A DNA stretch of 64,000 nucleotides, taken from contig CAJYTY010000008.1 of the NCBI GenBank assembly GCA_913777945.1, positions 248,001 through 312,000 on the forward strand, in the 5' to 3' direction. The notes under the pieces were generated by a model. That model searched no databases. It had not been told where the DNA came from and worked only from the letters and a program-made list of their open reading frames with translations. The first letter of the stretch is position 1; each line of letters begins with the position of its first letter. Below are positions 1 through 64,000 of the stretch, one piece after another. The position numbers and the translations under genes were made by a program. The DNA is from an uncultured Acinetobacter sp. (GTDB lineage: Bacteria; Pseudomonadota; Gammaproteobacteria; Pseudomonadales; Moraxellaceae).

Positions 1-253
1 ATGCGTAGAATTTAAATTAGACATGTCCATCAGCTAATTTTAAAAAAGTCTGATAATAACAACGCTTTTTTGCAAAAAAGGCAAGACTTCGACCGATTTG
101 AGGTGAATAAAAATTTCAATCATATTTCAATTTTGTAACGGAAAACTAAGGTCTTGTTTTGCCACCACTAATTAAACATATTATTACGAAATGTCTAAAA
201 ATCTTGTGATAAAAACAAAACGATTGAAGCGAATTGTGTAGGTGTAATTTGTG

Positions 254-1636
254 ATGCGTAATAGTTATTTAAAAAAAGGATTGTATGCGGTGACGTTTAC
301 CGTGGCAGCTGCACAGGTAAATGCAGCAGCACCTGTGGACTTTTCCAATCTGGTCGAGCAAGTCAGTCCGGCGGTGGTCAGTGTCAGTGTCGTCAAGAAA
401 ATGACGCAAGAGGAGCTATTACAGCAGCAAGTTCCTGAAATCCTACGCCGTTTTTTTGGAAATCAGGTCATTATTCCACAGCAGCAAGCACCGCAAGAAA
501 AAACGGGATACGGCAGTGCATTTTTTATCAGCAAGGATGGCTACTTGCTCACCAATCATCATGTGGTTGAGGATGCATCACGCATTACCATCACGTTAAA
601 TGATCGTCGCGAAATTGATGCCAAAGTGGTTGGAAGTGATGAACGTACCGATGTGGCTTTATTGAAAGTTGATGGTGCGAATTTTCCTGCATTAAAAATT
701 GGTAATGTCGATCAGCTGAAAGTAGGACAGCCTGTTTTAGCAATTGGTTCGCCGTTTGGTTTTGATTATTCGGCATCTGCGGGGATTGTCAGTGCAAAAT
801 CACGCAATATGGTGGGCGAAACCTCAGTGCCCTTTATCCAGACCGATGTAGCATTAAATCCGGGCAACTCGGGCGGCCCATTATTTAATCAGCAAGGTGA
901 GGTGGTCGGGGTTAATTCCCGAATTTTCAGCGGTACAGGCGGTTATATGGGGTTGTCGTTCTCCATTCCAATTGATGTGGCGATGGACGTTGCACAGCAA
1001 TTAAAAACCAAGGGCAAAGTCACACGTTCGTATTTGGGTGTAATGCTACAAGATATTGACCGGAATCTTGCCGATGCCTACAACTTACCAAAACCTGAGG
1101 GCTCGCTGATTAATCAGGTTACACCGGGTTCACCTGCGGCCAAGGTTGGTTTAAAGGCAGGGGACATTATTATGAAATATAATGGCAACCCGATTTCACG
1201 CACTTCTGAGCTACTGAATTATCTGAATCGAACCATGCCGAAACAGGTGATTCAATTGGAAATCCTTCGAGACGGTAAGCCAATGAATGTTTCGGCTACG
1301 CTCACCACAGCACCAGACGATACACCTGCAACTTCTGAAAAAGCGGCTGCACAAAACGGGCCGGTATTGGGTATGGCAATTCGTAACCTAACCACCGATG
1401 AACAAGCGCGTCTGGATATTTCGGGCGGTATTTTTGTGCAGGATGTGACCCGTGGCGGTTTGGCTTCGCGCTCAAACTTAATGCCTGGGGATGTGATTGT
1501 TCAAATCAATTCAACTCGAATTAACAATACCAGCGAGTTTGCCAGAGCGGTTGCTGCGCTTCCTAAAAATTCGGTTGCTCGCATTTCACTGATTCGTCAA
1601 GGGCAACGCGCCATGTTGGGTTTACGTATTAACTAA
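254..1636 (+). CDS. degP: Do/DegQ-family periplasmic serine endopeptidase with PDZ domains
   Basis: Signal peptide; trypsin-like motifs TNHHVV, DVALLK, GNSGGPL; two C-terminal PDZ-like regions. The ORF can also start at GTG 251. Confidence 0.93.
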   Translation: MRNSYLKKGLYAVTFTVAAAQVNAAAPVDFSNLVEQVSPAVVSVSVVKKMTQEELLQQQVPEILRRFFGNQVIIPQQQAPQEKTGYGSAFFISKDGYLLTNHHVVEDASRITITLNDRREIDAKVVGSDERTDVALLKVDGANFPALKIGNVDQLKVGQPVLAIGSPFGFDYSASAGIVSAKSRNMVGETSVPFIQTDVALNPGNSGGPLFNQQGEVVGVNSRIFSGTGGYMGLSFSIPIDVAMDVAQQLKTKGKVTRSYLGVMLQDIDRNLADAYNLPKPEGSLINQVTPGSPAAKVGLKAGDIIMKYNGNPISRTSELLNYLNRTMPKQVIQLEILRDGKPMNVSATLTTAPDDTPATSEKAAAQNGPVLGMAIRNLTTDEQARLDISGGIFVQDVTRGGLASRSNLMPGDVIVQINSTRINNTSEFARAVAALPKNSVARISLIRQGQRAMLGLRIN

Positions 1637-1667
1637 TCGGCACAATGTTAAAACGTACTTAATTTGA

Positions 1668-1696
1668 AGCCAGAAGCAGATGCTTCTGGCTTTTTG
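1668..1696 (+). terminator. Rho-independent terminator after degP
   Basis: AGCCAGAAGCA-GA-TGCTTCTGGCT followed by TTTT. Confidence 0.8.
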
Positions 1697-1719
1697 TTGT
1701 TTTAAACGTGTTGTTATTA

Positions 1720-3147
1720 TTATAAGTCCCATGTTTTTTCGGCACTGGTGATTTGCTGATAAACGTGTTGATGTTCGGCGTACTTTAAGGTGTGCCAGAG
1801 CTCGCAAAACTCTCGACCTAGATAGTGCTGGAGTGTTGTATTATTTTTAAACCGATCAAGTGCATCTAGTTGCTGCTGAGGTAAAAAAATATGCTCATGA
1901 AGCTGCTTGATTTGGTGAGAAGGTTTAGGCATTTCCAGTGAGTGCTCTATACCATGTAAAATTCCCGTTAAAATCACCGCTACGGTTAAATAGGGATTAC
2001 AGTCTGCACCAGCTACCCGATATTCGAGCCGTTGATTCTCTGCATCTGCACAGGGAATGCGGATGGCCACATTGCGGTTATTGATATTCCAGTTGGCTTC
2101 CATAGGCACATGCTGGCCGGGTTGAAAACGACGATAAGAATTGATGTTGGGTGCTAAAATTGCCATGGAAGCAGGCATTAAATCGACCAATCCACTAATG
2201 GCTTGTTGTAATGCATTGCAGGGTTGATCTGGCGAAGAGGTACGAAAGCGATTTTGTAAATTTGAATCGCAGATACTCAGATGAAAATGCATGCCACTTC
2301 CAGCCTGATGCAAATCGGGTTTTGCCAAGAAACAGGCCTGCATATGAAATTGTTTGGCGACCTGCTTAACAATACGTTTTAACGACATGATCTGATCACA
2401 CAAGGTCAGAATATCAGGACGATGCAGAATATTGATCTCATATTGGCTCATGGCAGATTCTGCGACTAGGCCTGTAATGGGAATCGACTGTAATTTCGCA
2501 ATTCGTTCAATTTCTTGCAGCACCTGTAAATCTCGTTCAGGCATGTCCATATCAAAGCTTTGATTACTGAGCAGGGCATCATGTGAGCGGGCGGTGATAT
2601 CAAACAAATAAAACTCAAGCTCGGCTGACATCACTGGATAATACTGCTCAGCATGTAGCTGATTGACAATTTTCTTGAGCACATTCCGAGGTTCATAGGG
2701 ACAGTCTATTAGCGTGTCATCTTGCATTGAAACATACACCTGAGCGTTGAATTCAGGTTGAATCGCTGAGGGTTTTAAACTCCCTAAAATAGGACGGCAT
2801 AATCGGTCTGGCTCGCCAATATATTTACCTAAACCCGTCTCTTCATTGACTTTTCCATCTAGATTCATGGCATAGACCGATAGGGGGAAATAGCAGCCTT
2901 TATCGAGTTGTCGCAGGCTGTTGATATCGATGCGTTTGCCCCGAATATGACCATTGAGATCGTGCAGGCATACATCAATATGTTGTGTATTTGGATAGCG
3001 TTTCAGGTATTCTTCGACTTCCTGCAAAAACGCAGAGCTGTTATTTTTAGAATGTGCGGTGGTAGGCGCTTCAAGGTCAATGGGCAATGAGCTCACTGAA
3101 AAGCGACGTGGGGTTTGCTTTGACATTGAAACGATCAGGCTACTCAT
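1720..3147 (-). CDS. Glutamine synthetase family protein (gamma-glutamylputrescine synthetase-like)
   Basis: GS-fold motifs: SAELEFYLFD, GSGMHFHLS, RRFQPGQHVPMEANW, NRNVAIRIP, RLEYRVAGADCNPYL. Confidence 0.85.
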   Translation of the reverse strand: MSSLIVSMSKQTPRRFSVSSLPIDLEAPTTAHSKNNSSAFLQEVEEYLKRYPNTQHIDVCLHDLNGHIRGKRIDINSLRQLDKGCYFPLSVYAMNLDGKVNEETGLGKYIGEPDRLCRPILGSLKPSAIQPEFNAQVYVSMQDDTLIDCPYEPRNVLKKIVNQLHAEQYYPVMSAELEFYLFDITARSHDALLSNQSFDMDMPERDLQVLQEIERIAKLQSIPITGLVAESAMSQYEINILHRPDILTLCDQIMSLKRIVKQVAKQFHMQACFLAKPDLHQAGSGMHFHLSICDSNLQNRFRTSSPDQPCNALQQAISGLVDLMPASMAILAPNINSYRRFQPGQHVPMEANWNINNRNVAIRIPCADAENQRLEYRVAGADCNPYLTVAVILTGILHGIEHSLEMPKPSHQIKQLHEHIFLPQQQLDALDRFKNNTTLQHYLGREFCELWHTLKYAEHQHVYQQITSAEKTWDL

Positions 3148-3250
3148 GTTTTAAACCTATCTTTGTATCGTGCTCAAAAGCGTAGATGAAGCACAGCAAG
3201 ATGTAACGTAAATTCTGCGTAACTTTTTCAATGACAATAACGGACAAAAG

Positions 3251-3715
3251 ATGAGTGCAATTTTTGATTTGGCTCTGACGGTGAGCGCTGAACACATTGA
3301 TCAACTGGGTCATGTGAACAATGTGGTTTATGTGCAGTGGATGCAAGATGTGGCCAGTAAGCATGTCAATGCACTGGGGCTTGGATTAAAACAGTATCAA
3401 CAGCTTAATCATGCCATGGTGGCGGTGGAGCATCATGTCCAGTATCGTAAGGCCGCGTTTGAAGGAGATGAACTGATTTTACGCACATGGTTAGATGCGC
3501 TCGATAGTTTGTACCTATCACGCCAGTACGTCTTTTATCGCCCTAAAGATCAGACAATCTTGTTTGTAGCGAAAACCAAATGGGCCTGCATCGAGATGAG
3601 TTCAGGCCGACCTAAACGCATGTCTCCGACGTTTACTCAAGCGTATCAGCCTTTATCGAAGGACATTAATCCGATCGACTTTACGATGTGTTACGCAGTT
3701 CATCCGTCTCCATAA
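3251..3715 (+). CDS. Acyl-CoA thioesterase (4HBT hotdog family)
   Basis: DQLGHVNNVVYVQWMQD motif typical of 4-hydroxybenzoyl-CoA thioesterase-like proteins. Confidence 0.85.
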   Translation: MSAIFDLALTVSAEHIDQLGHVNNVVYVQWMQDVASKHVNALGLGLKQYQQLNHAMVAVEHHVQYRKAAFEGDELILRTWLDALDSLYLSRQYVFYRPKDQTILFVAKTKWACIEMSSGRPKRMSPTFTQAYQPLSKDINPIDFTMCYAVHPSP

Positions 3716-3977
3716 CTGCGCGATTGATTGATCTGATGGGATATCAGTGCATGTTAAAGAGATGTCATAGAACAGCGGTTTAAGTGAATAAGGGAGGCGT
3801 GGCTCAAGATGCAACGCTCTTGACCCATTTCGATTACTTTGTGAAATGCGCCGGATCGCACTATATTTTTGGTGTCTGGTTGCTTATACTGTGCAGCAAT
3901 TCAGGACAGTCCTTTTTACACCTTGCATGCTATGTTCAGTATTGCGCTTTAAGGTGTACTTTTTTTCAGAGTAATCT

Positions 3978-5795
3978 ATGGCATCGGCTAAAAAATCCGT
4001 TGATATCAAAAATATTCGTAACTTCTCGATCATTGCACACATCGATCACGGCAAATCGACACTTGCTGACCGTTTTATTCAAATGTGCGGTGGCTTGCAA
4101 GATCGTGAAATGCAAGCTCAGGTATTGGATTCAATGGAACTTGAGCGGGAACGTGGAATTACCATTAAAGCGGCATCGGTAACCTTGTATTACACGCATC
4201 CGAATGGACAAGAATATCAACTCAACTTTATTGATACACCAGGACACGTCGACTTTTCATACGAAGTGTCACGTTCACTTGCAGCATGTGAAGGCGCACT
4301 TTTGGTGGTCGATGCAGCACAAGGTGTTGAGGCGCAATCTGTTGCCAACTGCTATACCGCAATTGAGCAGGGCTTAGAAGTTTTACCGATTCTCAACAAG
4401 ATTGATTTGCCACAGGCCGAGCCAGAACGCGTTATTCACGAAATTGAAGAAATTATTGGTATTGAAGCCACTGAAGCACCGACTTGTTCAGCAAAAACTG
4501 GTCTTGGGGTTGAGGGTGTACTTGAGCGCTTGGTCGATGTGATTCCAGCACCAGAAGGTGATCGTGATGCGCCACTGCAAGCACTGATTATCGATTCATG
4601 GTTTGACAACTACTTAGGCGTTGTTTCCTTGGTACGTATCAAGCAAGGTCGTATCCGTAAGGGCGACAAAATGCTGGTTAAGTCGACCGGTCAGGTGCAT
4701 CCAGTCACCTCTGTAGGTGTATTCAATCCAAAACATACCGAAACTGACATGCTCGAAGCGGGTGAAGTAGGCTTTGTGATTGCGGGGATTAAAGACATCT
4801 TTGGTGCGCCGGTAGGTGATACCATCACACTTTCTGCAACGCCAGAAGTTAAAACTTTGCCAGGGTTTAAAAAGGTTAAACCACAGGTCTATGCGGGATT
4901 ATTTCCAATCGATTCAAGCGATTTTGAACCGTTCCGTGAAGCGTTGCAGAAACTTCAAATTAATGACTCGGCATTATTTTTCGAGCCTGAAAGTTCTGAT
5001 GCGCTTGGGTTTGGTTTCCGCTGTGGTTTCTTGGGCATGCTGCACATGGAAATCGTACAAGAGCGACTTGAACGTGAATACGATTTAGACCTGATCAGCT
5101 CTGCACCAACCGTAGTGTATGAAGCACTGACCAAAAAAGGCGATACGATTTATATCGACAGTCCGTCTAAAATGCCAGATGCCAGCACGGTAGAAGACCT
5201 TCGCGAACCGATTGCAGAATGTCATATTCTGGTGCCTCAAGAATATCTTGGTAATGTCATGACGCTATGTATCGAGCGCCGTGGTGTACAAAAAGACATG
5301 AAATTCTTGGGTAACCAAGTGTCGGTGACGTTCGAAATTCCAATGGCTGAAGTGGTCATGGACTTTTTCGACCGCTTAAAATCTTGCTCACGTGGTTTCG
5401 CATCACTCGATTACAACTTTGTCCGTTTTGAAAGTTCATCTCTGGTTAAGGTAGACGTGTTAATTAATAGTGAAAAGGTCGATGCATTGGCCATGATCTG
5501 TCACCGTCAGGATGCGCGTCACCGTGGTATTGCACTGGTTGAAAAAATGAAAGACTTGATTCCTCGTCAGATGTTTGACGTGGCAATTCAAGCGGCCATT
5601 GGTGCTCAAATTATTGCGCGCTCAACCGTAAAAGCCATGCGTAAGAATGTATTGGCGAAGTGTTATGGTGGTGACGTTTCGCGTAAGAAGAAATTGCTTG
5701 CGAAACAAAAAGAAGGTAAGAAACGTATGAAGCAGGTGGGAAGTGTTGAAATCCCACAAGAAGCGTTTCTAGCTGTATTAAAAGTAGAGAGATAA
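3978..5795 (+). CDS. lepA: Elongation factor 4
   Basis: [42 protein letters not shown]; LepA C-terminus ([26 protein letters not shown]). Confidence 0.98.
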
Positions 5796-5811
5796 CCTTT
5801 AGGACTCGCCC

Positions 5812-6639
5812 ATGGATTTTGATTTTAATTTAATTCTCGTTCCTGTCACGCTCATTTTTTTCTTGGTGTGGCTTCTCGACAAGTTGGTGTTTAAGCAACG
5901 TGTAACCAAAGGACGAGGAAGCGAAAATTTTATCATTACTTGGGCGTACGACTTCTGGCCAGTGCTGGCCGTGGTTTTAGTGCTTCGCTCGTTTATTATT
6001 GAACCGTTTAATATTCCGTCTGATTCAATGGTGCCTACCCTTGAAACTGGCGACTTTATTCTGGTCAATAAATACGACTATGGTGTTCGTCTTCCGATCG
6101 TAAACACCAAAATTCTTGATGTAGGTGAGCCAAAACGCGGTGATGTGATTGTATTTCGTTATCCACCACAACCGACCATCAGCTACATCAAGCGTGTGGT
6201 TGGTCTGCCGGGCGATCATATTGTCTACGACCATGGTCAGTTAAGCATTAATGGTCAGAAAGTACCTAAAGTTGCGACTCAGTTTAGTCGTGAAAAAGAC
6301 AGTTTAGACACTCCAACCTCGATTTATCATAAAGAGACCTTGGGTGAGCATACCTTTACCATGCGTGAGCTTGAAGGGGTCAACATTGCACGCCAAGCGC
6401 CGTTTATCAATTACATCGACAACGGTAAATATGCCGCTGAAGACGGAATGTACTGGGAAGTTACGGTACCAAAAGGGCATTACTTTGCCATGGGCGATAA
6501 CCGTGATCAGAGTGCAGATAGTCGCTTTTGGGGATTTGTACCTGAAGAGAATCTGACTGGGCGTGCATTCTATATTTGGATGCATAAAGAACCTGGCTTT
6601 AAGATTCCATCCTTCAACCGAAATGGTACAATTGACTAA
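5812..6639 (+). CDS. lepB: Signal peptidase I
   Basis: IPSDSMVPTL, YIKRVVGLPGD, GDNRDQSADSRFWGFVPEENL motifs; directly downstream of lepA. Confidence 0.97.
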   Translation: MDFDFNLILVPVTLIFFLVWLLDKLVFKQRVTKGRGSENFIITWAYDFWPVLAVVLVLRSFIIEPFNIPSDSMVPTLETGDFILVNKYDYGVRLPIVNTKILDVGEPKRGDVIVFRYPPQPTISYIKRVVGLPGDHIVYDHGQLSINGQKVPKVATQFSREKDSLDTPTSIYHKETLGEHTFTMRELEGVNIARQAPFINYIDNGKYAAEDGMYWEVTVPKGHYFAMGDNRDQSADSRFWGFVPEENLTGRAFYIWMHKEPGFKIPSFNRNGTID

Positions 6640-6663
6640 AATTAGAAATTAGGACAACAACAA

Positions 6664-7038
6664 ATGCGCAAGTCTCAATGGGGTGCTTCGTATTTAGGTG
6701 TTTTTTTGGGGATTATTGTCTTTGCTTTAGTACTTAAAGCAGCAGTGGCAGTTGCTCCGGTTTATTGGGATGATCGAATCATCAATAACCAGATCGACGC
6801 CTTAATGCGTGAATCTCCTCGCAATATCGCGGTCGATAAATTTGTGACCCAGATGAATCAGCGTTTAGACATGAACAGTGTACGTGACGTTCGATTTAAC
6901 GAGATTGCAAAGGTAACGAACAAAGGTGGTTTACGCGTTAGCAAACAATATGAAGTAAGAAGACCGTTCTTGTTTAATATTGATTTAGTTATAAAATTTG
7001 AGAAAAATTTTGAACAAAACGCAGTCCAAGCTCAGTGA
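6664..7038 (+). CDS. DUF4845 domain-containing membrane protein
   Basis: Position between lepB and rnc; N-terminal TM segment; typical length. Confidence 0.8.
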   Translation: MRKSQWGASYLGVFLGIIVFALVLKAAVAVAPVYWDDRIINNQIDALMRESPRNIAVDKFVTQMNQRLDMNSVRDVRFNEIAKVTNKGGLRVSKQYEVRRPFLFNIDLVIKFEKNFEQNAVQAQ

Positions 7039-7702
7039 TCCAAGATTACAGAGTCGGATCGGATACGAGTTTAAGCAGTTGGAATTACTTCAGCTCGCAC
7101 TCACGCATCGATCTGTTAGTCACAAGTACAACTACGAGCGCCTTGAGTTTTTGGGCGACTCGCTGTTGGGTATGATCATTGCCAATTATTTGTATCAGAC
7201 TTATCCGCATGAAAATGAAGGTCGCTTAACGCGCATGCGTGCGACCTTGGTGCGTCAAGAAGCGCTTGGTAAAATCGCAAATGATTTGAAACTGAGTCGC
7301 TGTTTAATTTTAAGCACAGGTGAATTAAAATCGGGTGGGCATCATCGCGAATCAATTCTGGCCGATACGGTCGAAGCGATTATCGGTGCAATTTATGTCG
7401 ATAGCGCCGATTTAAATTTGTTAAACAAAATTGTTTTAAACTGGTATGTACCCTATCTGGATCATATCGAACCGACAGATCAGTTAAAAGATCCGAAGTC
7501 GCGTTTACAAGAGTATTTACAAGCACGTAAAAAACCTCTCCCTGTTTACGAGGTTGTGGATATTCAAGGGGATGCCCCTCACCAGCACTTTAAAGTAGAA
7601 TGTGTGGTAGCCGGGCTACCAAATGTTTTAGGTGAGGGCTCGAGCCGCCGTTTTGCTGAGCAAGCAGCTGCGGCAGAAATTTTAAAGTTATTGGAGCAGT
7701 AA
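7010..7702 (+). CDS. rnc: Ribonuclease III
   Basis: [21 protein letters not shown] signature and C-terminal dsRBD. Start is TTG 7010 or TTG 6998; both overlap the upstream CDS. Confidence 0.95.
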
Positions 7703-7707
7703 TTTGC

Positions 7708-8742
7708 ATGTCGATGCATTCTGATCAAATCAATCCAGATTCACATGATAATGATGAAAATCAATCCCCAAATCTGATTGATCAATTTTTTAGTTCCGCC
7801 GGTGTCGAGATACCTTCCGACTTCCGTAGCGGCTTTGTTGCAATTGTTGGGCGTCCAAATGTGGGTAAATCCACATTAATGAACCATTTGTTGGGTCAAA
7901 AACTTTCGATTACTTCACGTAAACCGCAAACCACACGTCATAAAATTGTGGGAATCGATTCACGCGAGAAATCTCAAGCGGTGTATGTCGATACGCCGGG
8001 TATGCATAAAAAAGAAGTGCGTGCGATCAACAAGATGATGAATCGTGCAGCGCACTCTGCACTGCGTGACGTGAACTTGGTGCTATTTGTGGTCGATGGT
8101 CACAAATGGACTCAAAATGACGATCTTGTGCTTGAAAAGCTCAAAAACGCAGATATGCCGGTCATTATGGTGATCAACAAAATTGATACCGTAGAAGAAA
8201 AACGCAGCTTGCTGCCTCTCATTCAAGAGCGCGCAAAGCTCATGAACTTTGCAGAAATTATTCCTGTTTCTGCGCTTCGTGGTGCAAATCTAGATCATTT
8301 ACGTGACATCATTGAAAAATACCTGCCGTTTCAACCGCCATTGTATTCTTTCGATCAAGTGACCGACCGTTCAGAGCGTTTCTTGGCCAGCGAAATTATT
8401 CGCGAAAAAATCATGCGTCAGCTTGGTGAAGAATTGCCATACGATTTGACGGTGCAGATTGAATCATTTAAAACCGAAGAACCGGCGATAAGTGAAAAGA
8501 CTGGCCGTATGAAGCCTGCTTGTACCTATATCGATGCGACCATTTTTGTTGAGCGTGCTGGACAAAAAGCCATTGTGATTGGTGACAAAGGCGCTAAACT
8601 CAAACGGATTGGTATGGAAGCACGTACAGACATGGAAAAAATGTTTGAACAAAAAATCATGCTCACGCTTTGGGTGAAAGTCAAAGGTGGCTGGTCTGAT
8701 GATGAGCGTGCGCTGAAAAGCTTGGGCTATAGTGATATTTAA
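7708..8742 (+). CDS. era: GTPase Era
   Basis: [42 protein letters not shown]-terminal KH domain. Confidence 0.97.
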
Positions 8743-8751
8743 ACAAGAGTA

Positions 8752-8952
8752 ATGTCGATGACAGTCATGATTCGCTGTGTTGTTCTGCTGGGTTGCGTGT
8801 TGATGCTTCAAGGCTGTATTACCAAGATTGTGACTGTTCCTGTCAAGGTGGCCTACAAAACCACCAAAGGGGTGGTTAAAGGTACTGCTGCGGTGGTGGG
8901 TGCCGTGATTCCCGATGGGGATGACGATAAAGACTCAGCCAAGAAGGATTAG
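8752..8952 (+). CDS. Small lipoprotein (Acinetobacter-type, between era and recO)
   Basis: Lipobox LQGC, 66 aa, tight intergenic spacing. Confidence 0.65.
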   Translation: MSMTVMIRCVVLLGCVLMLQGCITKIVTVPVKVAYKTTKGVVKGTAAVVGAVIPDGDDDKDSAKKD

Positions 8953-8963
8953 TTTGCGTTTTT

Positions 8964-9674
8964 ATGCGAAACCAAGTCCTTCATGGTTATCTGATTCATC
9001 ACCGGCGTTATCGTGAAAAAAGTCATATCGTGCATTTGTTTAGCGAAGAATACGGTCGTATCGATGGTATTCTTCGGCAAAATCCTCCTCCGCAGTATCA
9101 GCCTCTTACCTTGCAAGCCACAGGCAAAGGTGACTTAAAAAATTTTACCAAGCTCGAAATTTTAAACTTTCCGGTTTTCTTTCAGGGCGATGCATTTTTT
9201 GCCGGATTTTATCTCAACGAAGTTTTACTGCGTTTATGCCCGCTAGAAGAGCCTATGCCAGAAACTTTCCGGCACTATCAGCACACTTTGCTGCAATTAC
9301 AACATTTGCATCAGCAACAGGCACCGAGTCATTACCTGAAACAGATTTTAAGGCAGTTTGAGCATGTGTTATTGCAAGAGCTGGGCTATGCCATCGATTT
9401 TGAAATCGATGCTAATCAGCAACCGATTAATCCGTTAGCGCACTATCAGTTTCAGTCTACAGAAGGCTTTATGCCTGTTTTACAGCACACCCAGTCGACC
9501 TTGTCTGGGCAATTGATTGGCTGCATGCAGAATTATCAAATCGGGAACGAATTTTCTCCCGACCAATTACAATTATTAGGTAAACTATACCGTCAGATGA
9601 TTACATCCCTTTTGGGAGACCGACCATTAAAAAGTCGCCAATTGTGGATTCAAAATACTCAATCTCGTTCATAA
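8964..9674 (+). CDS. recO: DNA repair protein RecO
   Basis: N-terminal OB-fold HGYLIHHRRYREKSHIVHLFSEEYGRIDGI; era-recO-pdxJ synteny. Confidence 0.92.
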   Translation: MRNQVLHGYLIHHRRYREKSHIVHLFSEEYGRIDGILRQNPPPQYQPLTLQATGKGDLKNFTKLEILNFPVFFQGDAFFAGFYLNEVLLRLCPLEEPMPETFRHYQHTLLQLQHLHQQQAPSHYLKQILRQFEHVLLQELGYAIDFEIDANQQPINPLAHYQFQSTEGFMPVLQHTQSTLSGQLIGCMQNYQIGNEFSPDQLQLLGKLYRQMITSLLGDRPLKSRQLWIQNTQSRS

Positions 9675-9687
9675 ATAGGATGTTTGT

Positions 9688-10413
9688 ATGGCTGCTTTGC
9701 TTGGCGTCAATATCGATCATGTCGCAACTTTGAGACAGGCCAGAGGAACCGTTTATCCAGATCCTGTACAGGCTGCACTGGTGTGTGAGCAAGCAGGTGC
9801 CGAGGGCATTACACTGCATTTGCGTGAAGACCGCCGTCATATTCAAGATGACGACGTACGTCGTATGCGTCCAGTGCTTAAAACACGTATGAACCTTGAG
9901 CTTGCAGTGACAGATGAAATGATTGCATTTGCCAAGGAAATTCAACCTCAACATGTTTGCTTTGTTCCAGAGCGACGTCAGGAAGTCACCACAGAAGGTG
10001 GGCTAGATGTTCTGGGGAATTTTGAAAAAGTGAAAGCAGCGACAGCTGAATTAACTGCCATAGGGTGTGATGTGTCGTTATTTATCGATGCCGATGTTGC
10101 CCAGATTGATGCTGCCATTGCCTGTGGTGCGCCGACGATTGAACTGCATACAGGCGCCTATGCCGATGCAAGCAGTGAGCAACAACAGCGTGCCGAGCTA
10201 GAGCGGATTGTACGTGGTGCTGAATATGCTGCAAGCAAAGGGCTGGTGGTAAATGCAGGGCATGGCCTGAATTTAGAGAACATTACTCCGATCGCTGCGA
10301 TCCCGCAGATTCATGAATTGAATATTGGTCATTCGATTATTGCAGATAGTGTATTTGTTGGACTTGAGCAAGCTGTAAAGCAAATGAAGGCTGCGATTCA
10401 AGCGGCAGGATAA
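9688..10413 (+). CDS. pdxJ: Pyridoxine 5'-phosphate synthase
   Basis: [44 protein letters not shown]. Confidence 0.97.
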
Positions 10414-10423
10414 GTGAGTCAAG

Positions 10424-11080
10424 ATGTCAAGTCCAAACTATGATGAACTGATGCAACCTGTAATTGAATTCTTGGGGTGTCAAACACCTCAAGCATGGTT
10501 GAACGAAGCGCTCAATAATCTTGAATTATTAATGCAAGATCATGCCAATTGTGAAAAAAAAGCAGCAGGAACAGCCATGAATTTGATGTTCCGCTACAGT
10601 TTTTTTACAGATTTACAGGTGAAGCTGGCGCAACTGGTGCGTGAAGAAATGTTGCATTACGAGCAAGTGCTCGAGTTGATGAAAAAACGTGGGCAGGAAT
10701 GGAAGGCGGTCAGTGCCGGGCGCTATGCGGGTGAACTTCGCAAACAAATTAGAACCTATGAGCCAGAAGCACTCATTGATGTTTTAATCATTGGTGCTTT
10801 TGTTGAAGCGCGTTCGTGTGAGCGTTTTCATGCCTTGGCACCGCATGTCGATGACGAATTAGGGCGTTACTACCGATATCTACTCAAGTCTGAATCTCGG
10901 CATTTTGAGGACTATCTGGCACTGGCTTTAGAGGTTGCACAAACGGCTAAAATGAAGAACCCTGAAGAGGATATTCAACAGCGCATTGTGCAAATTCGTG
11001 AAGTAGAAAAAAACCTCATTCTCTCAGCAGATAAAGTGTTTCGTTTTCATAGTGGCGTACCAGAAGCACAGGCTGCTTAA
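10424..11080 (+). CDS. miaE: tRNA-(ms2io6A)-hydroxylase (MiaE-like)
   Basis: Diiron-type residues (EEMLHYEQVLE, EARSCERFHALAP, ESRHFEDYL). Confidence 0.88.
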   Translation: MSSPNYDELMQPVIEFLGCQTPQAWLNEALNNLELLMQDHANCEKKAAGTAMNLMFRYSFFTDLQVKLAQLVREEMLHYEQVLELMKKRGQEWKAVSAGRYAGELRKQIRTYEPEALIDVLIIGAFVEARSCERFHALAPHVDDELGRYYRYLLKSESRHFEDYLALALEVAQTAKMKNPEEDIQQRIVQIREVEKNLILSADKVFRFHSGVPEAQAA

Positions 11081-11083
11081 AAT

Positions 11084-11114
11084 AAAAAAACCTCTTTGTA
11101 TAAGAGGTTTTTTT
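11084..11114 (+). terminator. Rho-independent terminator after miaE
   Basis: AAAAAAACCTCTT-tgta-AAGAGGTTTTTTT hairpin. Confidence 0.8.
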
Positions 11115-11138
11115 ATAGCAATTTTTAGGCAAAAAAAA

Positions 11139-11164
11139 GCCCGCTTTAATACTGCGGGCTTTTT
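11139..11164 (-). terminator. Terminator downstream of tRNA-Asn
   Basis: AGCCCGC/GCGGGCT stem with flanking A/T runs. Confidence 0.7.
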
Positions 11165-11170
11165 GATATT

Positions 11171-11246
11171 TGGCTCTCCCACCTGGGCTCGAACCAGGGA
11201 CCTGCGGATTAACAGTCCGTCGCTCTACCGACTGAGCTATGGGAGA
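11171..11246 (-). tRNA. tRNA-Asn (anticodon GTT)
   Basis: Reverse complement TCTCCCATAGCTCAGTCGGTAGAGCGACGGACTGTTAATCCGCAGGTCCCTGGTTCGAGCCCAGGTGGGAGAGCCA folds as a cloverleaf; anticodon GTT; encoded CCA. Confidence 0.97.
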
Positions 11247-11482
11247 ATCTGAATGCGATTATAAGGAGATTTTGACAGGGGTCAAGCCAAATTTGTCATC
11301 TTTGTTTCATTTTTAGTGTGTATGTTTCTTATTTGAGCAAACTGGCTCAAATTATCAATTTTGCTTGCACGGCACGAAAATCACTGTTATGTTTTATATA
11401 AGAGAACGTTCAGATGGTCATCTGAACAGTGTGGATTTAACCAACTTGCCAGCACTAAATGGCTAAACCGGAGGGCTATATC

Positions 11483-11908
11483 ATGCCGACTCTTCAAATT
11501 GAACAAATCTTTTCTGATTTCGCTTTCTATCAAAAAAACTATCTCGACATTATTCGCGACCCTCAGCAGTATTATCAAAATGTCACCGACGCGCACATTC
11601 ATTTTGCCGTTTTTAGTCAAGAAAAAATCTATTTAGGTGATTTATTGCAACTCTGGTTTGGCGATAAATGGACTGAGCATCAGGTTAAATTGCTACATGA
11701 TTCAGCGGATCACTTGTGGGAACGTGCGTCTGAAAGCTGGGATAACTCGTTGTTTTTGTTTTCCATTGAGCGTAGCGGTTTATTTTCTCCTGCTTATGCC
11801 TATGCATGGAGCACACAAGATCAGCAGGTAAAGCAGATCGAGATTGATCATACCTTTCCGTATTATTGTCATTATTTGACACTATCACGCCCTAAGCGTT
11901 ATAGCTAA
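11483..11908 (+). CDS. Conserved hypothetical protein
   Basis: ORF with GGAG RBS before the ATG at 11483; terminator follows. Confidence 0.6.
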   Translation: MPTLQIEQIFSDFAFYQKNYLDIIRDPQQYYQNVTDAHIHFAVFSQEKIYLGDLLQLWFGDKWTEHQVKLLHDSADHLWERASESWDNSLFLFSIERSGLFSPAYAYAWSTQDQQVKQIEIDHTFPYYCHYLTLSRPKRYS

Positions 11909-12021
11909 GCAAAATGCTGTATAAAGCTATATGATGAGCGGGATGCAGTGTATTTAAACATATAAATATCTGTGCAAAAATAAAAATATATCAAGTGAAA
12001 AATAATGAACGATTCAGCCAT

Positions 12022-12053
12022 AAAAAAAGCCTATCCGAAGACAGGCTTTTTTT
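12022..12053. terminator. Bidirectional terminator between convergent genes
   Basis: AAAAAAAGCCTATCCGAAGACAGGCTTTTTTT. Confidence 0.75.
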
Positions 12054-12073
12054 ATAAATCGGGAGCTTAGCAG

Positions 12074-13306
12074 TTAAGCTGTTTTTTCAGCTTGAATTGA
12101 TGCAATGGCTGCATCGATACCGTCAATGGATTCTGCCGCTTTTTTAATACGGGCTAATGCATCAACCAATACTTCATCTGCGGTAGCGTATGAGATACGC
12201 ATAAAGCCACCAAGACCGAATGCATCACCAGGTACAACTGCAACACCAGTTTCTTCTAATAACCACTCAGAAAACTCGGTGCACGATTTGAGGCCTTTGG
12301 CACGAATCAATGGGCGAATGTTGGCATAGGCATAAAATGCACCATCCGCAGGCAGGCAAGAAATACCATGAATGGCATTTAAGCCGTTTACAACCAAATC
12401 ATGACGACGTTTGAATGCTTCAATCATTGGCTCTAACACATCTTGAGGGCCATTTAGTGCTGCTTCTGCTGCAACTTGTGAAATTGAGGTTGGGTTAGAA
12501 GTCGATTGCGACTGAATCTTCTTCATTGCGCCAATGATTTTTGCAGGACCTGCTGCATAGCCAATGCGCCAGCCAGTCATGGCATACGCTTTTGAAACAC
12601 CATTTAATACAATGGTACGGTCGTATAAATCGGGTGCCACAGTCGCGATGTTGTAAAATTCATCTTCCCAACGAATCGGTTCATACATATCGTCAGATGC
12701 AATATATACTTGTGGGTGCTTACGAAGTACATCGGCAAGTGCTTCAAGCTCTGCTTTGGTGTAAATCATGCCTGTCGGATTGGATGGGCTGTTCAATACC
12801 AATAAGCGTGTATTTGGAGTAATGGCTGCTTCAAGCTGCTCTGGGGTAATTTTAAAGCGTTGCTCTTCACCGCATTTCACGATGACTGGCGTACCTTCGG
12901 CAATAATCACCATATCTGGGTAGCTCACCCAAAATGGTGCTGGGATGATTACTTCATCACCTTTATTAAGCAACGCAAGTGCCAAATTGAAGAACGATTG
13001 TTTGCCACCACATGAAACCAAAATCTGGTTTGCTTGATAATCTAGATTATTGTCACGCTTGAATTTTGCAATAATTGCTTTTTTTAAGCCTGGCGTACCA
13101 TCTACTGCGGTATATTTGGTGAAGCCATTGTGAATTGCTTCAATCGCAGCATCTTTGATGTGTTGCGGGGTATCGAAATCTGGTTCACCTGCACCTAAAC
13201 CAATCACGTTTTTTCCTGCAGCTTTAAGTTCTGCTGCTTTGTTCGTAACGGCCAAAGTAGGGGACGGCTTGATGGCATTTACACGATCAGACAGACGTAC
13301 GTCCAC
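12074..13306 (-). CDS. PLP-dependent aminotransferase (aspartate aminotransferase family)
   Basis: SNPTGMIY, NGVSKAYAMTGWRIGYAAGP (PLP lysine). Confidence 0.93.
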   Translation of the reverse strand: MDVRLSDRVNAIKPSPTLAVTNKAAELKAAGKNVIGLGAGEPDFDTPQHIKDAAIEAIHNGFTKYTAVDGTPGLKKAIIAKFKRDNNLDYQANQILVSCGGKQSFFNLALALLNKGDEVIIPAPFWVSYPDMVIIAEGTPVIVKCGEEQRFKITPEQLEAAITPNTRLLVLNSPSNPTGMIYTKAELEALADVLRKHPQVYIASDDMYEPIRWEDEFYNIATVAPDLYDRTIVLNGVSKAYAMTGWRIGYAAGPAKIIGAMKKIQSQSTSNPTSISQVAAEAALNGPQDVLEPMIEAFKRRHDLVVNGLNAIHGISCLPADGAFYAYANIRPLIRAKGLKSCTEFSEWLLEETGVAVVPGDAFGLGGFMRISYATADEVLVDALARIKKAAESIDGIDAAIASIQAEKTA

Positions 13307-13516
13307 GGCAATATTCCTTCTTGTGGGATAAAAAATAAAAGCACACTATCTTAGCCCAAAAACCTCAGTTCGTGTTTTATTATCAAAACAAAAATAAAAA
13401 AACATTCAGAGACACCTGTAAATTCAGCTTGATCATCATCATTTACGATTTTTAAAAGCATCCTGAAGCAAAATCATTTAATATATGCGTTGTTCAAGAA
13501 AACTTGAGTACAGAAC

Positions 13517-13699
13517 ATGAGTCAAGCCAAGCCAAAAGCCAAAAAAGCTTTGGTTAAATTACCTTTTCCAATTGCAAATCCAGCAGATCAAAACGAAGAG
13601 GATGTCGCACACAATTATGTGCGTCCGAAACCTGAGCAGTATGCAGACCGCACCTGGATGCCACCGCGCGGAACACGTCGTTCGATGGGAAAACGCTAA
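13517..13699 (+). CDS. Small basic hypothetical protein
   Basis: 60-aa ORF followed by a strong terminator (13719-13752). Confidence 0.55.
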   Translation: MSQAKPKAKKALVKLPFPIANPADQNEEDVAHNYVRPKPEQYADRTWMPPRGTRRSMGKR

Positions 13700-13718
13700 G
13701 CAGCGTCATCAAACAATT

Positions 13719-13752
13719 AAAAAGCCCCTGCAAAATTGTAGGGGCTTTTTTG
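13719..13752 (+). terminator. Rho-independent terminator
   Basis: AAAAAGCCCCTgcaaaattgtAGGGGCTTTTTT. Confidence 0.75.
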
Positions 13753-13768
13753 TATGAGATAAAATGGT

Positions 13769-15196
13769 TTAAACGCGATCATGATGCATTTTTTTCTTTG
13801 TATACATCTCGGCATCTGCGCGCTTTAACATGCTTTCCATCGTTTCATGTTCGCGTGTTGTGGCATATCCCATAGAAATACTGATCGGCTGACTCGAATA
13901 AAACTGATTATCCAAAGTGAGTAGGGCATCAATGGTTTGTAGCATCACGCTGACCGCCGTTTCGTCTGCTCCATGCATTAAAATTACAAATTCATCGCCG
14001 CCAATTCTAGACGCCGTATATGGAGTTTGCTGAATCGATTGCGTTAAGATCTGACCCACACGCCTGAGTACATCATCTCCCGCATCATGGCCATGATAAT
14101 CATTGATGGCTTTAAGCCCGTTCATGTCTAAAAAAATACATGAGATAGGGCGCACCATACTTCGTTCTAAGCGATGAATTTCTTCGCTATAAAACGAGCG
14201 GTTATGAAGTTTGGTCAGCACATCGTGTTTACCTAAATACTCAAGGTAATTCTCTGCCTTTTTGCGTGCTGTAATATCGGTTAAGGCGACCTGCACAATG
14301 CCCCAGTTGTGCTCATAACCCGGAAATACGGTAAATTGCAGCAATACATTGCGAATACTGCCATCGAGTGCATAATTAATTGCTTCTCGCTGATGATGGA
14401 TATTGCCTTTCCACAGCTCGATAAGCTGTTCACGAAAGGTGCTAAGCATTTCTTTTGCAAATATTTTATGTGTATTTTTAAGCAGTGTTGTTTTATCGGG
14501 TGCTTGAAATAAATCGAGGGTCGCTTGATTGACATCTAAAATCAGGATGTCTTCCACACATTGATTGACAAACTCGGGATGGACATCAATAAAGGTTCTA
14601 AAGTCATCTATTCCCAGCTGTCTGAGCTGATCAAGCCGGAATTTGACACGACTGAAATCTTCAACCCATAACGAGGCCGGTGAATAGTGAAAACGAGATT
14701 CGGCCAGTCGACGATTTTTTTCTTCTAAGCGGCGTGCATGGTGAACTTGGGTGACATCTTCAGTGGTGACCAGTACACGCGCAAATGAATCTTCATAGCC
14801 CGGTAAAATGGTACCGTGCAATTGTATATCCAAGCGCCGACCACTGAGCGTGTAGTTGACGGCCATACTTGAAAATAGCGTTTTACCTTCCCATAAATCG
14901 ACCAATTCATTCAAATGTGAATCGAGCATGTCTTGCTGAAAAATAACCGCCAGATTGTCGCAAAGCTGCTCAAACGATGCTGCTTCAAAAAGTTGTAAGG
15001 TTTTTTGATTGACACGAATCAGCTTGATTTTATGTGCGCATTGTCGAACACGTTCGAGATCTTCACGAAGAAAAGTTCGTAAATCTTGGATTCCTTGATC
15101 ACGCCACTCATCAAACTGAATTTTGATCCCGCTGTAATCTTCGAGCCACATTGGAATAGGTGCAAGATCAAAAATTGAAGAATCTAGCGTAGGCAT
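13769..15196 (-). CDS. Diguanylate cyclase with two PAS-like domains and GGDEF
   Basis: RIGGDEFVILMHG catalytic motif; duplicated PAS-like N-terminal halves (WLEDYSGIKIQFDEWRDQGI.. and WVEDFSRVKFRLDQLRQLGI..). Confidence 0.9.
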   Translation of the reverse strand: MPTLDSSIFDLAPIPMWLEDYSGIKIQFDEWRDQGIQDLRTFLREDLERVRQCAHKIKLIRVNQKTLQLFEAASFEQLCDNLAVIFQQDMLDSHLNELVDLWEGKTLFSSMAVNYTLSGRRLDIQLHGTILPGYEDSFARVLVTTEDVTQVHHARRLEEKNRRLAESRFHYSPASLWVEDFSRVKFRLDQLRQLGIDDFRTFIDVHPEFVNQCVEDILILDVNQATLDLFQAPDKTTLLKNTHKIFAKEMLSTFREQLIELWKGNIHHQREAINYALDGSIRNVLLQFTVFPGYEHNWGIVQVALTDITARKKAENYLEYLGKHDVLTKLHNRSFYSEEIHRLERSMVRPISCIFLDMNGLKAINDYHGHDAGDDVLRRVGQILTQSIQQTPYTASRIGGDEFVILMHGADETAVSVMLQTIDALLTLDNQFYSSQPISISMGYATTREHETMESMLKRADAEMYTKKKMHHDRV

Positions 15197-15325
15197 GGTG
15201 GCTCAACTTTCAAGGGCTATTTTTTCAGCAGTATAATCATAAGCCTTGTGTTTTTAAACAAAAAATAAGACTGGCTAAAAAAATCATCCGTTAGGTCATC
15301 TTTTTTTTACTGCTTAAAATGACCT

Positions 15326-16144
15326 TTAAGTGGTTTCGCTGATGGCTTGGCCTCGGTTTGCCGGATGAACAATTTCGATTTCGTTACGCCAGAGTTTGAC
15401 GAAATCCTGTTCATCAATGTCATACAGTTCCATCAATGCAACAATCACGCTGACAAAAATCATGGCGCCTTCGGTATTGCCATGAAAATTAAAGATTTTA
15501 CCGTTTAATTTTCCAAGAATGTCTTTTAGCTCGTGTTCACGACCACGTCCGTAACGATCTCGTGGATATAAATCTTCATTTAAGACAATTAATGCAATGG
15601 CTTTCTCGGTATCGCTCAATGATGTTTTTTGTAGTGCATCTTCGAAGGATTCACTGCCATGATCGAAGTAAAAAATCACCTCATCGGTAATAAATGCTTG
15701 CACCATACGCGAGGTGAGATTTGGAAACAGTGAAACCGCGTTCTCTTCGATAAACGGTTTAAATGATTCTGGAAAGATAATATTGCTGCTCATACCACGA
15801 AATAGTGGCGCGATTTCCGATACTTTGTAGCCTGCTATCCCGCAGCCGAGTGCCGTTAAAAAATACGTCATTTTGCTGTGATTTTGAGCATAAATTTTAA
15901 AGTCATGGATATAGTGCGCAATCTGTGAAAGCGGCATTTGTTGTTGGTGTTCATTTAAGGTAGGAATCGCGAAGCTTTGGCCCGCCCAGCCACGTCCTAC
16001 ACCTTTTACAGCACCAAAATGCTGTGCGGCGATACGTGCAGCACCATGCGTATGTTGCCCAGCCATGTTGCTACCAAATACAAATACGGTATTTTCTGGT
16101 AGCTCAGTCACAATTGTTTCGTCGTGGTATTGAAAGCTCATCAT
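15326..16144 (-). CDS. Hypothetical protein with macrodomain-like N-terminus (possible A1S_2505-type phage-related family)
   Basis: FVFGSNMAGQHTHGAARIAAQHFGA...GCGIAGYKVSEIAPLF pattern. Confidence 0.5.
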   Translation of the reverse strand: MMSFQYHDETIVTELPENTVFVFGSNMAGQHTHGAARIAAQHFGAVKGVGRGWAGQSFAIPTLNEHQQQMPLSQIAHYIHDFKIYAQNHSKMTYFLTALGCGIAGYKVSEIAPLFRGMSSNIIFPESFKPFIEENAVSLFPNLTSRMVQAFITDEVIFYFDHGSESFEDALQKTSLSDTEKAIALIVLNEDLYPRDRYGRGREHELKDILGKLNGKIFNFHGNTEGAMIFVSVIVALMELYDIDEQDFVKLWRNEIEIVHPANRGQAISETT

Positions 16145-16357
16145 GATCTTATTCTTGCTGTAATAAGTTCATGGTGCAATTGATTCAGTCACAAATCAAG
16201 CAAAAAATAGTGCGCTTTTTTATTTTACAGGGCGTAGTAGCGTGACATAATTTTGAGTGAAACAGATCAAAAATAGCAAGATTATTTTTTCATGACATAA
16301 AATTCACACGCATTTTTTTATGCTGAATCTGTAGAAAATCATTATAAAGAGAAGATC

Positions 16358-17050
16358 ATGAGCATACTTGTCGCAGGCGCCTCTACAGGCATTGGAAATG
16401 CATTGGTTGCAGCGCTAAGAGCGCGTTCAGACGAACCAGTTTACACCATTAGCCGTTCGGATTTGGGGCAGCATAATTTACAGATCGACTTATCCGATGC
16501 CTCGAATATTTCGGCAGTACAGACTTTTCTTGCTTCAATTCAACCCACTCGCGTTTTTTGCTGTGCAGGTATGTTGCACGATGACACCCATATGCCAGAA
16601 AAAATGCTCAGCCAGATTCAGGATGACTGGGTGTTTGAATCTTTTTCAAAAAATGTGCTCACGCATATACATCTTGCACAAGCCTTGGCTCCTGTTTTGA
16701 CCAAAACCTCTTCACTCAAATGGCTGTCTTTATCGGCTAAGGTGGGCAGTCTGGATGACAATGCATTGGGTGGCTGGTACAGCTATCGCATGAGCAAAAC
16801 CGCTTTGAATATGTTTATTAAAAACCTGAGCATTGAGTGGGGACGTAAATCGCCTGAAATTTATGTGGCGAGCTTACACCCGGGAACCACGGATTCTGAG
16901 TTGTCCAAACCTTTTCATAAAAATATTTCACCAGATCGATTGTACAGTGCAGAGCAGACTGCTACGCGTTTGATCGATGTTATGGATCAGTTTGGTCAGG
17001 CAGAGCAGGGTAAATTATTAAATTGGGACGGCACTGTAATTGCCTACTAA
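16358..17050 (+). CDS. SDR family oxidoreductase
   Basis: VAGASTGIGNAL Rossmann motif; WYSYRMSKTALN (YxxxK). Confidence 0.9.
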   Translation: MSILVAGASTGIGNALVAALRARSDEPVYTISRSDLGQHNLQIDLSDASNISAVQTFLASIQPTRVFCCAGMLHDDTHMPEKMLSQIQDDWVFESFSKNVLTHIHLAQALAPVLTKTSSLKWLSLSAKVGSLDDNALGGWYSYRMSKTALNMFIKNLSIEWGRKSPEIYVASLHPGTTDSELSKPFHKNISPDRLYSAEQTATRLIDVMDQFGQAEQGKLLNWDGTVIAY

Positions 17051-17094
17051 CGACCAGTCATCGGGCTTGAAAAGTTTCAGTTTGCCCTAATAGT

Positions 17095-19146
17095 TTGTAT
17101 GACCCCTTATTTTTGAGCGTGCCAGTGAACGACAACCAGCCTTTTGATTTAGTGACAAGTTTCCAACCCGCAGGTGATCAGCCTCAAGCGATTGAAAAGT
17201 TGGTCAATGGCATTGAGCGCGGCTATCGTAACCAGCTATTACTTGGGGTTACGGGTTCGGGTAAAACCTATACCATGGCCAATGTGATCGCGCAAACACA
17301 GCGTCCGACCATCATTATGGCTCACAATAAAACGCTGGCTGCTCAGCTTTATGGTGAATTCAAGGCCTTTTTCCCGAATAATTCGGTTGAATACTTTGTA
17401 AGTTACTACGATTACTATCAGCCAGAAGCATATGTGCCTTCGTCGGATACTTTTATTGAAAAAGATGCCGCGATTAACGACCACATCGACCAGATGCGTT
17501 TGTCGGCTACGCGTGCACTTTTAGAGCGACGCGACGCGATTATTGTGGCCTCGGTTTCGGCCATTTATGGTTTGGGTGACCCTGAAGCGTATATGAAAAT
17601 GCTCTTGCATGTGGTGCAAGGCGATCGTGTCAATCGTGACGATTTGATTCGCCGTCTGGTCGAGATGCAATATACCCGGAATGAGCTGGAATTTTTACGA
17701 GGTACCTACCGTATTCGCGGTGAAATTCTGGATGTGTTTCCTGCCGAATCCGATCAGTTCGCGATTCGCATCGAGCTGTTTGATGATGAAGTCGATTCAA
17801 TTCGCTGGTTCGATCCGCTCACAGGTAAAATGCAGCGTAAAGTACCCCGCGTGACAATTTATCCAAAAAGCCATTATGTTACGCCTAAAGATAATCTCAC
17901 CCGCGCCATCGGTACGATCAAAGATGAACTGAAAGAACAACTCAAATTCTTTAAAGACCATGACAAGTTGCTTGAAGCACAGCGCATTGATCAGCGTACT
18001 CGCTATGATTTGGAAATGATGCAGCAGCTTGGATACACCAATGGTATTGAAAACTACTCACGGCATCTTTCTGGGCGCCCGGCAGGCGAAGCACCGCCAA
18101 CATTGTTTGATTATATTCCAGATGATGCCTTACTGATTATTGATGAGTCACATGTGACCGTGCCGCAAATTGGCGCCATGTACAAAGGTGACCGCTCTCG
18201 TAAAGAAAATCTGGTGAATTACGGTTTTCGTTTGCCAAGCGCATTGGACAACCGACCGATGAAATTTGAAGAGTGGGAGCGAATTGTTCCGTCGACAATT
18301 TTTGTCAGCGCGACACCAGCCAAGTACGAGCTAGAAAAGTCTGAGCAGATTGTGGAGCAGGTGGTGCGTCCAACTGGTTTGATTGACCCGGAAATCGAAA
18401 TTCGACCAGTACTCACACAGGTCGATGATGTACTTTCCGAAATCAACCTGCGTAAAGAGATTGATGAGCGCGTGTTAATCACCACACTGACCAAACGTAT
18501 GGCAGAAGATCTCACGTCTTACTTAAAAGAATATGGTATCAAGGTGGCCTATCTACACTCAGACATTGACACCGTAGAGCGGGTGAAAATTATTCATGAG
18601 CTGCGTACCGGTGTATATGATGTGCTGGTGGGTATTAACTTGCTGCGTGAAGGGCTCGATATGCCTGAGGTGTCTTTGGTCGCAATTTTAGACGCAGATA
18701 AAGAAGGCTTTTTACGCTCTGAGCGTTCTTTAATTCAGACCATTGGGCGTGCAGCGCGAAATATCAAAGGTAAAGCCATCTTATATGCCGATAAGATGAC
18801 GGATTCAATGCAAAAAGCCATTGATGAAACTGACCGTCGTCGTACCAAGCAAATTGAGTTTAATGAACAGCATGGCATTACACCACGTAGTGCGGTGCGT
18901 CAGAAAATCAAAGAGATTGATACAGGCGAAGTCTTTAATGAAGACGAGATAGAGCTGTCTGAATCTGCTCAGGCAAAAGCACTGAGTGCAGATGAGCGAC
19001 ATATCTTGGCAGATCCTAAACTATTAGCGAAACATCTGGCCAAGCTTGAAAAAGAAATGCTCAAGGCTTCTAAAGAGTTGCAGTTTGAGCAAGCCGCTCG
19101 TATCCGTGATGAAATCTTGCGGCTTAAAGCGCAAATGATCCAGTAA
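17095..19146 (+). CDS. uvrB: Excinuclease ABC subunit B
   Basis: [39 protein letters not shown]-terminal UVR domain. Start codon uncertain (TTG 17095 or a downstream start). Confidence 0.97.
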
Positions 19147-19265
19147 TACCAATGAATGTAGAGCTAAGTGCTACATATCTCTACATTAATTTCAAAAAAA
19201 AGCGCTACTCTAATGAACAATCCGTTGCAAACTATCATGATGAGCTAATATTTGAGGGAACTTGA

Positions 19266-19856
19266 ATGCCATTGTATAAAAATATCCCACAAGGGGGCTG
19301 GCGTTTAGCAAAGATTGCATTGGGTGGCGCCGTATTGACAGGATTAGCGGTTGCAACCATGGCTTACGCACACAATAAACCACTCGCGCCTGTGGAGCGT
19401 GTAGAGTTAGACAAATACTTGGGGGTTTGGTACGAAGTGGTTCGTAAGCCCATGTATTTTGAAAATAAATGCGTCAAAAATATCACCGCAACCTATACTT
19501 TAAATGAAAACGGTAATATTACGGTCGATAACCAATGTATGGGCAGTGATGGTCAGCGCCATCAGTCGCTTGGTGAGGCCTTTGTGGTCAATCCTCCGTA
19601 TAATTCCAAATTGAAAGTAAGTTTTTTACCAGAAATAGTGCGATGGGTGCCTGTTGCACGCGGCGACTACTGGATTTTAAAGCTGGACGAACACTATCAA
19701 ACCGTTTTGGTGGGTGAGCCATCTCGCAAATATATGTGGATTTTATCGCGGACGCCTCATCCCTCAGAAGACGTCGTGAATGACTATCTGGCCTACGCGA
19801 AAAGCTTGGGTTATGAACTCAATGACATTATTCGGCCACAGCATACGGCCCAATAA
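19266..19856 (+). CDS. Lipocalin family protein (Blc-like)
   Basis: LDKYLGVWYEVVRKPMYFE, YWILKLDEHYQTVLVGEPSRKYMWILSR. Confidence 0.88.
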   Translation: MPLYKNIPQGGWRLAKIALGGAVLTGLAVATMAYAHNKPLAPVERVELDKYLGVWYEVVRKPMYFENKCVKNITATYTLNENGNITVDNQCMGSDGQRHQSLGEAFVVNPPYNSKLKVSFLPEIVRWVPVARGDYWILKLDEHYQTVLVGEPSRKYMWILSRTPHPSEDVVNDYLAYAKSLGYELNDIIRPQHTAQ

Positions 19857-19870
19857 GCGCTACATAGATG

Positions 19871-19905
19871 AAAAGAAAAACCATGCCTAGCGTGGTTTTT
19901 CTTTT
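19871..19905 (+). terminator. Rho-independent terminator
   Basis: AAAAGAAAAACCAtgcctagcgTGGTTTTTCTTTT. Confidence 0.75.
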
Positions 19906-19969
19906 ATTAGATGTTTAAATTCAGTATTGTACAACGTCTTTTTGATTATTTGGTCAAGCGGGGGGAGAT

Positions 19970-20902
19970 ATGCTTCAGGGGATTGCGCTGTCGGTTTTGG
20001 CATCGGTTACGTTTGGGGTGTTGTACTTTTATAGTCAGCTTTTGACCGGAATAAACGCAGAGCAAACTTTTGGTTGGCGCATGATTTCAACCTTGCCTTT
20101 TTTAACCTTATTTATGTGGTTAATCGGGGATTTACATTTCATTAAACAGATTTATGAAAAAATAAAACTACAACCCGTTTTTCTACTGTATCTCTTGCTT
20201 TCATCTCTTTTAGTGTCGATCCAGCTTTGGCTATTTATGTGGGGGCCAATGAATGGTCGGGGATTGCAGGTATCGCTCGGTTATTTTCTACTGCCCTTGG
20301 TTTTAGTATTGGTGGGCAGTCTTTTTTACAAGGAAAAACTCTCTAAGTTTCAGCAAGCGGCAGTTGCTCTTGCGATACTTGGCGTTGCACATGAAATTTG
20401 GCAACAAGGCACCATCGCATGGGAAACCTTATTGGTCGCCTTTGGTTATGCTGCGTATTTCTTTTTACGACGCAAACTTAAAACTGATCATTTAGGTGGC
20501 TTCTGGTGGGATATCGTCCTCAGCTTACCGGTTGCATTTTATTATGTGTCGTATTTGGGCACCGTACCTGACGGATGGAGCATATTAAATTTACTTTTGG
20601 TGGTGACTGGGCTTGGGTTATTCAGTGCCATTGGACTTGGAAGTTATATTTTGGCGAGCCGCTTTTTACCCATGGTATTGTTTGGATTGCTTAGCTATTT
20701 AGAGCCAATTTTACTGGCGCTTGCTTCGCTCATGATTGGAGAAACAATCAACCCTGAAGACTGGTGGACTTATATCCCAATTTGGGTGGCTGTGCTGTTA
20801 TTGGTGGTAGAAGGTGCATTGCATTTATGGCGACAGCAACGCAACACGCGTATGTTGAAACGTAATGTCGCTCAATATAAAAAAAGGCAGGATGAAAATT
20901 GA
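19970..20902 (+). CDS. rarD: EamA/RarD-type permease
   Basis: Ten hydrophobic segments; RarD-like motifs (FGVLYFYSQLL, YAAYFFLRRK, SYLEPILLALASLMIGE). Confidence 0.75.
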   Translation: MLQGIALSVLASVTFGVLYFYSQLLTGINAEQTFGWRMISTLPFLTLFMWLIGDLHFIKQIYEKIKLQPVFLLYLLLSSLLVSIQLWLFMWGPMNGRGLQVSLGYFLLPLVLVLVGSLFYKEKLSKFQQAAVALAILGVAHEIWQQGTIAWETLLVAFGYAAYFFLRRKLKTDHLGGFWWDIVLSLPVAFYYVSYLGTVPDGWSILNLLLVVTGLGLFSAIGLGSYILASRFLPMVLFGLLSYLEPILLALASLMIGETINPEDWWTYIPIWVAVLLLVVEGALHLWRQQRNTRMLKRNVAQYKKRQDEN

Positions 20903-21149
20903 ACACGAAATGAAGCTTTTAATGAATAATGCTTGTTTTCTAAGCATATTTTGACGTTTAATAATTTCGTCACGAAATATTATAAATAAATTTTAAAAAA
21001 TATTTTTAATCATTTTATAAATTTATAGTAATTATATGAAAAAATATAGGTGTAAGCGCTGGCGCCCGATTTAATCTTGGCGCCTTTTGATTTACAATTA
21101 TCGCGTTTTGAAATTCACGCCTAGATAACATTAATTAGAGGACGTATCT

Positions 21150-22607
21150 GTGAGCAAAGAGACTATCATCGCACTGCATGCTGAACATCAAGGACGTTGG
21201 ACAAATCGCGAAGAAATCGCGGAACATATGATCGCTTTGATTGGCAAGTTGTATCGCGAAAAAAATATCGTTGTTTCTGTTTATGGCCGTTCTTTAATTA
21301 ACCGCTCTGTCATCCAGATCTTGAAATCACATCGTCGTACACGTGTTGTCGATGTCGAGCTTTCTGTTGTTAATACTTTCCCAATTTTAGAAGCCTTGTC
21401 AAAACTTGACAATATTGGTTCTGCCGAAGTGGATATTGGTAAGCTGGCAGTGGCCTACAAACAGCAGGGCGGCGATGTCGACGCTTTTGTTGCGCAAGCT
21501 GTTGAATCAATCAAGGGCAATGCAGCCTCTGAAGAGCCAAAAGATGTCGTTCTCTACGGTTTTGGTCGTATCGGTCGTATTTTGGCGCGTTTGATTATCA
21601 GCCAATCTGGTTTGGGTCGCGGTTTAAGCTTAAAAGCGATTGTGGTTCGTAAATCATCAGATGGCGACTTGGCAAAACGTGCATCTTTGCTACGTCGTGA
21701 TTCAATTCACGGTTCATTCGACGGTACGATTTCGATTGATGAAGAAAACGAAGCAATTATTGCAAACGGTAAGTTCATCAAAGTGATTTATGCATCGAGT
21801 CCAGCAGAAGTAGACTACACTGCTTATGGTATCGACAACGCGCTTTTGATCGACAACACTGGTAAATGGCGTGATCTTGATGGCTTGAGCCAACATTTGA
21901 AGTGCCCAGGTGTTGCACGTGTAGTATTGACTGCACCAGGTAAAGGCGACATGAAAAATGTGGTATTTGGTGTAAACCAAGCCGACATTTTAGATGAAGA
22001 TAAAATCATTTCTGCTGCAAGCTGTACAACGAATGCCATCACTGGTGTACTTAAAGTAATCGATGATAAATACAAGATTTTAAATGGTCACGTGGAAACT
22101 GTTCACTCATTTACCAATGACCAAAACCTCATCGATAACTACCACAAGGCAGACCGTCGTGGCCGTGCTGCAACACTAAACATGGTGATTACCGAAACTG
22201 GTGCTGCAAAAGCGGTGGCCAAAGCATTACCTGCACTGAAAGGTAAACTCACAGGTAACTCGGTACGTGTACCAACACCAAACGTTTCATTGGCGATTTT
22301 GAATCTAACGCTTGAGAAAGAAGTTGATCGTGATGAAGTGAATGAATATATTCGTCAAATTTCAATCAACTCAAACCTTCAAGGTCAAATCGGGTATACC
22401 AATTCGACTGAAGTAGTTTCAAGCGACTTTATCGGCTCTCGTACAGCAGGTGTATTTGATGCGCAAGCAACCATTACATCAGGTACACATTTGACAGCAT
22501 ATGTATGGTACGACAACGAAGTTGGCTATAGCTGTCAGGTACTTCGTATTGCAGAAAAAATGTGTGGCGTAAACTATCCGAAAGTGCCTGCACTTAGCGT
22601 GGCATAA
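21150..22607 (+). CDS. gap: Glyceraldehyde-3-phosphate dehydrogenase, long-form with N-terminal extension
   Basis: VLYGFGRIGRILARL, SAASCTTNAITGVLKV catalytic Cys; about 130-aa N-terminal extension. Confidence 0.92.
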   Translation: MSKETIIALHAEHQGRWTNREEIAEHMIALIGKLYREKNIVVSVYGRSLINRSVIQILKSHRRTRVVDVELSVVNTFPILEALSKLDNIGSAEVDIGKLAVAYKQQGGDVDAFVAQAVESIKGNAASEEPKDVVLYGFGRIGRILARLIISQSGLGRGLSLKAIVVRKSSDGDLAKRASLLRRDSIHGSFDGTISIDEENEAIIANGKFIKVIYASSPAEVDYTAYGIDNALLIDNTGKWRDLDGLSQHLKCPGVARVVLTAPGKGDMKNVVFGVNQADILDEDKIISAASCTTNAITGVLKVIDDKYKILNGHVETVHSFTNDQNLIDNYHKADRRGRAATLNMVITETGAAKAVAKALPALKGKLTGNSVRVPTPNVSLAILNLTLEKEVDRDEVNEYIRQISINSNLQGQIGYTNSTEVVSSDFIGSRTAGVFDAQATITSGTHLTAYVWYDNEVGYSCQVLRIAEKMCGVNYPKVPALSVA

Positions 22608-22624
22608 GCCAGTTTAAAAAATAT

Positions 22625-22652
22625 AAAAAGCTCAGTTTCGACTGGGCTTTTT
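22625..22652 (+). terminator. Rho-independent terminator after gap
   Basis: AAAAAGCTCAGtttcgaCTGGGCTTTTTT. Confidence 0.7.
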
Positions 22653-22740
22653 TATGTATGATGTAATGACAGTTAAATTGGAAACCAAGCTGGATATTGG
22701 TGAGTGATTACCAAGCTGAAAGCCAAGTAAAATAAAAAAG

Positions 22741-23487
22741 TTGCAAAAGGAAAGTACATTGCAGATCAAGAAATTGCTCGGAGGGCTGGTGTTTATTGTG
22801 CTGGCCAGTATTGTCGGTGTTGCGATTGGTATCTGGGTATTTAAACATTTTAATGTGTATATCCCGCTTGAAAATCAGGCCGTGAATATTGATTTACAAG
22901 AACCACTTCAAGCCAAAGTTAAAATTCAGGATGCCTTGAATGTGGATGTGAGCGGACGCGTCAATGCGACCATTCCCATACACGAAAACCTGAATATCCC
23001 ACTCACTCAAACGCTGACGCCGCGAGTGTACTTTGATAATCAGGTGCCGATTAAAACCATTATTCCGGTAAAAGAAGTGCTCAAGGTTCGTCAGGATTTA
23101 CCGATTGATACCAAAGTACAGGTCAGAGTACTCGGACGTGATATCACGCTGCCGATTAAAGGCACCATTCCCATTAACCTAGACGTACCTCTAGACATTC
23201 AAGTGCCACTTGATCAAAACGTCCATCTAAAATTTGATGCGCCTGTGCGAACAGTGCTTCAAGAAAACTTAAATATACCGCTCAACACGACCTTGAAAAC
23301 CAATATTCCAGTCGATGGGCATTTAAATGTACCAATCAAAACTGCACTTGCAGCAAGCGTAGAAGTGAAGAATACCTTGCCTATCAAAATTCAGAAAGGC
23401 GAATTAAAAATTCCGCTGTCTAGCGTGACGCTAAAGAAACAACCCGTTGCTGCTCCCTCAACTGCTGTCCAGTCGGGCGTGCAATAG
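22741..23487 (+). CDS. Membrane-anchored periplasmic protein with repeated beta-strand (xIPIxxxLxV) units
   Basis: N-terminal TM; periodic IPL/IPI/VPL motifs through the rest of the protein; TTG start. Confidence 0.6.
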   Translation: MQKESTLQIKKLLGGLVFIVLASIVGVAIGIWVFKHFNVYIPLENQAVNIDLQEPLQAKVKIQDALNVDVSGRVNATIPIHENLNIPLTQTLTPRVYFDNQVPIKTIIPVKEVLKVRQDLPIDTKVQVRVLGRDITLPIKGTIPINLDVPLDIQVPLDQNVHLKFDAPVRTVLQENLNIPLNTTLKTNIPVDGHLNVPIKTALAASVEVKNTLPIKIQKGELKIPLSSVTLKKQPVAAPSTAVQSGVQ

Positions 23488-23490
23488 GGG

Positions 23491-24177
23491 GTGACTATGT
23501 GGTTATTCGGATCATTGAAACGCACATTACTGAGCTTTGTTGCGGTGGTTGGTCTTGTGGCATTGCTATTTTGGCTTTACCTCAACATTCAGGCTTCCAT
23601 GTATGTTTCAGCGCAGCATGCACAGGTGCAATTATCGGAGTATTTGCCTACACGCATCGAGGTAGGCAACCATTTGGAAACCCATTCTATGGGGCAGCTT
23701 AATACCGATATCCACATTAACCGACAGCTTTCCTTGCCCCTTAAAGGCAAATATCTGGCTCAGTTGGCCTTTGAAGTAGAAACACCTGTTTCTGTGAGTG
23801 TGGATTATTTAACCACCATAAAAATTGATGAACAGATGCCGGTCGAGAGCACGACAGATCTGATTTACCAAAATCAGCTGTTACCTAAATTTCCGCTGAA
23901 AATGAATATTCCGATTCGGCTGGATGTGCCATTTCGTTTGAATCGTACTTATCAGGTGCCCATTAAAATTGTATTTAATGGTCCGGTGTATTTTGAGTTT
24001 GATGAACCAATCAATCTGGCTGTGAAACATCAGTTTAAACCGACTTTGAATATTGATGATCCGATGACCATGCGAAAAGTCGCGACATTTAATGCCATTA
24101 TGTATAACGAGGTAAGAGAAACACAGGCCAATCTGGATATGCACATCCAGTTACCACTACGAAATATACACCCCTAA
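23491..24177 (+). CDS. Membrane-anchored periplasmic beta-strand-repeat protein, paralogue-like partner of the upstream ORF
   Basis: 3-nt intergenic gap; N-terminal TM; the same style of LPLKG/IPIRLDVPF/VPIKIVF units. Confidence 0.6.
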   Translation: MTMWLFGSLKRTLLSFVAVVGLVALLFWLYLNIQASMYVSAQHAQVQLSEYLPTRIEVGNHLETHSMGQLNTDIHINRQLSLPLKGKYLAQLAFEVETPVSVSVDYLTTIKIDEQMPVESTTDLIYQNQLLPKFPLKMNIPIRLDVPFRLNRTYQVPIKIVFNGPVYFEFDEPINLAVKHQFKPTLNIDDPMTMRKVATFNAIMYNEVRETQANLDMHIQLPLRNIHP

Positions 24178-24295
24178 ACGGCTCAAATGAAGATGTTGTT
24201 CTGCATATACAGCAAGCCTCTGCATCGGCTTTCTCGCGTACAGGTGAAATAACTGATTTTATATTCGAGAAATCCTTTAAAATATGGCAGAATAG

Positions 24296-25528
<1,233 letters not shown>

Positions 25529-25546
25529 GACGAACTCGAGGGAAAA

Positions 25547-26680
25547 ATGATTGAAGTGATCGATGGGCAACGACAGCTCAAGGCGTGTAAACGTATCGTT
25601 GTTAAAATCGGATCATCTCTTCTTACCGCCAACGGACAAGGTCTAGATCTAGATGCAATTTCGCATTGGGCAACTCAAATTGCCGATCTACACACTGCCG
25701 GACACGAAATTATATTGGTGTCGTCTGGTGCGGTTGCAGAAGGTATGGTTCGCATGAAGCTTTCGAGCCGACCCACCGATCTACCCAGTCTTCAAGCCTG
25801 TGCGGCCATTGGTCAAATGGGCTTGATTCACACGTGGTCGAGTGTGCTCGATAAGCACTCGATTCAGACGGCTCAAGTCTTGCTGACCCATGATGATCTG
25901 GCAGATCGTCGACGTTATCTCAATTCATGTGATGCTTTGCAAAACCTGATTGAGTGGCGTGTGATTCCGGTGATCAATGAAAATGACACTGTTTCGACCG
26001 ATGAAATTCGTTTTGGCGACAACGATACGCTGGCAGCGATGGTGGCGGGCCAAGTACATGCTGATTTGCTGATTATTTTGACCGATCAGCAAGGGATGTT
26101 TGACTCCGACCCACGCAATAATCCAGAAGCAAAACTGCTCACCATCGTCAATGCACTCGACGATCGTTTGTTTGAAATGGCCGGTGGTGGTGGCGTTTTA
26201 GGCCGCGGCGGTATGGTGACTAAGGTACGTGCAGCACGCTTAGCCGCGAAGTCTGGTTGTCCAACATTGATTGCCAGCGGTGAAAGTGACCGTGTTTTGT
26301 CTCGCTTAATGGCGGGTGAAATGCTCGGAACGCTCTTTAGTACCGATAAAGATCGCATGACTGCGCATCAGCAGTGGCTTGCCGCACATTTGCAAACGGC
26401 TGGTCGTTTAGTCATTGATGATGGTGCCGTCGATGCGATTAAACAGCGTCATCGTAGTTTATTGCCTGTAGGCGTTAAAGCGGTTGAAGGCCATTTTAAT
26501 CGTGGTGATGTGGTTGAGTGTGTTGATCAATTGGGGCAGCGAATTGCGGTTGGGCGAGTGAATTTTAGTTCACGTTCGGCTGAGATCATCAAAGGCCTCG
26601 CTTCAGATAAAGTCTATCAGGTATTGGGTGAAGCTCGATCACTTGAAATGATTCATCGCAATCATATGGCGATTTATTAG
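25547..26680 (+). CDS. proB: Glutamate 5-kinase with PUA domain
   Basis: [33 protein letters not shown]-terminal PUA domain. Confidence 0.97.
26660..26679. repeat. Left copy of 20-bp direct repeat (putative attL) in proB 3' end
   Basis: AATCATATGGCGATTTATTA, identical to 31268-31287. Confidence 0.85.
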
Positions 26681-26866
26681 GAAAAGCATGAAATAACGAT
26701 TAGTAACAAAATCGTTATAAATATACTGAAATATAAGAATTTCTGTTATGGTCTTCAGGTTAGATACTAACTTGCAAAAACATTGAAACACCATTTGGAA
26801 AGAGGTTAGACTGGAGGTTAAAAGGTCTGACCTTTTTTATGCATGATATAAGCTAAAGGTGTGCCA

Positions 26867-26997
26867 ATGCTAACTAAATAACAAATTGATGCTATTAAGC
26901 TAAAGGAAAAGCTATTTAAAGTTAGCGATGGAGATATTTTGTACATTTTTACAACGCCTACAGTGAAAAATTTTGGAGGTGCTTTACACTCTTGAAG
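26867..26997 (+). pseudogene. Truncated tyrosine-recombinase integrase N-terminus (DUF4102/Arm-DNA-binding-like)
   Basis: Translation MLTK*QIDAIKLKEKLFKVSDGDILYIFTTPTVKNFGG resembles the integrase N-terminus (..K.KEK.YKVSDG.GLYL...PSGSK.W); in-frame TAA; cut by the IS left end. Confidence 0.75.
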
Positions 26998-28036
26998 GGC
27001 TTTGTTGCATAAACATTTCAGAGACTAGTTTCCCCCTAACCTATCAAATTCAAGACACAACTCGGGTGTGAGTTCGGCCTAATTCTGTAAATCTGTTGAG
27101 GACTGCCACACGTGCATGAATTTCGTTATCTTGACTGTCAAAATTCCTAGCACTGAGTTTATCGCTTAATAACTTAATGCAATGCATCTTGATTTGAACC
27201 AAACTTCTCCGATGATAACTATACCATTTTTCCATATAGCCCTACCTAAATGCTTAACTGTTCGAAGTGAAGTAATTCATTTCTTTGTAGGGAATGGGTC
27301 TTTGTATCTTTACAAGGCTTCGCGTTCTTTCTAGGTGGAATAACAGCATAGGCTTGCCGATCCGAAATCATCTGCCGAAATTTCTTGGTATCATAAGCAC
27401 CATCGGTATATACGGAGTCAATCTGTTCATCATGTGGAATTTGTTTAAGCAACTCATCAAACACTTGTGAATCACTCACATTGTTTGTTGTGAACTGAAC
27501 TACTCGTATTTTAAGGGTCTTAGCATCTATATCAATATGAAGTTAGCGCCATTGACGACGATATTCAGGCTGATGTTTCTTACGCTTCCATTCGCCTTCA
27601 TCTAAAAAATTTTAACCCTGTAGAGTCGACGAGTAGGTGTAACCCATCACGACTTTTCTGATAGCTTATCAGAATATCAACATGCTTTTGTCTGCTACAC
27701 AGCGTACTGTAATCTGGTGCTGTCCAATTTAAACCACAGTGTTTAGTCAGGCTTTGAGCAAAGATAGTGACCATGCATAAAGAAAGACAGAATAGAGATT
27801 CGATCATTAAACGGCATTGAGTCTCTGTATCGGAATAAGTTTGATTTCGTCCATGCTTGCCTTGTGGTTGTGCATACCATTGGATCTCGGGATCAGATTG
27901 AAATATTTCCTCGCTCGATTAAAGCTGGGTTATACGAGGACCAATTAATTGTACGGTAGATTTTAGGGATAGGCTTCTTGATCTAGAACTTATGTTACTG
28001 AAGAAGCCTTCAAGAATAGCTTTGTGCAACAAAGCC
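26998..28036 (-). mobile_element. IS5-family insertion sequence remnant
   Basis: Terminal inverted repeats GGCTTTGTTGCATAAA / GGCTTTGTTGCACAAA at 26998 and 28036, enclosing a broken transposase. Confidence 0.85.
27050..27960 (-). pseudogene. IS5-family transposase, frameshifted and with internal stops
   Basis: Fragments GLNWTAPDYSTLCSRQKHVDILISYQKSRDGLHLLVDSTGLKF; VYTDGAYDTKKFRQMISDRQAYAVIPPRKNAKP; YHRRSLVQIKMHCIKLLSDKLSARNF. They are collinear but in separate ORFs. Confidence 0.88.
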
Positions 28037-28145
28037 ACTTTGTGTTCACCTTTTTGAAACGTTACAAATAAACCAAACAGAGTATTTATATTTATATAAA
28101 AAAACATTAATGTTTGATTAAATACAAATATATACTTGAAAGAAG

Positions 28146-31100
28146 ATGATTAACGAAATTAGTAAGCTAATACAAGAAAACTTGAGAGAATGTCAAGTAA
28201 AAAGTATTGAAGTAATTGCAAAATATTTAAGATCAAAAAGCGAAGGATCTTGCTTAATTAGTTTACCAACTGGAGCAGGTAAGAGTGGTGTAATTTGTAC
28301 AGTAAGCCACAATTGTAAATATAAAAAACTACTGATTGTAACGCACAGAAGAGCGGTGTGTGATCAATTATATAAACAATTAAAAGGTAAGTTTTTTGAA
28401 AAGATATTACCTGAAGGATTTAATTATAAGTCATTCATAAAAAAAGATATTTTTAATGATATTGATGATATTTCTAAAGATGGTGTGTATTGTACTACAT
28501 TCCAAAAAATTACTGGTTTGAGTGAAAGTGAGCTATTGGTATTAAAAAATTCTTTTGATCTTATTTTGATAGATGAAGGACATGCAGAACCATCTCCGAA
28601 ATGGGGTGCTACTATAAGAGAACTAGTAGCCAAAAAAATAATTATTACAGCTACTCCATATAGAAATGATCTATTTAGTTTTGATATAGATGTTAAGCAT
28701 AGTTATATCTATACATATAAAAAAGCTACAGAAGATAATGTTATTGTACAACCTTGTTTTGATACTATTAACATGGGTCAATTAACTCTAAAAATTAGAG
28801 AGTTAAAAGAAAAACAACCAGATTCAATTTGTATAGTTAAGTGTAAAAATTTTTCTGATATTCAACACTACTTTAGTGAATTTACTTCTACATTTCGAAC
28901 AGTTGCTATTCATGATCAATATGAAACTAATCAAGAAGAACATAAATATAATTATGTCCCACAAAATTTAGCCGAATTAGGATATGAGGTGTTAATACAT
29001 CAACGAAAACTTGATGAAGGTATTGATATTCCAGAGGCAAAAATTTTAATTCTTACTTATCCTGTTAGAAGTGGTAAAGAATTGGTGCAAACTATAGGAA
29101 GGGTGGTAAGGGTCTATAAAAATTATCAACCTACAGTACTAGAGGTTGGTGTAGAAAAAAATTATAATTTATGGAAAAATTATCTCGAATTTGATGAATA
29201 TATTACAAATGAAAATTCGGCTAATAGATTTTTAAATACCCTAAATACAGCAAATTTAATTGATAAATACTTAGACGCATTTCCTGAACGAAGTTATTTT
29301 GAATCCAATTATCGAAAAAAATTTAATTTTAAGGAATTTAATCCTACTGAATCTTTAGAAATTCCTTTAGCTTCGGTTTGTTTTTATAATAAATTAGATA
29401 ATTTTAATTTATATGATTGTTTAGATAAACTACATTGGGACTTTACTAGAGAAGGTGCCTTATCTAAATATGATTCAGAATTGGGGGTTATAACAGCAGT
29501 TTGTTTTAATAACTCTAAGTTTTTGAAAGATAGCTTATTTTTTGAACCTTCTTTAGAGATACTAATAATAAAAGAATTGGATGATATTGTAGCTATTTTT
29601 GATAGTTGTGGGCGAAAATTTAATGGTAGAGATGAGCTAAGAATTGGTAGAGCGATTAATGTTGATAAATTATTTACCGTTGTATCTTCAACCAAAAAAA
29701 CTATAACCAAACAAGCTAATACTCGAGCTTTACAACACAGCTTAAGCCGTGCTGAGGGGATTGCTCTTAAAGCAGAAAATTTAGAACTTATCAATCACGA
29801 ACAATCAAACTCTGGATATGCGATAACTACTACAGTTGTCTCAAATGTTGATGATAATGATAAAATTATTTCGTCTTATTATTTGGGAGTTGCATCCGGT
29901 AGAATTTCTGACCAGAAAAACTCTAAGTTCACCTATGCAGAATTCATGGAGTGGTTAGAAGGTATTAATAAACATCTTCAGTCAAAGAAAAAACCAGCAA
30001 GTAATTTTCTTAATTCTTTTGCTCAATCTGTAGATTATATTCCTACAGATGATCCAGTAGCTTGTATCTTAGATTTTACAGATACTAAATTTGACGACTT
30101 GACAATTGAGTTTGATGGTTTTAAACAATCTATAGATAATAATTTTATTTATAAGAAGTATAATAATGGGATTTACTTTTTTAAGCTTTTTTATCAAAAA
30201 GATGATGATTTGATCGAAGAATTAAAAAATTTTATTAAGTTTTCATTTAATGAAAAATTAGAATTAATTGCTGAATGTGATTCAAGTATCAAATTTTTTA
30301 TTGATCAAGCATTAGTTGAGTTGAAAGATGTTTTTAATGAAAATACAGTTAAGTTATTATATAGAGATGGGACTGTATATTTAAATAAATATTTTTATAA
30401 ACAGGTATTACCAACTCAAAGTGGAAAAATAAATCAAAATATCATTAAAAATATTATTCCGATGGTATGCTTAAAAAATAAACAACTGTCTGAAAAAGAC
30501 GAAGATAATTTGATTAATAATAAATTTAGTCCTAACTCAATTTTTCATTTAATTGATCAAGTCGCCAATATACAAAATCCAAATGTAAGATATAGTGATT
30601 TGGGGCAATTCTATCAATATATTCCTAATGTAGATCTAGTGCTTTGTACAGATATGGGAACTGAACCTGCAGATTTTATTCTTTCTTCTAAAGAAAAAGT
30701 TGTTTTTGTTCATATAAAATGTGGAAATAGACCTCAACGACCTAAGTCTTCAGCTGGTGCACTTTGCGAAGTAGGAGGCCAAGCATTAAAAAATTTACAT
30801 TACTTAGTGAGTAGTAGCCCTCTAAGGTATGGAAATATTACTAATCTTCAAGGGGATTGGCCGAGTCCTACAGGCAATAATCAAGGTAATAAGCTAAATC
30901 GAATTAGATTATTTAATAAAACTTTTGATATTAATCATATGCTTAATGATGTTTTATCTAAAATTGAGGAAAGAAGATTAGATCCCTTGGTGAAAAAAGA
31001 AATCTGGATTGTGGTAGGAAATGCATTTTCATACGACCACTTTGTATCGCAATTCGATAACCCGAGTTTGGCTGCTCCAGCAACCATCCAAGCCTATCAG

Positions 31101-31169
31101 TTACTTGATACATGGTTTAGTCAAGCTAATGCACATAATGTAGATTTAAAGATTTTTACATCAGTGTGA
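28146..31169 (+). CDS. SF2 DEAD/DEAH-box (ResIII-like) helicase with C-terminal PD-(D/E)XK-like nuclease signature; candidate defence protein
   Basis: SLPTGAGKS (Walker A), LILIDEGHAEPS (DEGH), ITATPYR, QTIGRVVR (motif VI); C-terminal DMGTEPADFI..VVFVHIKCG..GGQALKNLHY. Confidence 0.8.
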   Translation: MINEISKLIQENLRECQVKSIEVIAKYLRSKSEGSCLISLPTGAGKSGVICTVSHNCKYKKLLIVTHRRAVCDQLYKQLKGKFFEKILPEGFNYKSFIKKDIFNDIDDISKDGVYCTTFQKITGLSESELLVLKNSFDLILIDEGHAEPSPKWGATIRELVAKKIIITATPYRNDLFSFDIDVKHSYIYTYKKATEDNVIVQPCFDTINMGQLTLKIRELKEKQPDSICIVKCKNFSDIQHYFSEFTSTFRTVAIHDQYETNQEEHKYNYVPQNLAELGYEVLIHQRKLDEGIDIPEAKILILTYPVRSGKELVQTIGRVVRVYKNYQPTVLEVGVEKNYNLWKNYLEFDEYITNENSANRFLNTLNTANLIDKYLDAFPERSYFESNYRKKFNFKEFNPTESLEIPLASVCFYNKLDNFNLYDCLDKLHWDFTREGALSKYDSELGVITAVCFNNSKFLKDSLFFEPSLEILIIKELDDIVAIFDSCGRKFNGRDELRIGRAINVDKLFTVVSSTKKTITKQANTRALQHSLSRAEGIALKAENLELINHEQSNSGYAITTTVVSNVDDNDKIISSYYLGVASGRISDQKNSKFTYAEFMEWLEGINKHLQSKKKPASNFLNSFAQSVDYIPTDDPVACILDFTDTKFDDLTIEFDGFKQSIDNNFIYKKYNNGIYFFKLFYQKDDDLIEELKNFIKFSFNEKLELIAECDSSIKFFIDQALVELKDVFNENTVKLLYRDGTVYLNKYFYKQVLPTQSGKINQNIIKNIIPMVCLKNKQLSEKDEDNLINNKFSPNSIFHLIDQVANIQNPNVRYSDLGQFYQYIPNVDLVLCTDMGTEPADFILSSKEKVVFVHIKCGNRPQRPKSSAGALCEVGGQALKNLHYLVSSSPLRYGNITNLQGDWPSPTGNNQGNKLNRIRLFNKTFDINHMLNDVLSKIEERRLDPLVKKEIWIVVGNAFSYDHFVSQFDNPSLAAPATIQAYQLLDTWFSQANAHNVDLKIFTSV

Positions 31170-31267
31170 AGACTTATTTTTGAAGTTGAAATACTTAAAA
31201 GTAAGAAGGTTAAATTGGATGTTTTTAATAAAAAATAAACCAATACATTATTTATTTTATAAATAAT

Positions 31268-31287
31268 AATCATATGGCGATTTATTA
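31268..31287. repeat. Right copy of 20-bp direct repeat (putative attR)
   Basis: AATCATATGGCGATTTATTA, identical to the proB 3' end. Confidence 0.85.
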
Positions 31288-31302
31288 AGATCCAATGTGA
31301 AC

Positions 31303-31337
31303 AAAAAAGCCCAGAATGAATGTCTGGGCTTTTTTTT
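31303..31337 (+). terminator. Rho-independent terminator, likely the original proB terminator
   Basis: AAAAAAGCCCAGAatgaatgTCTGGGCTTTTTTTT just beyond the right repeat. Confidence 0.75.
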
Positions 31338-31364
31338 GAAATTTTTTATCTGTCTTGATTGATA

Positions 31365-32018
31365 TTAAGCAAATTTCTTAAGTTGCTCAATGTGAGGTAA
31401 TGTTTGATCTTCGCCAACCATATAGCTGGCATCGGCTAACGACATCATCTCTAAATCTTCATGGCTATTGCCATAAACATAAACCAGTTCAAAATGATCT
31501 AAATTATACTGCCTTAAAACACGCTGCTTTTTTTGCTCAGAACTACAGTCGGGCGTAGTATACGCACCAGTGATGATTTGATTGCGGATATCGACTTCGG
31601 TACAAATCAGTTCAACATCGAGTAGATCAGCCAATGGTTTGAGATATAAGTCTATCGAAGCCGAGACGATCACCACTTTATCGCCACGCAACTGATGTTG
31701 TTTGAGCTGAGCGTACAGTTTCGGATCAAGATGATTCATCAATTGCTGCGCATATTCTTTTGCGAGTTGCTGAATGGGGGGCAACGGAGTATCACGAAAC
31801 ATGCTGTCGAATAGTTTGATCCGCATGGACGGGGCGGGGTAAAGCTTTAAATAATATGCCTGAATCCAAGGCAAAATTTTAATGCCCTGACGCACAATAT
31901 GTCGTTTAGACAAGGCATAAAAAATAAAATGCGTAAAACTGTCTCTTGTGCATAAAGTGCCATCAAAATCAAAAAGTGCAAGATTTACAGTTTGATCCGT
32001 TTCGCGCGTTGCATGCAT
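31365..32018 (-). CDS. HAD-IB family hydrolase (phosphoserine phosphatase-like)
   Basis: LALFDFDGTLCTRDS, KVVIVSASIDLYLKPLADLL, YGNSHEDLEMMSLADASYMV. Start taken at the internal ATG 32018. Confidence 0.9.
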   Translation of the reverse strand: MHATRETDQTVNLALFDFDGTLCTRDSFTHFIFYALSKRHIVRQGIKILPWIQAYYLKLYPAPSMRIKLFDSMFRDTPLPPIQQLAKEYAQQLMNHLDPKLYAQLKQHQLRGDKVVIVSASIDLYLKPLADLLDVELICTEVDIRNQIITGAYTTPDCSSEQKKQRVLRQYNLDHFELVYVYGNSHEDLEMMSLADASYMVGEDQTLPHIEQLKKFA

Positions 32019-33229
32019 GTCTGATATCTTCCGTTTACACGTGTGGCATACCAATTTGTATTGTAATCACGACTGAGCTTTGGCCCAGAAATGACGACCT
32101 GCGGCATGATGGCGTAAGGGGCATCTTTGCCCGTTTGTTTCTCGTACAATTTAATAATAGCAATATATGTCGGTGATTGCTCAAAACTTTGAGTTTTTTC
32201 AAGTTTTAAATCTGTACGAATCTGGTTAGGCGTAATCAGAATATTGTTTTGAGTAAACAGTTTGATCAGGGCTTTTTCCGAGCTACTCTTGGTCCCCAAA
32301 ACGGAACCATCCTTGCTGTAAAGCAACATGTCTCCATCTTCGGTAAGCTGCTCACCGCTGAGCTTGTTGATCATGTCCTGAACAGACGCATTGCGGCTCG
32401 AATACATACCAGAGTTGTAATCTGCAAATCGATACAGTGGCTTACTGTAATCTGCCTTATAAAGCATCAGGCGATGAATGCCATAATACAGCCCGCCATA
32501 TTGAGTATATAAATCATCGCGTAAATCATTGACACTTTGCAGCTTCACACGCTTGTGCTCTTTGGCATAAACGATATTGACCTGCATAGAACCCAGCGTG
32601 GTAATCGGATTCATTTTTTCTGCAATATCCTGACCGACAAGTTTGGCCGCACCAGTAATAGCGCTCACATGATAATGGCCAGCCATATAGTCAAACATTT
32701 CTCGATACAGCACATCTAGATCTTGTTCTGTGCGTACTTTGCGCATTTGACTCATGTAATTGTCTTCTTTAGACGGTTGGTTTTTGAGAACATCTTCAAA
32801 ATAACCAGCCACTGGCCCGCCTATGGTTTTGCCCAGTTTATCTTCAAATTTCTCGTTTAAACGGGTGCTGACTTCTCGAACCGACTTTTCCCCTAAGCCA
32901 GCCACCACAGGGTTTGCCACAAAATTTGATTCCTGATCGACCACCGCAATGACGGTACAGACGTTATCTTTGGTTTTGGCAATACTAAGTTTTTGCATGA
33001 TTTCATCAATGTCATTGGCCCACGATTGACGGTCATGCACACGTGATGGAATCAGTTTTTTAATCTGTTCTGCTTTGAGTTCGGGTTCATCATTGCTTGA
33101 CCACCATGAACTATCACTGCACCCTGCCATTGTTAACCCTAAAAGTGCAACAGACAACGTTTTAAGCAAACCACCGGAAAGAGTTGAATCGTTCATGCAA
33201 GCAAAACACCTTGAAAAAGGATGAGTCAA
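31985..33229 (-). CDS. DUF1615-type lipoprotein
   Basis: Lipobox LTMAGC; VVDQESNFVANPVV; GAAKLVGQDIAEKMNPITTLGSMQVNI. Confidence 0.75.
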   Translation of the reverse strand: MTHPFSRCFACMNDSTLSGGLLKTLSVALLGLTMAGCSDSSWWSSNDEPELKAEQIKKLIPSRVHDRQSWANDIDEIMQKLSIAKTKDNVCTVIAVVDQESNFVANPVVAGLGEKSVREVSTRLNEKFEDKLGKTIGGPVAGYFEDVLKNQPSKEDNYMSQMRKVRTEQDLDVLYREMFDYMAGHYHVSAITGAAKLVGQDIAEKMNPITTLGSMQVNIVYAKEHKRVKLQSVNDLRDDLYTQYGGLYYGIHRLMLYKADYSKPLYRFADYNSGMYSSRNASVQDMINKLSGEQLTEDGDMLLYSKDGSVLGTKSSSEKALIKLFTQNNILITPNQIRTDLKLEKTQSFEQSPTYIAIIKLYEKQTGKDAPYAIMPQVVISGPKLSRDYNTNWYATRVNGRYQTCMQRAKRIKL

Positions 33230-33277
33230 AAAAGCGGATGAAGTATACTATGTTGATCGTAAAATGTATGAATATAT

Positions 33278-34303
33278 ATGTATATTGGGTCTTATCAACT
33301 GTCAAATAATTTAATCGTTGCCCCTATGGCCGGAGTAACGGATCGTCCGTTTCGTACACTGTGCAAATACTTTGGCGCCGGTCATGCCGTAAGCGAAATG
33401 ATGACGGCCGATAAGACCTTGAGAATGACGAAAAAAAGTCTTTATCGTGCAAACTTTGACGGTGAACTGGCTCCAATTTCGGCACAAATTGCGGGTTCTG
33501 ACCCAGAGCAACTGGCCGAGGCGGCACGTTATCAGGTGGCTAACGGTGCTCAAATTGTCGATATCAATATGGGATGTCCCGCAAAAAAAGTCTGTAACAA
33601 GCTTGCCGGTTCAGCACTTTTACAAGACGAAGATCTGGTGGCGCGTATTTTAGACGCTGTAGTTGCGGCCGTTGATGTGCCTGTAACACTTAAAACACGG
33701 CTTGGTTTTTTAAATGGTCAAGAAAATATTTTGCGCGTGGCCAATCAAGCTGAGCAATCAGGTATTGCGGCCTTGGCGTTGCACGGTCGCACACGTGAAG
33801 ACATGTATTTAAATACTGCGCGTTACGAATTGATTAAGGAAGTGAAATCACGCCTCAAAATTCCCGTGATTGCCAATGGGGATATTGATAGCCCAGAAAA
33901 AGCCAAATATGTTCTCGATTATACTGGTGCAGATGCCATTATGATTGGACGTGCGGCACAGGGGCGCCCCTGGATTTTTAGAGAAATTTCTCATTATTTA
34001 GCTACGGGTACACATTTAGATGCACCGACTATTTTAGAGGTGAAAGAAGTATTGTTGGGGCATCTTGCTGAACTATATGCTTTTTACGGTGAATACTCTG
34101 GATGTCGAATCGCGCGTAAGCATATTGCGTGGTACACCAAAGGCTTACGTTCGAGCAATGAGTTTCGTCAAAATATGTATCAAGTCGATAGCACATTACA
34201 ACAAGCGCAGGTCGTTGAAGCCTATTTTGATGCATTGTTGGCTCAGGGAGAACGTATGAGTGATGTTCAGACCGAGCAAGTTAATTTATTAGAGGTTAGT
34301 TAA
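33278..34303 (+). CDS. dusB: tRNA-dihydrouridine synthase DusB
   Basis: VAPMAGVTDRPFR, DINMGCPAKKVCNKLAGSALL, RAAQGRPWIF. Confidence 0.95.
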   Translation: MYIGSYQLSNNLIVAPMAGVTDRPFRTLCKYFGAGHAVSEMMTADKTLRMTKKSLYRANFDGELAPISAQIAGSDPEQLAEAARYQVANGAQIVDINMGCPAKKVCNKLAGSALLQDEDLVARILDAVVAAVDVPVTLKTRLGFLNGQENILRVANQAEQSGIAALALHGRTREDMYLNTARYELIKEVKSRLKIPVIANGDIDSPEKAKYVLDYTGADAIMIGRAAQGRPWIFREISHYLATGTHLDAPTILEVKEVLLGHLAELYAFYGEYSGCRIARKHIAWYTKGLRSSNEFRQNMYQVDSTLQQAQVVEAYFDALLAQGERMSDVQTEQVNLLEVS

Positions 34304-34317
34304 TTTCTTCTGATGAG

Positions 34318-34345
34318 AAAATGGTCATGAATCGTGGCCATTTTA
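34318..34345 (+). terminator. Terminator after dusB
   Basis: AAAATGGTCAtgaatcgTGGCCATTTTA hairpin. Confidence 0.6.
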
Positions 34346-34577
34346 TCATGATTCCAAAAAATCACTCGAGTGATAATGGGTATATAGTTGATCTTTAAAT
34401 AAAAATATCGATCTAAAGATATACTGGTTCTTAAATATACATTATGAGAAAAGATTGTATAAAAGCAGTTAAAAATGAACAGTTTGAATAAATTTGATCC
34501 ACTCATTTCAGTGTAGTGTGCTAATATTCATAAAAATCGATATAACGCTCCTTAAGAATTCTGTTAACGGATTAAAG

Positions 34578-35138
34578 ATGCAAAGAAACTTAAAACGATC
34601 ACGGATCATGCAGGTCGCGACGGATCTCTTTAGCTCGTTTGGATACCATGCAGTTGGGGTGGATTGGATCATTAGAGATGCCGATATCTCAAAAAATACG
34701 TTATATAAGTATTTTTTCTCCAAAGAAAATCTCATTTTAGAAGTACTTAAAGAACGTGACCGTGCTTGCCGGGAATCACTGAGTCAGTTGATTCCGAATG
34801 AACTTCCACCCATTCAAAAGCTTGAGCTGGTATTTGATTGGCACAATGAATGGTTTACCGCAAAGAACTTTACGGGCTGTTTATTTGCTAAAGCAATTAA
34901 TGAGTTCCCCAGTAAAACCAATGAAATCAATAAAGTTGCTACACAGCAAAAAGAGCAGTTAATTCACAAGATCGAACAGATTTTAAGTGAACTCATGGAT
35001 GATACTCAGGCAAAAAATGTAGCACCGATCATGATGATGTTGCTCGATGGCGCTACACTTTCGGCCCAGATTATTGGCAATCGGCATGCGGCCCTAGATG
35101 CTTGGAACGCAGCAAAACGCCTTATCCAACAGACTTAA
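34578..35138 (+). CDS. TetR/AcrR family transcriptional regulator
   Basis: HTH: RIMQVATDLFSSFGYHAVGVDWIIRDADISKNTLYKYFFSKENLI. Start at ATG 34578. Confidence 0.9.
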   Translation: MQRNLKRSRIMQVATDLFSSFGYHAVGVDWIIRDADISKNTLYKYFFSKENLILEVLKERDRACRESLSQLIPNELPPIQKLELVFDWHNEWFTAKNFTGCLFAKAINEFPSKTNEINKVATQQKEQLIHKIEQILSELMDDTQAKNVAPIMMMLLDGATLSAQIIGNRHAALDAWNAAKRLIQQT

Positions 35139-36192
35139 TATACTTGAGTAGGCTGTCGTAGTATTCCTGACAGGTTTTCAAGCGATAGACCACACCAAGT
35201 AAAATATCGCGGCTGACATCACGCTCTTTTAAGATCGGCGCGATGACGTAATTCAGCCAGCCTTGAGAATGTTCGATGTCGATCTCAGAATGTTCAGAGT
35301 AGTAACGATACAACCATTCAGTTAAGCCATGACGCTGGCATGCGACTTGAACTTTAAGGTAAGACTGTGGATCGATAATTTCGGTCGCAGCCATAATGCC
35401 GAGTAAAAGGTAATAATGCTTTCTGTTTAAGGATGCCAGCATAAACAGGTTATAGCCTGCCATTTTTTGCCAAGAATCATGCGCAGGAAATGACGCTTTA
35501 TTATCCAGATTGAAATGCTCCATCAAGTCATTAAACATGTTGACGTGCGTTTCTTTGCGGTCGCCTTTACCAGATTCGTCCCAAAGATTTTTGATCATTT
35601 CCATCCGTGCAGTTGCAGGCGAATTTAAAAGCGTCAAAATGAGCAAATCGAAGAAGCGGATATTCAGCTCATAGTCACTATGGAAAAAAGCATACAGCTG
35701 ACGATCGGTTGCCTCATGAGCCAGAAAATCAAACAAGGGATGAGCCGATAAATTCTTGCTCTCGCATAGCTGCATAATTGTGTCTGAAATATCACCAGCT
35801 GAATGATCTAGCTGATAAATCGAATCCAGATTTAAATGGTTTAACCAGTATTCTTCAATGGTGTTGCGTAGTGCATAAAAAAATGGCTGATGCTGATTCA
35901 GTGCTTCTGAAGAAAGCGGGTCTGAGATTTGCAGATTATACAATTGGTAAAGTGATGAGTGAATTTCGTAGGCAGCTTGATCATCTTTCTCAACAAAGGC
36001 TCTTTCAAGCGTAGATTCAACTAACTTTAGAAAATCTTGTTCAAAATCGGGATCTGATTGGAGAAATTGATTCAGTTCGGTGCATTGAATCATATGCTGA
36101 AGACTAATATGCACTGGATATTTCAATAAACAAGCAACATCCGTGATGGACAACGCGGCTGAAGATTCTGCTGGTGTTAAAAGCTTTTCCAT
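35122..36192 (-). CDS. Iron-containing redox enzyme family protein (haem-oxygenase-like fold)
   Basis: FLAHEATDRQLYAFFHSDYELNIRFFDLLI...NLWDESGKGDRKETHVNMFNDLM pattern. Confidence 0.7.
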   Translation of the reverse strand: MEKLLTPAESSAALSITDVACLLKYPVHISLQHMIQCTELNQFLQSDPDFEQDFLKLVESTLERAFVEKDDQAAYEIHSSLYQLYNLQISDPLSSEALNQHQPFFYALRNTIEEYWLNHLNLDSIYQLDHSAGDISDTIMQLCESKNLSAHPLFDFLAHEATDRQLYAFFHSDYELNIRFFDLLILTLLNSPATARMEMIKNLWDESGKGDRKETHVNMFNDLMEHFNLDNKASFPAHDSWQKMAGYNLFMLASLNRKHYYLLLGIMAATEIIDPQSYLKVQVACQRHGLTEWLYRYYSEHSEIDIEHSQGWLNYVIAPILKERDVSRDILLGVVYRLKTCQEYYDSLLKYIKSVG

Positions 36193-36422
36193 AATTCTAC
36201 CAATACATTATTTATTAAATGGTTTGACACGTGAGCGTGCCCTAAACCGCAACAGAATATACAGGAATTCAATTCAAATATGGCTATTAAAAACAGCCAA
36301 AATCTTAAAAAATAAACTTAAAAAAACTGACGATAAATATAAAGAAAGATGATTTTTATTAAAAATAAGCAATTGAAATAAATAAACTTATAGAGACTAT
36401 TTTAATATAGGCTATAAGAAAA

Positions 36423-37463
36423 TTAACTGCACATTTCTAGTAAAATTTGATTGATCAGATCGGTGGCTTCTAACTCACGGATTTGCGCAACATGACTGCC
36501 AGCCCAAAACGCACCGTATTCATGATGTCCGTGTGTAGCCGCCAGTTGATGCAATTGTTTGGCCAGATCATACGTATATGGATAAGCCGGTACATTTGGA
36601 CGCTGAGGATGATCACATTCAGTATGCCAGCGATTGATAATACCGCGAGCAGGGCGTCCTGAAATACTGGCAGTAATTTGCGTGAGTGGTTGCTGTCGAA
36701 GTGCTTGTCGGTATGCCGCATTGGCGTTTGAAGTTTTACATTGAACAAATGCCGTACCAAGTTGTACCGCAGCCGCGCCCAGTCGCATCATGTGTTTCGC
36801 TTGCTGACCCGTCATGATCCCACCTGCGGCGATGACTGGACATTGACAATGCTGGTGAATCAGTTGAACCAGATCGGCTGTATTAATGGCTGCATCAATA
36901 GTGGGATTAAAAATACCCCGATGTCCACCTGCTTCAATCCCTTGCGCAATGATGATGTCGATCCCCGCAGCCTCAATGGCTTTTGCTTCTGCCAGATTGG
37001 TTGCACTAACCAGTGTGACAATACCCGCCGCTTTTAAGGCCTGAATTTGATAGGCATGGGGAAGGCCAAAATGAAAGCTCACTGCTTGGGGCGCAGTAGC
37101 CAAGACCAATTCTAAAAAGTCGTCATTTTCTAAAAAACTAGGATAGATACGGTTTAAGGTGGATGGCGGCGTGGCATTAAAACGAGAAAATTCCGGGCTT
37201 AAAAAATCAATCCATGCACGGGCATGCTCAGCATTAAGTACTTCTGGCGTATGGCAAAAAAAGTTAAGTTGAAAAGGTTGATCGGTCAGTTTCTGTGTAT
37301 GTTCGATTTGCTTTTTTGCATCATTTAGGGTGCTGGCACCTAAGCCTAAAGCGCCTAAACCACCTGCATTTGAAACCTCTGCTGCAAGTTCGGGGGTCGA
37401 AACTCCCGCCATCGGTGCAAGTAAGATGGGATGTTTAATCTTGAGCAGCGATAATAATGACAT
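36423..37463 (-). CDS. Nitronate monooxygenase / 2-nitropropane dioxygenase family
   Basis: ILLAPMAGVSTPELAAEVSNAGGLGALG; AQGIEAGGHRG; VIAAGGIMTG. Confidence 0.9.
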   Translation of the reverse strand: MSLLSLLKIKHPILLAPMAGVSTPELAAEVSNAGGLGALGLGASTLNDAKKQIEHTQKLTDQPFQLNFFCHTPEVLNAEHARAWIDFLSPEFSRFNATPPSTLNRIYPSFLENDDFLELVLATAPQAVSFHFGLPHAYQIQALKAAGIVTLVSATNLAEAKAIEAAGIDIIIAQGIEAGGHRGIFNPTIDAAINTADLVQLIHQHCQCPVIAAGGIMTGQQAKHMMRLGAAAVQLGTAFVQCKTSNANAAYRQALRQQPLTQITASISGRPARGIINRWHTECDHPQRPNVPAYPYTYDLAKQLHQLAATHGHHEYGAFWAGSHVAQIRELEATDLINQILLEMCS

Positions 37464-37641
37464 CCTTTTTTATCCTTATGCGATGGTTTAAAAGCTTGCA
37501 ATGATTCATGCAGCATATTTATGAGATGAATTATTATTCTACGTTAAATAAATTTTTGTGAAAGATAAAGCAGTTTCAGCACTTGAAATACTATTCAATA
37601 AAATGAGAAAGATCATGATGACAGGTTTAAAATGATGCTGG

Positions 37642-37669
37642 TTATGTTATGCATCAAAACATGACATAA
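37642..37669. promoter_or_regulatory. Imperfect inverted repeat, possible activator-binding site upstream of a sigma54-type promoter
   Basis: TTATGTTATG-n8-CATGACATAA (one mismatch in 10-bp arms). Confidence 0.4.
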
Positions 37670-37769
37670 ACTACATTATTTTGTACTCAAATGATGCATA
37701 AAAAATTCTTATTAAGAATAATAAAACTTTTAAAACTCTAAAATATTGAAAATTTAAATAATTTATTCA

Positions 37770-37785
37770 TGGCATGTTCTTTGCT
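37770..37785 (+). promoter_or_regulatory. Putative sigma54 (-24/-12) promoter for the 77-aa ORF
   Basis: TGGCATGTTCTTTGCT matches TGGCACG-N4-TTGCW with GG/GC at the invariant spacing. Confidence 0.55.
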
Positions 37786-37823
37786 CTAAAAAAATAACTG
37801 ACAACTTTGCAGGAGATGAAGAC

Positions 37824-38057
37824 ATGAAAATCGACAGTGGATTCAAAATCAAGAATATACGTTTGATTGGTCAAACGACCTGTGAACTGTATATGGAAAA
37901 TACTGAAACATCATGTGTGAAAGGCTGGATTATCAATTGTAATCACGTATTTGTGCATCAATTTCATGATCAGTTAAATCAATTATGCCAGTCTGCCAAT
38001 CCATTCGATTCATTGTTGCAACTCAAACAATTTCATACCGTCGAAGTGTTGTGCTAA
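37824..38057 (+). CDS. Small hypothetical protein, 77 aa
   Basis: ORF with RBS (AGGAGATGAAGAC); putative sigma54 promoter upstream and hairpin downstream. Confidence 0.6.
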   Translation: MKIDSGFKIKNIRLIGQTTCELYMENTETSCVKGWIINCNHVFVHQFHDQLNQLCQSANPFDSLLQLKQFHTVEVLC

Positions 38058-38071
38058 TTCCACGCTTTATG

Positions 38072-38105
38072 TGGATAGTCCAAATCGGGATTATCCATGT
38101 TTTTG
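38072..38105 (+). terminator. Probable terminator after the 77-aa ORF
   Basis: TGGATAGTCC-aaatc-GGGATTATCCA followed by TGTTTTTG; imperfect stem. Confidence 0.45.
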
Positions 38106-38315
38106 CACGTCTGTATATTTATAAATAATTGATAATCATATATAAAAAATATTCACCACAGTAAAAAATTTTTCAAACTCACTAGACGAGAGATTTATTT
38201 TCTTATATAAATTACCAAAAGGAAACTTAATTTCCTGATAGTAAACTTACCGATGTTTGCCGATTGCATTGATTACATCGTTAAGTGTCTCGAATCTGTT
38301 AATTGGGGAAACATC

Positions 38316-39182
38316 ATGGCCAACGATCTTGTCGATCAGTATGTTCTAAAAATCTCTTGTCCTGCTGCCTCGGGTATTGTGGCTGCTGTGTCGAATTGTT
38401 TAGCTGGTAATAATTGCTACATTAGCGAGATGGCACAATATGACGATGAAATTACAGGACGTTTTTTTAGTCGTATTGTATTTCGTTTTAACGAAGGGCA
38501 AGGAGATTTGGCATTACTCAAAGAAAAGTTTGCGGATGTCACTGTGAAATTTGCAATGAAGGCAGATTTTTACGAAAAGAAAAATCCGATGAAAGTGCTG
38601 ATCATGGTGAGTAAGTTTGATCACTGCTTGTTGAATTTGTTATATCGCCATCATAAAGGTGAGCTGGATTTTCACATTACTGCCATTGTTTCCAATCATC
38701 TGGACTTACGTGCCATCGCCGAGCGTGAAGGGATTCGCTTCATTTATTTGCCAGTGACCAAAGAAACTAAACAGCAGCAAGAACAAGAACTACTAAAAAT
38801 TGTCGATGAAACCAAAACTGAATTGGTCATTTTAGCGCGCTACATGCAGATCTTATCCAATAGCTTATGTACTCAATTATCTGGACGTGCAATTAATATT
38901 CATCATTCATTCTTACCGGGTTTTAAGGGTGCTCGGCCGTACCATCAAGCCTTTGAACGAGGCGTCAAGCTGATCGGCGCAACTGCACATTTTGTCACCA
39001 GTGATTTAGATGAAGGTCCGATTATTGAGCAGGAAGTACAACGTGTTGACCATGCGTATATGCCAAATGATTTGGTCTCTGTTGGACGCGATACTGAAAC
39101 CGTCGCACTTTCTAAAGCAGTGAAATATTTTGTCGAGCATCGCGTTTTTATGAATGATGACCGTACGGTGGTGTTCAAATGA
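38316..39182 (+). CDS. purU: Formyltetrahydrofolate deformylase
   Basis: N-terminal ACT domain; [47 protein letters not shown]. Confidence 0.95.
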
Positions 39183-40072
39183 GTCTTGTCTTATTAAAAC
39201 AGCACAGTCCCAAAATCATTGACGGTAAAGCCATTGCGCAAAGCGTACTTGATGAAGTCAAGTCAGACGTTGAGCGTTATACGGCTCAGGGTATTGAGCC
39301 ATGTCTAGCTGTTGTGCTGGTTGGAGAAGATCCTGCAAGTCAGGTGTATGTACGTAATAAAGTTCAAAAAGCAGCATATGTTGGGATTCGTTCATTGGAA
39401 TTCCGCTTTGATGCTGACCTGAGTGAAGATGAACTGCTTACACAAATTGATCGGCTAAATGCAGATGGCAGCATACATGGCATTTTAGTGCAGTTACCTT
39501 TACCTAAACAAATCAATGAAACTCGCGTGCTTGAACGCATTCACCCTCTAAAAGATGTGGATGGTTTTCATAGTGAAAATGTGGGGGGCTTAAGTCAAGG
39601 ACGTGATGTTTTAACACCATGTACACCGACGGGCTGTATTCGTTTACTTAAAGACAGCTTAGGTGATGATTTAAGTGGTTTACATGCGGTTGTAATTGGG
39701 CGCTCCAATATTGTAGGCAAACCGATGGCGGCATTATTGCTCCGCGAAAGCTGTACGGTCACGGTTGTTCATTCCAAAACCCGCAACATTGAGCAGGTCT
39801 GTCAGCAGGCCGACATTGTAGTGGCGGCTGTGGGCAAAGCCAATATGGTCAACGCATCGTATCTAAAAGCCGATGCCGTGGTGATTGATGTGGGCATTAA
39901 TCGAATTATGACACATGAAAAAACACGCTTGGTGGGTGATGTCGATTTTGAAGATGCCTTGCCGATGGTCAGTGCGATTACCCCTGTGCCTGGTGGTGTA
40001 GGCCCCATGACCATTGCGTATTTGATGAAAAATACCTTGCAGGCAGTACGTTTGCAGCATCCACAAATATAA
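39179..40072 (+). CDS. folD: Methylenetetrahydrofolate dehydrogenase/cyclohydrolase
   Basis: [54 protein letters not shown]-like ending. Confidence 0.96.
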
Positions 40073-40113
40073 ATGATGAAAAGGCGTTATGACACGCCGC
40101 GGAGAAATACACC

Positions 40114-41352
40114 ATGCCTTTGAGTCTGCTGAAGTATGGATTAAGTGATGAGTATCCTGTGGAAGTGGATTTGCCACCCCCTAAGGAACTTAAGTCTCAT
40201 TATGACGTTGTGATTATTGGTGGAGGTGGACATAGTTTGGCGATTGCCTACTATTTATCGAAATATCACGGCATCAGTAATGTTGCGGTACTGGAAAAAT
40301 CATATTTGGGCGGCGGTAATACGGCACGTAATACGGCAGTGATTCGTTCCAATTATCTGACTTCAGACGGTGTGAAGTTTTATGCCGAGTCGGTTCGGAT
40401 GTTTAAAAATCTATCAAATGAATTTGATTTTAATATTATGTACTCCGAGCGTGGTCAATTGACCTTGGCGCATACAGATTCGACAGTTCGAGCATTTCGT
40501 CAGCGTGCAGAAGTCAACAAGCATTTTGGTGGGCGCACTGAAATGATTGATCGAAAGCAAATTAAGGAGCTAGTACCCTGTTTGAATCTGGATCCCGCAC
40601 ATTTACCTGTATTGGCTGGGTTGTGGCATATTGATGGTGCGACTGCGCGTCATGATGCCGTGGCATGGGGATATGCCAAAGAAGCTGCAAAGCGTGGTGT
40701 GGAAATTCATCAGCTCACTGAAGTGCAAGATTTTGTGGTGCAAGGCAATCAGGTCACGGCAGTTAAAACCAATCGCGGTATGGTGCAATGTGGCTGTGTG
40801 GTTCAGGCCATTGCGGGTGCGTCTTCAATCTTAATGAATAAGCTCAAGATCCGCGCGCCGATTCATACCTATCCTTTACAGGCCATGGTTTCACAACCTT
40901 TTAAGCCATTTATCAATCCGCTGGTAAGTTCTTCCGCGCTGCATTGTTATGTGCAGCAAACCAGTCGGGGAGAAATTGTATTTGGGGGGGGATCAGACCC
41001 GTATCCGTTGTACAACACGCGCTCCACCCTAGATTTAAAAGAAAGCCTGCTTGCTCATGCGATTGAAATGTTTCCGTTTATGGCCAATGTCAAGCTCATG
41101 CGTCAATGGGCGGGAATCACGGATATGACCCCAGACTATAGTCCGATCATGGGGAAATCGCCGTATGACAATTACTATCTGGATGCAGGTTGGGGCACTT
41201 GGGGCTTTAAATCGACGCCTATTTGCGGCAAAACCATGGCAGAGCTGGTCGCAACAGGGCGTACACCTGAACTAATCAAGCCATTTGAGCTGTCACGTTT
41301 TAGTCGTTTTCAACAAGTCAACGAAATGGGCGCGACTGCGGCGAGCCATTAA
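40114..41352 (+). CDS. Sarcosine oxidase beta subunit-like / N-methylglutamate dehydrogenase subunit A
   Basis: FAD GGGGHSLAIAYYLSKYHGI; beta-delta-alpha-gamma gene order. Confidence 0.88.
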   Translation: MPLSLLKYGLSDEYPVEVDLPPPKELKSHYDVVIIGGGGHSLAIAYYLSKYHGISNVAVLEKSYLGGGNTARNTAVIRSNYLTSDGVKFYAESVRMFKNLSNEFDFNIMYSERGQLTLAHTDSTVRAFRQRAEVNKHFGGRTEMIDRKQIKELVPCLNLDPAHLPVLAGLWHIDGATARHDAVAWGYAKEAAKRGVEIHQLTEVQDFVVQGNQVTAVKTNRGMVQCGCVVQAIAGASSILMNKLKIRAPIHTYPLQAMVSQPFKPFINPLVSSSALHCYVQQTSRGEIVFGGGSDPYPLYNTRSTLDLKESLLAHAIEMFPFMANVKLMRQWAGITDMTPDYSPIMGKSPYDNYYLDAGWGTWGFKSTPICGKTMAELVATGRTPELIKPFELSRFSRFQQVNEMGATAASH

Positions 41353-41364
41353 GGAGAACATGAA

Positions 41365-41691
41365 ATGAAAATTATGCATTGTCCTTTAAATGGGCCACGA
41401 AATATCAGCGAATTTACCTACGGTGGTGAGTTTAAAGAAATGCCGGATCAGAATACGTGTAGTGATCTGGAGTGGGCAGATTATGTATTCAATACTGACA
41501 ATATTGCAGGCGTGGTTTTGGAGTGGTGGATGCATACCCCGAGCAGTTACTGGTTCATTGCACAAAGACATACCGTGACCGATGAAATTTTAAGAACTTT
41601 TGATCCTAAAGAAATCTTTGATCGACGTGTTGAATTTTCTGCAGTCAAAACCAGCGCATCTGCTACACCTATGAAGGAGTCTTTGACATGA
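41365..41691 (+). CDS. Sarcosine oxidase delta subunit-like / N-methylglutamate dehydrogenase subunit B
   Basis: CPLNGPRNISEFTYGGE; order in operon. Confidence 0.88.
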   Translation: MKIMHCPLNGPRNISEFTYGGEFKEMPDQNTCSDLEWADYVFNTDNIAGVVLEWWMHTPSSYWFIAQRHTVTDEILRTFDPKEIFDRRVEFSAVKTSASATPMKESLT

Positions 41692-44609
41692 GTAATCTTG
41701 CTTTACAACGGCTTCCGCATCCGTACGGTCGTATGATCGATCGTACCCAAGTCGTAGCGTTTGAATTTGATCATCAAAAATATCAAGGCTTTGCAGGGGA
41801 TAGCATTGCCAGCGCCTTAATTGCCAATCAGCGCTGGGTTATGTCGCGCTCTTTTAAATATCATCGTCCACGTGCACCATTGACCATGGCTGGACAAGAT
41901 GCCAATACCTTGATTCAGCTTCCAGAAGAAGCGAATGTTTTGGCAGATACCACAGACATTCAACCGCAATTACGTGCCGCTGGACAAAACTTTTCAGGCT
42001 CTTTATTGAAGGATTCTGATGCCTTTTTAGGTAAGTTTTCTAAATTTATGCCTGTTGGCTTTTACTACCGTGCATTTTACAAACCTAAGGGCGTGTGGAA
42101 ACTCTGGGAACCATTCATTCGTAAAAAAGCAGGTTTGGGTGTTCTGGATTTAAACTTTGAACCAGAATACTACGACAAAGCCTATCTGTTTCACGATGTG
42201 GTCGTGGTCGGTGGTGGGCCAGCAGGTTTGCAGGCGGCATTGTCTGCTGCAGAGCAAGGCGCCAAGGTACTTTTGGTCGAGCAAGAGAAATTGTTGGGTG
42301 GCAGCCTGAATTATGCACGCTTTGATGTTGAAGGAGTGGTGGCCGATCAGCTACGCGAGCAACTGGTGAATGCCGTTAATGCACATGCCAACATTCAAGT
42401 CATGACGCAGGCAGTATGTAATGCGTGGTTTACCGACCATTATTTACCTGTGATTCAGGGTAAGCGCATGTATAAAGTGCGCGCCAAGCAATGCATTGTA
42501 GCCAGCGGTAGCTTTGATCAACCTGTAATCTTTAGAAATAATGATTTGCCAGGGGTGATTCTAACCAGCGCAGTGCAACGTCTCATCAAGTTATATGCCG
42601 TCAAGCCTGGACAAAAAGTTGTCATTTTAACTGGTCATGATGATGGTTATTTGGCAGCACTGGACATGCTTGAAGCAGGTATAGACGTGGTTGCGGTGGT
42701 CGACTTGCGTGAAGTTCCACGTAATAAAGCCGCCTATGGTGCGGTCAAAGCCAAAAATGTGGCCTGTTATCTGGGCAGTACCGTATTTGAAGCTTTGCAT
42801 GACAAAACCATGCATCGCGTTCATGGTGTTGATATTCGAAAAATTGTATCTGAAGGTCAAGTCGCTCAAGAGATAAAAAAACTGGATTGCGACGTACTGT
42901 GTATGTCTTCTGGATACATGCCCGTGTACCAACTGCTCTGCCAAGCAGGTGGAAAGCTGAGTTATAACGATCAAAAAGCCGAGTTTCATCTTTCAGGCTT
43001 GCCTCAAGGCTTACATGTCACAGGCTCAGTCGAGGGTATACATGCCATTGAGCAGGTGGTGGAGCATGCAAAATATACGGGCACACTGGCTGCACAGTAT
43101 GCTTTAGGACAGCCGCTTAATATTCAATGGCCTTCAAATACTGTATTAAAAAACAATCCAATCAATTTTCCTTGGCCGATTTTTGCCCATCCTAAAGGCA
43201 AAGAGTTTGTCGATTTTGATGAAGATTTACAAATTCGAGATATCGTCAATGCCACCAAAAGTGGTTACCGCGATATCCAGTTGGTGAAGCGCTTTTCAAC
43301 GGTTGGCATGGGGCCATCGCAAGGTCGTCATTCAGCACTGCCCACAGCTCGTTTGGTCGCTAAGTCGACTCAGCGCAGTGTAAGTGAAACAGGGGTGACC
43401 ACAGCCCGACCTCCATTTACTGTGGAAAAACTGGCACATGTCGCAGGGCGTAGTTTTGATCCGTATCGCCAAACTCCGATGCATGCGCAACACCTTGAAG
43501 CAGGCGCCACCATGATGCCGGCAGGAAATTGGCAACGACCAGCCTTTTATGGTGATGCGGCACACCGATTACAACATATTGAAAATGAAGTGAAGCATGT
43601 ACGCAATCAAGTGGGCATGATTGACGTTTCTACGCTCGGCGGGCTTGAAATTCGTGGGCCAGATAGCGCTGAATTCATCAATCGGCTTTATACCTTTGGC
43701 TTTACAAAGTTGCCAGTGGGGAAAACCCGCTATGCCGTGATGTCGAATGAGCACGGAGTAGTGATTGATGACGGTGTTGCAGCGCGCTTGAGTGAGCATC
43801 ACTTTTATGTGACCGCTACTACAAGTGGTGTCGATCGTATCTATCAACAAATGCTGAAATGGAATGCACAGTGGCGTTTGAATCTAGACATTACCAATGT
43901 GACCACCGCGTTAGCCGCGGTGAATATCGCAGGCCCACAGTCACGTGCCGTGATGCAAAAAGTGTGTCACGATGTTGATTTGTCAAATACGGCGTTTCCA
44001 TATTTAGGTGTAAGGGAAGGACATATACAGGGCATTCCTGTACGTATCTTGCGAGTTGGCTTTGTAGGCGAGTTAGGCTATGAAATTCACTTTCCGGCAC
44101 GCTATGGCGAGTTTATGTGGAATCACCTCATGCAGGCTGGTCAGGCATTTGATATCAAGCCATTTGGCGTAGAAAGCCAGCGTCTGTTACGTCTGGAAAA
44201 AGGTCATATCATCATTAGTCAGGATACCGATGGCATGACTCATCCTCAGGAGGTTGATCTAGGATGGGCCGTTGCCAGAAACAAGCCTTGGTTTGTGGGC
44301 AAGCGTTCAATTGCAATCCTTGAGCAACAACCCTTAAAACGTAAATTGGTGTCATTTGTACTCGATAAATCGCAGGAAAAACCCTTAGAAGGACATATTG
44401 TGCTTGAGGGTGAGAATATTTCTGGAAATATCACCTCATGTGAATATTCACCTACGCTCGATAAAATTATTGGAATGGCTTATGTCGGAATTGGGCAAAG
44501 TGAGGTTGGACAGCAATTTCCAATTCGTGTTGAGAAGGGCGCAATGGTGCATGCCACTGTAGTGAAAGCGCCATTTTATGATCCAGAAAATCAGCGTCAG
44601 GAGATTTAA
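41688..44609 (+). CDS. Sarcosine oxidase alpha subunit-like / N-methylglutamate dehydrogenase subunit C
   Basis: 973 aa; VVVVGGGPAGLQAALSAAEQGAKVLLVE plus C-terminal GCV_T aminomethyltransferase-like domain. Confidence 0.9.
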   Translation: MSNLALQRLPHPYGRMIDRTQVVAFEFDHQKYQGFAGDSIASALIANQRWVMSRSFKYHRPRAPLTMAGQDANTLIQLPEEANVLADTTDIQPQLRAAGQNFSGSLLKDSDAFLGKFSKFMPVGFYYRAFYKPKGVWKLWEPFIRKKAGLGVLDLNFEPEYYDKAYLFHDVVVVGGGPAGLQAALSAAEQGAKVLLVEQEKLLGGSLNYARFDVEGVVADQLREQLVNAVNAHANIQVMTQAVCNAWFTDHYLPVIQGKRMYKVRAKQCIVASGSFDQPVIFRNNDLPGVILTSAVQRLIKLYAVKPGQKVVILTGHDDGYLAALDMLEAGIDVVAVVDLREVPRNKAAYGAVKAKNVACYLGSTVFEALHDKTMHRVHGVDIRKIVSEGQVAQEIKKLDCDVLCMSSGYMPVYQLLCQAGGKLSYNDQKAEFHLSGLPQGLHVTGSVEGIHAIEQVVEHAKYTGTLAAQYALGQPLNIQWPSNTVLKNNPINFPWPIFAHPKGKEFVDFDEDLQIRDIVNATKSGYRDIQLVKRFSTVGMGPSQGRHSALPTARLVAKSTQRSVSETGVTTARPPFTVEKLAHVAGRSFDPYRQTPMHAQHLEAGATMMPAGNWQRPAFYGDAAHRLQHIENEVKHVRNQVGMIDVSTLGGLEIRGPDSAEFINRLYTFGFTKLPVGKTRYAVMSNEHGVVIDDGVAARLSEHHFYVTATTSGVDRIYQQMLKWNAQWRLNLDITNVTTALAAVNIAGPQSRAVMQKVCHDVDLSNTAFPYLGVREGHIQGIPVRILRVGFVGELGYEIHFPARYGEFMWNHLMQAGQAFDIKPFGVESQRLLRLEKGHIIISQDTDGMTHPQEVDLGWAVARNKPWFVGKRSIAILEQQPLKRKLVSFVLDKSQEKPLEGHIVLEGENISGNITSCEYSPTLDKIIGMAYVGIGQSEVGQQFPIRVEKGAMVHATVVKAPFYDPENQRQEI

Positions 44610-44611
44610 CC

Positions 44612-45283
44612 ATGCAGTCACTTTATCAGGCAGAACGTAGTCCTATTGAAAAAGCTGGATCTCAAATTGCATATCAAAGCTTTGGTTTGGGAAAACGCTT
44701 TCTTCAGGATCAATCTTTTTCCGATGAAAAAACGATAGCCCAGTGCAGTATTGTAGATTTAACCAATCTATCACGTGTGGGGTTTAGAGGACAAGATGCC
44801 GCTGCCTACTTGAGCAGTTATGGATTTCAATTACCACAGCAACCCAATCAGGCTATACAGCAAGAAGATGGATGCTGGGTACTACGTTTATCCTTGACTG
44901 AATATTGTGTACTTGGGTCGCTTCAGGATTTTGGTGAGCGCGTGAGCCAGTTGGAGCAAGGTTGGCAAATGGATGAGTGTGCCAATTATTTACTCCCACG
45001 CCAAGATAGCCATGCATGGATTCAGTTATCTGGCACGCCTGTAGCCGAGGTCATGGCAAAGTTATGTGCTGTGGATATGCGACTTGATGTATTTCAGGTG
45101 GGGCAGATTGCACAGACATCCGTCGCACGAATCAATGCAATAGTGGTAAATGTTAGTGATCCAAATACGCATAAGTTTAATATTCTGTGTGATCGTGCGG
45201 CAGCACTCTACTTGTGGGGTGTTTTGCAAGATGCGATACAGGAATTTGATGGAAAAATATCTGGAATCAATGTGTTGTTGTAA
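44612..45283 (+). CDS. Sarcosine oxidase gamma subunit-like / N-methylglutamate dehydrogenase subunit D
   Basis: Operon position and gamma-type features (VDLTNLSRVGFRGQDAAAYL). Confidence 0.82.
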   Translation: MQSLYQAERSPIEKAGSQIAYQSFGLGKRFLQDQSFSDEKTIAQCSIVDLTNLSRVGFRGQDAAAYLSSYGFQLPQQPNQAIQQEDGCWVLRLSLTEYCVLGSLQDFGERVSQLEQGWQMDECANYLLPRQDSHAWIQLSGTPVAEVMAKLCAVDMRLDVFQVGQIAQTSVARINAIVVNVSDPNTHKFNILCDRAAALYLWGVLQDAIQEFDGKISGINVLL

Positions 45284-45302
45284 TGCGGGAAGATCATTGC
45301 AA

Positions 45303-45336
45303 GCGTTCATCACTTCCCCATTAAAATGATGAACGC
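45303..45336. repeat. Perfect 10-bp inverted repeat
   Basis: GCGTTCATCA-n14-TGATGAACGC. Confidence 0.6.
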
Positions 45337-45351
45337 GATCGACTCGTTTTT

Positions 45352-45387
45352 GGACAAATATCTGCCCAATGTATTTGTCCTTTTTTT
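45352..45387 (+). terminator. Terminator of the sox/mgd operon
   Basis: GGACAAATA-n11-TATTTGTCC TTTTTTT. Confidence 0.8.
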
Positions 45388-45408
45388 AAGGAGTATTTGG
45401 GTTTTGTC

Positions 45409-45702
45409 TTAGCTTGTTGGCAAGCCTTCTACGAAGCTAATCATCACATCTGCACATCCTTCACGCGCTAAACGCGCCTGTTTATATTCTTCTGAGTCAT
45501 AACATTGTTGTGCAGTCGTCAGATCTGGAAATTCAATAATGACATGACGCTGATAAGCCTGTCCTTCTAAACAAACAGATTCACCACCACGCGCTAAGAA
45601 TTTTGCACCGTATTTTTCAAAGGCAGCCGGCGCAAGTTTCATATATTCCTGATATTGCTGTATATCATGAATGGTGACATGTGCGATCCAGTAAGCACTC
45701 AT
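45409..45702 (-). CDS. DUF1330 domain-containing protein
   Basis: MSAYWIAHVTIHDIQQYQEYMKLAPAAFEKYGAKFLARGG...VIIEFPDLTTAQQCYDSEEYKQARLAR. Confidence 0.88.
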   Translation of the reverse strand: MSAYWIAHVTIHDIQQYQEYMKLAPAAFEKYGAKFLARGGESVCLEGQAYQRHVIIEFPDLTTAQQCYDSEEYKQARLAREGCADVMISFVEGLPTS

Positions 45703-45718
45703 ATTTAATCCCTTTGAT

Positions 45719-46411
45719 TTATTGTTCCTGTGTTTGTTTTTCAAGAATTTGCTTGGCGATTGTCGATGCCTCATGCAAATGTGCAGCAACGGCTGCTTTG
45801 GCTGCATCGGCATCTTTCATTAAAATTGCCTCGACAATCGTACAAATACGTTCATAACCCGACACCGCACGATGGGGGGAATTAATGGTCATGGCACGTA
45901 AACGGCTGATTCGTCCGTTGAGGCGTTCAACTACTTCCCAAGCAATATCATGATTGGCAATTTCAAAAATAAAACGATACAGATCTCTAGAAACACTGAG
46001 TAAATCCTGCATTTTTCCATCTTCAAATGCATCATGTAGCTTTTGTAGATGGCTTTGAAGTTTCTGACTACCTTGCTCGTCAAGCTTTTTAGTACAGTCA
46101 ACTACGGCACTTTGTTCGAGCAATAAACGGATATCATAGATCTGCTGCGCAACATGCCAGTTTAATACCGATACAATCGGGCCTTTATTGGGTAGGGTTT
46201 CTACCAATCCTTCTGCTTCCAAATAACGAATCGCTTCACGTACCACCGTGCGGCTCACGCCTAATTCTTCACATAATACTCGCTCAACCAGACGTTTTCC
46301 TGCTGGGAAATAGCCTGTAATGATGGCATTACGCAGATTAGTTAGTGCCATTTCCCTCAACGTAATAGGGGGATGCTCGATTTTTAGATTCAAAGTCATA
46401 CACTCACTCAA
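45719..46411 (-). CDS. GntR (FadR-subfamily) transcriptional regulator
   Basis: LVERVLCEELGVSRTVVREAIRYLEAEGLVETLPNKGPIV HTH and FCD domain. Confidence 0.93.
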   Translation of the reverse strand: MSECMTLNLKIEHPPITLREMALTNLRNAIITGYFPAGKRLVERVLCEELGVSRTVVREAIRYLEAEGLVETLPNKGPIVSVLNWHVAQQIYDIRLLLEQSAVVDCTKKLDEQGSQKLQSHLQKLHDAFEDGKMQDLLSVSRDLYRFIFEIANHDIAWEVVERLNGRISRLRAMTINSPHRAVSGYERICTIVEAILMKDADAAKAAVAAHLHEASTIAKQILEKQTQEQ

Positions 46412-46490
46412 AATTTATTTGTGTAATTTTTGGTTACATTTATAGGCATCAATATTAGCAAAAAAAACGGTACTTGAGTAGTCTGTACTA

Positions 46491-46500
46491 TTGTATACCA
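46491..46500. promoter_or_regulatory. Putative GntR operator in the divergent promoter region
   Basis: TTGTATACCA, near-match to the TGGTATACCA palindrome at 54404. Confidence 0.45.
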
Positions 46501-46544
46501 TAATATTGTGTTTTATATTGATGTAAAACAAGGGAGGAAAATCC

Positions 46545-47147
46545 GTGAGCCTAATCCGAAAAACAGTACTGCACGTAGAAACAATTTATGTGGATGGTGG
46601 CAAAGAAGCGCCAACACCATTAAAGATGGTGGCTGCTGCTGCGGTACTTAAAAATCCATGGGCTGGACAGGGATATGTCGAAGATCTTGCACCAGAAATC
46701 CGTCGCATTGCGCCAGAGTTGAGCAAGCATTTAACCAAGATGATTATTGATGAAGTTGGTTCTGGTGAAGCCGTCGAGGCATTTGGTAAATCTGCTGTTG
46801 TCGGGCTCGATGGTGAGCTCGAACATGCTTCTGCACTCATTCATACCTTGCACTTTGGTAATACTTACCGCAGCGCTGTGGGTGCGAAATCTTATTTGGC
46901 ATTTAACAATACACGTGGCCCAGCAAATGCACCGATTTTAGTGCCGATGATGGACAAAAATGATGAAGGTCGCCGTTCACATTATTTGACAGTTCAATTC
47001 GCGATTGCCGATGCACCCGCTGCAGATGAACTGGTGGTGGTGATTGCAGCCTCAACCGCAGGTCGCCCACATCACCGGATTGGTGATCGTTATAAAGATT
47101 TAGAAGAGTTAGGCCATGATCTCAAAAACCCTGCAGCTGTCAAATAA
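46545..47147 (+). CDS. Amino acid synthesis family protein (PF06684-like)
   Basis: RKTVLHVETIYVDGG...AAAAVLKNPWAGQGYVEDL...GKSAVVGLDGELEHASALIHTLHFG. Confidence 0.85.
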   Translation: MSLIRKTVLHVETIYVDGGKEAPTPLKMVAAAAVLKNPWAGQGYVEDLAPEIRRIAPELSKHLTKMIIDEVGSGEAVEAFGKSAVVGLDGELEHASALIHTLHFGNTYRSAVGAKSYLAFNNTRGPANAPILVPMMDKNDEGRRSHYLTVQFAIADAPAADELVVVIAASTAGRPHHRIGDRYKDLEELGHDLKNPAAVK

Positions 47148-47907
47148 TCGTACCGCTCATTATTTTGAGCAAGGTGAAGGAGAACCGCTGGTTCTCATTC
47201 ACGGTGTAGGAATGCAGGCCGAGGCATGGTATCCACAAATTGATTATTTTTCAAAGCATTATCATGTTGTTTCTCTGGATATGCCAGGGCATGGTCAGAG
47301 TACTGCACTTGCAGCAGATGCACAGCTACAAGATTTTGTAGACTGGGCCATTGAGTGTATTTGTGCATTAAATCTGGGGCCTGTCAATCTGGCGGGACAT
47401 TCGATGGGGTCACTCATCACTACAGGTGTAAGTGTGACCCGACCAGATCTAGTAAAGCGCATGGCAGTACTCAATGGCGTGTATAAGCGTACCGACGCGG
47501 CTCGAGAAGCTGTGATTCAGCGAGCCGAAGCGCTCAAACAAGGTCATATGGATATCGATACACCTTTGCAGCGCTGGTTTGGCCAAAGCGAAATTGAAAA
47601 GACCGCATCCGAACGGGTTAAATCGTGGCTTGAAAACGTGAATATGTCTGGATATACCACCGCCTATCGTGCTTTTGCACAAGGGGACTTGGTGTATGCA
47701 GATGGCTGGGCGGATATCCAATGTCCAGCACTGGTATTAACTGGTACAGATGATCCGAACTCAACCGCAGAAATGACTATACAAATGGCAAATCAGGCCA
47801 AGCATGGCACTGCAATTGTGATTGAAAATGAACGGCATATGGTGAATCTCACCGCACCTGAGAAAGTCAATCAAGCGATGCAAGCGTGGTTGGAAACAGC
47901 CCCCTAA
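47116..47907 (+). CDS. tgnD: Alpha/beta hydrolase; candidate (N-methylformamido)methylenesuccinate hydrolase
   Basis: VLIHGVGMQAEAW, NLAGHSMGSLI nucleophile elbow; cluster context. Specific function is inference. Confidence 0.6.
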   Translation: MISKTLQLSNNRTAHYFEQGEGEPLVLIHGVGMQAEAWYPQIDYFSKHYHVVSLDMPGHGQSTALAADAQLQDFVDWAIECICALNLGPVNLAGHSMGSLITTGVSVTRPDLVKRMAVLNGVYKRTDAAREAVIQRAEALKQGHMDIDTPLQRWFGQSEIEKTASERVKSWLENVNMSGYTTAYRAFAQGDLVYADGWADIQCPALVLTGTDDPNSTAEMTIQMANQAKHGTAIVIENERHMVNLTAPEKVNQAMQAWLETAP

Positions 47908-47936
47908 TTTGTTTCAGAGATTGAAGGAGTATTGAA

Positions 47937-48869
47937 ATGAGCGAAATGGATGCAGTGAATAAAATACGTGAGCTACGCGATGCCTTTGGATCATTTATGA
48001 CAGGCGTGACGGTCGTGACCACGTGTAAAGATGACGGGACGCCGCTTGGTTTTACCGCAAACTCTTTTGCTTCGGTGTCTTTGGAACCAGCTTTGCTTTT
48101 AGTCAGCATTGCCAAGACATCAAGCAATTATCATAACTTTGCAGATGCATCACACTTTGCCATTAATATTTTGGCAGAAGAACAAAAAGATGTATCTAAT
48201 ACCTTTGCCCGCCCAAGCGATGATCGATTTGCTCATTTAGCTTGGACAAAAAGTGAATATCAAAATCCATTAATTGACGGCGTCAGTGCTTGGTTCGACT
48301 GTACCACCTATCAGGTGGTCGATGCAGGTGACCATGCCATACTCATTGGTAAAGTAGAAAATTTTGCTTCGGCGGGTTTTGCAGGTCTTGGCTACTATCG
48401 CGGTGCCTATTTCACGCCAGCCAAATCCTCTACAGATGTCATTTCAAGCATGAAAGTCATGATGATGGCATTGATTGGGCACGAAAATAAAATCTTGCTC
48501 GAACAGACAGCCGATCATAAATGGGCCTTGCCGCATTTGATGGTCGAAAAAGACGGTGCAGAAAAGGCCTTGGAAAAGATCTTTGCAACCTATCAGCCAG
48601 AGGCATCACCCAGCTTTATCTATTCTGTGTATGACGATATCACCACTCAGCAGCAATACATTGCATTCTTGTGTAATACCCCTGTAGCGACTGCGCATAG
48701 AGGTCAGTTTGTCGATTTAAATGACCTTGAAAAACTCACATTCGTCGACAGTGCTTTACAAAGCATGCTGATGCGTTATCGCAAAGAAAATTATCTGAAA
48801 ACCTATGGTGTTTATTACGGTAATCATACCAGTGGCACAGTTCGTCAAATTGTTAAAGAGGGAGTTTAA
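47937..48869 (+). CDS. tgnA: Flavin reductase with C-terminal Nudix-like extension; candidate trigonelline monooxygenase reductase component
   Basis: RDAFGSFMTGVTVVTTCKDDGTPLGFTANSFASVSLEPALLLVSI flavin reductase domain; C-terminal NKILLEQTADHKWALPHLMVEKDG. Confidence 0.65.
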   Translation: MSEMDAVNKIRELRDAFGSFMTGVTVVTTCKDDGTPLGFTANSFASVSLEPALLLVSIAKTSSNYHNFADASHFAINILAEEQKDVSNTFARPSDDRFAHLAWTKSEYQNPLIDGVSAWFDCTTYQVVDAGDHAILIGKVENFASAGFAGLGYYRGAYFTPAKSSTDVISSMKVMMMALIGHENKILLEQTADHKWALPHLMVEKDGAEKALEKIFATYQPEASPSFIYSVYDDITTQQQYIAFLCNTPVATAHRGQFVDLNDLEKLTFVDSALQSMLMRYRKENYLKTYGVYYGNHTSGTVRQIVKEGV

Positions 48870-48871
48870 CC

Positions 48872-49954
48872 ATGCGTTTTTCACTATTTGTACACATGGA
48901 ACGTGTCTCGGATCAGCAAACACAAAAACAGCTTTATGATGAAATGATTGAGTTGTGTCAGATTGCCGACCGTGGTGGTATGCACGCAATCTGGACGGGT
49001 GAGCATCATGCCATGAATTTCACCATTGCGCCGAATCCGTTTTTGAATCTGGCCGACTTAGCTAACAAAACCCAAAATGTACGTTTGGGAACTGGTACCG
49101 TAGTGGCACCGTTTTGGCATCCGATCAAATTGGCTGGCGAAGCGGCTATGACCGACATTATTTGCAATGGCCGTCTGGATATCGGGATTGCCCGTGGTGC
49201 GTACTCTTTTGAATACGAGCGTATGGTACCCGGTATGGATGCATGGAGTGCTGGTCAGCGTTTACGCGAAATGATTCCCGCCGTTAAAAACCTATGGAAA
49301 GGGGATTATGAACATCACGGTGAGTTTTGGCAGTTTCCAAAAACCACATCGGCACCTCAGCCACTACAGCAACCTTATCCTCCAATTTGGGTGGCAGCAC
49401 GTGATCCAAATAGCCATGAATTTGCTGTACAAAATGGCTGTAACGTACAGGTAACTCCGCTTCATCAGGGCGACGAAGAAGTCGAAAAGTTAATGGGACA
49501 TTTCAATAGCGCCTGTGAAAAGTTTCAGGATATTGCACGCCCTGAAATCATGTTGCTACGCCATACTTATGTGGCCGATAGTGAAGAAGATGCGCAGCTT
49601 GCGGCTAATGAGATGAACGTGTTCTACAACTATTTCGGTGCATGGTTTAAAAATGAACGTGAAATCAATCAAGGTCTGATTGCACCATTATCAGATGAAG
49701 AAATTGCAGCGCATCCTTTTTATACACCTGAAGCGATGCGTAAAAATAATGTCATTGGTCAGGCACAAGAAGTGATTGAGCGTTTAAAAGCGTATGAAGC
49801 TATGGGATACGACGAGTATTCATTCTGGATTGATACCGGAATGAGTTTTGAACGTAAAAAAGCCTCTCTCGAACGTATGATTAATGAAGTTATGCCCGCA
49901 TTTTCTGAATCAAAACTGGATCGCCGTCATGCAAAAATTTCAGCTGTATATTAA
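48872..49954 (+). CDS. tgnB: LLM-class flavin-dependent monooxygenase; candidate trigonelline monooxygenase oxygenase component
   Basis: Luciferase-like motifs (WTGEHHAMNF, RLGTGTVVAPFWHPIKLAGEAAMTDIICNGRLDIGIARGAY). Confidence 0.65.
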   Translation: MRFSLFVHMERVSDQQTQKQLYDEMIELCQIADRGGMHAIWTGEHHAMNFTIAPNPFLNLADLANKTQNVRLGTGTVVAPFWHPIKLAGEAAMTDIICNGRLDIGIARGAYSFEYERMVPGMDAWSAGQRLREMIPAVKNLWKGDYEHHGEFWQFPKTTSAPQPLQQPYPPIWVAARDPNSHEFAVQNGCNVQVTPLHQGDEEVEKLMGHFNSACEKFQDIARPEIMLLRHTYVADSEEDAQLAANEMNVFYNYFGAWFKNEREINQGLIAPLSDEEIAAHPFYTPEAMRKNNVIGQAQEVIERLKAYEAMGYDEYSFWIDTGMSFERKKASLERMINEVMPAFSESKLDRRHAKISAVY

Positions 49955-51395
49955 CGGTCAGTTTGAGAATGGTGCTGCGCAATTTGACAGCATCAATCCG
50001 GCTACAGGTGAAATCTGGGCAAAAATGCCAGAAGCACGAACAGATGAAGTCAATCGTGCGGTAGATGCAGCCGAACAAGCATTTTATAACGCCAGTTGGG
50101 CGGGGTTGACGGCCACCCAGCGCGGCAAGTTACTTTATAAACTTGCCGACCTGGTCGAACAGGCGGCGCCACGACTTGCTGCTTTAGAAACCACAGATAC
50201 CGGCAAGATTATTCGTGAAACCTCCAGCCAGATTGCTTACGTAGCAGAGTACTATCGCTATTATGCAGGGCTGGCAGATAAACTCGAAGGCAGTTTGATT
50301 CCTGTCGATAAACCCGATATGCAGGCATGGCTTGTACGTGAGCCAGTGGGTGTGGTTGCTGCGATTGTCCCGTGGAACAGTCAATTGTTTTTGTCTGCGG
50401 TTAAACTCGGACCAGCGCTTGCGGCAGGTTGTACAGTTATATTAAAAGCCTCTGAAGAGGCACCGGCACCCTTACTCGAATTTGCTAAATTGATTGATGA
50501 GGCTGGTTTTCCTGCTGGTGTGGTGAATGTAATTACTGGTTTTGGGCCAGAATGTGGTGCTGTATTAAGTGCACATCCTAAAGTGGCCCATATTGCATTT
50601 ACTGGTGGCCCAGAAACAGCCAAACACATTGTCCGCAATAGTGCAGAAAATCTGGCAAAGGTTTCACTGGAACTCGGGGGTAAATCTCCGTTTATCGTAT
50701 TTGCAGATACAGATATGAATAGCGCCTTAAATGCACAGATTGCAGCAATTTTTGCTGCAACAGGCCAAAGCTGTGTGGCGGGTTCGCGTCTTTTGATTGA
50801 AGCAAGTATCAAAGATGAATTTTTGCAGCGTTTATCCGAACGTGTACAACGTATCAAGATGGGTTTACCCGATGATATGCAAACCGAATACGGCCCACTA
50901 TGCACGCTCAAGCAACGTGAAAAGATTCAGCAAGTGGTGCAGCATTCAATTGAACAAGGTGCAAAACTGATCACTGGTGGTCAAGTGTGCGCAGGAGCGG
51001 GATATTACTATCCGCCGACAATTCTGGATTGTACTGGCGTGCCCGATGCACAAAGTCTTCATACCGAACTGTTCGGTCCGGTGCTATCGGTCGATACGTT
51101 CATTACAGAAGCAGAAGCAATTCAAAAAGCCAACAGTACGCCTTACGGGCTGGCGTCTGGTGTGTTTACTAGCAATCTAAATCGGGCGCATCGTATGACC
51201 CGTGCCATTCGTGCGGGGATTGTATGGCTCAATACCTATCGGGTTGTTTCACCACTGGCACCGTTTGGTGGTTATGGACTATCAGGCCACGGTCGTGAAG
51301 GTGGTTTGAGTGCTGCACTTGAATATACCACCACAAAAACTGTCTGGCTTCGAATGTCAGATCAGCCAATTGATGATCCTTTTGTTATGAGGTAG
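49929..51395 (+). CDS. tgnC: NAD(P)-dependent aldehyde dehydrogenase; candidate tgn-pathway dehydrogenase
   Basis: LELGGKSPFIVFAD, GQSCVAGSR catalytic Cys, PFGGYGLSGHGREGG; starts 26 nt inside the upstream CDS. Confidence 0.65.
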   Translation: MQKFQLYINGQFENGAAQFDSINPATGEIWAKMPEARTDEVNRAVDAAEQAFYNASWAGLTATQRGKLLYKLADLVEQAAPRLAALETTDTGKIIRETSSQIAYVAEYYRYYAGLADKLEGSLIPVDKPDMQAWLVREPVGVVAAIVPWNSQLFLSAVKLGPALAAGCTVILKASEEAPAPLLEFAKLIDEAGFPAGVVNVITGFGPECGAVLSAHPKVAHIAFTGGPETAKHIVRNSAENLAKVSLELGGKSPFIVFADTDMNSALNAQIAAIFAATGQSCVAGSRLLIEASIKDEFLQRLSERVQRIKMGLPDDMQTEYGPLCTLKQREKIQQVVQHSIEQGAKLITGGQVCAGAGYYYPPTILDCTGVPDAQSLHTELFGPVLSVDTFITEAEAIQKANSTPYGLASGVFTSNLNRAHRMTRAIRAGIVWLNTYRVVSPLAPFGGYGLSGHGREGGLSAALEYTTTKTVWLRMSDQPIDDPFVMR

Positions 51396-51426
51396 TGAGT
51401 CAAATCAGGATGATTTTGATGTCGTA

Positions 51427-51452
51427 AATTTACTTGATTATTCAAGTAAATT
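51427..51452. repeat. Perfect 11-bp inverted repeat between ALDH and permease genes
   Basis: AATTTACTTGA-TTAT-TCAAGTAAATT; no strong U-tract. Confidence 0.55.
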
Positions 51453-51761
51453 AAAGAAAGGGATTAATGTCAGAAAATGGATTTTCTAAGGCTAAACCTG
51501 AAATTGGTATTGGTTTGGCTAAGTTTTATTTTAAATAAAAATATTTAAAAAACAAAACAATGAAAACTCCATTGAACTTAATCTCCATTTTTAGCTGTTG
51601 GAAAGGAAGCGTAAAGATGAACACTTTCATTCAAAGAAATTTTTAAAATCTGTATATAAAATGGTCTAAAAATTGCTTTGAATTAAAGGAATAAAAAATT
51701 CCTTTCAGGAATGATTGGAATTGTCATCTGGGTCAGTTGTCTTAAAAGTGAGACTAAGGAA

Positions 51762-53165
51762 ATGAGTCAAAATGCAACATCAAACAAAGCGTTTGAAATA
51801 GAAAGCAACAGTATCGATTATGTGGATGCTTCTCAACGTAATGGTCACGTGAAAGATTTATTCACGCTCTGGTTTTGTACCAATATTGCACCTTTAGCTG
51901 TCATTACGGGTGCGATGTCAGTGCAAACATTTCATCTCAATATCATGAGTGCATTGACCGCAATTATTCTCGGTCATTTTTTTGGTGCCTCCATTTTGGC
52001 ACTGACCTCTGCACAAGGGCCGCAGGTGGGTATTCCACAAATGATTCAAAGTCGAGCACAGTTTGGACGCTATGGTGCTTTACTGGTTGTCATTTTTACC
52101 ACCTTTATCTATCTGGGTTTTTTTACGTCAAACATTATTTTATCTGGAAAAACGCTACATACCGTGATTCCTGCTATTCCGGTACCAACAGCAACTGTGA
52201 TTGGTGCAATTACAGCAACGCTGATCGGGATTATTGGCTATCATTTTATTCATAAATTTAACAAAATCGGAACATGGTTTATGGGCGGCGCATTGCTGAT
52301 TGGCTTTGCTCTCATGATTCCACATGTCACAGCAGACGTATTGGCAAAAGGCTCTTTTAATTTGAAAGGCTGGTTTGCAATGTTCTGTGTGTGTGCGATC
52401 TGGCAAATCAGTTTCTCGCCATATACCTCGGATTACTCGCGCTATTTGCCTAAAGAGATTGGGATTTTTAAACCGTTTATTTATACCTATCTGGGTGCAG
52501 CTCTTGGTACTGTGGTGGCATTTTGTTTCGGTATGCTTGCGGTAAGTTTATTTACCATCAATGATGCTATGGAAGCGGTGAAAACTGCCACGGGTGGTTT
52601 TGGCGTGGTGCTCATGATTTTGTTCTTATGCAACATTATTGGTCACAATGCCATGAATCTTTATGGCGCTTCGCTTTCATTTATTACCGCAATTCAAACA
52701 TTTGCAGGTAAATGGATTCCAACCAAATCGACACGAATCATGCTTTCGATTTTTGTCCTCATTCTTGCAACCAGTACGGCACTTTGGGCATCAAGCAGTT
52801 TTATCAGCTACTTTCTTAACTTTATTTTTGCCTTGCTTTTCATTTTAGTGCCTTGGGTGGTGATTAACCTGATGGACTTCTATTACATCAATAAAATGCA
52901 GTACGACATTGCTTCAATTTTTGATGAACATGGTGGTCAGTATGGCAAATACAACATGAAAACTCTGGTGACGTATTTTGTTGGAATTGTGGTTCAAATT
53001 CCATTTCTTACCAATTCATTTTTTACAGGGCGCTGGGCCAATGTCATACAAGACGTTGATATCTCATGGATTGTAGGCATGATCGTAACCGCTGTTGTTT
53101 ACTTTGTATTTAACCAGTCTAAAGTAACAGCACGTGATTACACTGTCTCGACCAAAAAATGCTAA
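51762..53165 (+). CDS. NCS1-family permease (cytosine/purine-type)
   Basis: DLFTLWFCTNIAPLAVITGA; SAQGPQVGIPQMIQSRAQFGRYGA; SFSPYTSDYSRYLP. Confidence 0.88.
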   Translation: MSQNATSNKAFEIESNSIDYVDASQRNGHVKDLFTLWFCTNIAPLAVITGAMSVQTFHLNIMSALTAIILGHFFGASILALTSAQGPQVGIPQMIQSRAQFGRYGALLVVIFTTFIYLGFFTSNIILSGKTLHTVIPAIPVPTATVIGAITATLIGIIGYHFIHKFNKIGTWFMGGALLIGFALMIPHVTADVLAKGSFNLKGWFAMFCVCAIWQISFSPYTSDYSRYLPKEIGIFKPFIYTYLGAALGTVVAFCFGMLAVSLFTINDAMEAVKTATGGFGVVLMILFLCNIIGHNAMNLYGASLSFITAIQTFAGKWIPTKSTRIMLSIFVLILATSTALWASSSFISYFLNFIFALLFILVPWVVINLMDFYYINKMQYDIASIFDEHGGQYGKYNMKTLVTYFVGIVVQIPFLTNSFFTGRWANVIQDVDISWIVGMIVTAVVYFVFNQSKVTARDYTVSTKKC

Positions 53166-53191
53166 GCCAAAATGAAAAGCGGGAAAAAGTG

Positions 53192-54355
53192 ATGAAAAGA
53201 CAATATTTGAGTAGTTGTGTGGGGTTGATCAGTATCTCAATGGCATTACCATGCTTTGCAGGCTTCACGTTTGGCGATGCAAAAACAGATACGGGGGCAC
53301 TGACGATTTCGGGCTATGTACGCGCCAATTATCAGGATAAAAACTACGGATCGGATAACGATCATAAACTCCAGTTTAATGCGGCTAAATTGGCGCTAGA
53401 TTATGATTCGCCTCAATGGTTTGGTCATGCCGAATACCGTTGTTATCAGTATAGTACCTTGTGTGATTTCTCGACATTGGTCGATGCTTATGCAGGATAT
53501 CGTTTTACTGATAAGCAAACATTAACCTTAGGATTACAGCCTGTTCCATTTGGTATTGGTCGTTTTTGGGAAAGCTCACTCTATGGTGGGATTAATAACA
53601 CCATGGGATTAGAAGATGCACATAATCTGGGTGCAAATTATCATCATGAAATCGGTTCGACCAAAATTGATTTAGGTTACTTTGCAACTGATGGTGGGCA
53701 CTATACGGGCGATAGCCGTGATTCAGCACGTTATACTGCAAATTTTGTCAAAACCAGTGATCCAACCCAATCGACGTTAAATGAAAAAAATATGTGGATT
53801 GCGCGCGTAAGTCAGGATATTAAACTCTCACCTGACATGAGCATGAATGTGGGTGGTTCTTACTGGTACTCCGATATTGAAAATAAGACTTCTGGTTTAG
53901 ATGGAAACCGTAAGACATGGGCGTTGTTTACAGGTCTGAATTACAAAAATCTAGCCTTAAGCTTCACTGGCGGCCAAAATGATGTCATCAATAAAGATGC
54001 GTTACATCCTGATTATTCGGTGATGGGATCTTATGATGGCGAATATTATGTGGCCAATAAAGGCCAGTTTTATACCGCAGATGCTCGCTACGTCTTTAAA
54101 GACGTTTATAAGGGTATCAATATTACGCCTTATGCTACCTATACCAGTTATATCAAGGATACAGACGGTTATAAAAATTCAACACGTCACTTTTTAGGTG
54201 CATCATTTGACTATAAGAAGGTGTCTTTGGTTGCTGAGTACATTATCAGTAAAAATGATCCATTCATTGGCGGTGATACGACCTCATTGGCACAAGGAGA
54301 TAATGCCAACAAGTCGAACCGATTACTCAACTTGACTCTGTTTTATTATTTCTAA
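53192..54355 (+). CDS. Outer-membrane porin
   Basis: Signal peptide; beta-barrel alternation; C-terminal aromatic NLTLFYYF. Confidence 0.8.
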   Translation: MKRQYLSSCVGLISISMALPCFAGFTFGDAKTDTGALTISGYVRANYQDKNYGSDNDHKLQFNAAKLALDYDSPQWFGHAEYRCYQYSTLCDFSTLVDAYAGYRFTDKQTLTLGLQPVPFGIGRFWESSLYGGINNTMGLEDAHNLGANYHHEIGSTKIDLGYFATDGGHYTGDSRDSARYTANFVKTSDPTQSTLNEKNMWIARVSQDIKLSPDMSMNVGGSYWYSDIENKTSGLDGNRKTWALFTGLNYKNLALSFTGGQNDVINKDALHPDYSVMGSYDGEYYVANKGQFYTADARYVFKDVYKGINITPYATYTSYIKDTDGYKNSTRHFLGASFDYKKVSLVAEYIISKNDPFIGGDTTSLAQGDNANKSNRLLNLTLFYYF

Positions 54356-54402
54356 GCCTTTTGGTTAAGAGCAGCAGTGCTCAAATTTTTTTCTTAATTT
54401 AA

Positions 54403-54436
54403 ATGGTATACCATATGTGTGAGATATGGTATCCAT
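54403..54436. promoter_or_regulatory. Tandem GntR-type operator half/whole palindromes upstream of the semialdehyde dehydrogenase
   Basis: ATGGTATACCAT (54403-54414, perfect 12-bp palindrome) and ATGGTATCCAT (54426-54436). Confidence 0.55.
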
Positions 54437-54506
54437 TACAGTGGTGGGCTATAAATCTCATTTATAGCCGTTTTAGACCTCAAAAGATTGAATGGGATTG
54501 GCAAAC

Positions 54507-55958
54507 ATGGATCTTCAAAAACAGCCTTTATTTCGACAAAAAGCACTTGTCGCAGGGCAATGGTGTGATGCCGATAATGGTCAGCAAACGCCAATTTACA
54601 ACCCTGCAAACCAAGAAATGATTGGATGTGTTCCGAATATGGGACGGGCTGAAACCGAGCGTGCAATTGAAGCAGCGTATGCTTCATGGAATACGTGGAA
54701 AACAAAAACCGCCAAGGAAAGATCAGTTTTACTCAAAAAATGGTATGAGCTGATTATCGCCAATCTTGATGGACTTGCAGAAATTTTGACGACCGAGCAG
54801 GGTAAACCTCTTAATGAAGCAAAAGGCGAAATTAGCTACGCGGCGAGCTTTATAGAATGGTTTGCAGAAGAAGCTAAAAGGATCTATGGTGATGTGATTC
54901 CAAGCCCTTATCCGGATGCACGAATTGTAGTAAACAAACAGCCGATTGGGGTGGTGGCTGCAATAACGCCATGGAATTTTCCGGCTGCCATGATTACCCG
55001 AAAAGTGGCCCCCGCATTGGCGGCAGGCTGTCCATGTATTGTCAAACCTGCACCTGAAACACCATTTACAGCCTTGGCACTGGCTGATCTAGCAATACAG
55101 GCAGGAATTCCTGCCGAAATGATCAGTGTGATTACAGGTGATGCTGTTCAGATTGGTGATGCCATTTTCGCCAGTGATCATGTACGTAAGTTTACTTTTA
55201 CCGGCTCAACCCCGATTGGTAAACTCTTACTGGAAAAATCTGCAAAAACACTGAAAAAAGTCTCGCTCGAATTGGGCGGCAATGCACCGTTTATTGTCTT
55301 TGATGATGCTGATATTGAAGCAGCCGTTGAAGGTGCACTCATTGCAAAATTTAGAAATGCAGGACAAACCTGCGTATGTGTAAACCGTTTCTTGGTTCAA
55401 TCTGGTGTTTATGAAAAATTCATTCAGGCATTTAAAATCAGAATCGAAAGTTTAAAAATTGGACATGGCCTAGAAGCAGGTAGTGAAATTGGGCCTTTGA
55501 TCAATGCGCAAGCAGTAAAAAAAGTACAATCTCACATTCAAGATGCACTAAGTAAAGATGGTCGACTAATTACTGGTGGACACGTCGACGCTACAGGCGA
55601 GCTATTTTTCGAACCGACCCTGATTGCCGATGCCAATTCCGAAATGATGGTTGCAACGCAGGAAACCTTTGGTCCCTTAGCTGTAATTTTCAAATTCGAT
55701 ACCGAGCAGCAAGCGATCCAGATGGCCAATGATACTGAGTTTGGCCTGGCGGCCTACTGCTATACACGTGATTTAGGACGTGCATGGCGGATGAGCGAAC
55801 AGCTTGAATACGGTATGGTGGGCATCAATAAAGGACTGATTTCAAATGAAGTTGCACCTTTTGGAGGAATCAAGCATTCTGGTTTGGGGCGTGAAGGCTC
55901 AAAATACGGCATCGAAGATTATCTTGAAATTAAATACACACTGTTTGGAGGGTTATAA
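54507..55958 (+). CDS. tgnE: NAD(P)-dependent succinate-semialdehyde dehydrogenase
   Basis: AITPWNFPAAMITRKVAPALAAGC, FTGSTPIGKLL, LELGGNAPFIVFDDAD, GQTCVCVNR: GabD-type. Confidence 0.75.
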   Translation: MDLQKQPLFRQKALVAGQWCDADNGQQTPIYNPANQEMIGCVPNMGRAETERAIEAAYASWNTWKTKTAKERSVLLKKWYELIIANLDGLAEILTTEQGKPLNEAKGEISYAASFIEWFAEEAKRIYGDVIPSPYPDARIVVNKQPIGVVAAITPWNFPAAMITRKVAPALAAGCPCIVKPAPETPFTALALADLAIQAGIPAEMISVITGDAVQIGDAIFASDHVRKFTFTGSTPIGKLLLEKSAKTLKKVSLELGGNAPFIVFDDADIEAAVEGALIAKFRNAGQTCVCVNRFLVQSGVYEKFIQAFKIRIESLKIGHGLEAGSEIGPLINAQAVKKVQSHIQDALSKDGRLITGGHVDATGELFFEPTLIADANSEMMVATQETFGPLAVIFKFDTEQQAIQMANDTEFGLAAYCYTRDLGRAWRMSEQLEYGMVGINKGLISNEVAPFGGIKHSGLGREGSKYGIEDYLEIKYTLFGGL

Positions 55959-56350
55959 TGAGTAATGACAGATTTGAAAAAGGCTTAAGTATTCGCAAAC
56001 AGGTGTTGGGTGAAGAATACGTCAACAACTCGATCAATCATGCAGACGACTTCAATCTACCGTTACAAGAGTTGGTCACTGAGTATTGCTGGGGTGCAGT
56101 CTGGGGACGTGAGGAGCTGTCTAAACCAGAACGAAGTCTCATCAATTTAGCCATGATTTCTGCATTGAATCGACCTCATGAATTAAAACTGCATGTGAAA
56201 GGTGCGCTGCGTAATGGTGTGCCCAAAGAAAAAATTCGTGAAGTATTACTACAGGTGGCAATTTATTGTGGCGTACCTGCAGCAGTCGATAGCTTTCGTA
56301 TTGCCAAAGAAGCTATTAAAGAATACGAAGCAGAACACCTTGCAAAATAA
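55958..56350 (+). CDS. Carboxymuconolactone decarboxylase family protein
   Basis: WGAVWGREELSKPERSLINLAMISALNRPHELKLHVKGALRNGVPKEKIREVLLQVAIYCGVPAAVDSF. Confidence 0.9.
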   Translation: MSNDRFEKGLSIRKQVLGEEYVNNSINHADDFNLPLQELVTEYCWGAVWGREELSKPERSLINLAMISALNRPHELKLHVKGALRNGVPKEKIREVLLQVAIYCGVPAAVDSFRIAKEAIKEYEAEHLAK

Positions 56351-56365
56351 TTTAAGGTCTAAGTT

Positions 56366-56393
56366 AAAAAAGAGAGCCATAAGCTCTCTTTTT
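56366..56393. terminator. Terminator between convergent genes
   Basis: AAAAAAGAGAGCcataaGCTCTCTTTTT. Confidence 0.75.
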
Positions 56394-56406
56394 GTTGCTC
56401 AATGGA

Positions 56407-57717
56407 TTAATTATAAGCACGCTCGTTGTGCTCACTCACATCGAGGCCTTGTTGTTCCTGTTCGGATGTGGCGCGTAAACCGATAGTTTTATCGATGACT
56501 TTCATAATGATCCAAGTCAGTACGCCACAGTACACAACTGTTAGGCCAATACTGGCAATTTGCGCGATGAACTGTTTAAACAGATTTACATCCTGATTGC
56601 CGCCAAGGGCAGGGATACAAAATATTCCAGTCAGAATACAACCTACCATTCCTCCAATGCCATGTAGTGAAAATACATCTAATGCGTCATCAAAGCCGAA
56701 TTTACGTTTGAGCCCCGTCACCGCAAAGAAACAGCATATACTGGTTATCAAACCGACTGCAATTGCACCAAAAGGGCCAACATAAGCAGCTGCTGGTGTA
56801 ATACCAACCAAACCTGCGATGACTCCAGATGCAAGACCCAATGAAGTCACATGTTTGGTCATTATTTTTTCAACCATCATCCAGCCTACAATTCCACCGC
56901 AGGTTGCAATGGTGGTGGTCATGAGTACTAGGCCCGCTGTGGTATTTGCTGCCAATGCTGAACCAACATTGAAGCCGTACCAGCCAGCCCACAGCAGAGC
57001 AGCGCCCATCATGGTAAATACCAGATTATGAGGAGGCATCGGGGTTGTTGGCCAGCCAAGACGTTTCCCAATAACGATTGCACCGACCAGAGCAGCAACA
57101 CCCGAATTGATGTGTACAGCGGTTCCACCTGCAAAATCCAGTACACCCCAGTTATGCATAATTGCACCGGGGCCGCCCCATACCATATGTGCCAAAGGTC
57201 CATACACCAAAACCAGCCAGAGTGCACCGAACAATACCACAGCACCAAATTTCATTCGCTCTGCAAAGCCACCAATGGCAATACATGGTGTGATCATCGC
57301 AAAGGTCAAGCCAAAAATACATAAAACATATTCAGGCACACCTGCAACCAGCGTTTGATCGGTAATTCCTGCCATAAATGCTTTACCCAAACCTCCAACA
57401 AAACTATTGAGATTAAGGCTACCTTCACTCATGTGAGTAGTATCCGCCACGATGCTGTATACAATGGTAATCCATAAAATGCCGACTACACCTGCAACTG
57501 CTAAAAACTGGGAAAAAATTGAAAGTACGTTTTTAGCTCTCAGCATCCCGCCATAAAACAGTGCCAGACCAGGAATGAACATCATGAGCACTAAAATTGC
57601 TGAAACCATGAGCCATACAGTGGAAGCAGCATCAAAAGGTGTATCAGCAGCAAATACATCGGCAGGCATCAGTATAAATAGACACAATCCTAATTTTTTG
57701 AGTATATCGGAGGGCAT
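56407..57717 (-). CDS. amtB: Ammonium transporter
   Basis: Signal peptide; GLALFYGGMLRAKN, DFAGGTAVHINSGVAALVGAIVIGKR. Confidence 0.95.
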   Translation of the reverse strand: MPSDILKKLGLCLFILMPADVFAADTPFDAASTVWLMVSAILVLMMFIPGLALFYGGMLRAKNVLSIFSQFLAVAGVVGILWITIVYSIVADTTHMSEGSLNLNSFVGGLGKAFMAGITDQTLVAGVPEYVLCIFGLTFAMITPCIAIGGFAERMKFGAVVLFGALWLVLVYGPLAHMVWGGPGAIMHNWGVLDFAGGTAVHINSGVAALVGAIVIGKRLGWPTTPMPPHNLVFTMMGAALLWAGWYGFNVGSALAANTTAGLVLMTTTIATCGGIVGWMMVEKIMTKHVTSLGLASGVIAGLVGITPAAAYVGPFGAIAVGLITSICCFFAVTGLKRKFGFDDALDVFSLHGIGGMVGCILTGIFCIPALGGNQDVNLFKQFIAQIASIGLTVVYCGVLTWIIMKVIDKTIGLRATSEQEQQGLDVSEHNERAYN

Positions 57718-57792
57718 GGTAGAAACTCCTAATGCAAAAAGAAAATAAAAAACTTTTTATTCCTAAAGGGAATATTAATTTCATTTTGTTAA

Positions 57793-57808
57793 AGCAATTC
57801 TCATACCA
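57793..57808 (-). promoter_or_regulatory. Putative sigma54 promoter of amtB
   Basis: Minus-strand TGGTATGAGAATTGCT: GG-N10-GC spacing, TTGC -12 element; about 76 nt upstream of the ATG. Confidence 0.6.
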
Positions 57809-57898
57809 CGATGGTTTTTTGCACTTAATTTTCTCAATGTCAGGCCTAATCAAGTTGCCTAAATCTTCGTTAGTAAATGCAATAAGGGTTTTGATTGA

Positions 57899-58765
57899 CT
57901 ACTGAAATGAAGGATGCTCTGTAAAAAGTTGGATCAGATGATCCATTACAGTTCTGATTCTTTTGGCCGTAATCAAATTACTATGCACCACTAACCAGAT
58001 GGGTTGTTCAACTCGAGTATTTTCATTGATTTGAACAAGTCCTGATTGATTCGCAATAAAGTCTGGCAACAAACCAATGCCTAAGCCAGATTTCACAGCA
58101 TCAATTTGTGTGGAAAGACTATTGGTTTCAATCTTAAAGTTTTGATTTCGTATAAAGTCTTTCATCCAGTGCGCAAGTGACAAATGTTGATGAGTATCGG
58201 CCCAGCCTACATAGTGATATTGATCAGGTTGAAGATCATTGTCTTGAATAAACTTCATGTAAGATGTAGCAGCATAGAGTCCAAAACGAAGTGTTCCCAA
58301 GCGTTTGATGGTGAGATTACCAGCGTCAGGTTGAATCGTTCTGATGGCTAAATCGGCATCTCGACGATGCAAGTTAGTGAGTTGCACACCACTATTAATT
58401 TCAATACGTAACTCGGGATGGCGAGAAAAAAGCGACTGTAAGGAAGGGATTACCAAACCATTGGCCAGATTTTCTGAAACAGCTAAACGAACCAGTCCCT
58501 GTGCTTGTGCATAATTTTGTCCACTTTCTGTCAGGCTGAGGGCTGCATTTTCGAATGCTTCTGCATTACCAAGTAAGGCTTCACCTTCGAGTGTAAGTTG
58601 ATAACCTGTTTGATGTCGCGTAAACAGCGTCATGGCCATATCTTGCTCTAGGCGCTCCAAACGCCTCGATACGGTGGCAATACCCAAATTTAATTTTTCG
58701 GCAGCGATGGTGAGTGTGCCTGTTCGGGCAACTGCAAGAAAAACTTTCACATCATCCCAATGCAT
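57899..58765 (-). CDS. LysR family transcriptional regulator
   Basis: KVFLAVARTGTLTIAAEKLNLGIATVSRRLERLEQDMAMTLFTR. Confidence 0.93.
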   Translation of the reverse strand: MHWDDVKVFLAVARTGTLTIAAEKLNLGIATVSRRLERLEQDMAMTLFTRHQTGYQLTLEGEALLGNAEAFENAALSLTESGQNYAQAQGLVRLAVSENLANGLVIPSLQSLFSRHPELRIEINSGVQLTNLHRRDADLAIRTIQPDAGNLTIKRLGTLRFGLYAATSYMKFIQDNDLQPDQYHYVGWADTHQHLSLAHWMKDFIRNQNFKIETNSLSTQIDAVKSGLGIGLLPDFIANQSGLVQINENTRVEQPIWLVVHSNLITAKRIRTVMDHLIQLFTEHPSFQ

Positions 58766-58863
58766 ATATTTTCCAAAAATGAAAAACCAGTTTCAACTAT
58801 TTTCTATATAAATTTCAATCATGGAAACAGATACTTCGGCTTTCACATGCTGAGGATATATAA

Positions 58864-60015
58864 ATGTCTTTAAAATTATGGATAGCTTTGATTGTTTTAA
58901 GCTTGAGTAGCTTTGCCATTGTCACAACCGAATTAGCGCCGATAGGTTTACTTTCCGCCTTGGCACATGACCTGAATCAAAGCGAAGCCATCACTGGACT
59001 GATTGTGACAGGATATGGTTGGGTGGCGGCTATCTCGGCGTTATGCTCGATCGTTTTGCTCATTCGGTTTCCACGAAAAATGGTCTTAATGATCATGCTG
59101 CTGATTTTGGCAATTTCCAATATCATCGTGGCCTATAGTTCATCATTTAATATGATTTTTTCTGCGCGTATTATCGGTGCAATTGCGCACGGTAGCTTTT
59201 GGGCCTTGATTGGAGCTGTCGCTTACAGTCTGGTTCCGAAACATAAATTGGGTTTGGCTACATCAATTATTTTTTCAGGTGTTTCAGTTGCGAGTATTTT
59301 GGGTGTACCTCTGGCGAGTTATCTGACTCAACTGAGTAGCTGGCGGCTGGCGTTTGAATTTCTGGGTCTTTTATCTTTCATTGTTTGTATTTTAATTCTG
59401 CTCTTTGTGCCCAAAATTCCAGATCAAGCCCCTTTAGCGTCTGGCTTTTTTAAAAAAGTGCTTCAGCATTCGACTTTAAATCGTTTATTTATTCTTACAG
59501 CACTGATCATATCGTCACATTTTGCTGCATTTACATTTATTGAACCGTTTCTGAGCCAAATCGCACAGCTTGAATCGGGTCAGATCACATTACTTCTTCT
59601 TGTTTTTGGTTTGGCTGGTTTAATAGGTAATATCCTTGCTGGAAAGTTGATAGATCGACATTTACACACAATCATCTTGATCAGTTTAGTATTCATTTCG
59701 GGAAGTGTGTTTGCTTTTGGATATTTGGGGTATCAAGTTACTTTGAGCATCGCGATCGTATTTTTGGCGTTGTGGGGCGTTTCAATTGCAAGCATATTTG
59801 TAGGGTTACAAACTTGGGTTTTGAAGCAGGCAGATGATTTGGCAAGTGCAGCCTCGGCAATCTATGTTGCAGTTTTTAATGCCAGTATTGGCTTGGGAGC
59901 GCTAATCGGGAGCTTCATGCTGCAATATGTCACGCTTAATCGAGCATTTGAAATCATTACAATCTTTCTAATTTTTAGTCTTTATCTTCTGCAAAAATTT
60001 AACCGAACGCATTAA
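58864..60015 (+). CDS. MFS transporter (SotB/AraJ-like sugar efflux type)
   Basis: 12 TM-like; TTELAPIGLLSALAHDL, ARIIGAIAHGSFWALIGAVAYSLVP. Confidence 0.85.
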   Translation: MSLKLWIALIVLSLSSFAIVTTELAPIGLLSALAHDLNQSEAITGLIVTGYGWVAAISALCSIVLLIRFPRKMVLMIMLLILAISNIIVAYSSSFNMIFSARIIGAIAHGSFWALIGAVAYSLVPKHKLGLATSIIFSGVSVASILGVPLASYLTQLSSWRLAFEFLGLLSFIVCILILLFVPKIPDQAPLASGFFKKVLQHSTLNRLFILTALIISSHFAAFTFIEPFLSQIAQLESGQITLLLLVFGLAGLIGNILAGKLIDRHLHTIILISLVFISGSVFAFGYLGYQVTLSIAIVFLALWGVSIASIFVGLQTWVLKQADDLASAASAIYVAVFNASIGLGALIGSFMLQYVTLNRAFEIITIFLIFSLYLLQKFNRTH

Positions 60016-60113
60016 TTAAAGATTGGATCGTATCTCTATTTCCAGTGTCATCTAAGTACAAGAAAAGTGGTGAAGAAATAGAAGATACGATTGCTTCAAG
60101 TCATGAAGAGCAA

Positions 60114-60710
60114 TTACTCTTCGCTGCTTCCATAATTCATTACAGACAAGAGACGAATAGGCACCTGCACTAGTTTTTCTGGTCCATGAGGAATTTCACC
60201 TTCCAAAGTCAGACAATCTCCTGGTTGCATGTGAAAAACTTCTTGTCCATGTCGATAAATCAGCTCTCCCTCGACCAGATACAGCATTTCTGTGCCTGGA
60301 TGAGCGAAGGTCGGGAATTCTTCACTGGCATCATCCATACTCACCAGATACGCCTCAAAGTTCTTTCTTGGGCCTCTAGAATGCGTTAATAAACGATAAG
60401 TATGGCCTTTTTCAGTGCCGCGGCGTACCACCTCCATACCATCTCCAGATTTAACCAGCATGGCATGACTTTCTTGCTGATCGTATTGACTAAATAAAGT
60501 CGACATTGGAATTCCGAGTACTTCGCACAGGCGGCTTAAGGTTTCCAAGCTCGTAGACACTTGTGCATTTTCAATCTTACTGAGCATGCCCTGACTAATC
60601 CCTGCAATCTGAGCTACTTCTGAGAGTTTGAGGCCTTGTTCCTGACGATGTCGTTTAATTTGAATACCAATATATTGTTCCAGCTTCACGCTGTTTTTGG
60701 TGTGTCTCAT
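60114..60710 (-). CDS. XRE-family regulator with C-terminal cupin domain
   Basis: LKLSEVAQIAGISQGMLSKIENAQVSTSLETLSRLCEVLGIPMSTLF plus cupin (HPGTEMLYLVEGELIYRHGQEVFHMQPGD). Confidence 0.93.
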   Translation of the reverse strand: MRHTKNSVKLEQYIGIQIKRHRQEQGLKLSEVAQIAGISQGMLSKIENAQVSTSLETLSRLCEVLGIPMSTLFSQYDQQESHAMLVKSGDGMEVVRRGTEKGHTYRLLTHSRGPRKNFEAYLVSMDDASEEFPTFAHPGTEMLYLVEGELIYRHGQEVFHMQPGDCLTLEGEIPHGPEKLVQVPIRLLSVMNYGSSEE

Positions 60711-60877
60711 TATGGTTCAACTCTGCACTATTTTGATGACAATGAACTGGAATTTTACTCAAAACAAAAAGTAGATGTAATACATTTAAAAAATCTTGTG
60801 GTGAAATATATATTCTTATTGGGAATATATGGCGTATATGATCGTTTATTACAAAAACAAAAGAAATTTTTAAAAGT

Positions 60878-60893
60878 TGGCAAGGGATTTGCT
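60878..60893 (+). promoter_or_regulatory. Putative sigma54 promoter of the glnT-mgs operon
   Basis: TGGCAAGGGATTTGCT: GG-N10-GC spacing, TTGC -12 element; about 100 nt upstream of the glnT ATG. Confidence 0.55.
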
Positions 60894-60992
60894 TTCTTTA
60901 TAGGAAACAAAGTTTCTTGTATTGAAAGCTAAACAATTTAAGAAACGAACGTGCATTTTTTGAGCCAAATACAGTTTTGCCATATTAGGAGT

Positions 60993-62393
60993 ATGTCAAT
61001 TATGTTGCAGCAAGCCGTGAAGGAGATGTTTGATCACTATGAATTGACCAGTCAACCGATGTACCGTCCAGAAGTACAAAAGGTCATTGATCAGCATCAT
61101 TTAAAATATGTTTTGGCGCAATTTGTTGATATTCATGGTGCTGCCAAAACCAAGTCGGTCCCGATTTCGGGCTTAAAAGCGATTGAGAAAGACGGTGTCG
61201 GATTTGCAGGTTTTGCTATTTCTGGTATGGGAATGCAACCCCATGGTCCTGACTTTATGGTGAAAGGCGATTTATCTACTTTAACTCCAGTCCCTTGGCA
61301 ACCGGGTTACGGACGGGTGGTCTGTGAAGGGTATGTGAATGGAAAGCCGCATCCATATGATTCACGTTATGTACTGCGCCAGCAAGTCGAGCGTCTAAAA
61401 GCTCAAGGCTGGACATTAAACACTGGGCTTGAGCCGAAATTTAGCCTGTTTCGTCGTGGCGAAGACGGCAAACTCAAAATGGTAGACGACTCCGATAATC
61501 TGGATAAACCTTGTTATGACTATAAAGGCTTGTCTCGTTCACGCGAATTTTTAGAACGATTAACTGAAGCTCTCATTCCTGTGGGTTTTGATATTTATCA
61601 GATCGATCATGAAGATGCCAACGGTCAGTTTGAAATCAACTATACCTATGCAGATGCCATGAAGTCGGCAGATATGTTTACCTTTTTCCGTATGGCTGCG
61701 GGTGAAATTGCCAACGATTTAGGCATGATTTGTTCATTTATGCCAAAACCTGACCCGAAGCGTGCAGGCAACGGCATGCATTTTCATTTGTCGATCGGCA
61801 GTGAAAAAAATAGCAATCTTTTTCATGATGCCAGTGATCCAAGTGGAATGGGTCTATCAAAAATGGCCTACCACTTTATTGCAGGTCTGCTTGAACATGG
61901 TCCGGCACTCTGTGCTTTTTGCGCACCAACGGTAAATTCTTATAAACGCCTCGTGGTGGGTCGTTCACTCTCTGGCGCGACATGGGCACCAGCCTTTATT
62001 GCATATGGCGGCAACAACCGCTCAGCCATGGTGCGTATTCCGTATGGTCGTATTGAGCTGCGCTTGCCCGATGCAGGCTGCAATCCTTATCTGGTGTCGG
62101 CTGCCATTATTGCAGCAGGACTTGACGGAATCGAACGCGAACTGATGCCACCACCGGCCTGTAATGAAAACCTATATAGCCTTGGGCTTGAAGAAATTGC
62201 AGCACGTGGCATTCAAACCTTACCGCAGTCGCTTAAAGAAGCCATTGATGCACTCAAAGCAGATCCACTGTTTGCACAGAAAATGGGATCTGAAATTGTG
62301 AACGAATTTATTGAACAAAAAAGCATGGAGTGGGTGGAATACTGCCGCCATGTGTCCGACTGGGAAATTCAGCGCTATACAGAGTTTTTCTAA
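60993..62393 (+). CDS. glnT: Type III glutamine synthetase-like; candidate gamma-glutamylmethylamide synthetase (GMAS)
   Basis: GS motifs ([50 protein letters not shown]); followed by class II amidotransferase and GlxC-like genes. Confidence 0.88.
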
Positions 62394-62440
62394 AGCCTTA
62401 AACAACAAACAGATTAAAAATTAAATTTTGGAGACATCCT

Positions 62441-63364
62441 ATGTGTGGAATCGTTGGTTTATATCTTAAAAATCCTGCGCTTGAATCCCAACTTGGCAAA
62501 TTGTTTGAGCCAATGCTGCAAGCCATGACCGGTCGTGGTCCCGATAGCGCAGGATTTGCGATTTATGGTGATGAGGTTCAAGACGGCTGGGTCAAATTAA
62601 CCTTGCAAACCACAGATGAAACGTTTAACTGGCAGGCATTTGCACAAAAGCTTCAAGCAAAATTATCTACAGGTTTTGACTGGTTTCAAAATGCAACTGC
62701 TGCCGTCGTAAAAGTTGAAGCAGATGAAGAAATAGTGCGTGCAGCAATCGATGAAATTGCCCCTGAACTAAAAATCATGAGTGTTGGACAAAGTATCGAA
62801 ATTTTAAAAGGCATGGGCTTACCTGTCGAAATTTCTGAACGCTTTGGCCTTGCCAACATGAAAGGTAGCCACATTATCGGACATACCCGTATGGCCACTG
62901 AAAGTGCCGTAACCATGGAGGGAAGTCATCCATTTTCAACAGGTGCCGATTTATGTCTGGTTCACAACGGCTCGTTATCGAATCATGCACGTTTACGTCA
63001 AGAGTTAAAGCGTGAAGGTATTAGCTTTGAAACAGATAACGATACCGAAGTTGCAGCAGGTTATCTCACTTGGCGCTTACAGCAGGGCGATAATCTGGAG
63101 CGGGCGTTGAATCACGCACTCGATGATCTGGATGGTTTCTTTACCTTTGCGATTGGAACCCGTGATGGCTTTGCTGTTATTCGCGATCCGATTGCATGCA
63201 AACCTGCTGTACTGGCCGAAACCGAAGATTACGTTGCGATGGCCTCTGAGTATCAGGCATTGGCTTCTTTACCCAATATCGATCAAGCCAAAGTGTGGGA
63301 ACCCGAACCAGCCACCTTGTATGTATGGGAGCGTTCGTCAGCCAAAACGAACGCAGCGGCATAA
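62441..63364 (+). CDS. mgsA: Class II glutamine amidotransferase; N-methylglutamate synthase subunit A (MgsA/GlxB)-like
   Basis: MCGIVGLYLKNP N-terminal Cys; TGRGPDSAGFAIYG; HTRMATESAVTMEGSHPF; LVHNGSLSNHARLR. Confidence 0.85.
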   Translation: MCGIVGLYLKNPALESQLGKLFEPMLQAMTGRGPDSAGFAIYGDEVQDGWVKLTLQTTDETFNWQAFAQKLQAKLSTGFDWFQNATAAVVKVEADEEIVRAAIDEIAPELKIMSVGQSIEILKGMGLPVEISERFGLANMKGSHIIGHTRMATESAVTMEGSHPFSTGADLCLVHNGSLSNHARLRQELKREGISFETDNDTEVAAGYLTWRLQQGDNLERALNHALDDLDGFFTFAIGTRDGFAVIRDPIACKPAVLAETEDYVAMASEYQALASLPNIDQAKVWEPEPATLYVWERSSAKTNAAA

Positions 63365-63395
63365 GTTAAACGGTTAAAAAATCAGGAGCAGCAAT

Positions 63396-64000
63396 ATGAA
63401 CAGCACAGTATTGGCAGACAAAATTGAGCAAACACTTTTAAAAGATACTTACGATTTAAATCTAGATAGCGTACGCGATCTCAATCAGGCATTGCATAGC
63501 AAGGATCTGGTCAATGAAATTGCACATTGGACGGTTAAGAACCCTGCGGGTATACATAATATAGCGGTGGGGATTAAAGCTCCGATTTCGGTCACCATCG
63601 ATGGTCATGCAGGATATTACTGTGCAGGCATGAATCAGGAAGCGGATATTGTCGTAAATGGTAACGTTGGGGTAGGCGTTGCAGAAAACATGATGTCCGG
63701 CTCTGTGCGTATCAAGGGCAATGCCTCTCAGGCTGCGGGTGCAACTGCACATGGAGGATTGCTGGTGATTGAAGGGGATGCAGGCGCACGCTGTGGTATT
63801 TCTATGAAAGGTGTAGATATTGTCGTGGGAGGCAATATCGGTCATATGAGCTGTTTTATGGGGCAAGCGGGCCGTTTGGTCGTCTGTGGTGATGCAGGTG
63901 ATGCACTGGGCGACTCTCTTTATGAAACCCGTATTTATGTGAAAGGAGCCGTAAAATCTTTAGGTTCAGACTGCATTGAAAAAGAAATGCGTGCTGAACA
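63396..64000 (+). CDS. mgsB: GXGXG-domain protein; N-methylglutamate synthase subunit B (MgsB/GlxC)-like, truncated by the window end
   Basis: Open frame MNSTVLADKIEQTLLKDTYDLNLDSVRDLNQALHSKDL...GGLLVIEGDAGARCGISMKGVDIVVGGNIGHMSCFMGQAGRLVVCGDAGDALGDSLYE; GltB C-terminal-like. Absent from the ORF track because it has no stop in the window. Confidence 0.85.
   Translation, partial: MNSTVLADKIEQTLLKDTYDLNLDSVRDLNQALHSKDLVNEIAHWTVKNPAGIHNIAVGIKAPISVTIDGHAGYYCAGMNQEADIVVNGNVGVGVAENMMSGSVRIKGNASQAAGATAHGGLLVIEGDAGARCGISMKGVDIVVGGNIGHMSCFMGQAGRLVVCGDAGDALGDSLYETRIYVKGAVKSLGSDCIEKEMRAE

Follow-up and report, generated by a model that had tools for sequence, protein, structure and literature searches.

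A decayed proB-site element of Acinetobacter carries a candidate single-protein helicase-nuclease defense system

The window analyzed here is a 64-kb stretch of DNA from an Acinetobacter genome. Within it lies a 4.6 kb element bounded by two copies of the 3' end of proB, which form a 23-bp direct repeat (22/23 identical). The sole intact gene between the repeats encodes a protein with an N-terminal helicase and a C-terminal domain that resembles PD-(D/E)XK nucleases. The features, all within the window, are these:

26660..26682, + strand: attL, the 3' end of proB, AATCATATGGCGATTTATTAGGA; direct repeat, a motif that ends proB in other Acinetobacter
26867..26995, + strand: N-terminal stub of a decayed tyrosine integrase, with an in-frame stop and then cut by an insertion sequence
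26998..28036, - strand: IS5-family insertion sequence with a broken transposase; 16-bp terminal inverted repeats GGCTTTGTTGCATAAA / TTTGTGCAACAAAGCC
28146..31169, + strand: helicase-nuclease gene, 1007 aa, intact open reading frame with full-length homologs
28179..28664, + strand: SF2 RecA-like lobe 1, residues 12-173 (Pfam ResIII); Walker A K46 and DEGH 143-146, invariant in homolog alignment A3
28761..29147, + strand: SF2 RecA-like lobe 2, residues ~206-334 (Pfam Helicase_C); profile match to XPB/UvrB/RadD
29151..30500, + strand: middle region, residues 336-785, largely beta in predicted secondary structure, no known domain
30501..31166, + strand: C-terminal PD-(D/E)XK-like domain, residues 786-1007, from an AlphaFold2 model, invariant residues and weak Foldseek matches
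31268..31290, + strand: attR, the second copy of the proB 3' end, AATCATATGGCGATTTATTAAGA; direct repeat

Where relatives have the motif only once, proB leads directly into the intergenic region, usually with a terminator-like hairpin; in the window a hairpin of this kind lies downstream of attR and is followed by a HAD gene. The integrase stub reads MLTK*QIDAIKLKEKLFKVSDGDILYIFTTP... and matches the complete integrase of another proB-site element, L025 (57% over 42 aa, E 1e-10, tblastn), which has Arm-DNA-bind_3 and Phage_integrase domains. The insertion sequence is about 82% identical to intact IS5-family elements on Acinetobacter plasmids and retains only short transposase frames. Its att repeats, its integrase stub and its complete Acinetobacter relatives identify the window element, as judged from sequence, as a decayed, phage-satellite-like element inserted at the end of proB. 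The initial annotation had proposed an integrated element with one intact gene, and the repeats, the stub and the broken IS5-family copy bear this out. Its account of the gene was equally sound as to the 1007-aa intact frame, the helicase motifs and the AT-richness (28.7% GC, versus about 43% across most of the window), and erred in placing the Walker A lysine at K45, which is in fact K46.

The proB motif also flanks other elements in other Acinetobacter, and it occurs twice, a few kilobases apart, in genomes G000, G104, G145 and G162. The element of G162, L025, carries an AlpA-like excisionase and a HEC-01A/B pair recognized by PADLOC in addition to its integrase. By eye, the cargo in G145 (L024) looks like type VI secretion. 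In G104 (L023, 2185-6047), an 843-aa AAA protein and a 444-aa partner lie between the proB repeats, with no integrase; by eye this pair looks McrB/McrC-like and is a candidate defense cargo, and PADLOC matched the AAA protein only in part, to REase_II and PD-T4-1, and the second frame not at all. Relatives of the L025 integrase at E<=1e-80 are present in 12 of 176 Acinetobacter genomes. At the five of these loci that we examined (L070-L074), the integrase lies directly downstream of proB and the second proB repeat 1.8-10.6 kb away. Among the elements tested, L070 and L071 have primase/helicase genes, L071 together with an excisionase and an anti-repressor, and L070 together with a phage major head protein and an HNH endonuclease. 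Elements of 7-11 kb (L070, L071, L072, L073 and L025, in G051, G067, G058, G110 and G162, respectively) have an integrase, an excisionase and often a primase, with a capsid gene in some. This profile of integrase, excisionase, primase and phage head gene is why we call them phage-satellite-like, and they appear to form a family of Acinetobacter elements that share one fixed integration site. In Acinetobacter, satellite-like elements and defense-like cargo have thus landed repeatedly at the 3' end of proB.

The N-terminal third of the window protein is an SF2 helicase. Motifs I, II, III and VI are all present (PTGAGKS 41-47, IDEGH 142-146, TATPYR 168-173 and IGRVVR 317-322) and invariant in A3, motif VI reading QTIGRVVR at residues 315-322, within lobe 2. 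Pfam assigns residues 12-173 to ResIII (65.1 bits, cut-off 22.5, E 9.3e-18) and residues 220-323 to Helicase_C (30.4 bits, cut-off 23.5, E 4.9e-7); at E<=0.001 the whole protein matches ResIII, SWI2_SNF2, Helicase_C and DEAD and no further family, and the ~680 residues beyond the helicase (residues 12-323) match no Pfam family. Among PDB profiles, the listed matches are XPB, MDA5, UvrB and RadD. Foldseek comparison of the full-length model with the PDB found RadD, XPB, SauUSI and HsdR, each on the helicase core only, and no listed match spans the entire protein (TMq 0.27 or less). For the AlphaFold2 model of the whole chain, mean pLDDT is 80 and pTM 0.46, so that the arrangement of the domains is uncertain. 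In the middle region Y579, G581, R586, D589 and W603 are invariant; this part of the protein has no Pfam match at E<=1 in the 13 homologs searched, and on its own it found no PDB relative by profile search.

The C-terminal motif, first described as DMGTEPADFI...VVFVHIKCG, had been read as a PD-(D/E)XK-like signature. Modeled alone with AlphaFold2 (pLDDT 87.4, pTM 0.87), the C-terminal domain has the element order H14-25, E46-49, E59-62, E66-73, H86-97, ... E165-172; D843 lies at or just before beta-2, beta-3 ends with K858, and Q879 and K882 fall in the following helix. Judged by this sequence of secondary-structure elements, the PD-(D/E)XK order is predicted with good confidence. D836, E840, D843, H856, K858 (the lysine of 'HIK'), Q879, K882 and N883 are invariant in 22 homologs (alignment A4), and the invariance of H856 and K858 means that the canonical (D/E)xK is here HxK, a replacement that could signify an inactive or altered nuclease. 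Foldseek gave no match for the domain at E<=0.001. Its best matches, all weak, were Avs3 (0.033), CdiA-CT (0.12) and HincII (from 0.16), with Cap4 and Hjc lower in the list and unrelated folds mixed in; we take these five to be PD-(D/E)XK nucleases or proteins with such a domain. Searches of the domain alone against Pfam and PDB profiles returned nothing, including no Pfam nuclease. The predicted element order and D843 and K858, invariant at the expected positions, speak for the proposed signature; the weak Foldseek scores and histidine in place of D/E speak against it. On balance, a PD-(D/E)XK-like fold is likely, and the domain is a putative nuclease.

Homologs with 64-66% identity were found in five other Acinetobacter species (177 genomes searched). 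Compared pairwise with other members of the family in Acinetobacter, the window gene has a dN/dS of 0.16-0.17; split by region, the comparison with L026 gives 0.11 for the helicase, 0.20 for the middle and 0.16 for the C terminus, figures that are rough because dS, at ~1.6, is near saturation. The protein has nonetheless been kept by purifying selection along the whole gene, and these homologs and a dN/dS of about 0.16 together argue that the gene is more than a chance reading frame.

Beyond Acinetobacter, 13 plasmid records have a match covering at least 80% of the query. IncHI2A plasmids of Enterobacteriaceae carry a homolog at about 52% identity, and a Mycobacterium avium plasmid one at 23%. 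A copy at least 99% identical to the plasmid version is present in 19 of 5,426 E. coli genomes, 15 of these copies being chromosomal; in all four chromosomes examined it adjoins ydeT, and in three of these hipA lies at the opposite side of the island. Scanning genomes with an alignment that covered the C-terminal two-thirds yielded 21 loci and one actinobacterial MAG, the loci coming from Acinetobacter, Psychrobacter, Raoultella, Proteus, Pseudomonas, Colwellia, Luteibacter, Paraburkholderia and others. Between Raoultella planticola and Samsonia erythrinae the gene is 98.6% identical at the nucleotide level, which indicates recent transfer. The family is rare, since a phylum-wide sample of 399 genomes gave, at E<=1e-60, the window's own genome only. 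The phage collection searched gave nothing beyond generic helicase similarity, and a scan of IMG/VR with the single protein had no match. With the alignment, IMG/VR gave one fragment, 65% identical, on a possibly chimeric contig (L057) where phage-like genes occur together with MerR/mercury-type and other genes; we set it aside. Gene copies broken by frameshifts, IS insertions or truncation occur at L007, L009, L029, L044 and L045, which suggests frequent loss, as expected of a costly defense gene. Overall, homologs are rare, patchy and mobile. Their presence on conjugative plasmids, in three-integrase islands, in Tn7-like neighborhoods and at RM loci refutes a core, non-mobile context.

We read the neighborhoods of these homologs locus by locus, so that their association with defense genes is qualitative. 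The E. coli loci have a module of two integrases with genes for 788 and 148 aa, which matches the published GInt organization (PMC10121019), and an A. pittii locus (L027) has the same kind of integrase module. One E. coli homolog (L015) is followed directly by a 2021-aa Avs1b-like STAND protein (23381-29446), a pair that also travels on IncHI2A plasmids; another (L014) has an Avs4 protein upstream. HsdR, HsdM and HsdS lie directly upstream of the Cognaticolwellia homolog (L036), with a dynamin-like GTPase downstream. Mrr and HipA flank the Pseudomonas guryensis homolog (L042) upstream and downstream, respectively, Dcm and a GHKL ATPase are near the truncated one of Stutzerimonas (L044), and AbiV is near that of Sinorhizobium (L022). 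On the M. avium plasmid (L011), TnsA-like and Mu-transposase-type genes lie downstream. No known defense gene was seen near several homologs, for example at L017, L028, L030-L032 and L041. A 1343-aa protein (L037, 4771-8802) is encoded 55 bp upstream of the Raoultella planticola homolog; its N terminus carries an HTH that is close to RM control proteins, and the rest of it has no known domain. In A. pittii (L027, 11886-13613) and a second Acinetobacter (L019), a frame of 574-575 aa with no Pfam or PADLOC match overlaps the end of the helicase gene, and its product is a possible partner in that branch. As had been claimed, no methylase or specificity partner adjoins the gene in the window. Because partner genes vary between loci, the 'single-gene' nature of the putative system is supported.

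These observations lead us to propose, with a probability of about 0.65, that the window gene encodes a mobile, single-polypeptide, ATP-driven defense protein of the restriction type. The helicase motifs, the predicted nuclease core, purifying selection, patchy mobile distribution and defense-gene neighbors all point this way, and we also counted the AAA and McrC-like pair (identified by eye) and the HEC-01A/B pair on other proB-site elements. In the proposed mechanism, the beta-rich middle region would sense a feature of invading DNA, such as ends, replication intermediates or modification; the RadD/XPB/HsdR-like motor would hydrolyze ATP and move or open the DNA; and the C-terminal domain would cut it. 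Phages or competing mobile elements could thus be blocked without a methylase or specificity partner. The mobile lone helicase with a nuclease-like C terminus that was put forward as a candidate is supported as far as sequence goes, and the protein is probably an undescribed single-protein defense system. We give even odds to the fuller proposal of an undescribed immune family in which an SF2 translocase, a new beta-rich sensor of ~450 aa and an HxK-type PD-(D/E)XK nuclease act together, found in gamma- and betaproteobacteria and, in more distant forms, in rhizobia and actinobacteria.

Four other explanations have to be weighed. The protein might be a modification-dependent, type IV-like restriction enzyme that, much like SauUSI, recognizes modified bases, here through its middle region. 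The single-protein organization, the lack of a companion methylase in the window and the helicase profile match to SauUSI (7clg) all favor this idea. However, Pfam and PDB profile searches of the middle region revealed no known reader domain. Moreover, the SauUSI nuclease has a phospholipase-D-type fold, whereas the nuclease-like domain here is C-terminal and PD-(D/E)XK-like. We consider this explanation unlikely, although it survives best of the four.

Next in standing, and also unlikely, is the idea that motor and sensor defend while the C terminus has a PD-(D/E)XK-like binding fold and is not a nuclease. The helicase would then be the effector, for example by unwinding or blocking phage replication forks, and the fold would bind DNA or protein. 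The residue two before K858 fits such a loss of catalysis, being histidine in 22 of 22 A4 members and V or A, where the canonical acidic residue is expected, in two rhizobial homologs; the weak Foldseek support for nucleases fits it as well. Against it, D836, E840, D843 and K858 are kept even in homologs only about 22% identical, an invariance that is hard to explain if these residues are purely structural.

The closest solved helicase relatives, RadD and XPB, could instead suggest that the protein helps the mobile element in DNA repair or replication and has no anti-phage role. This is quite improbable. The gene rides on unrelated elements (at the proB site, in three-integrase islands, on conjugative plasmids and beside a Tn7-like module) and is therefore not tied to one replication mode; complete proB-site elements have their own primase/helicase and not the helicase-nuclease gene; and co-location with defense genes recurs. 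Least probable of all is that the gene is a passenger, already non-functional in the window genome and intact by chance on a decaying element: the surrounding integrase and IS are dead and several homologs are broken, but the 1007-codon frame is open, all residues invariant in A3 are kept, and dN/dS is low.

Finally, we compared the proposed defense protein with known systems. The claim that it matches no named system holds for the PADLOC, NCBIfam and Pfam libraries searched. PADLOC 2.0.0 contains no full-length family for it; its best matches cover at most about 108 residues, and the best of them, PbeA of the Pbe restriction system (E 1.1e-11), is confined to ~108 residues of helicase lobe 2. 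No NCBIfam family covers the protein: the score with the RadD model is 35.7, where its cut-off is 720, and a Dnd-associated helicase match is partial and far below its cut-off. Searches by protein accession and topic, in an incomplete set of open-access papers, turned up no account of the family and no phage or plasmid challenge data for it. In the main text of the DefensePredictor paper (PMC13092281), the word 'helicase' does not occur.

RadD and XPB provide the nearest solved helicase cores (7r7j, E 1.7e-12 by Foldseek; 6p4f, E 1.5e-14 by profile), but neither matches the middle region or C terminus. The three-integrase islands of the GInt/Tn6571 family (PMC10121019) share their organization with the four-gene module adjoining the E. 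coli and A. pittii homologs, whereas the window copy sits on a proB-site tyrosine-integrase element. HsdR proteins (EcoR124I and others) combine an SF2 motor, which matches structurally, with a PD-(D/E)XK nuclease in one chain, a combination predicted for the window protein too. Their nuclease is N-terminal, however, and they require HsdM and HsdS, whereas the nuclease-like domain of the window protein is C-terminal and has no partner. We rejected type I restriction because no HsdM or HsdS lies next to the window gene; an HsdR/M/S set is found beside a homolog at L036 only, and it includes its own HsdR.

The type IV restriction enzyme SauUSI depends on ATP and consists of one polypeptide with a helicase of the ResIII type, a plan that we propose here as well. 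Its Foldseek match (E 7.7e-11, TMq 0.23) involves the helicase only, and we rejected membership because we required a full-length match that takes in its nuclease and reader domains. Hna, a helicase-nuclease abortive infection protein of Sinorhizobium meliloti, has 845 aa, and its helicase is DinG/XPD-like with an Arch domain that is reduced (PMC13381803). The anti-phage Hna resembles the window protein in being a single protein with an N-terminal SF2 helicase and a C-terminal PD-(D/E)XK-type nuclease, which here is predicted. The window protein differs in its 1007 aa, its ResIII/RadD/XPB-like helicase, its extra middle region of ~450 aa and its HxK motif, and identity with Hna was rejected on helicase type, given the ResIII-type Pfam families and the XPB/MDA5/UvrB/RadD profiles. 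Acinetobacter and E. coli, the latter on plasmids and chromosomes, have relatives 52-66% identical, which makes direct testing feasible in laboratory strains. Single-protein helicase-nucleases (Hna, Nhi and SauUSI) are a small, mechanistically informative class of bacterial immunity. The window protein appears to share the plan of Hna or SauUSI while belonging to neither by the tests run, and, if our reading is correct, the class gains a family whose motor is different, whose middle region is unannotated and whose nuclease motif is altered.
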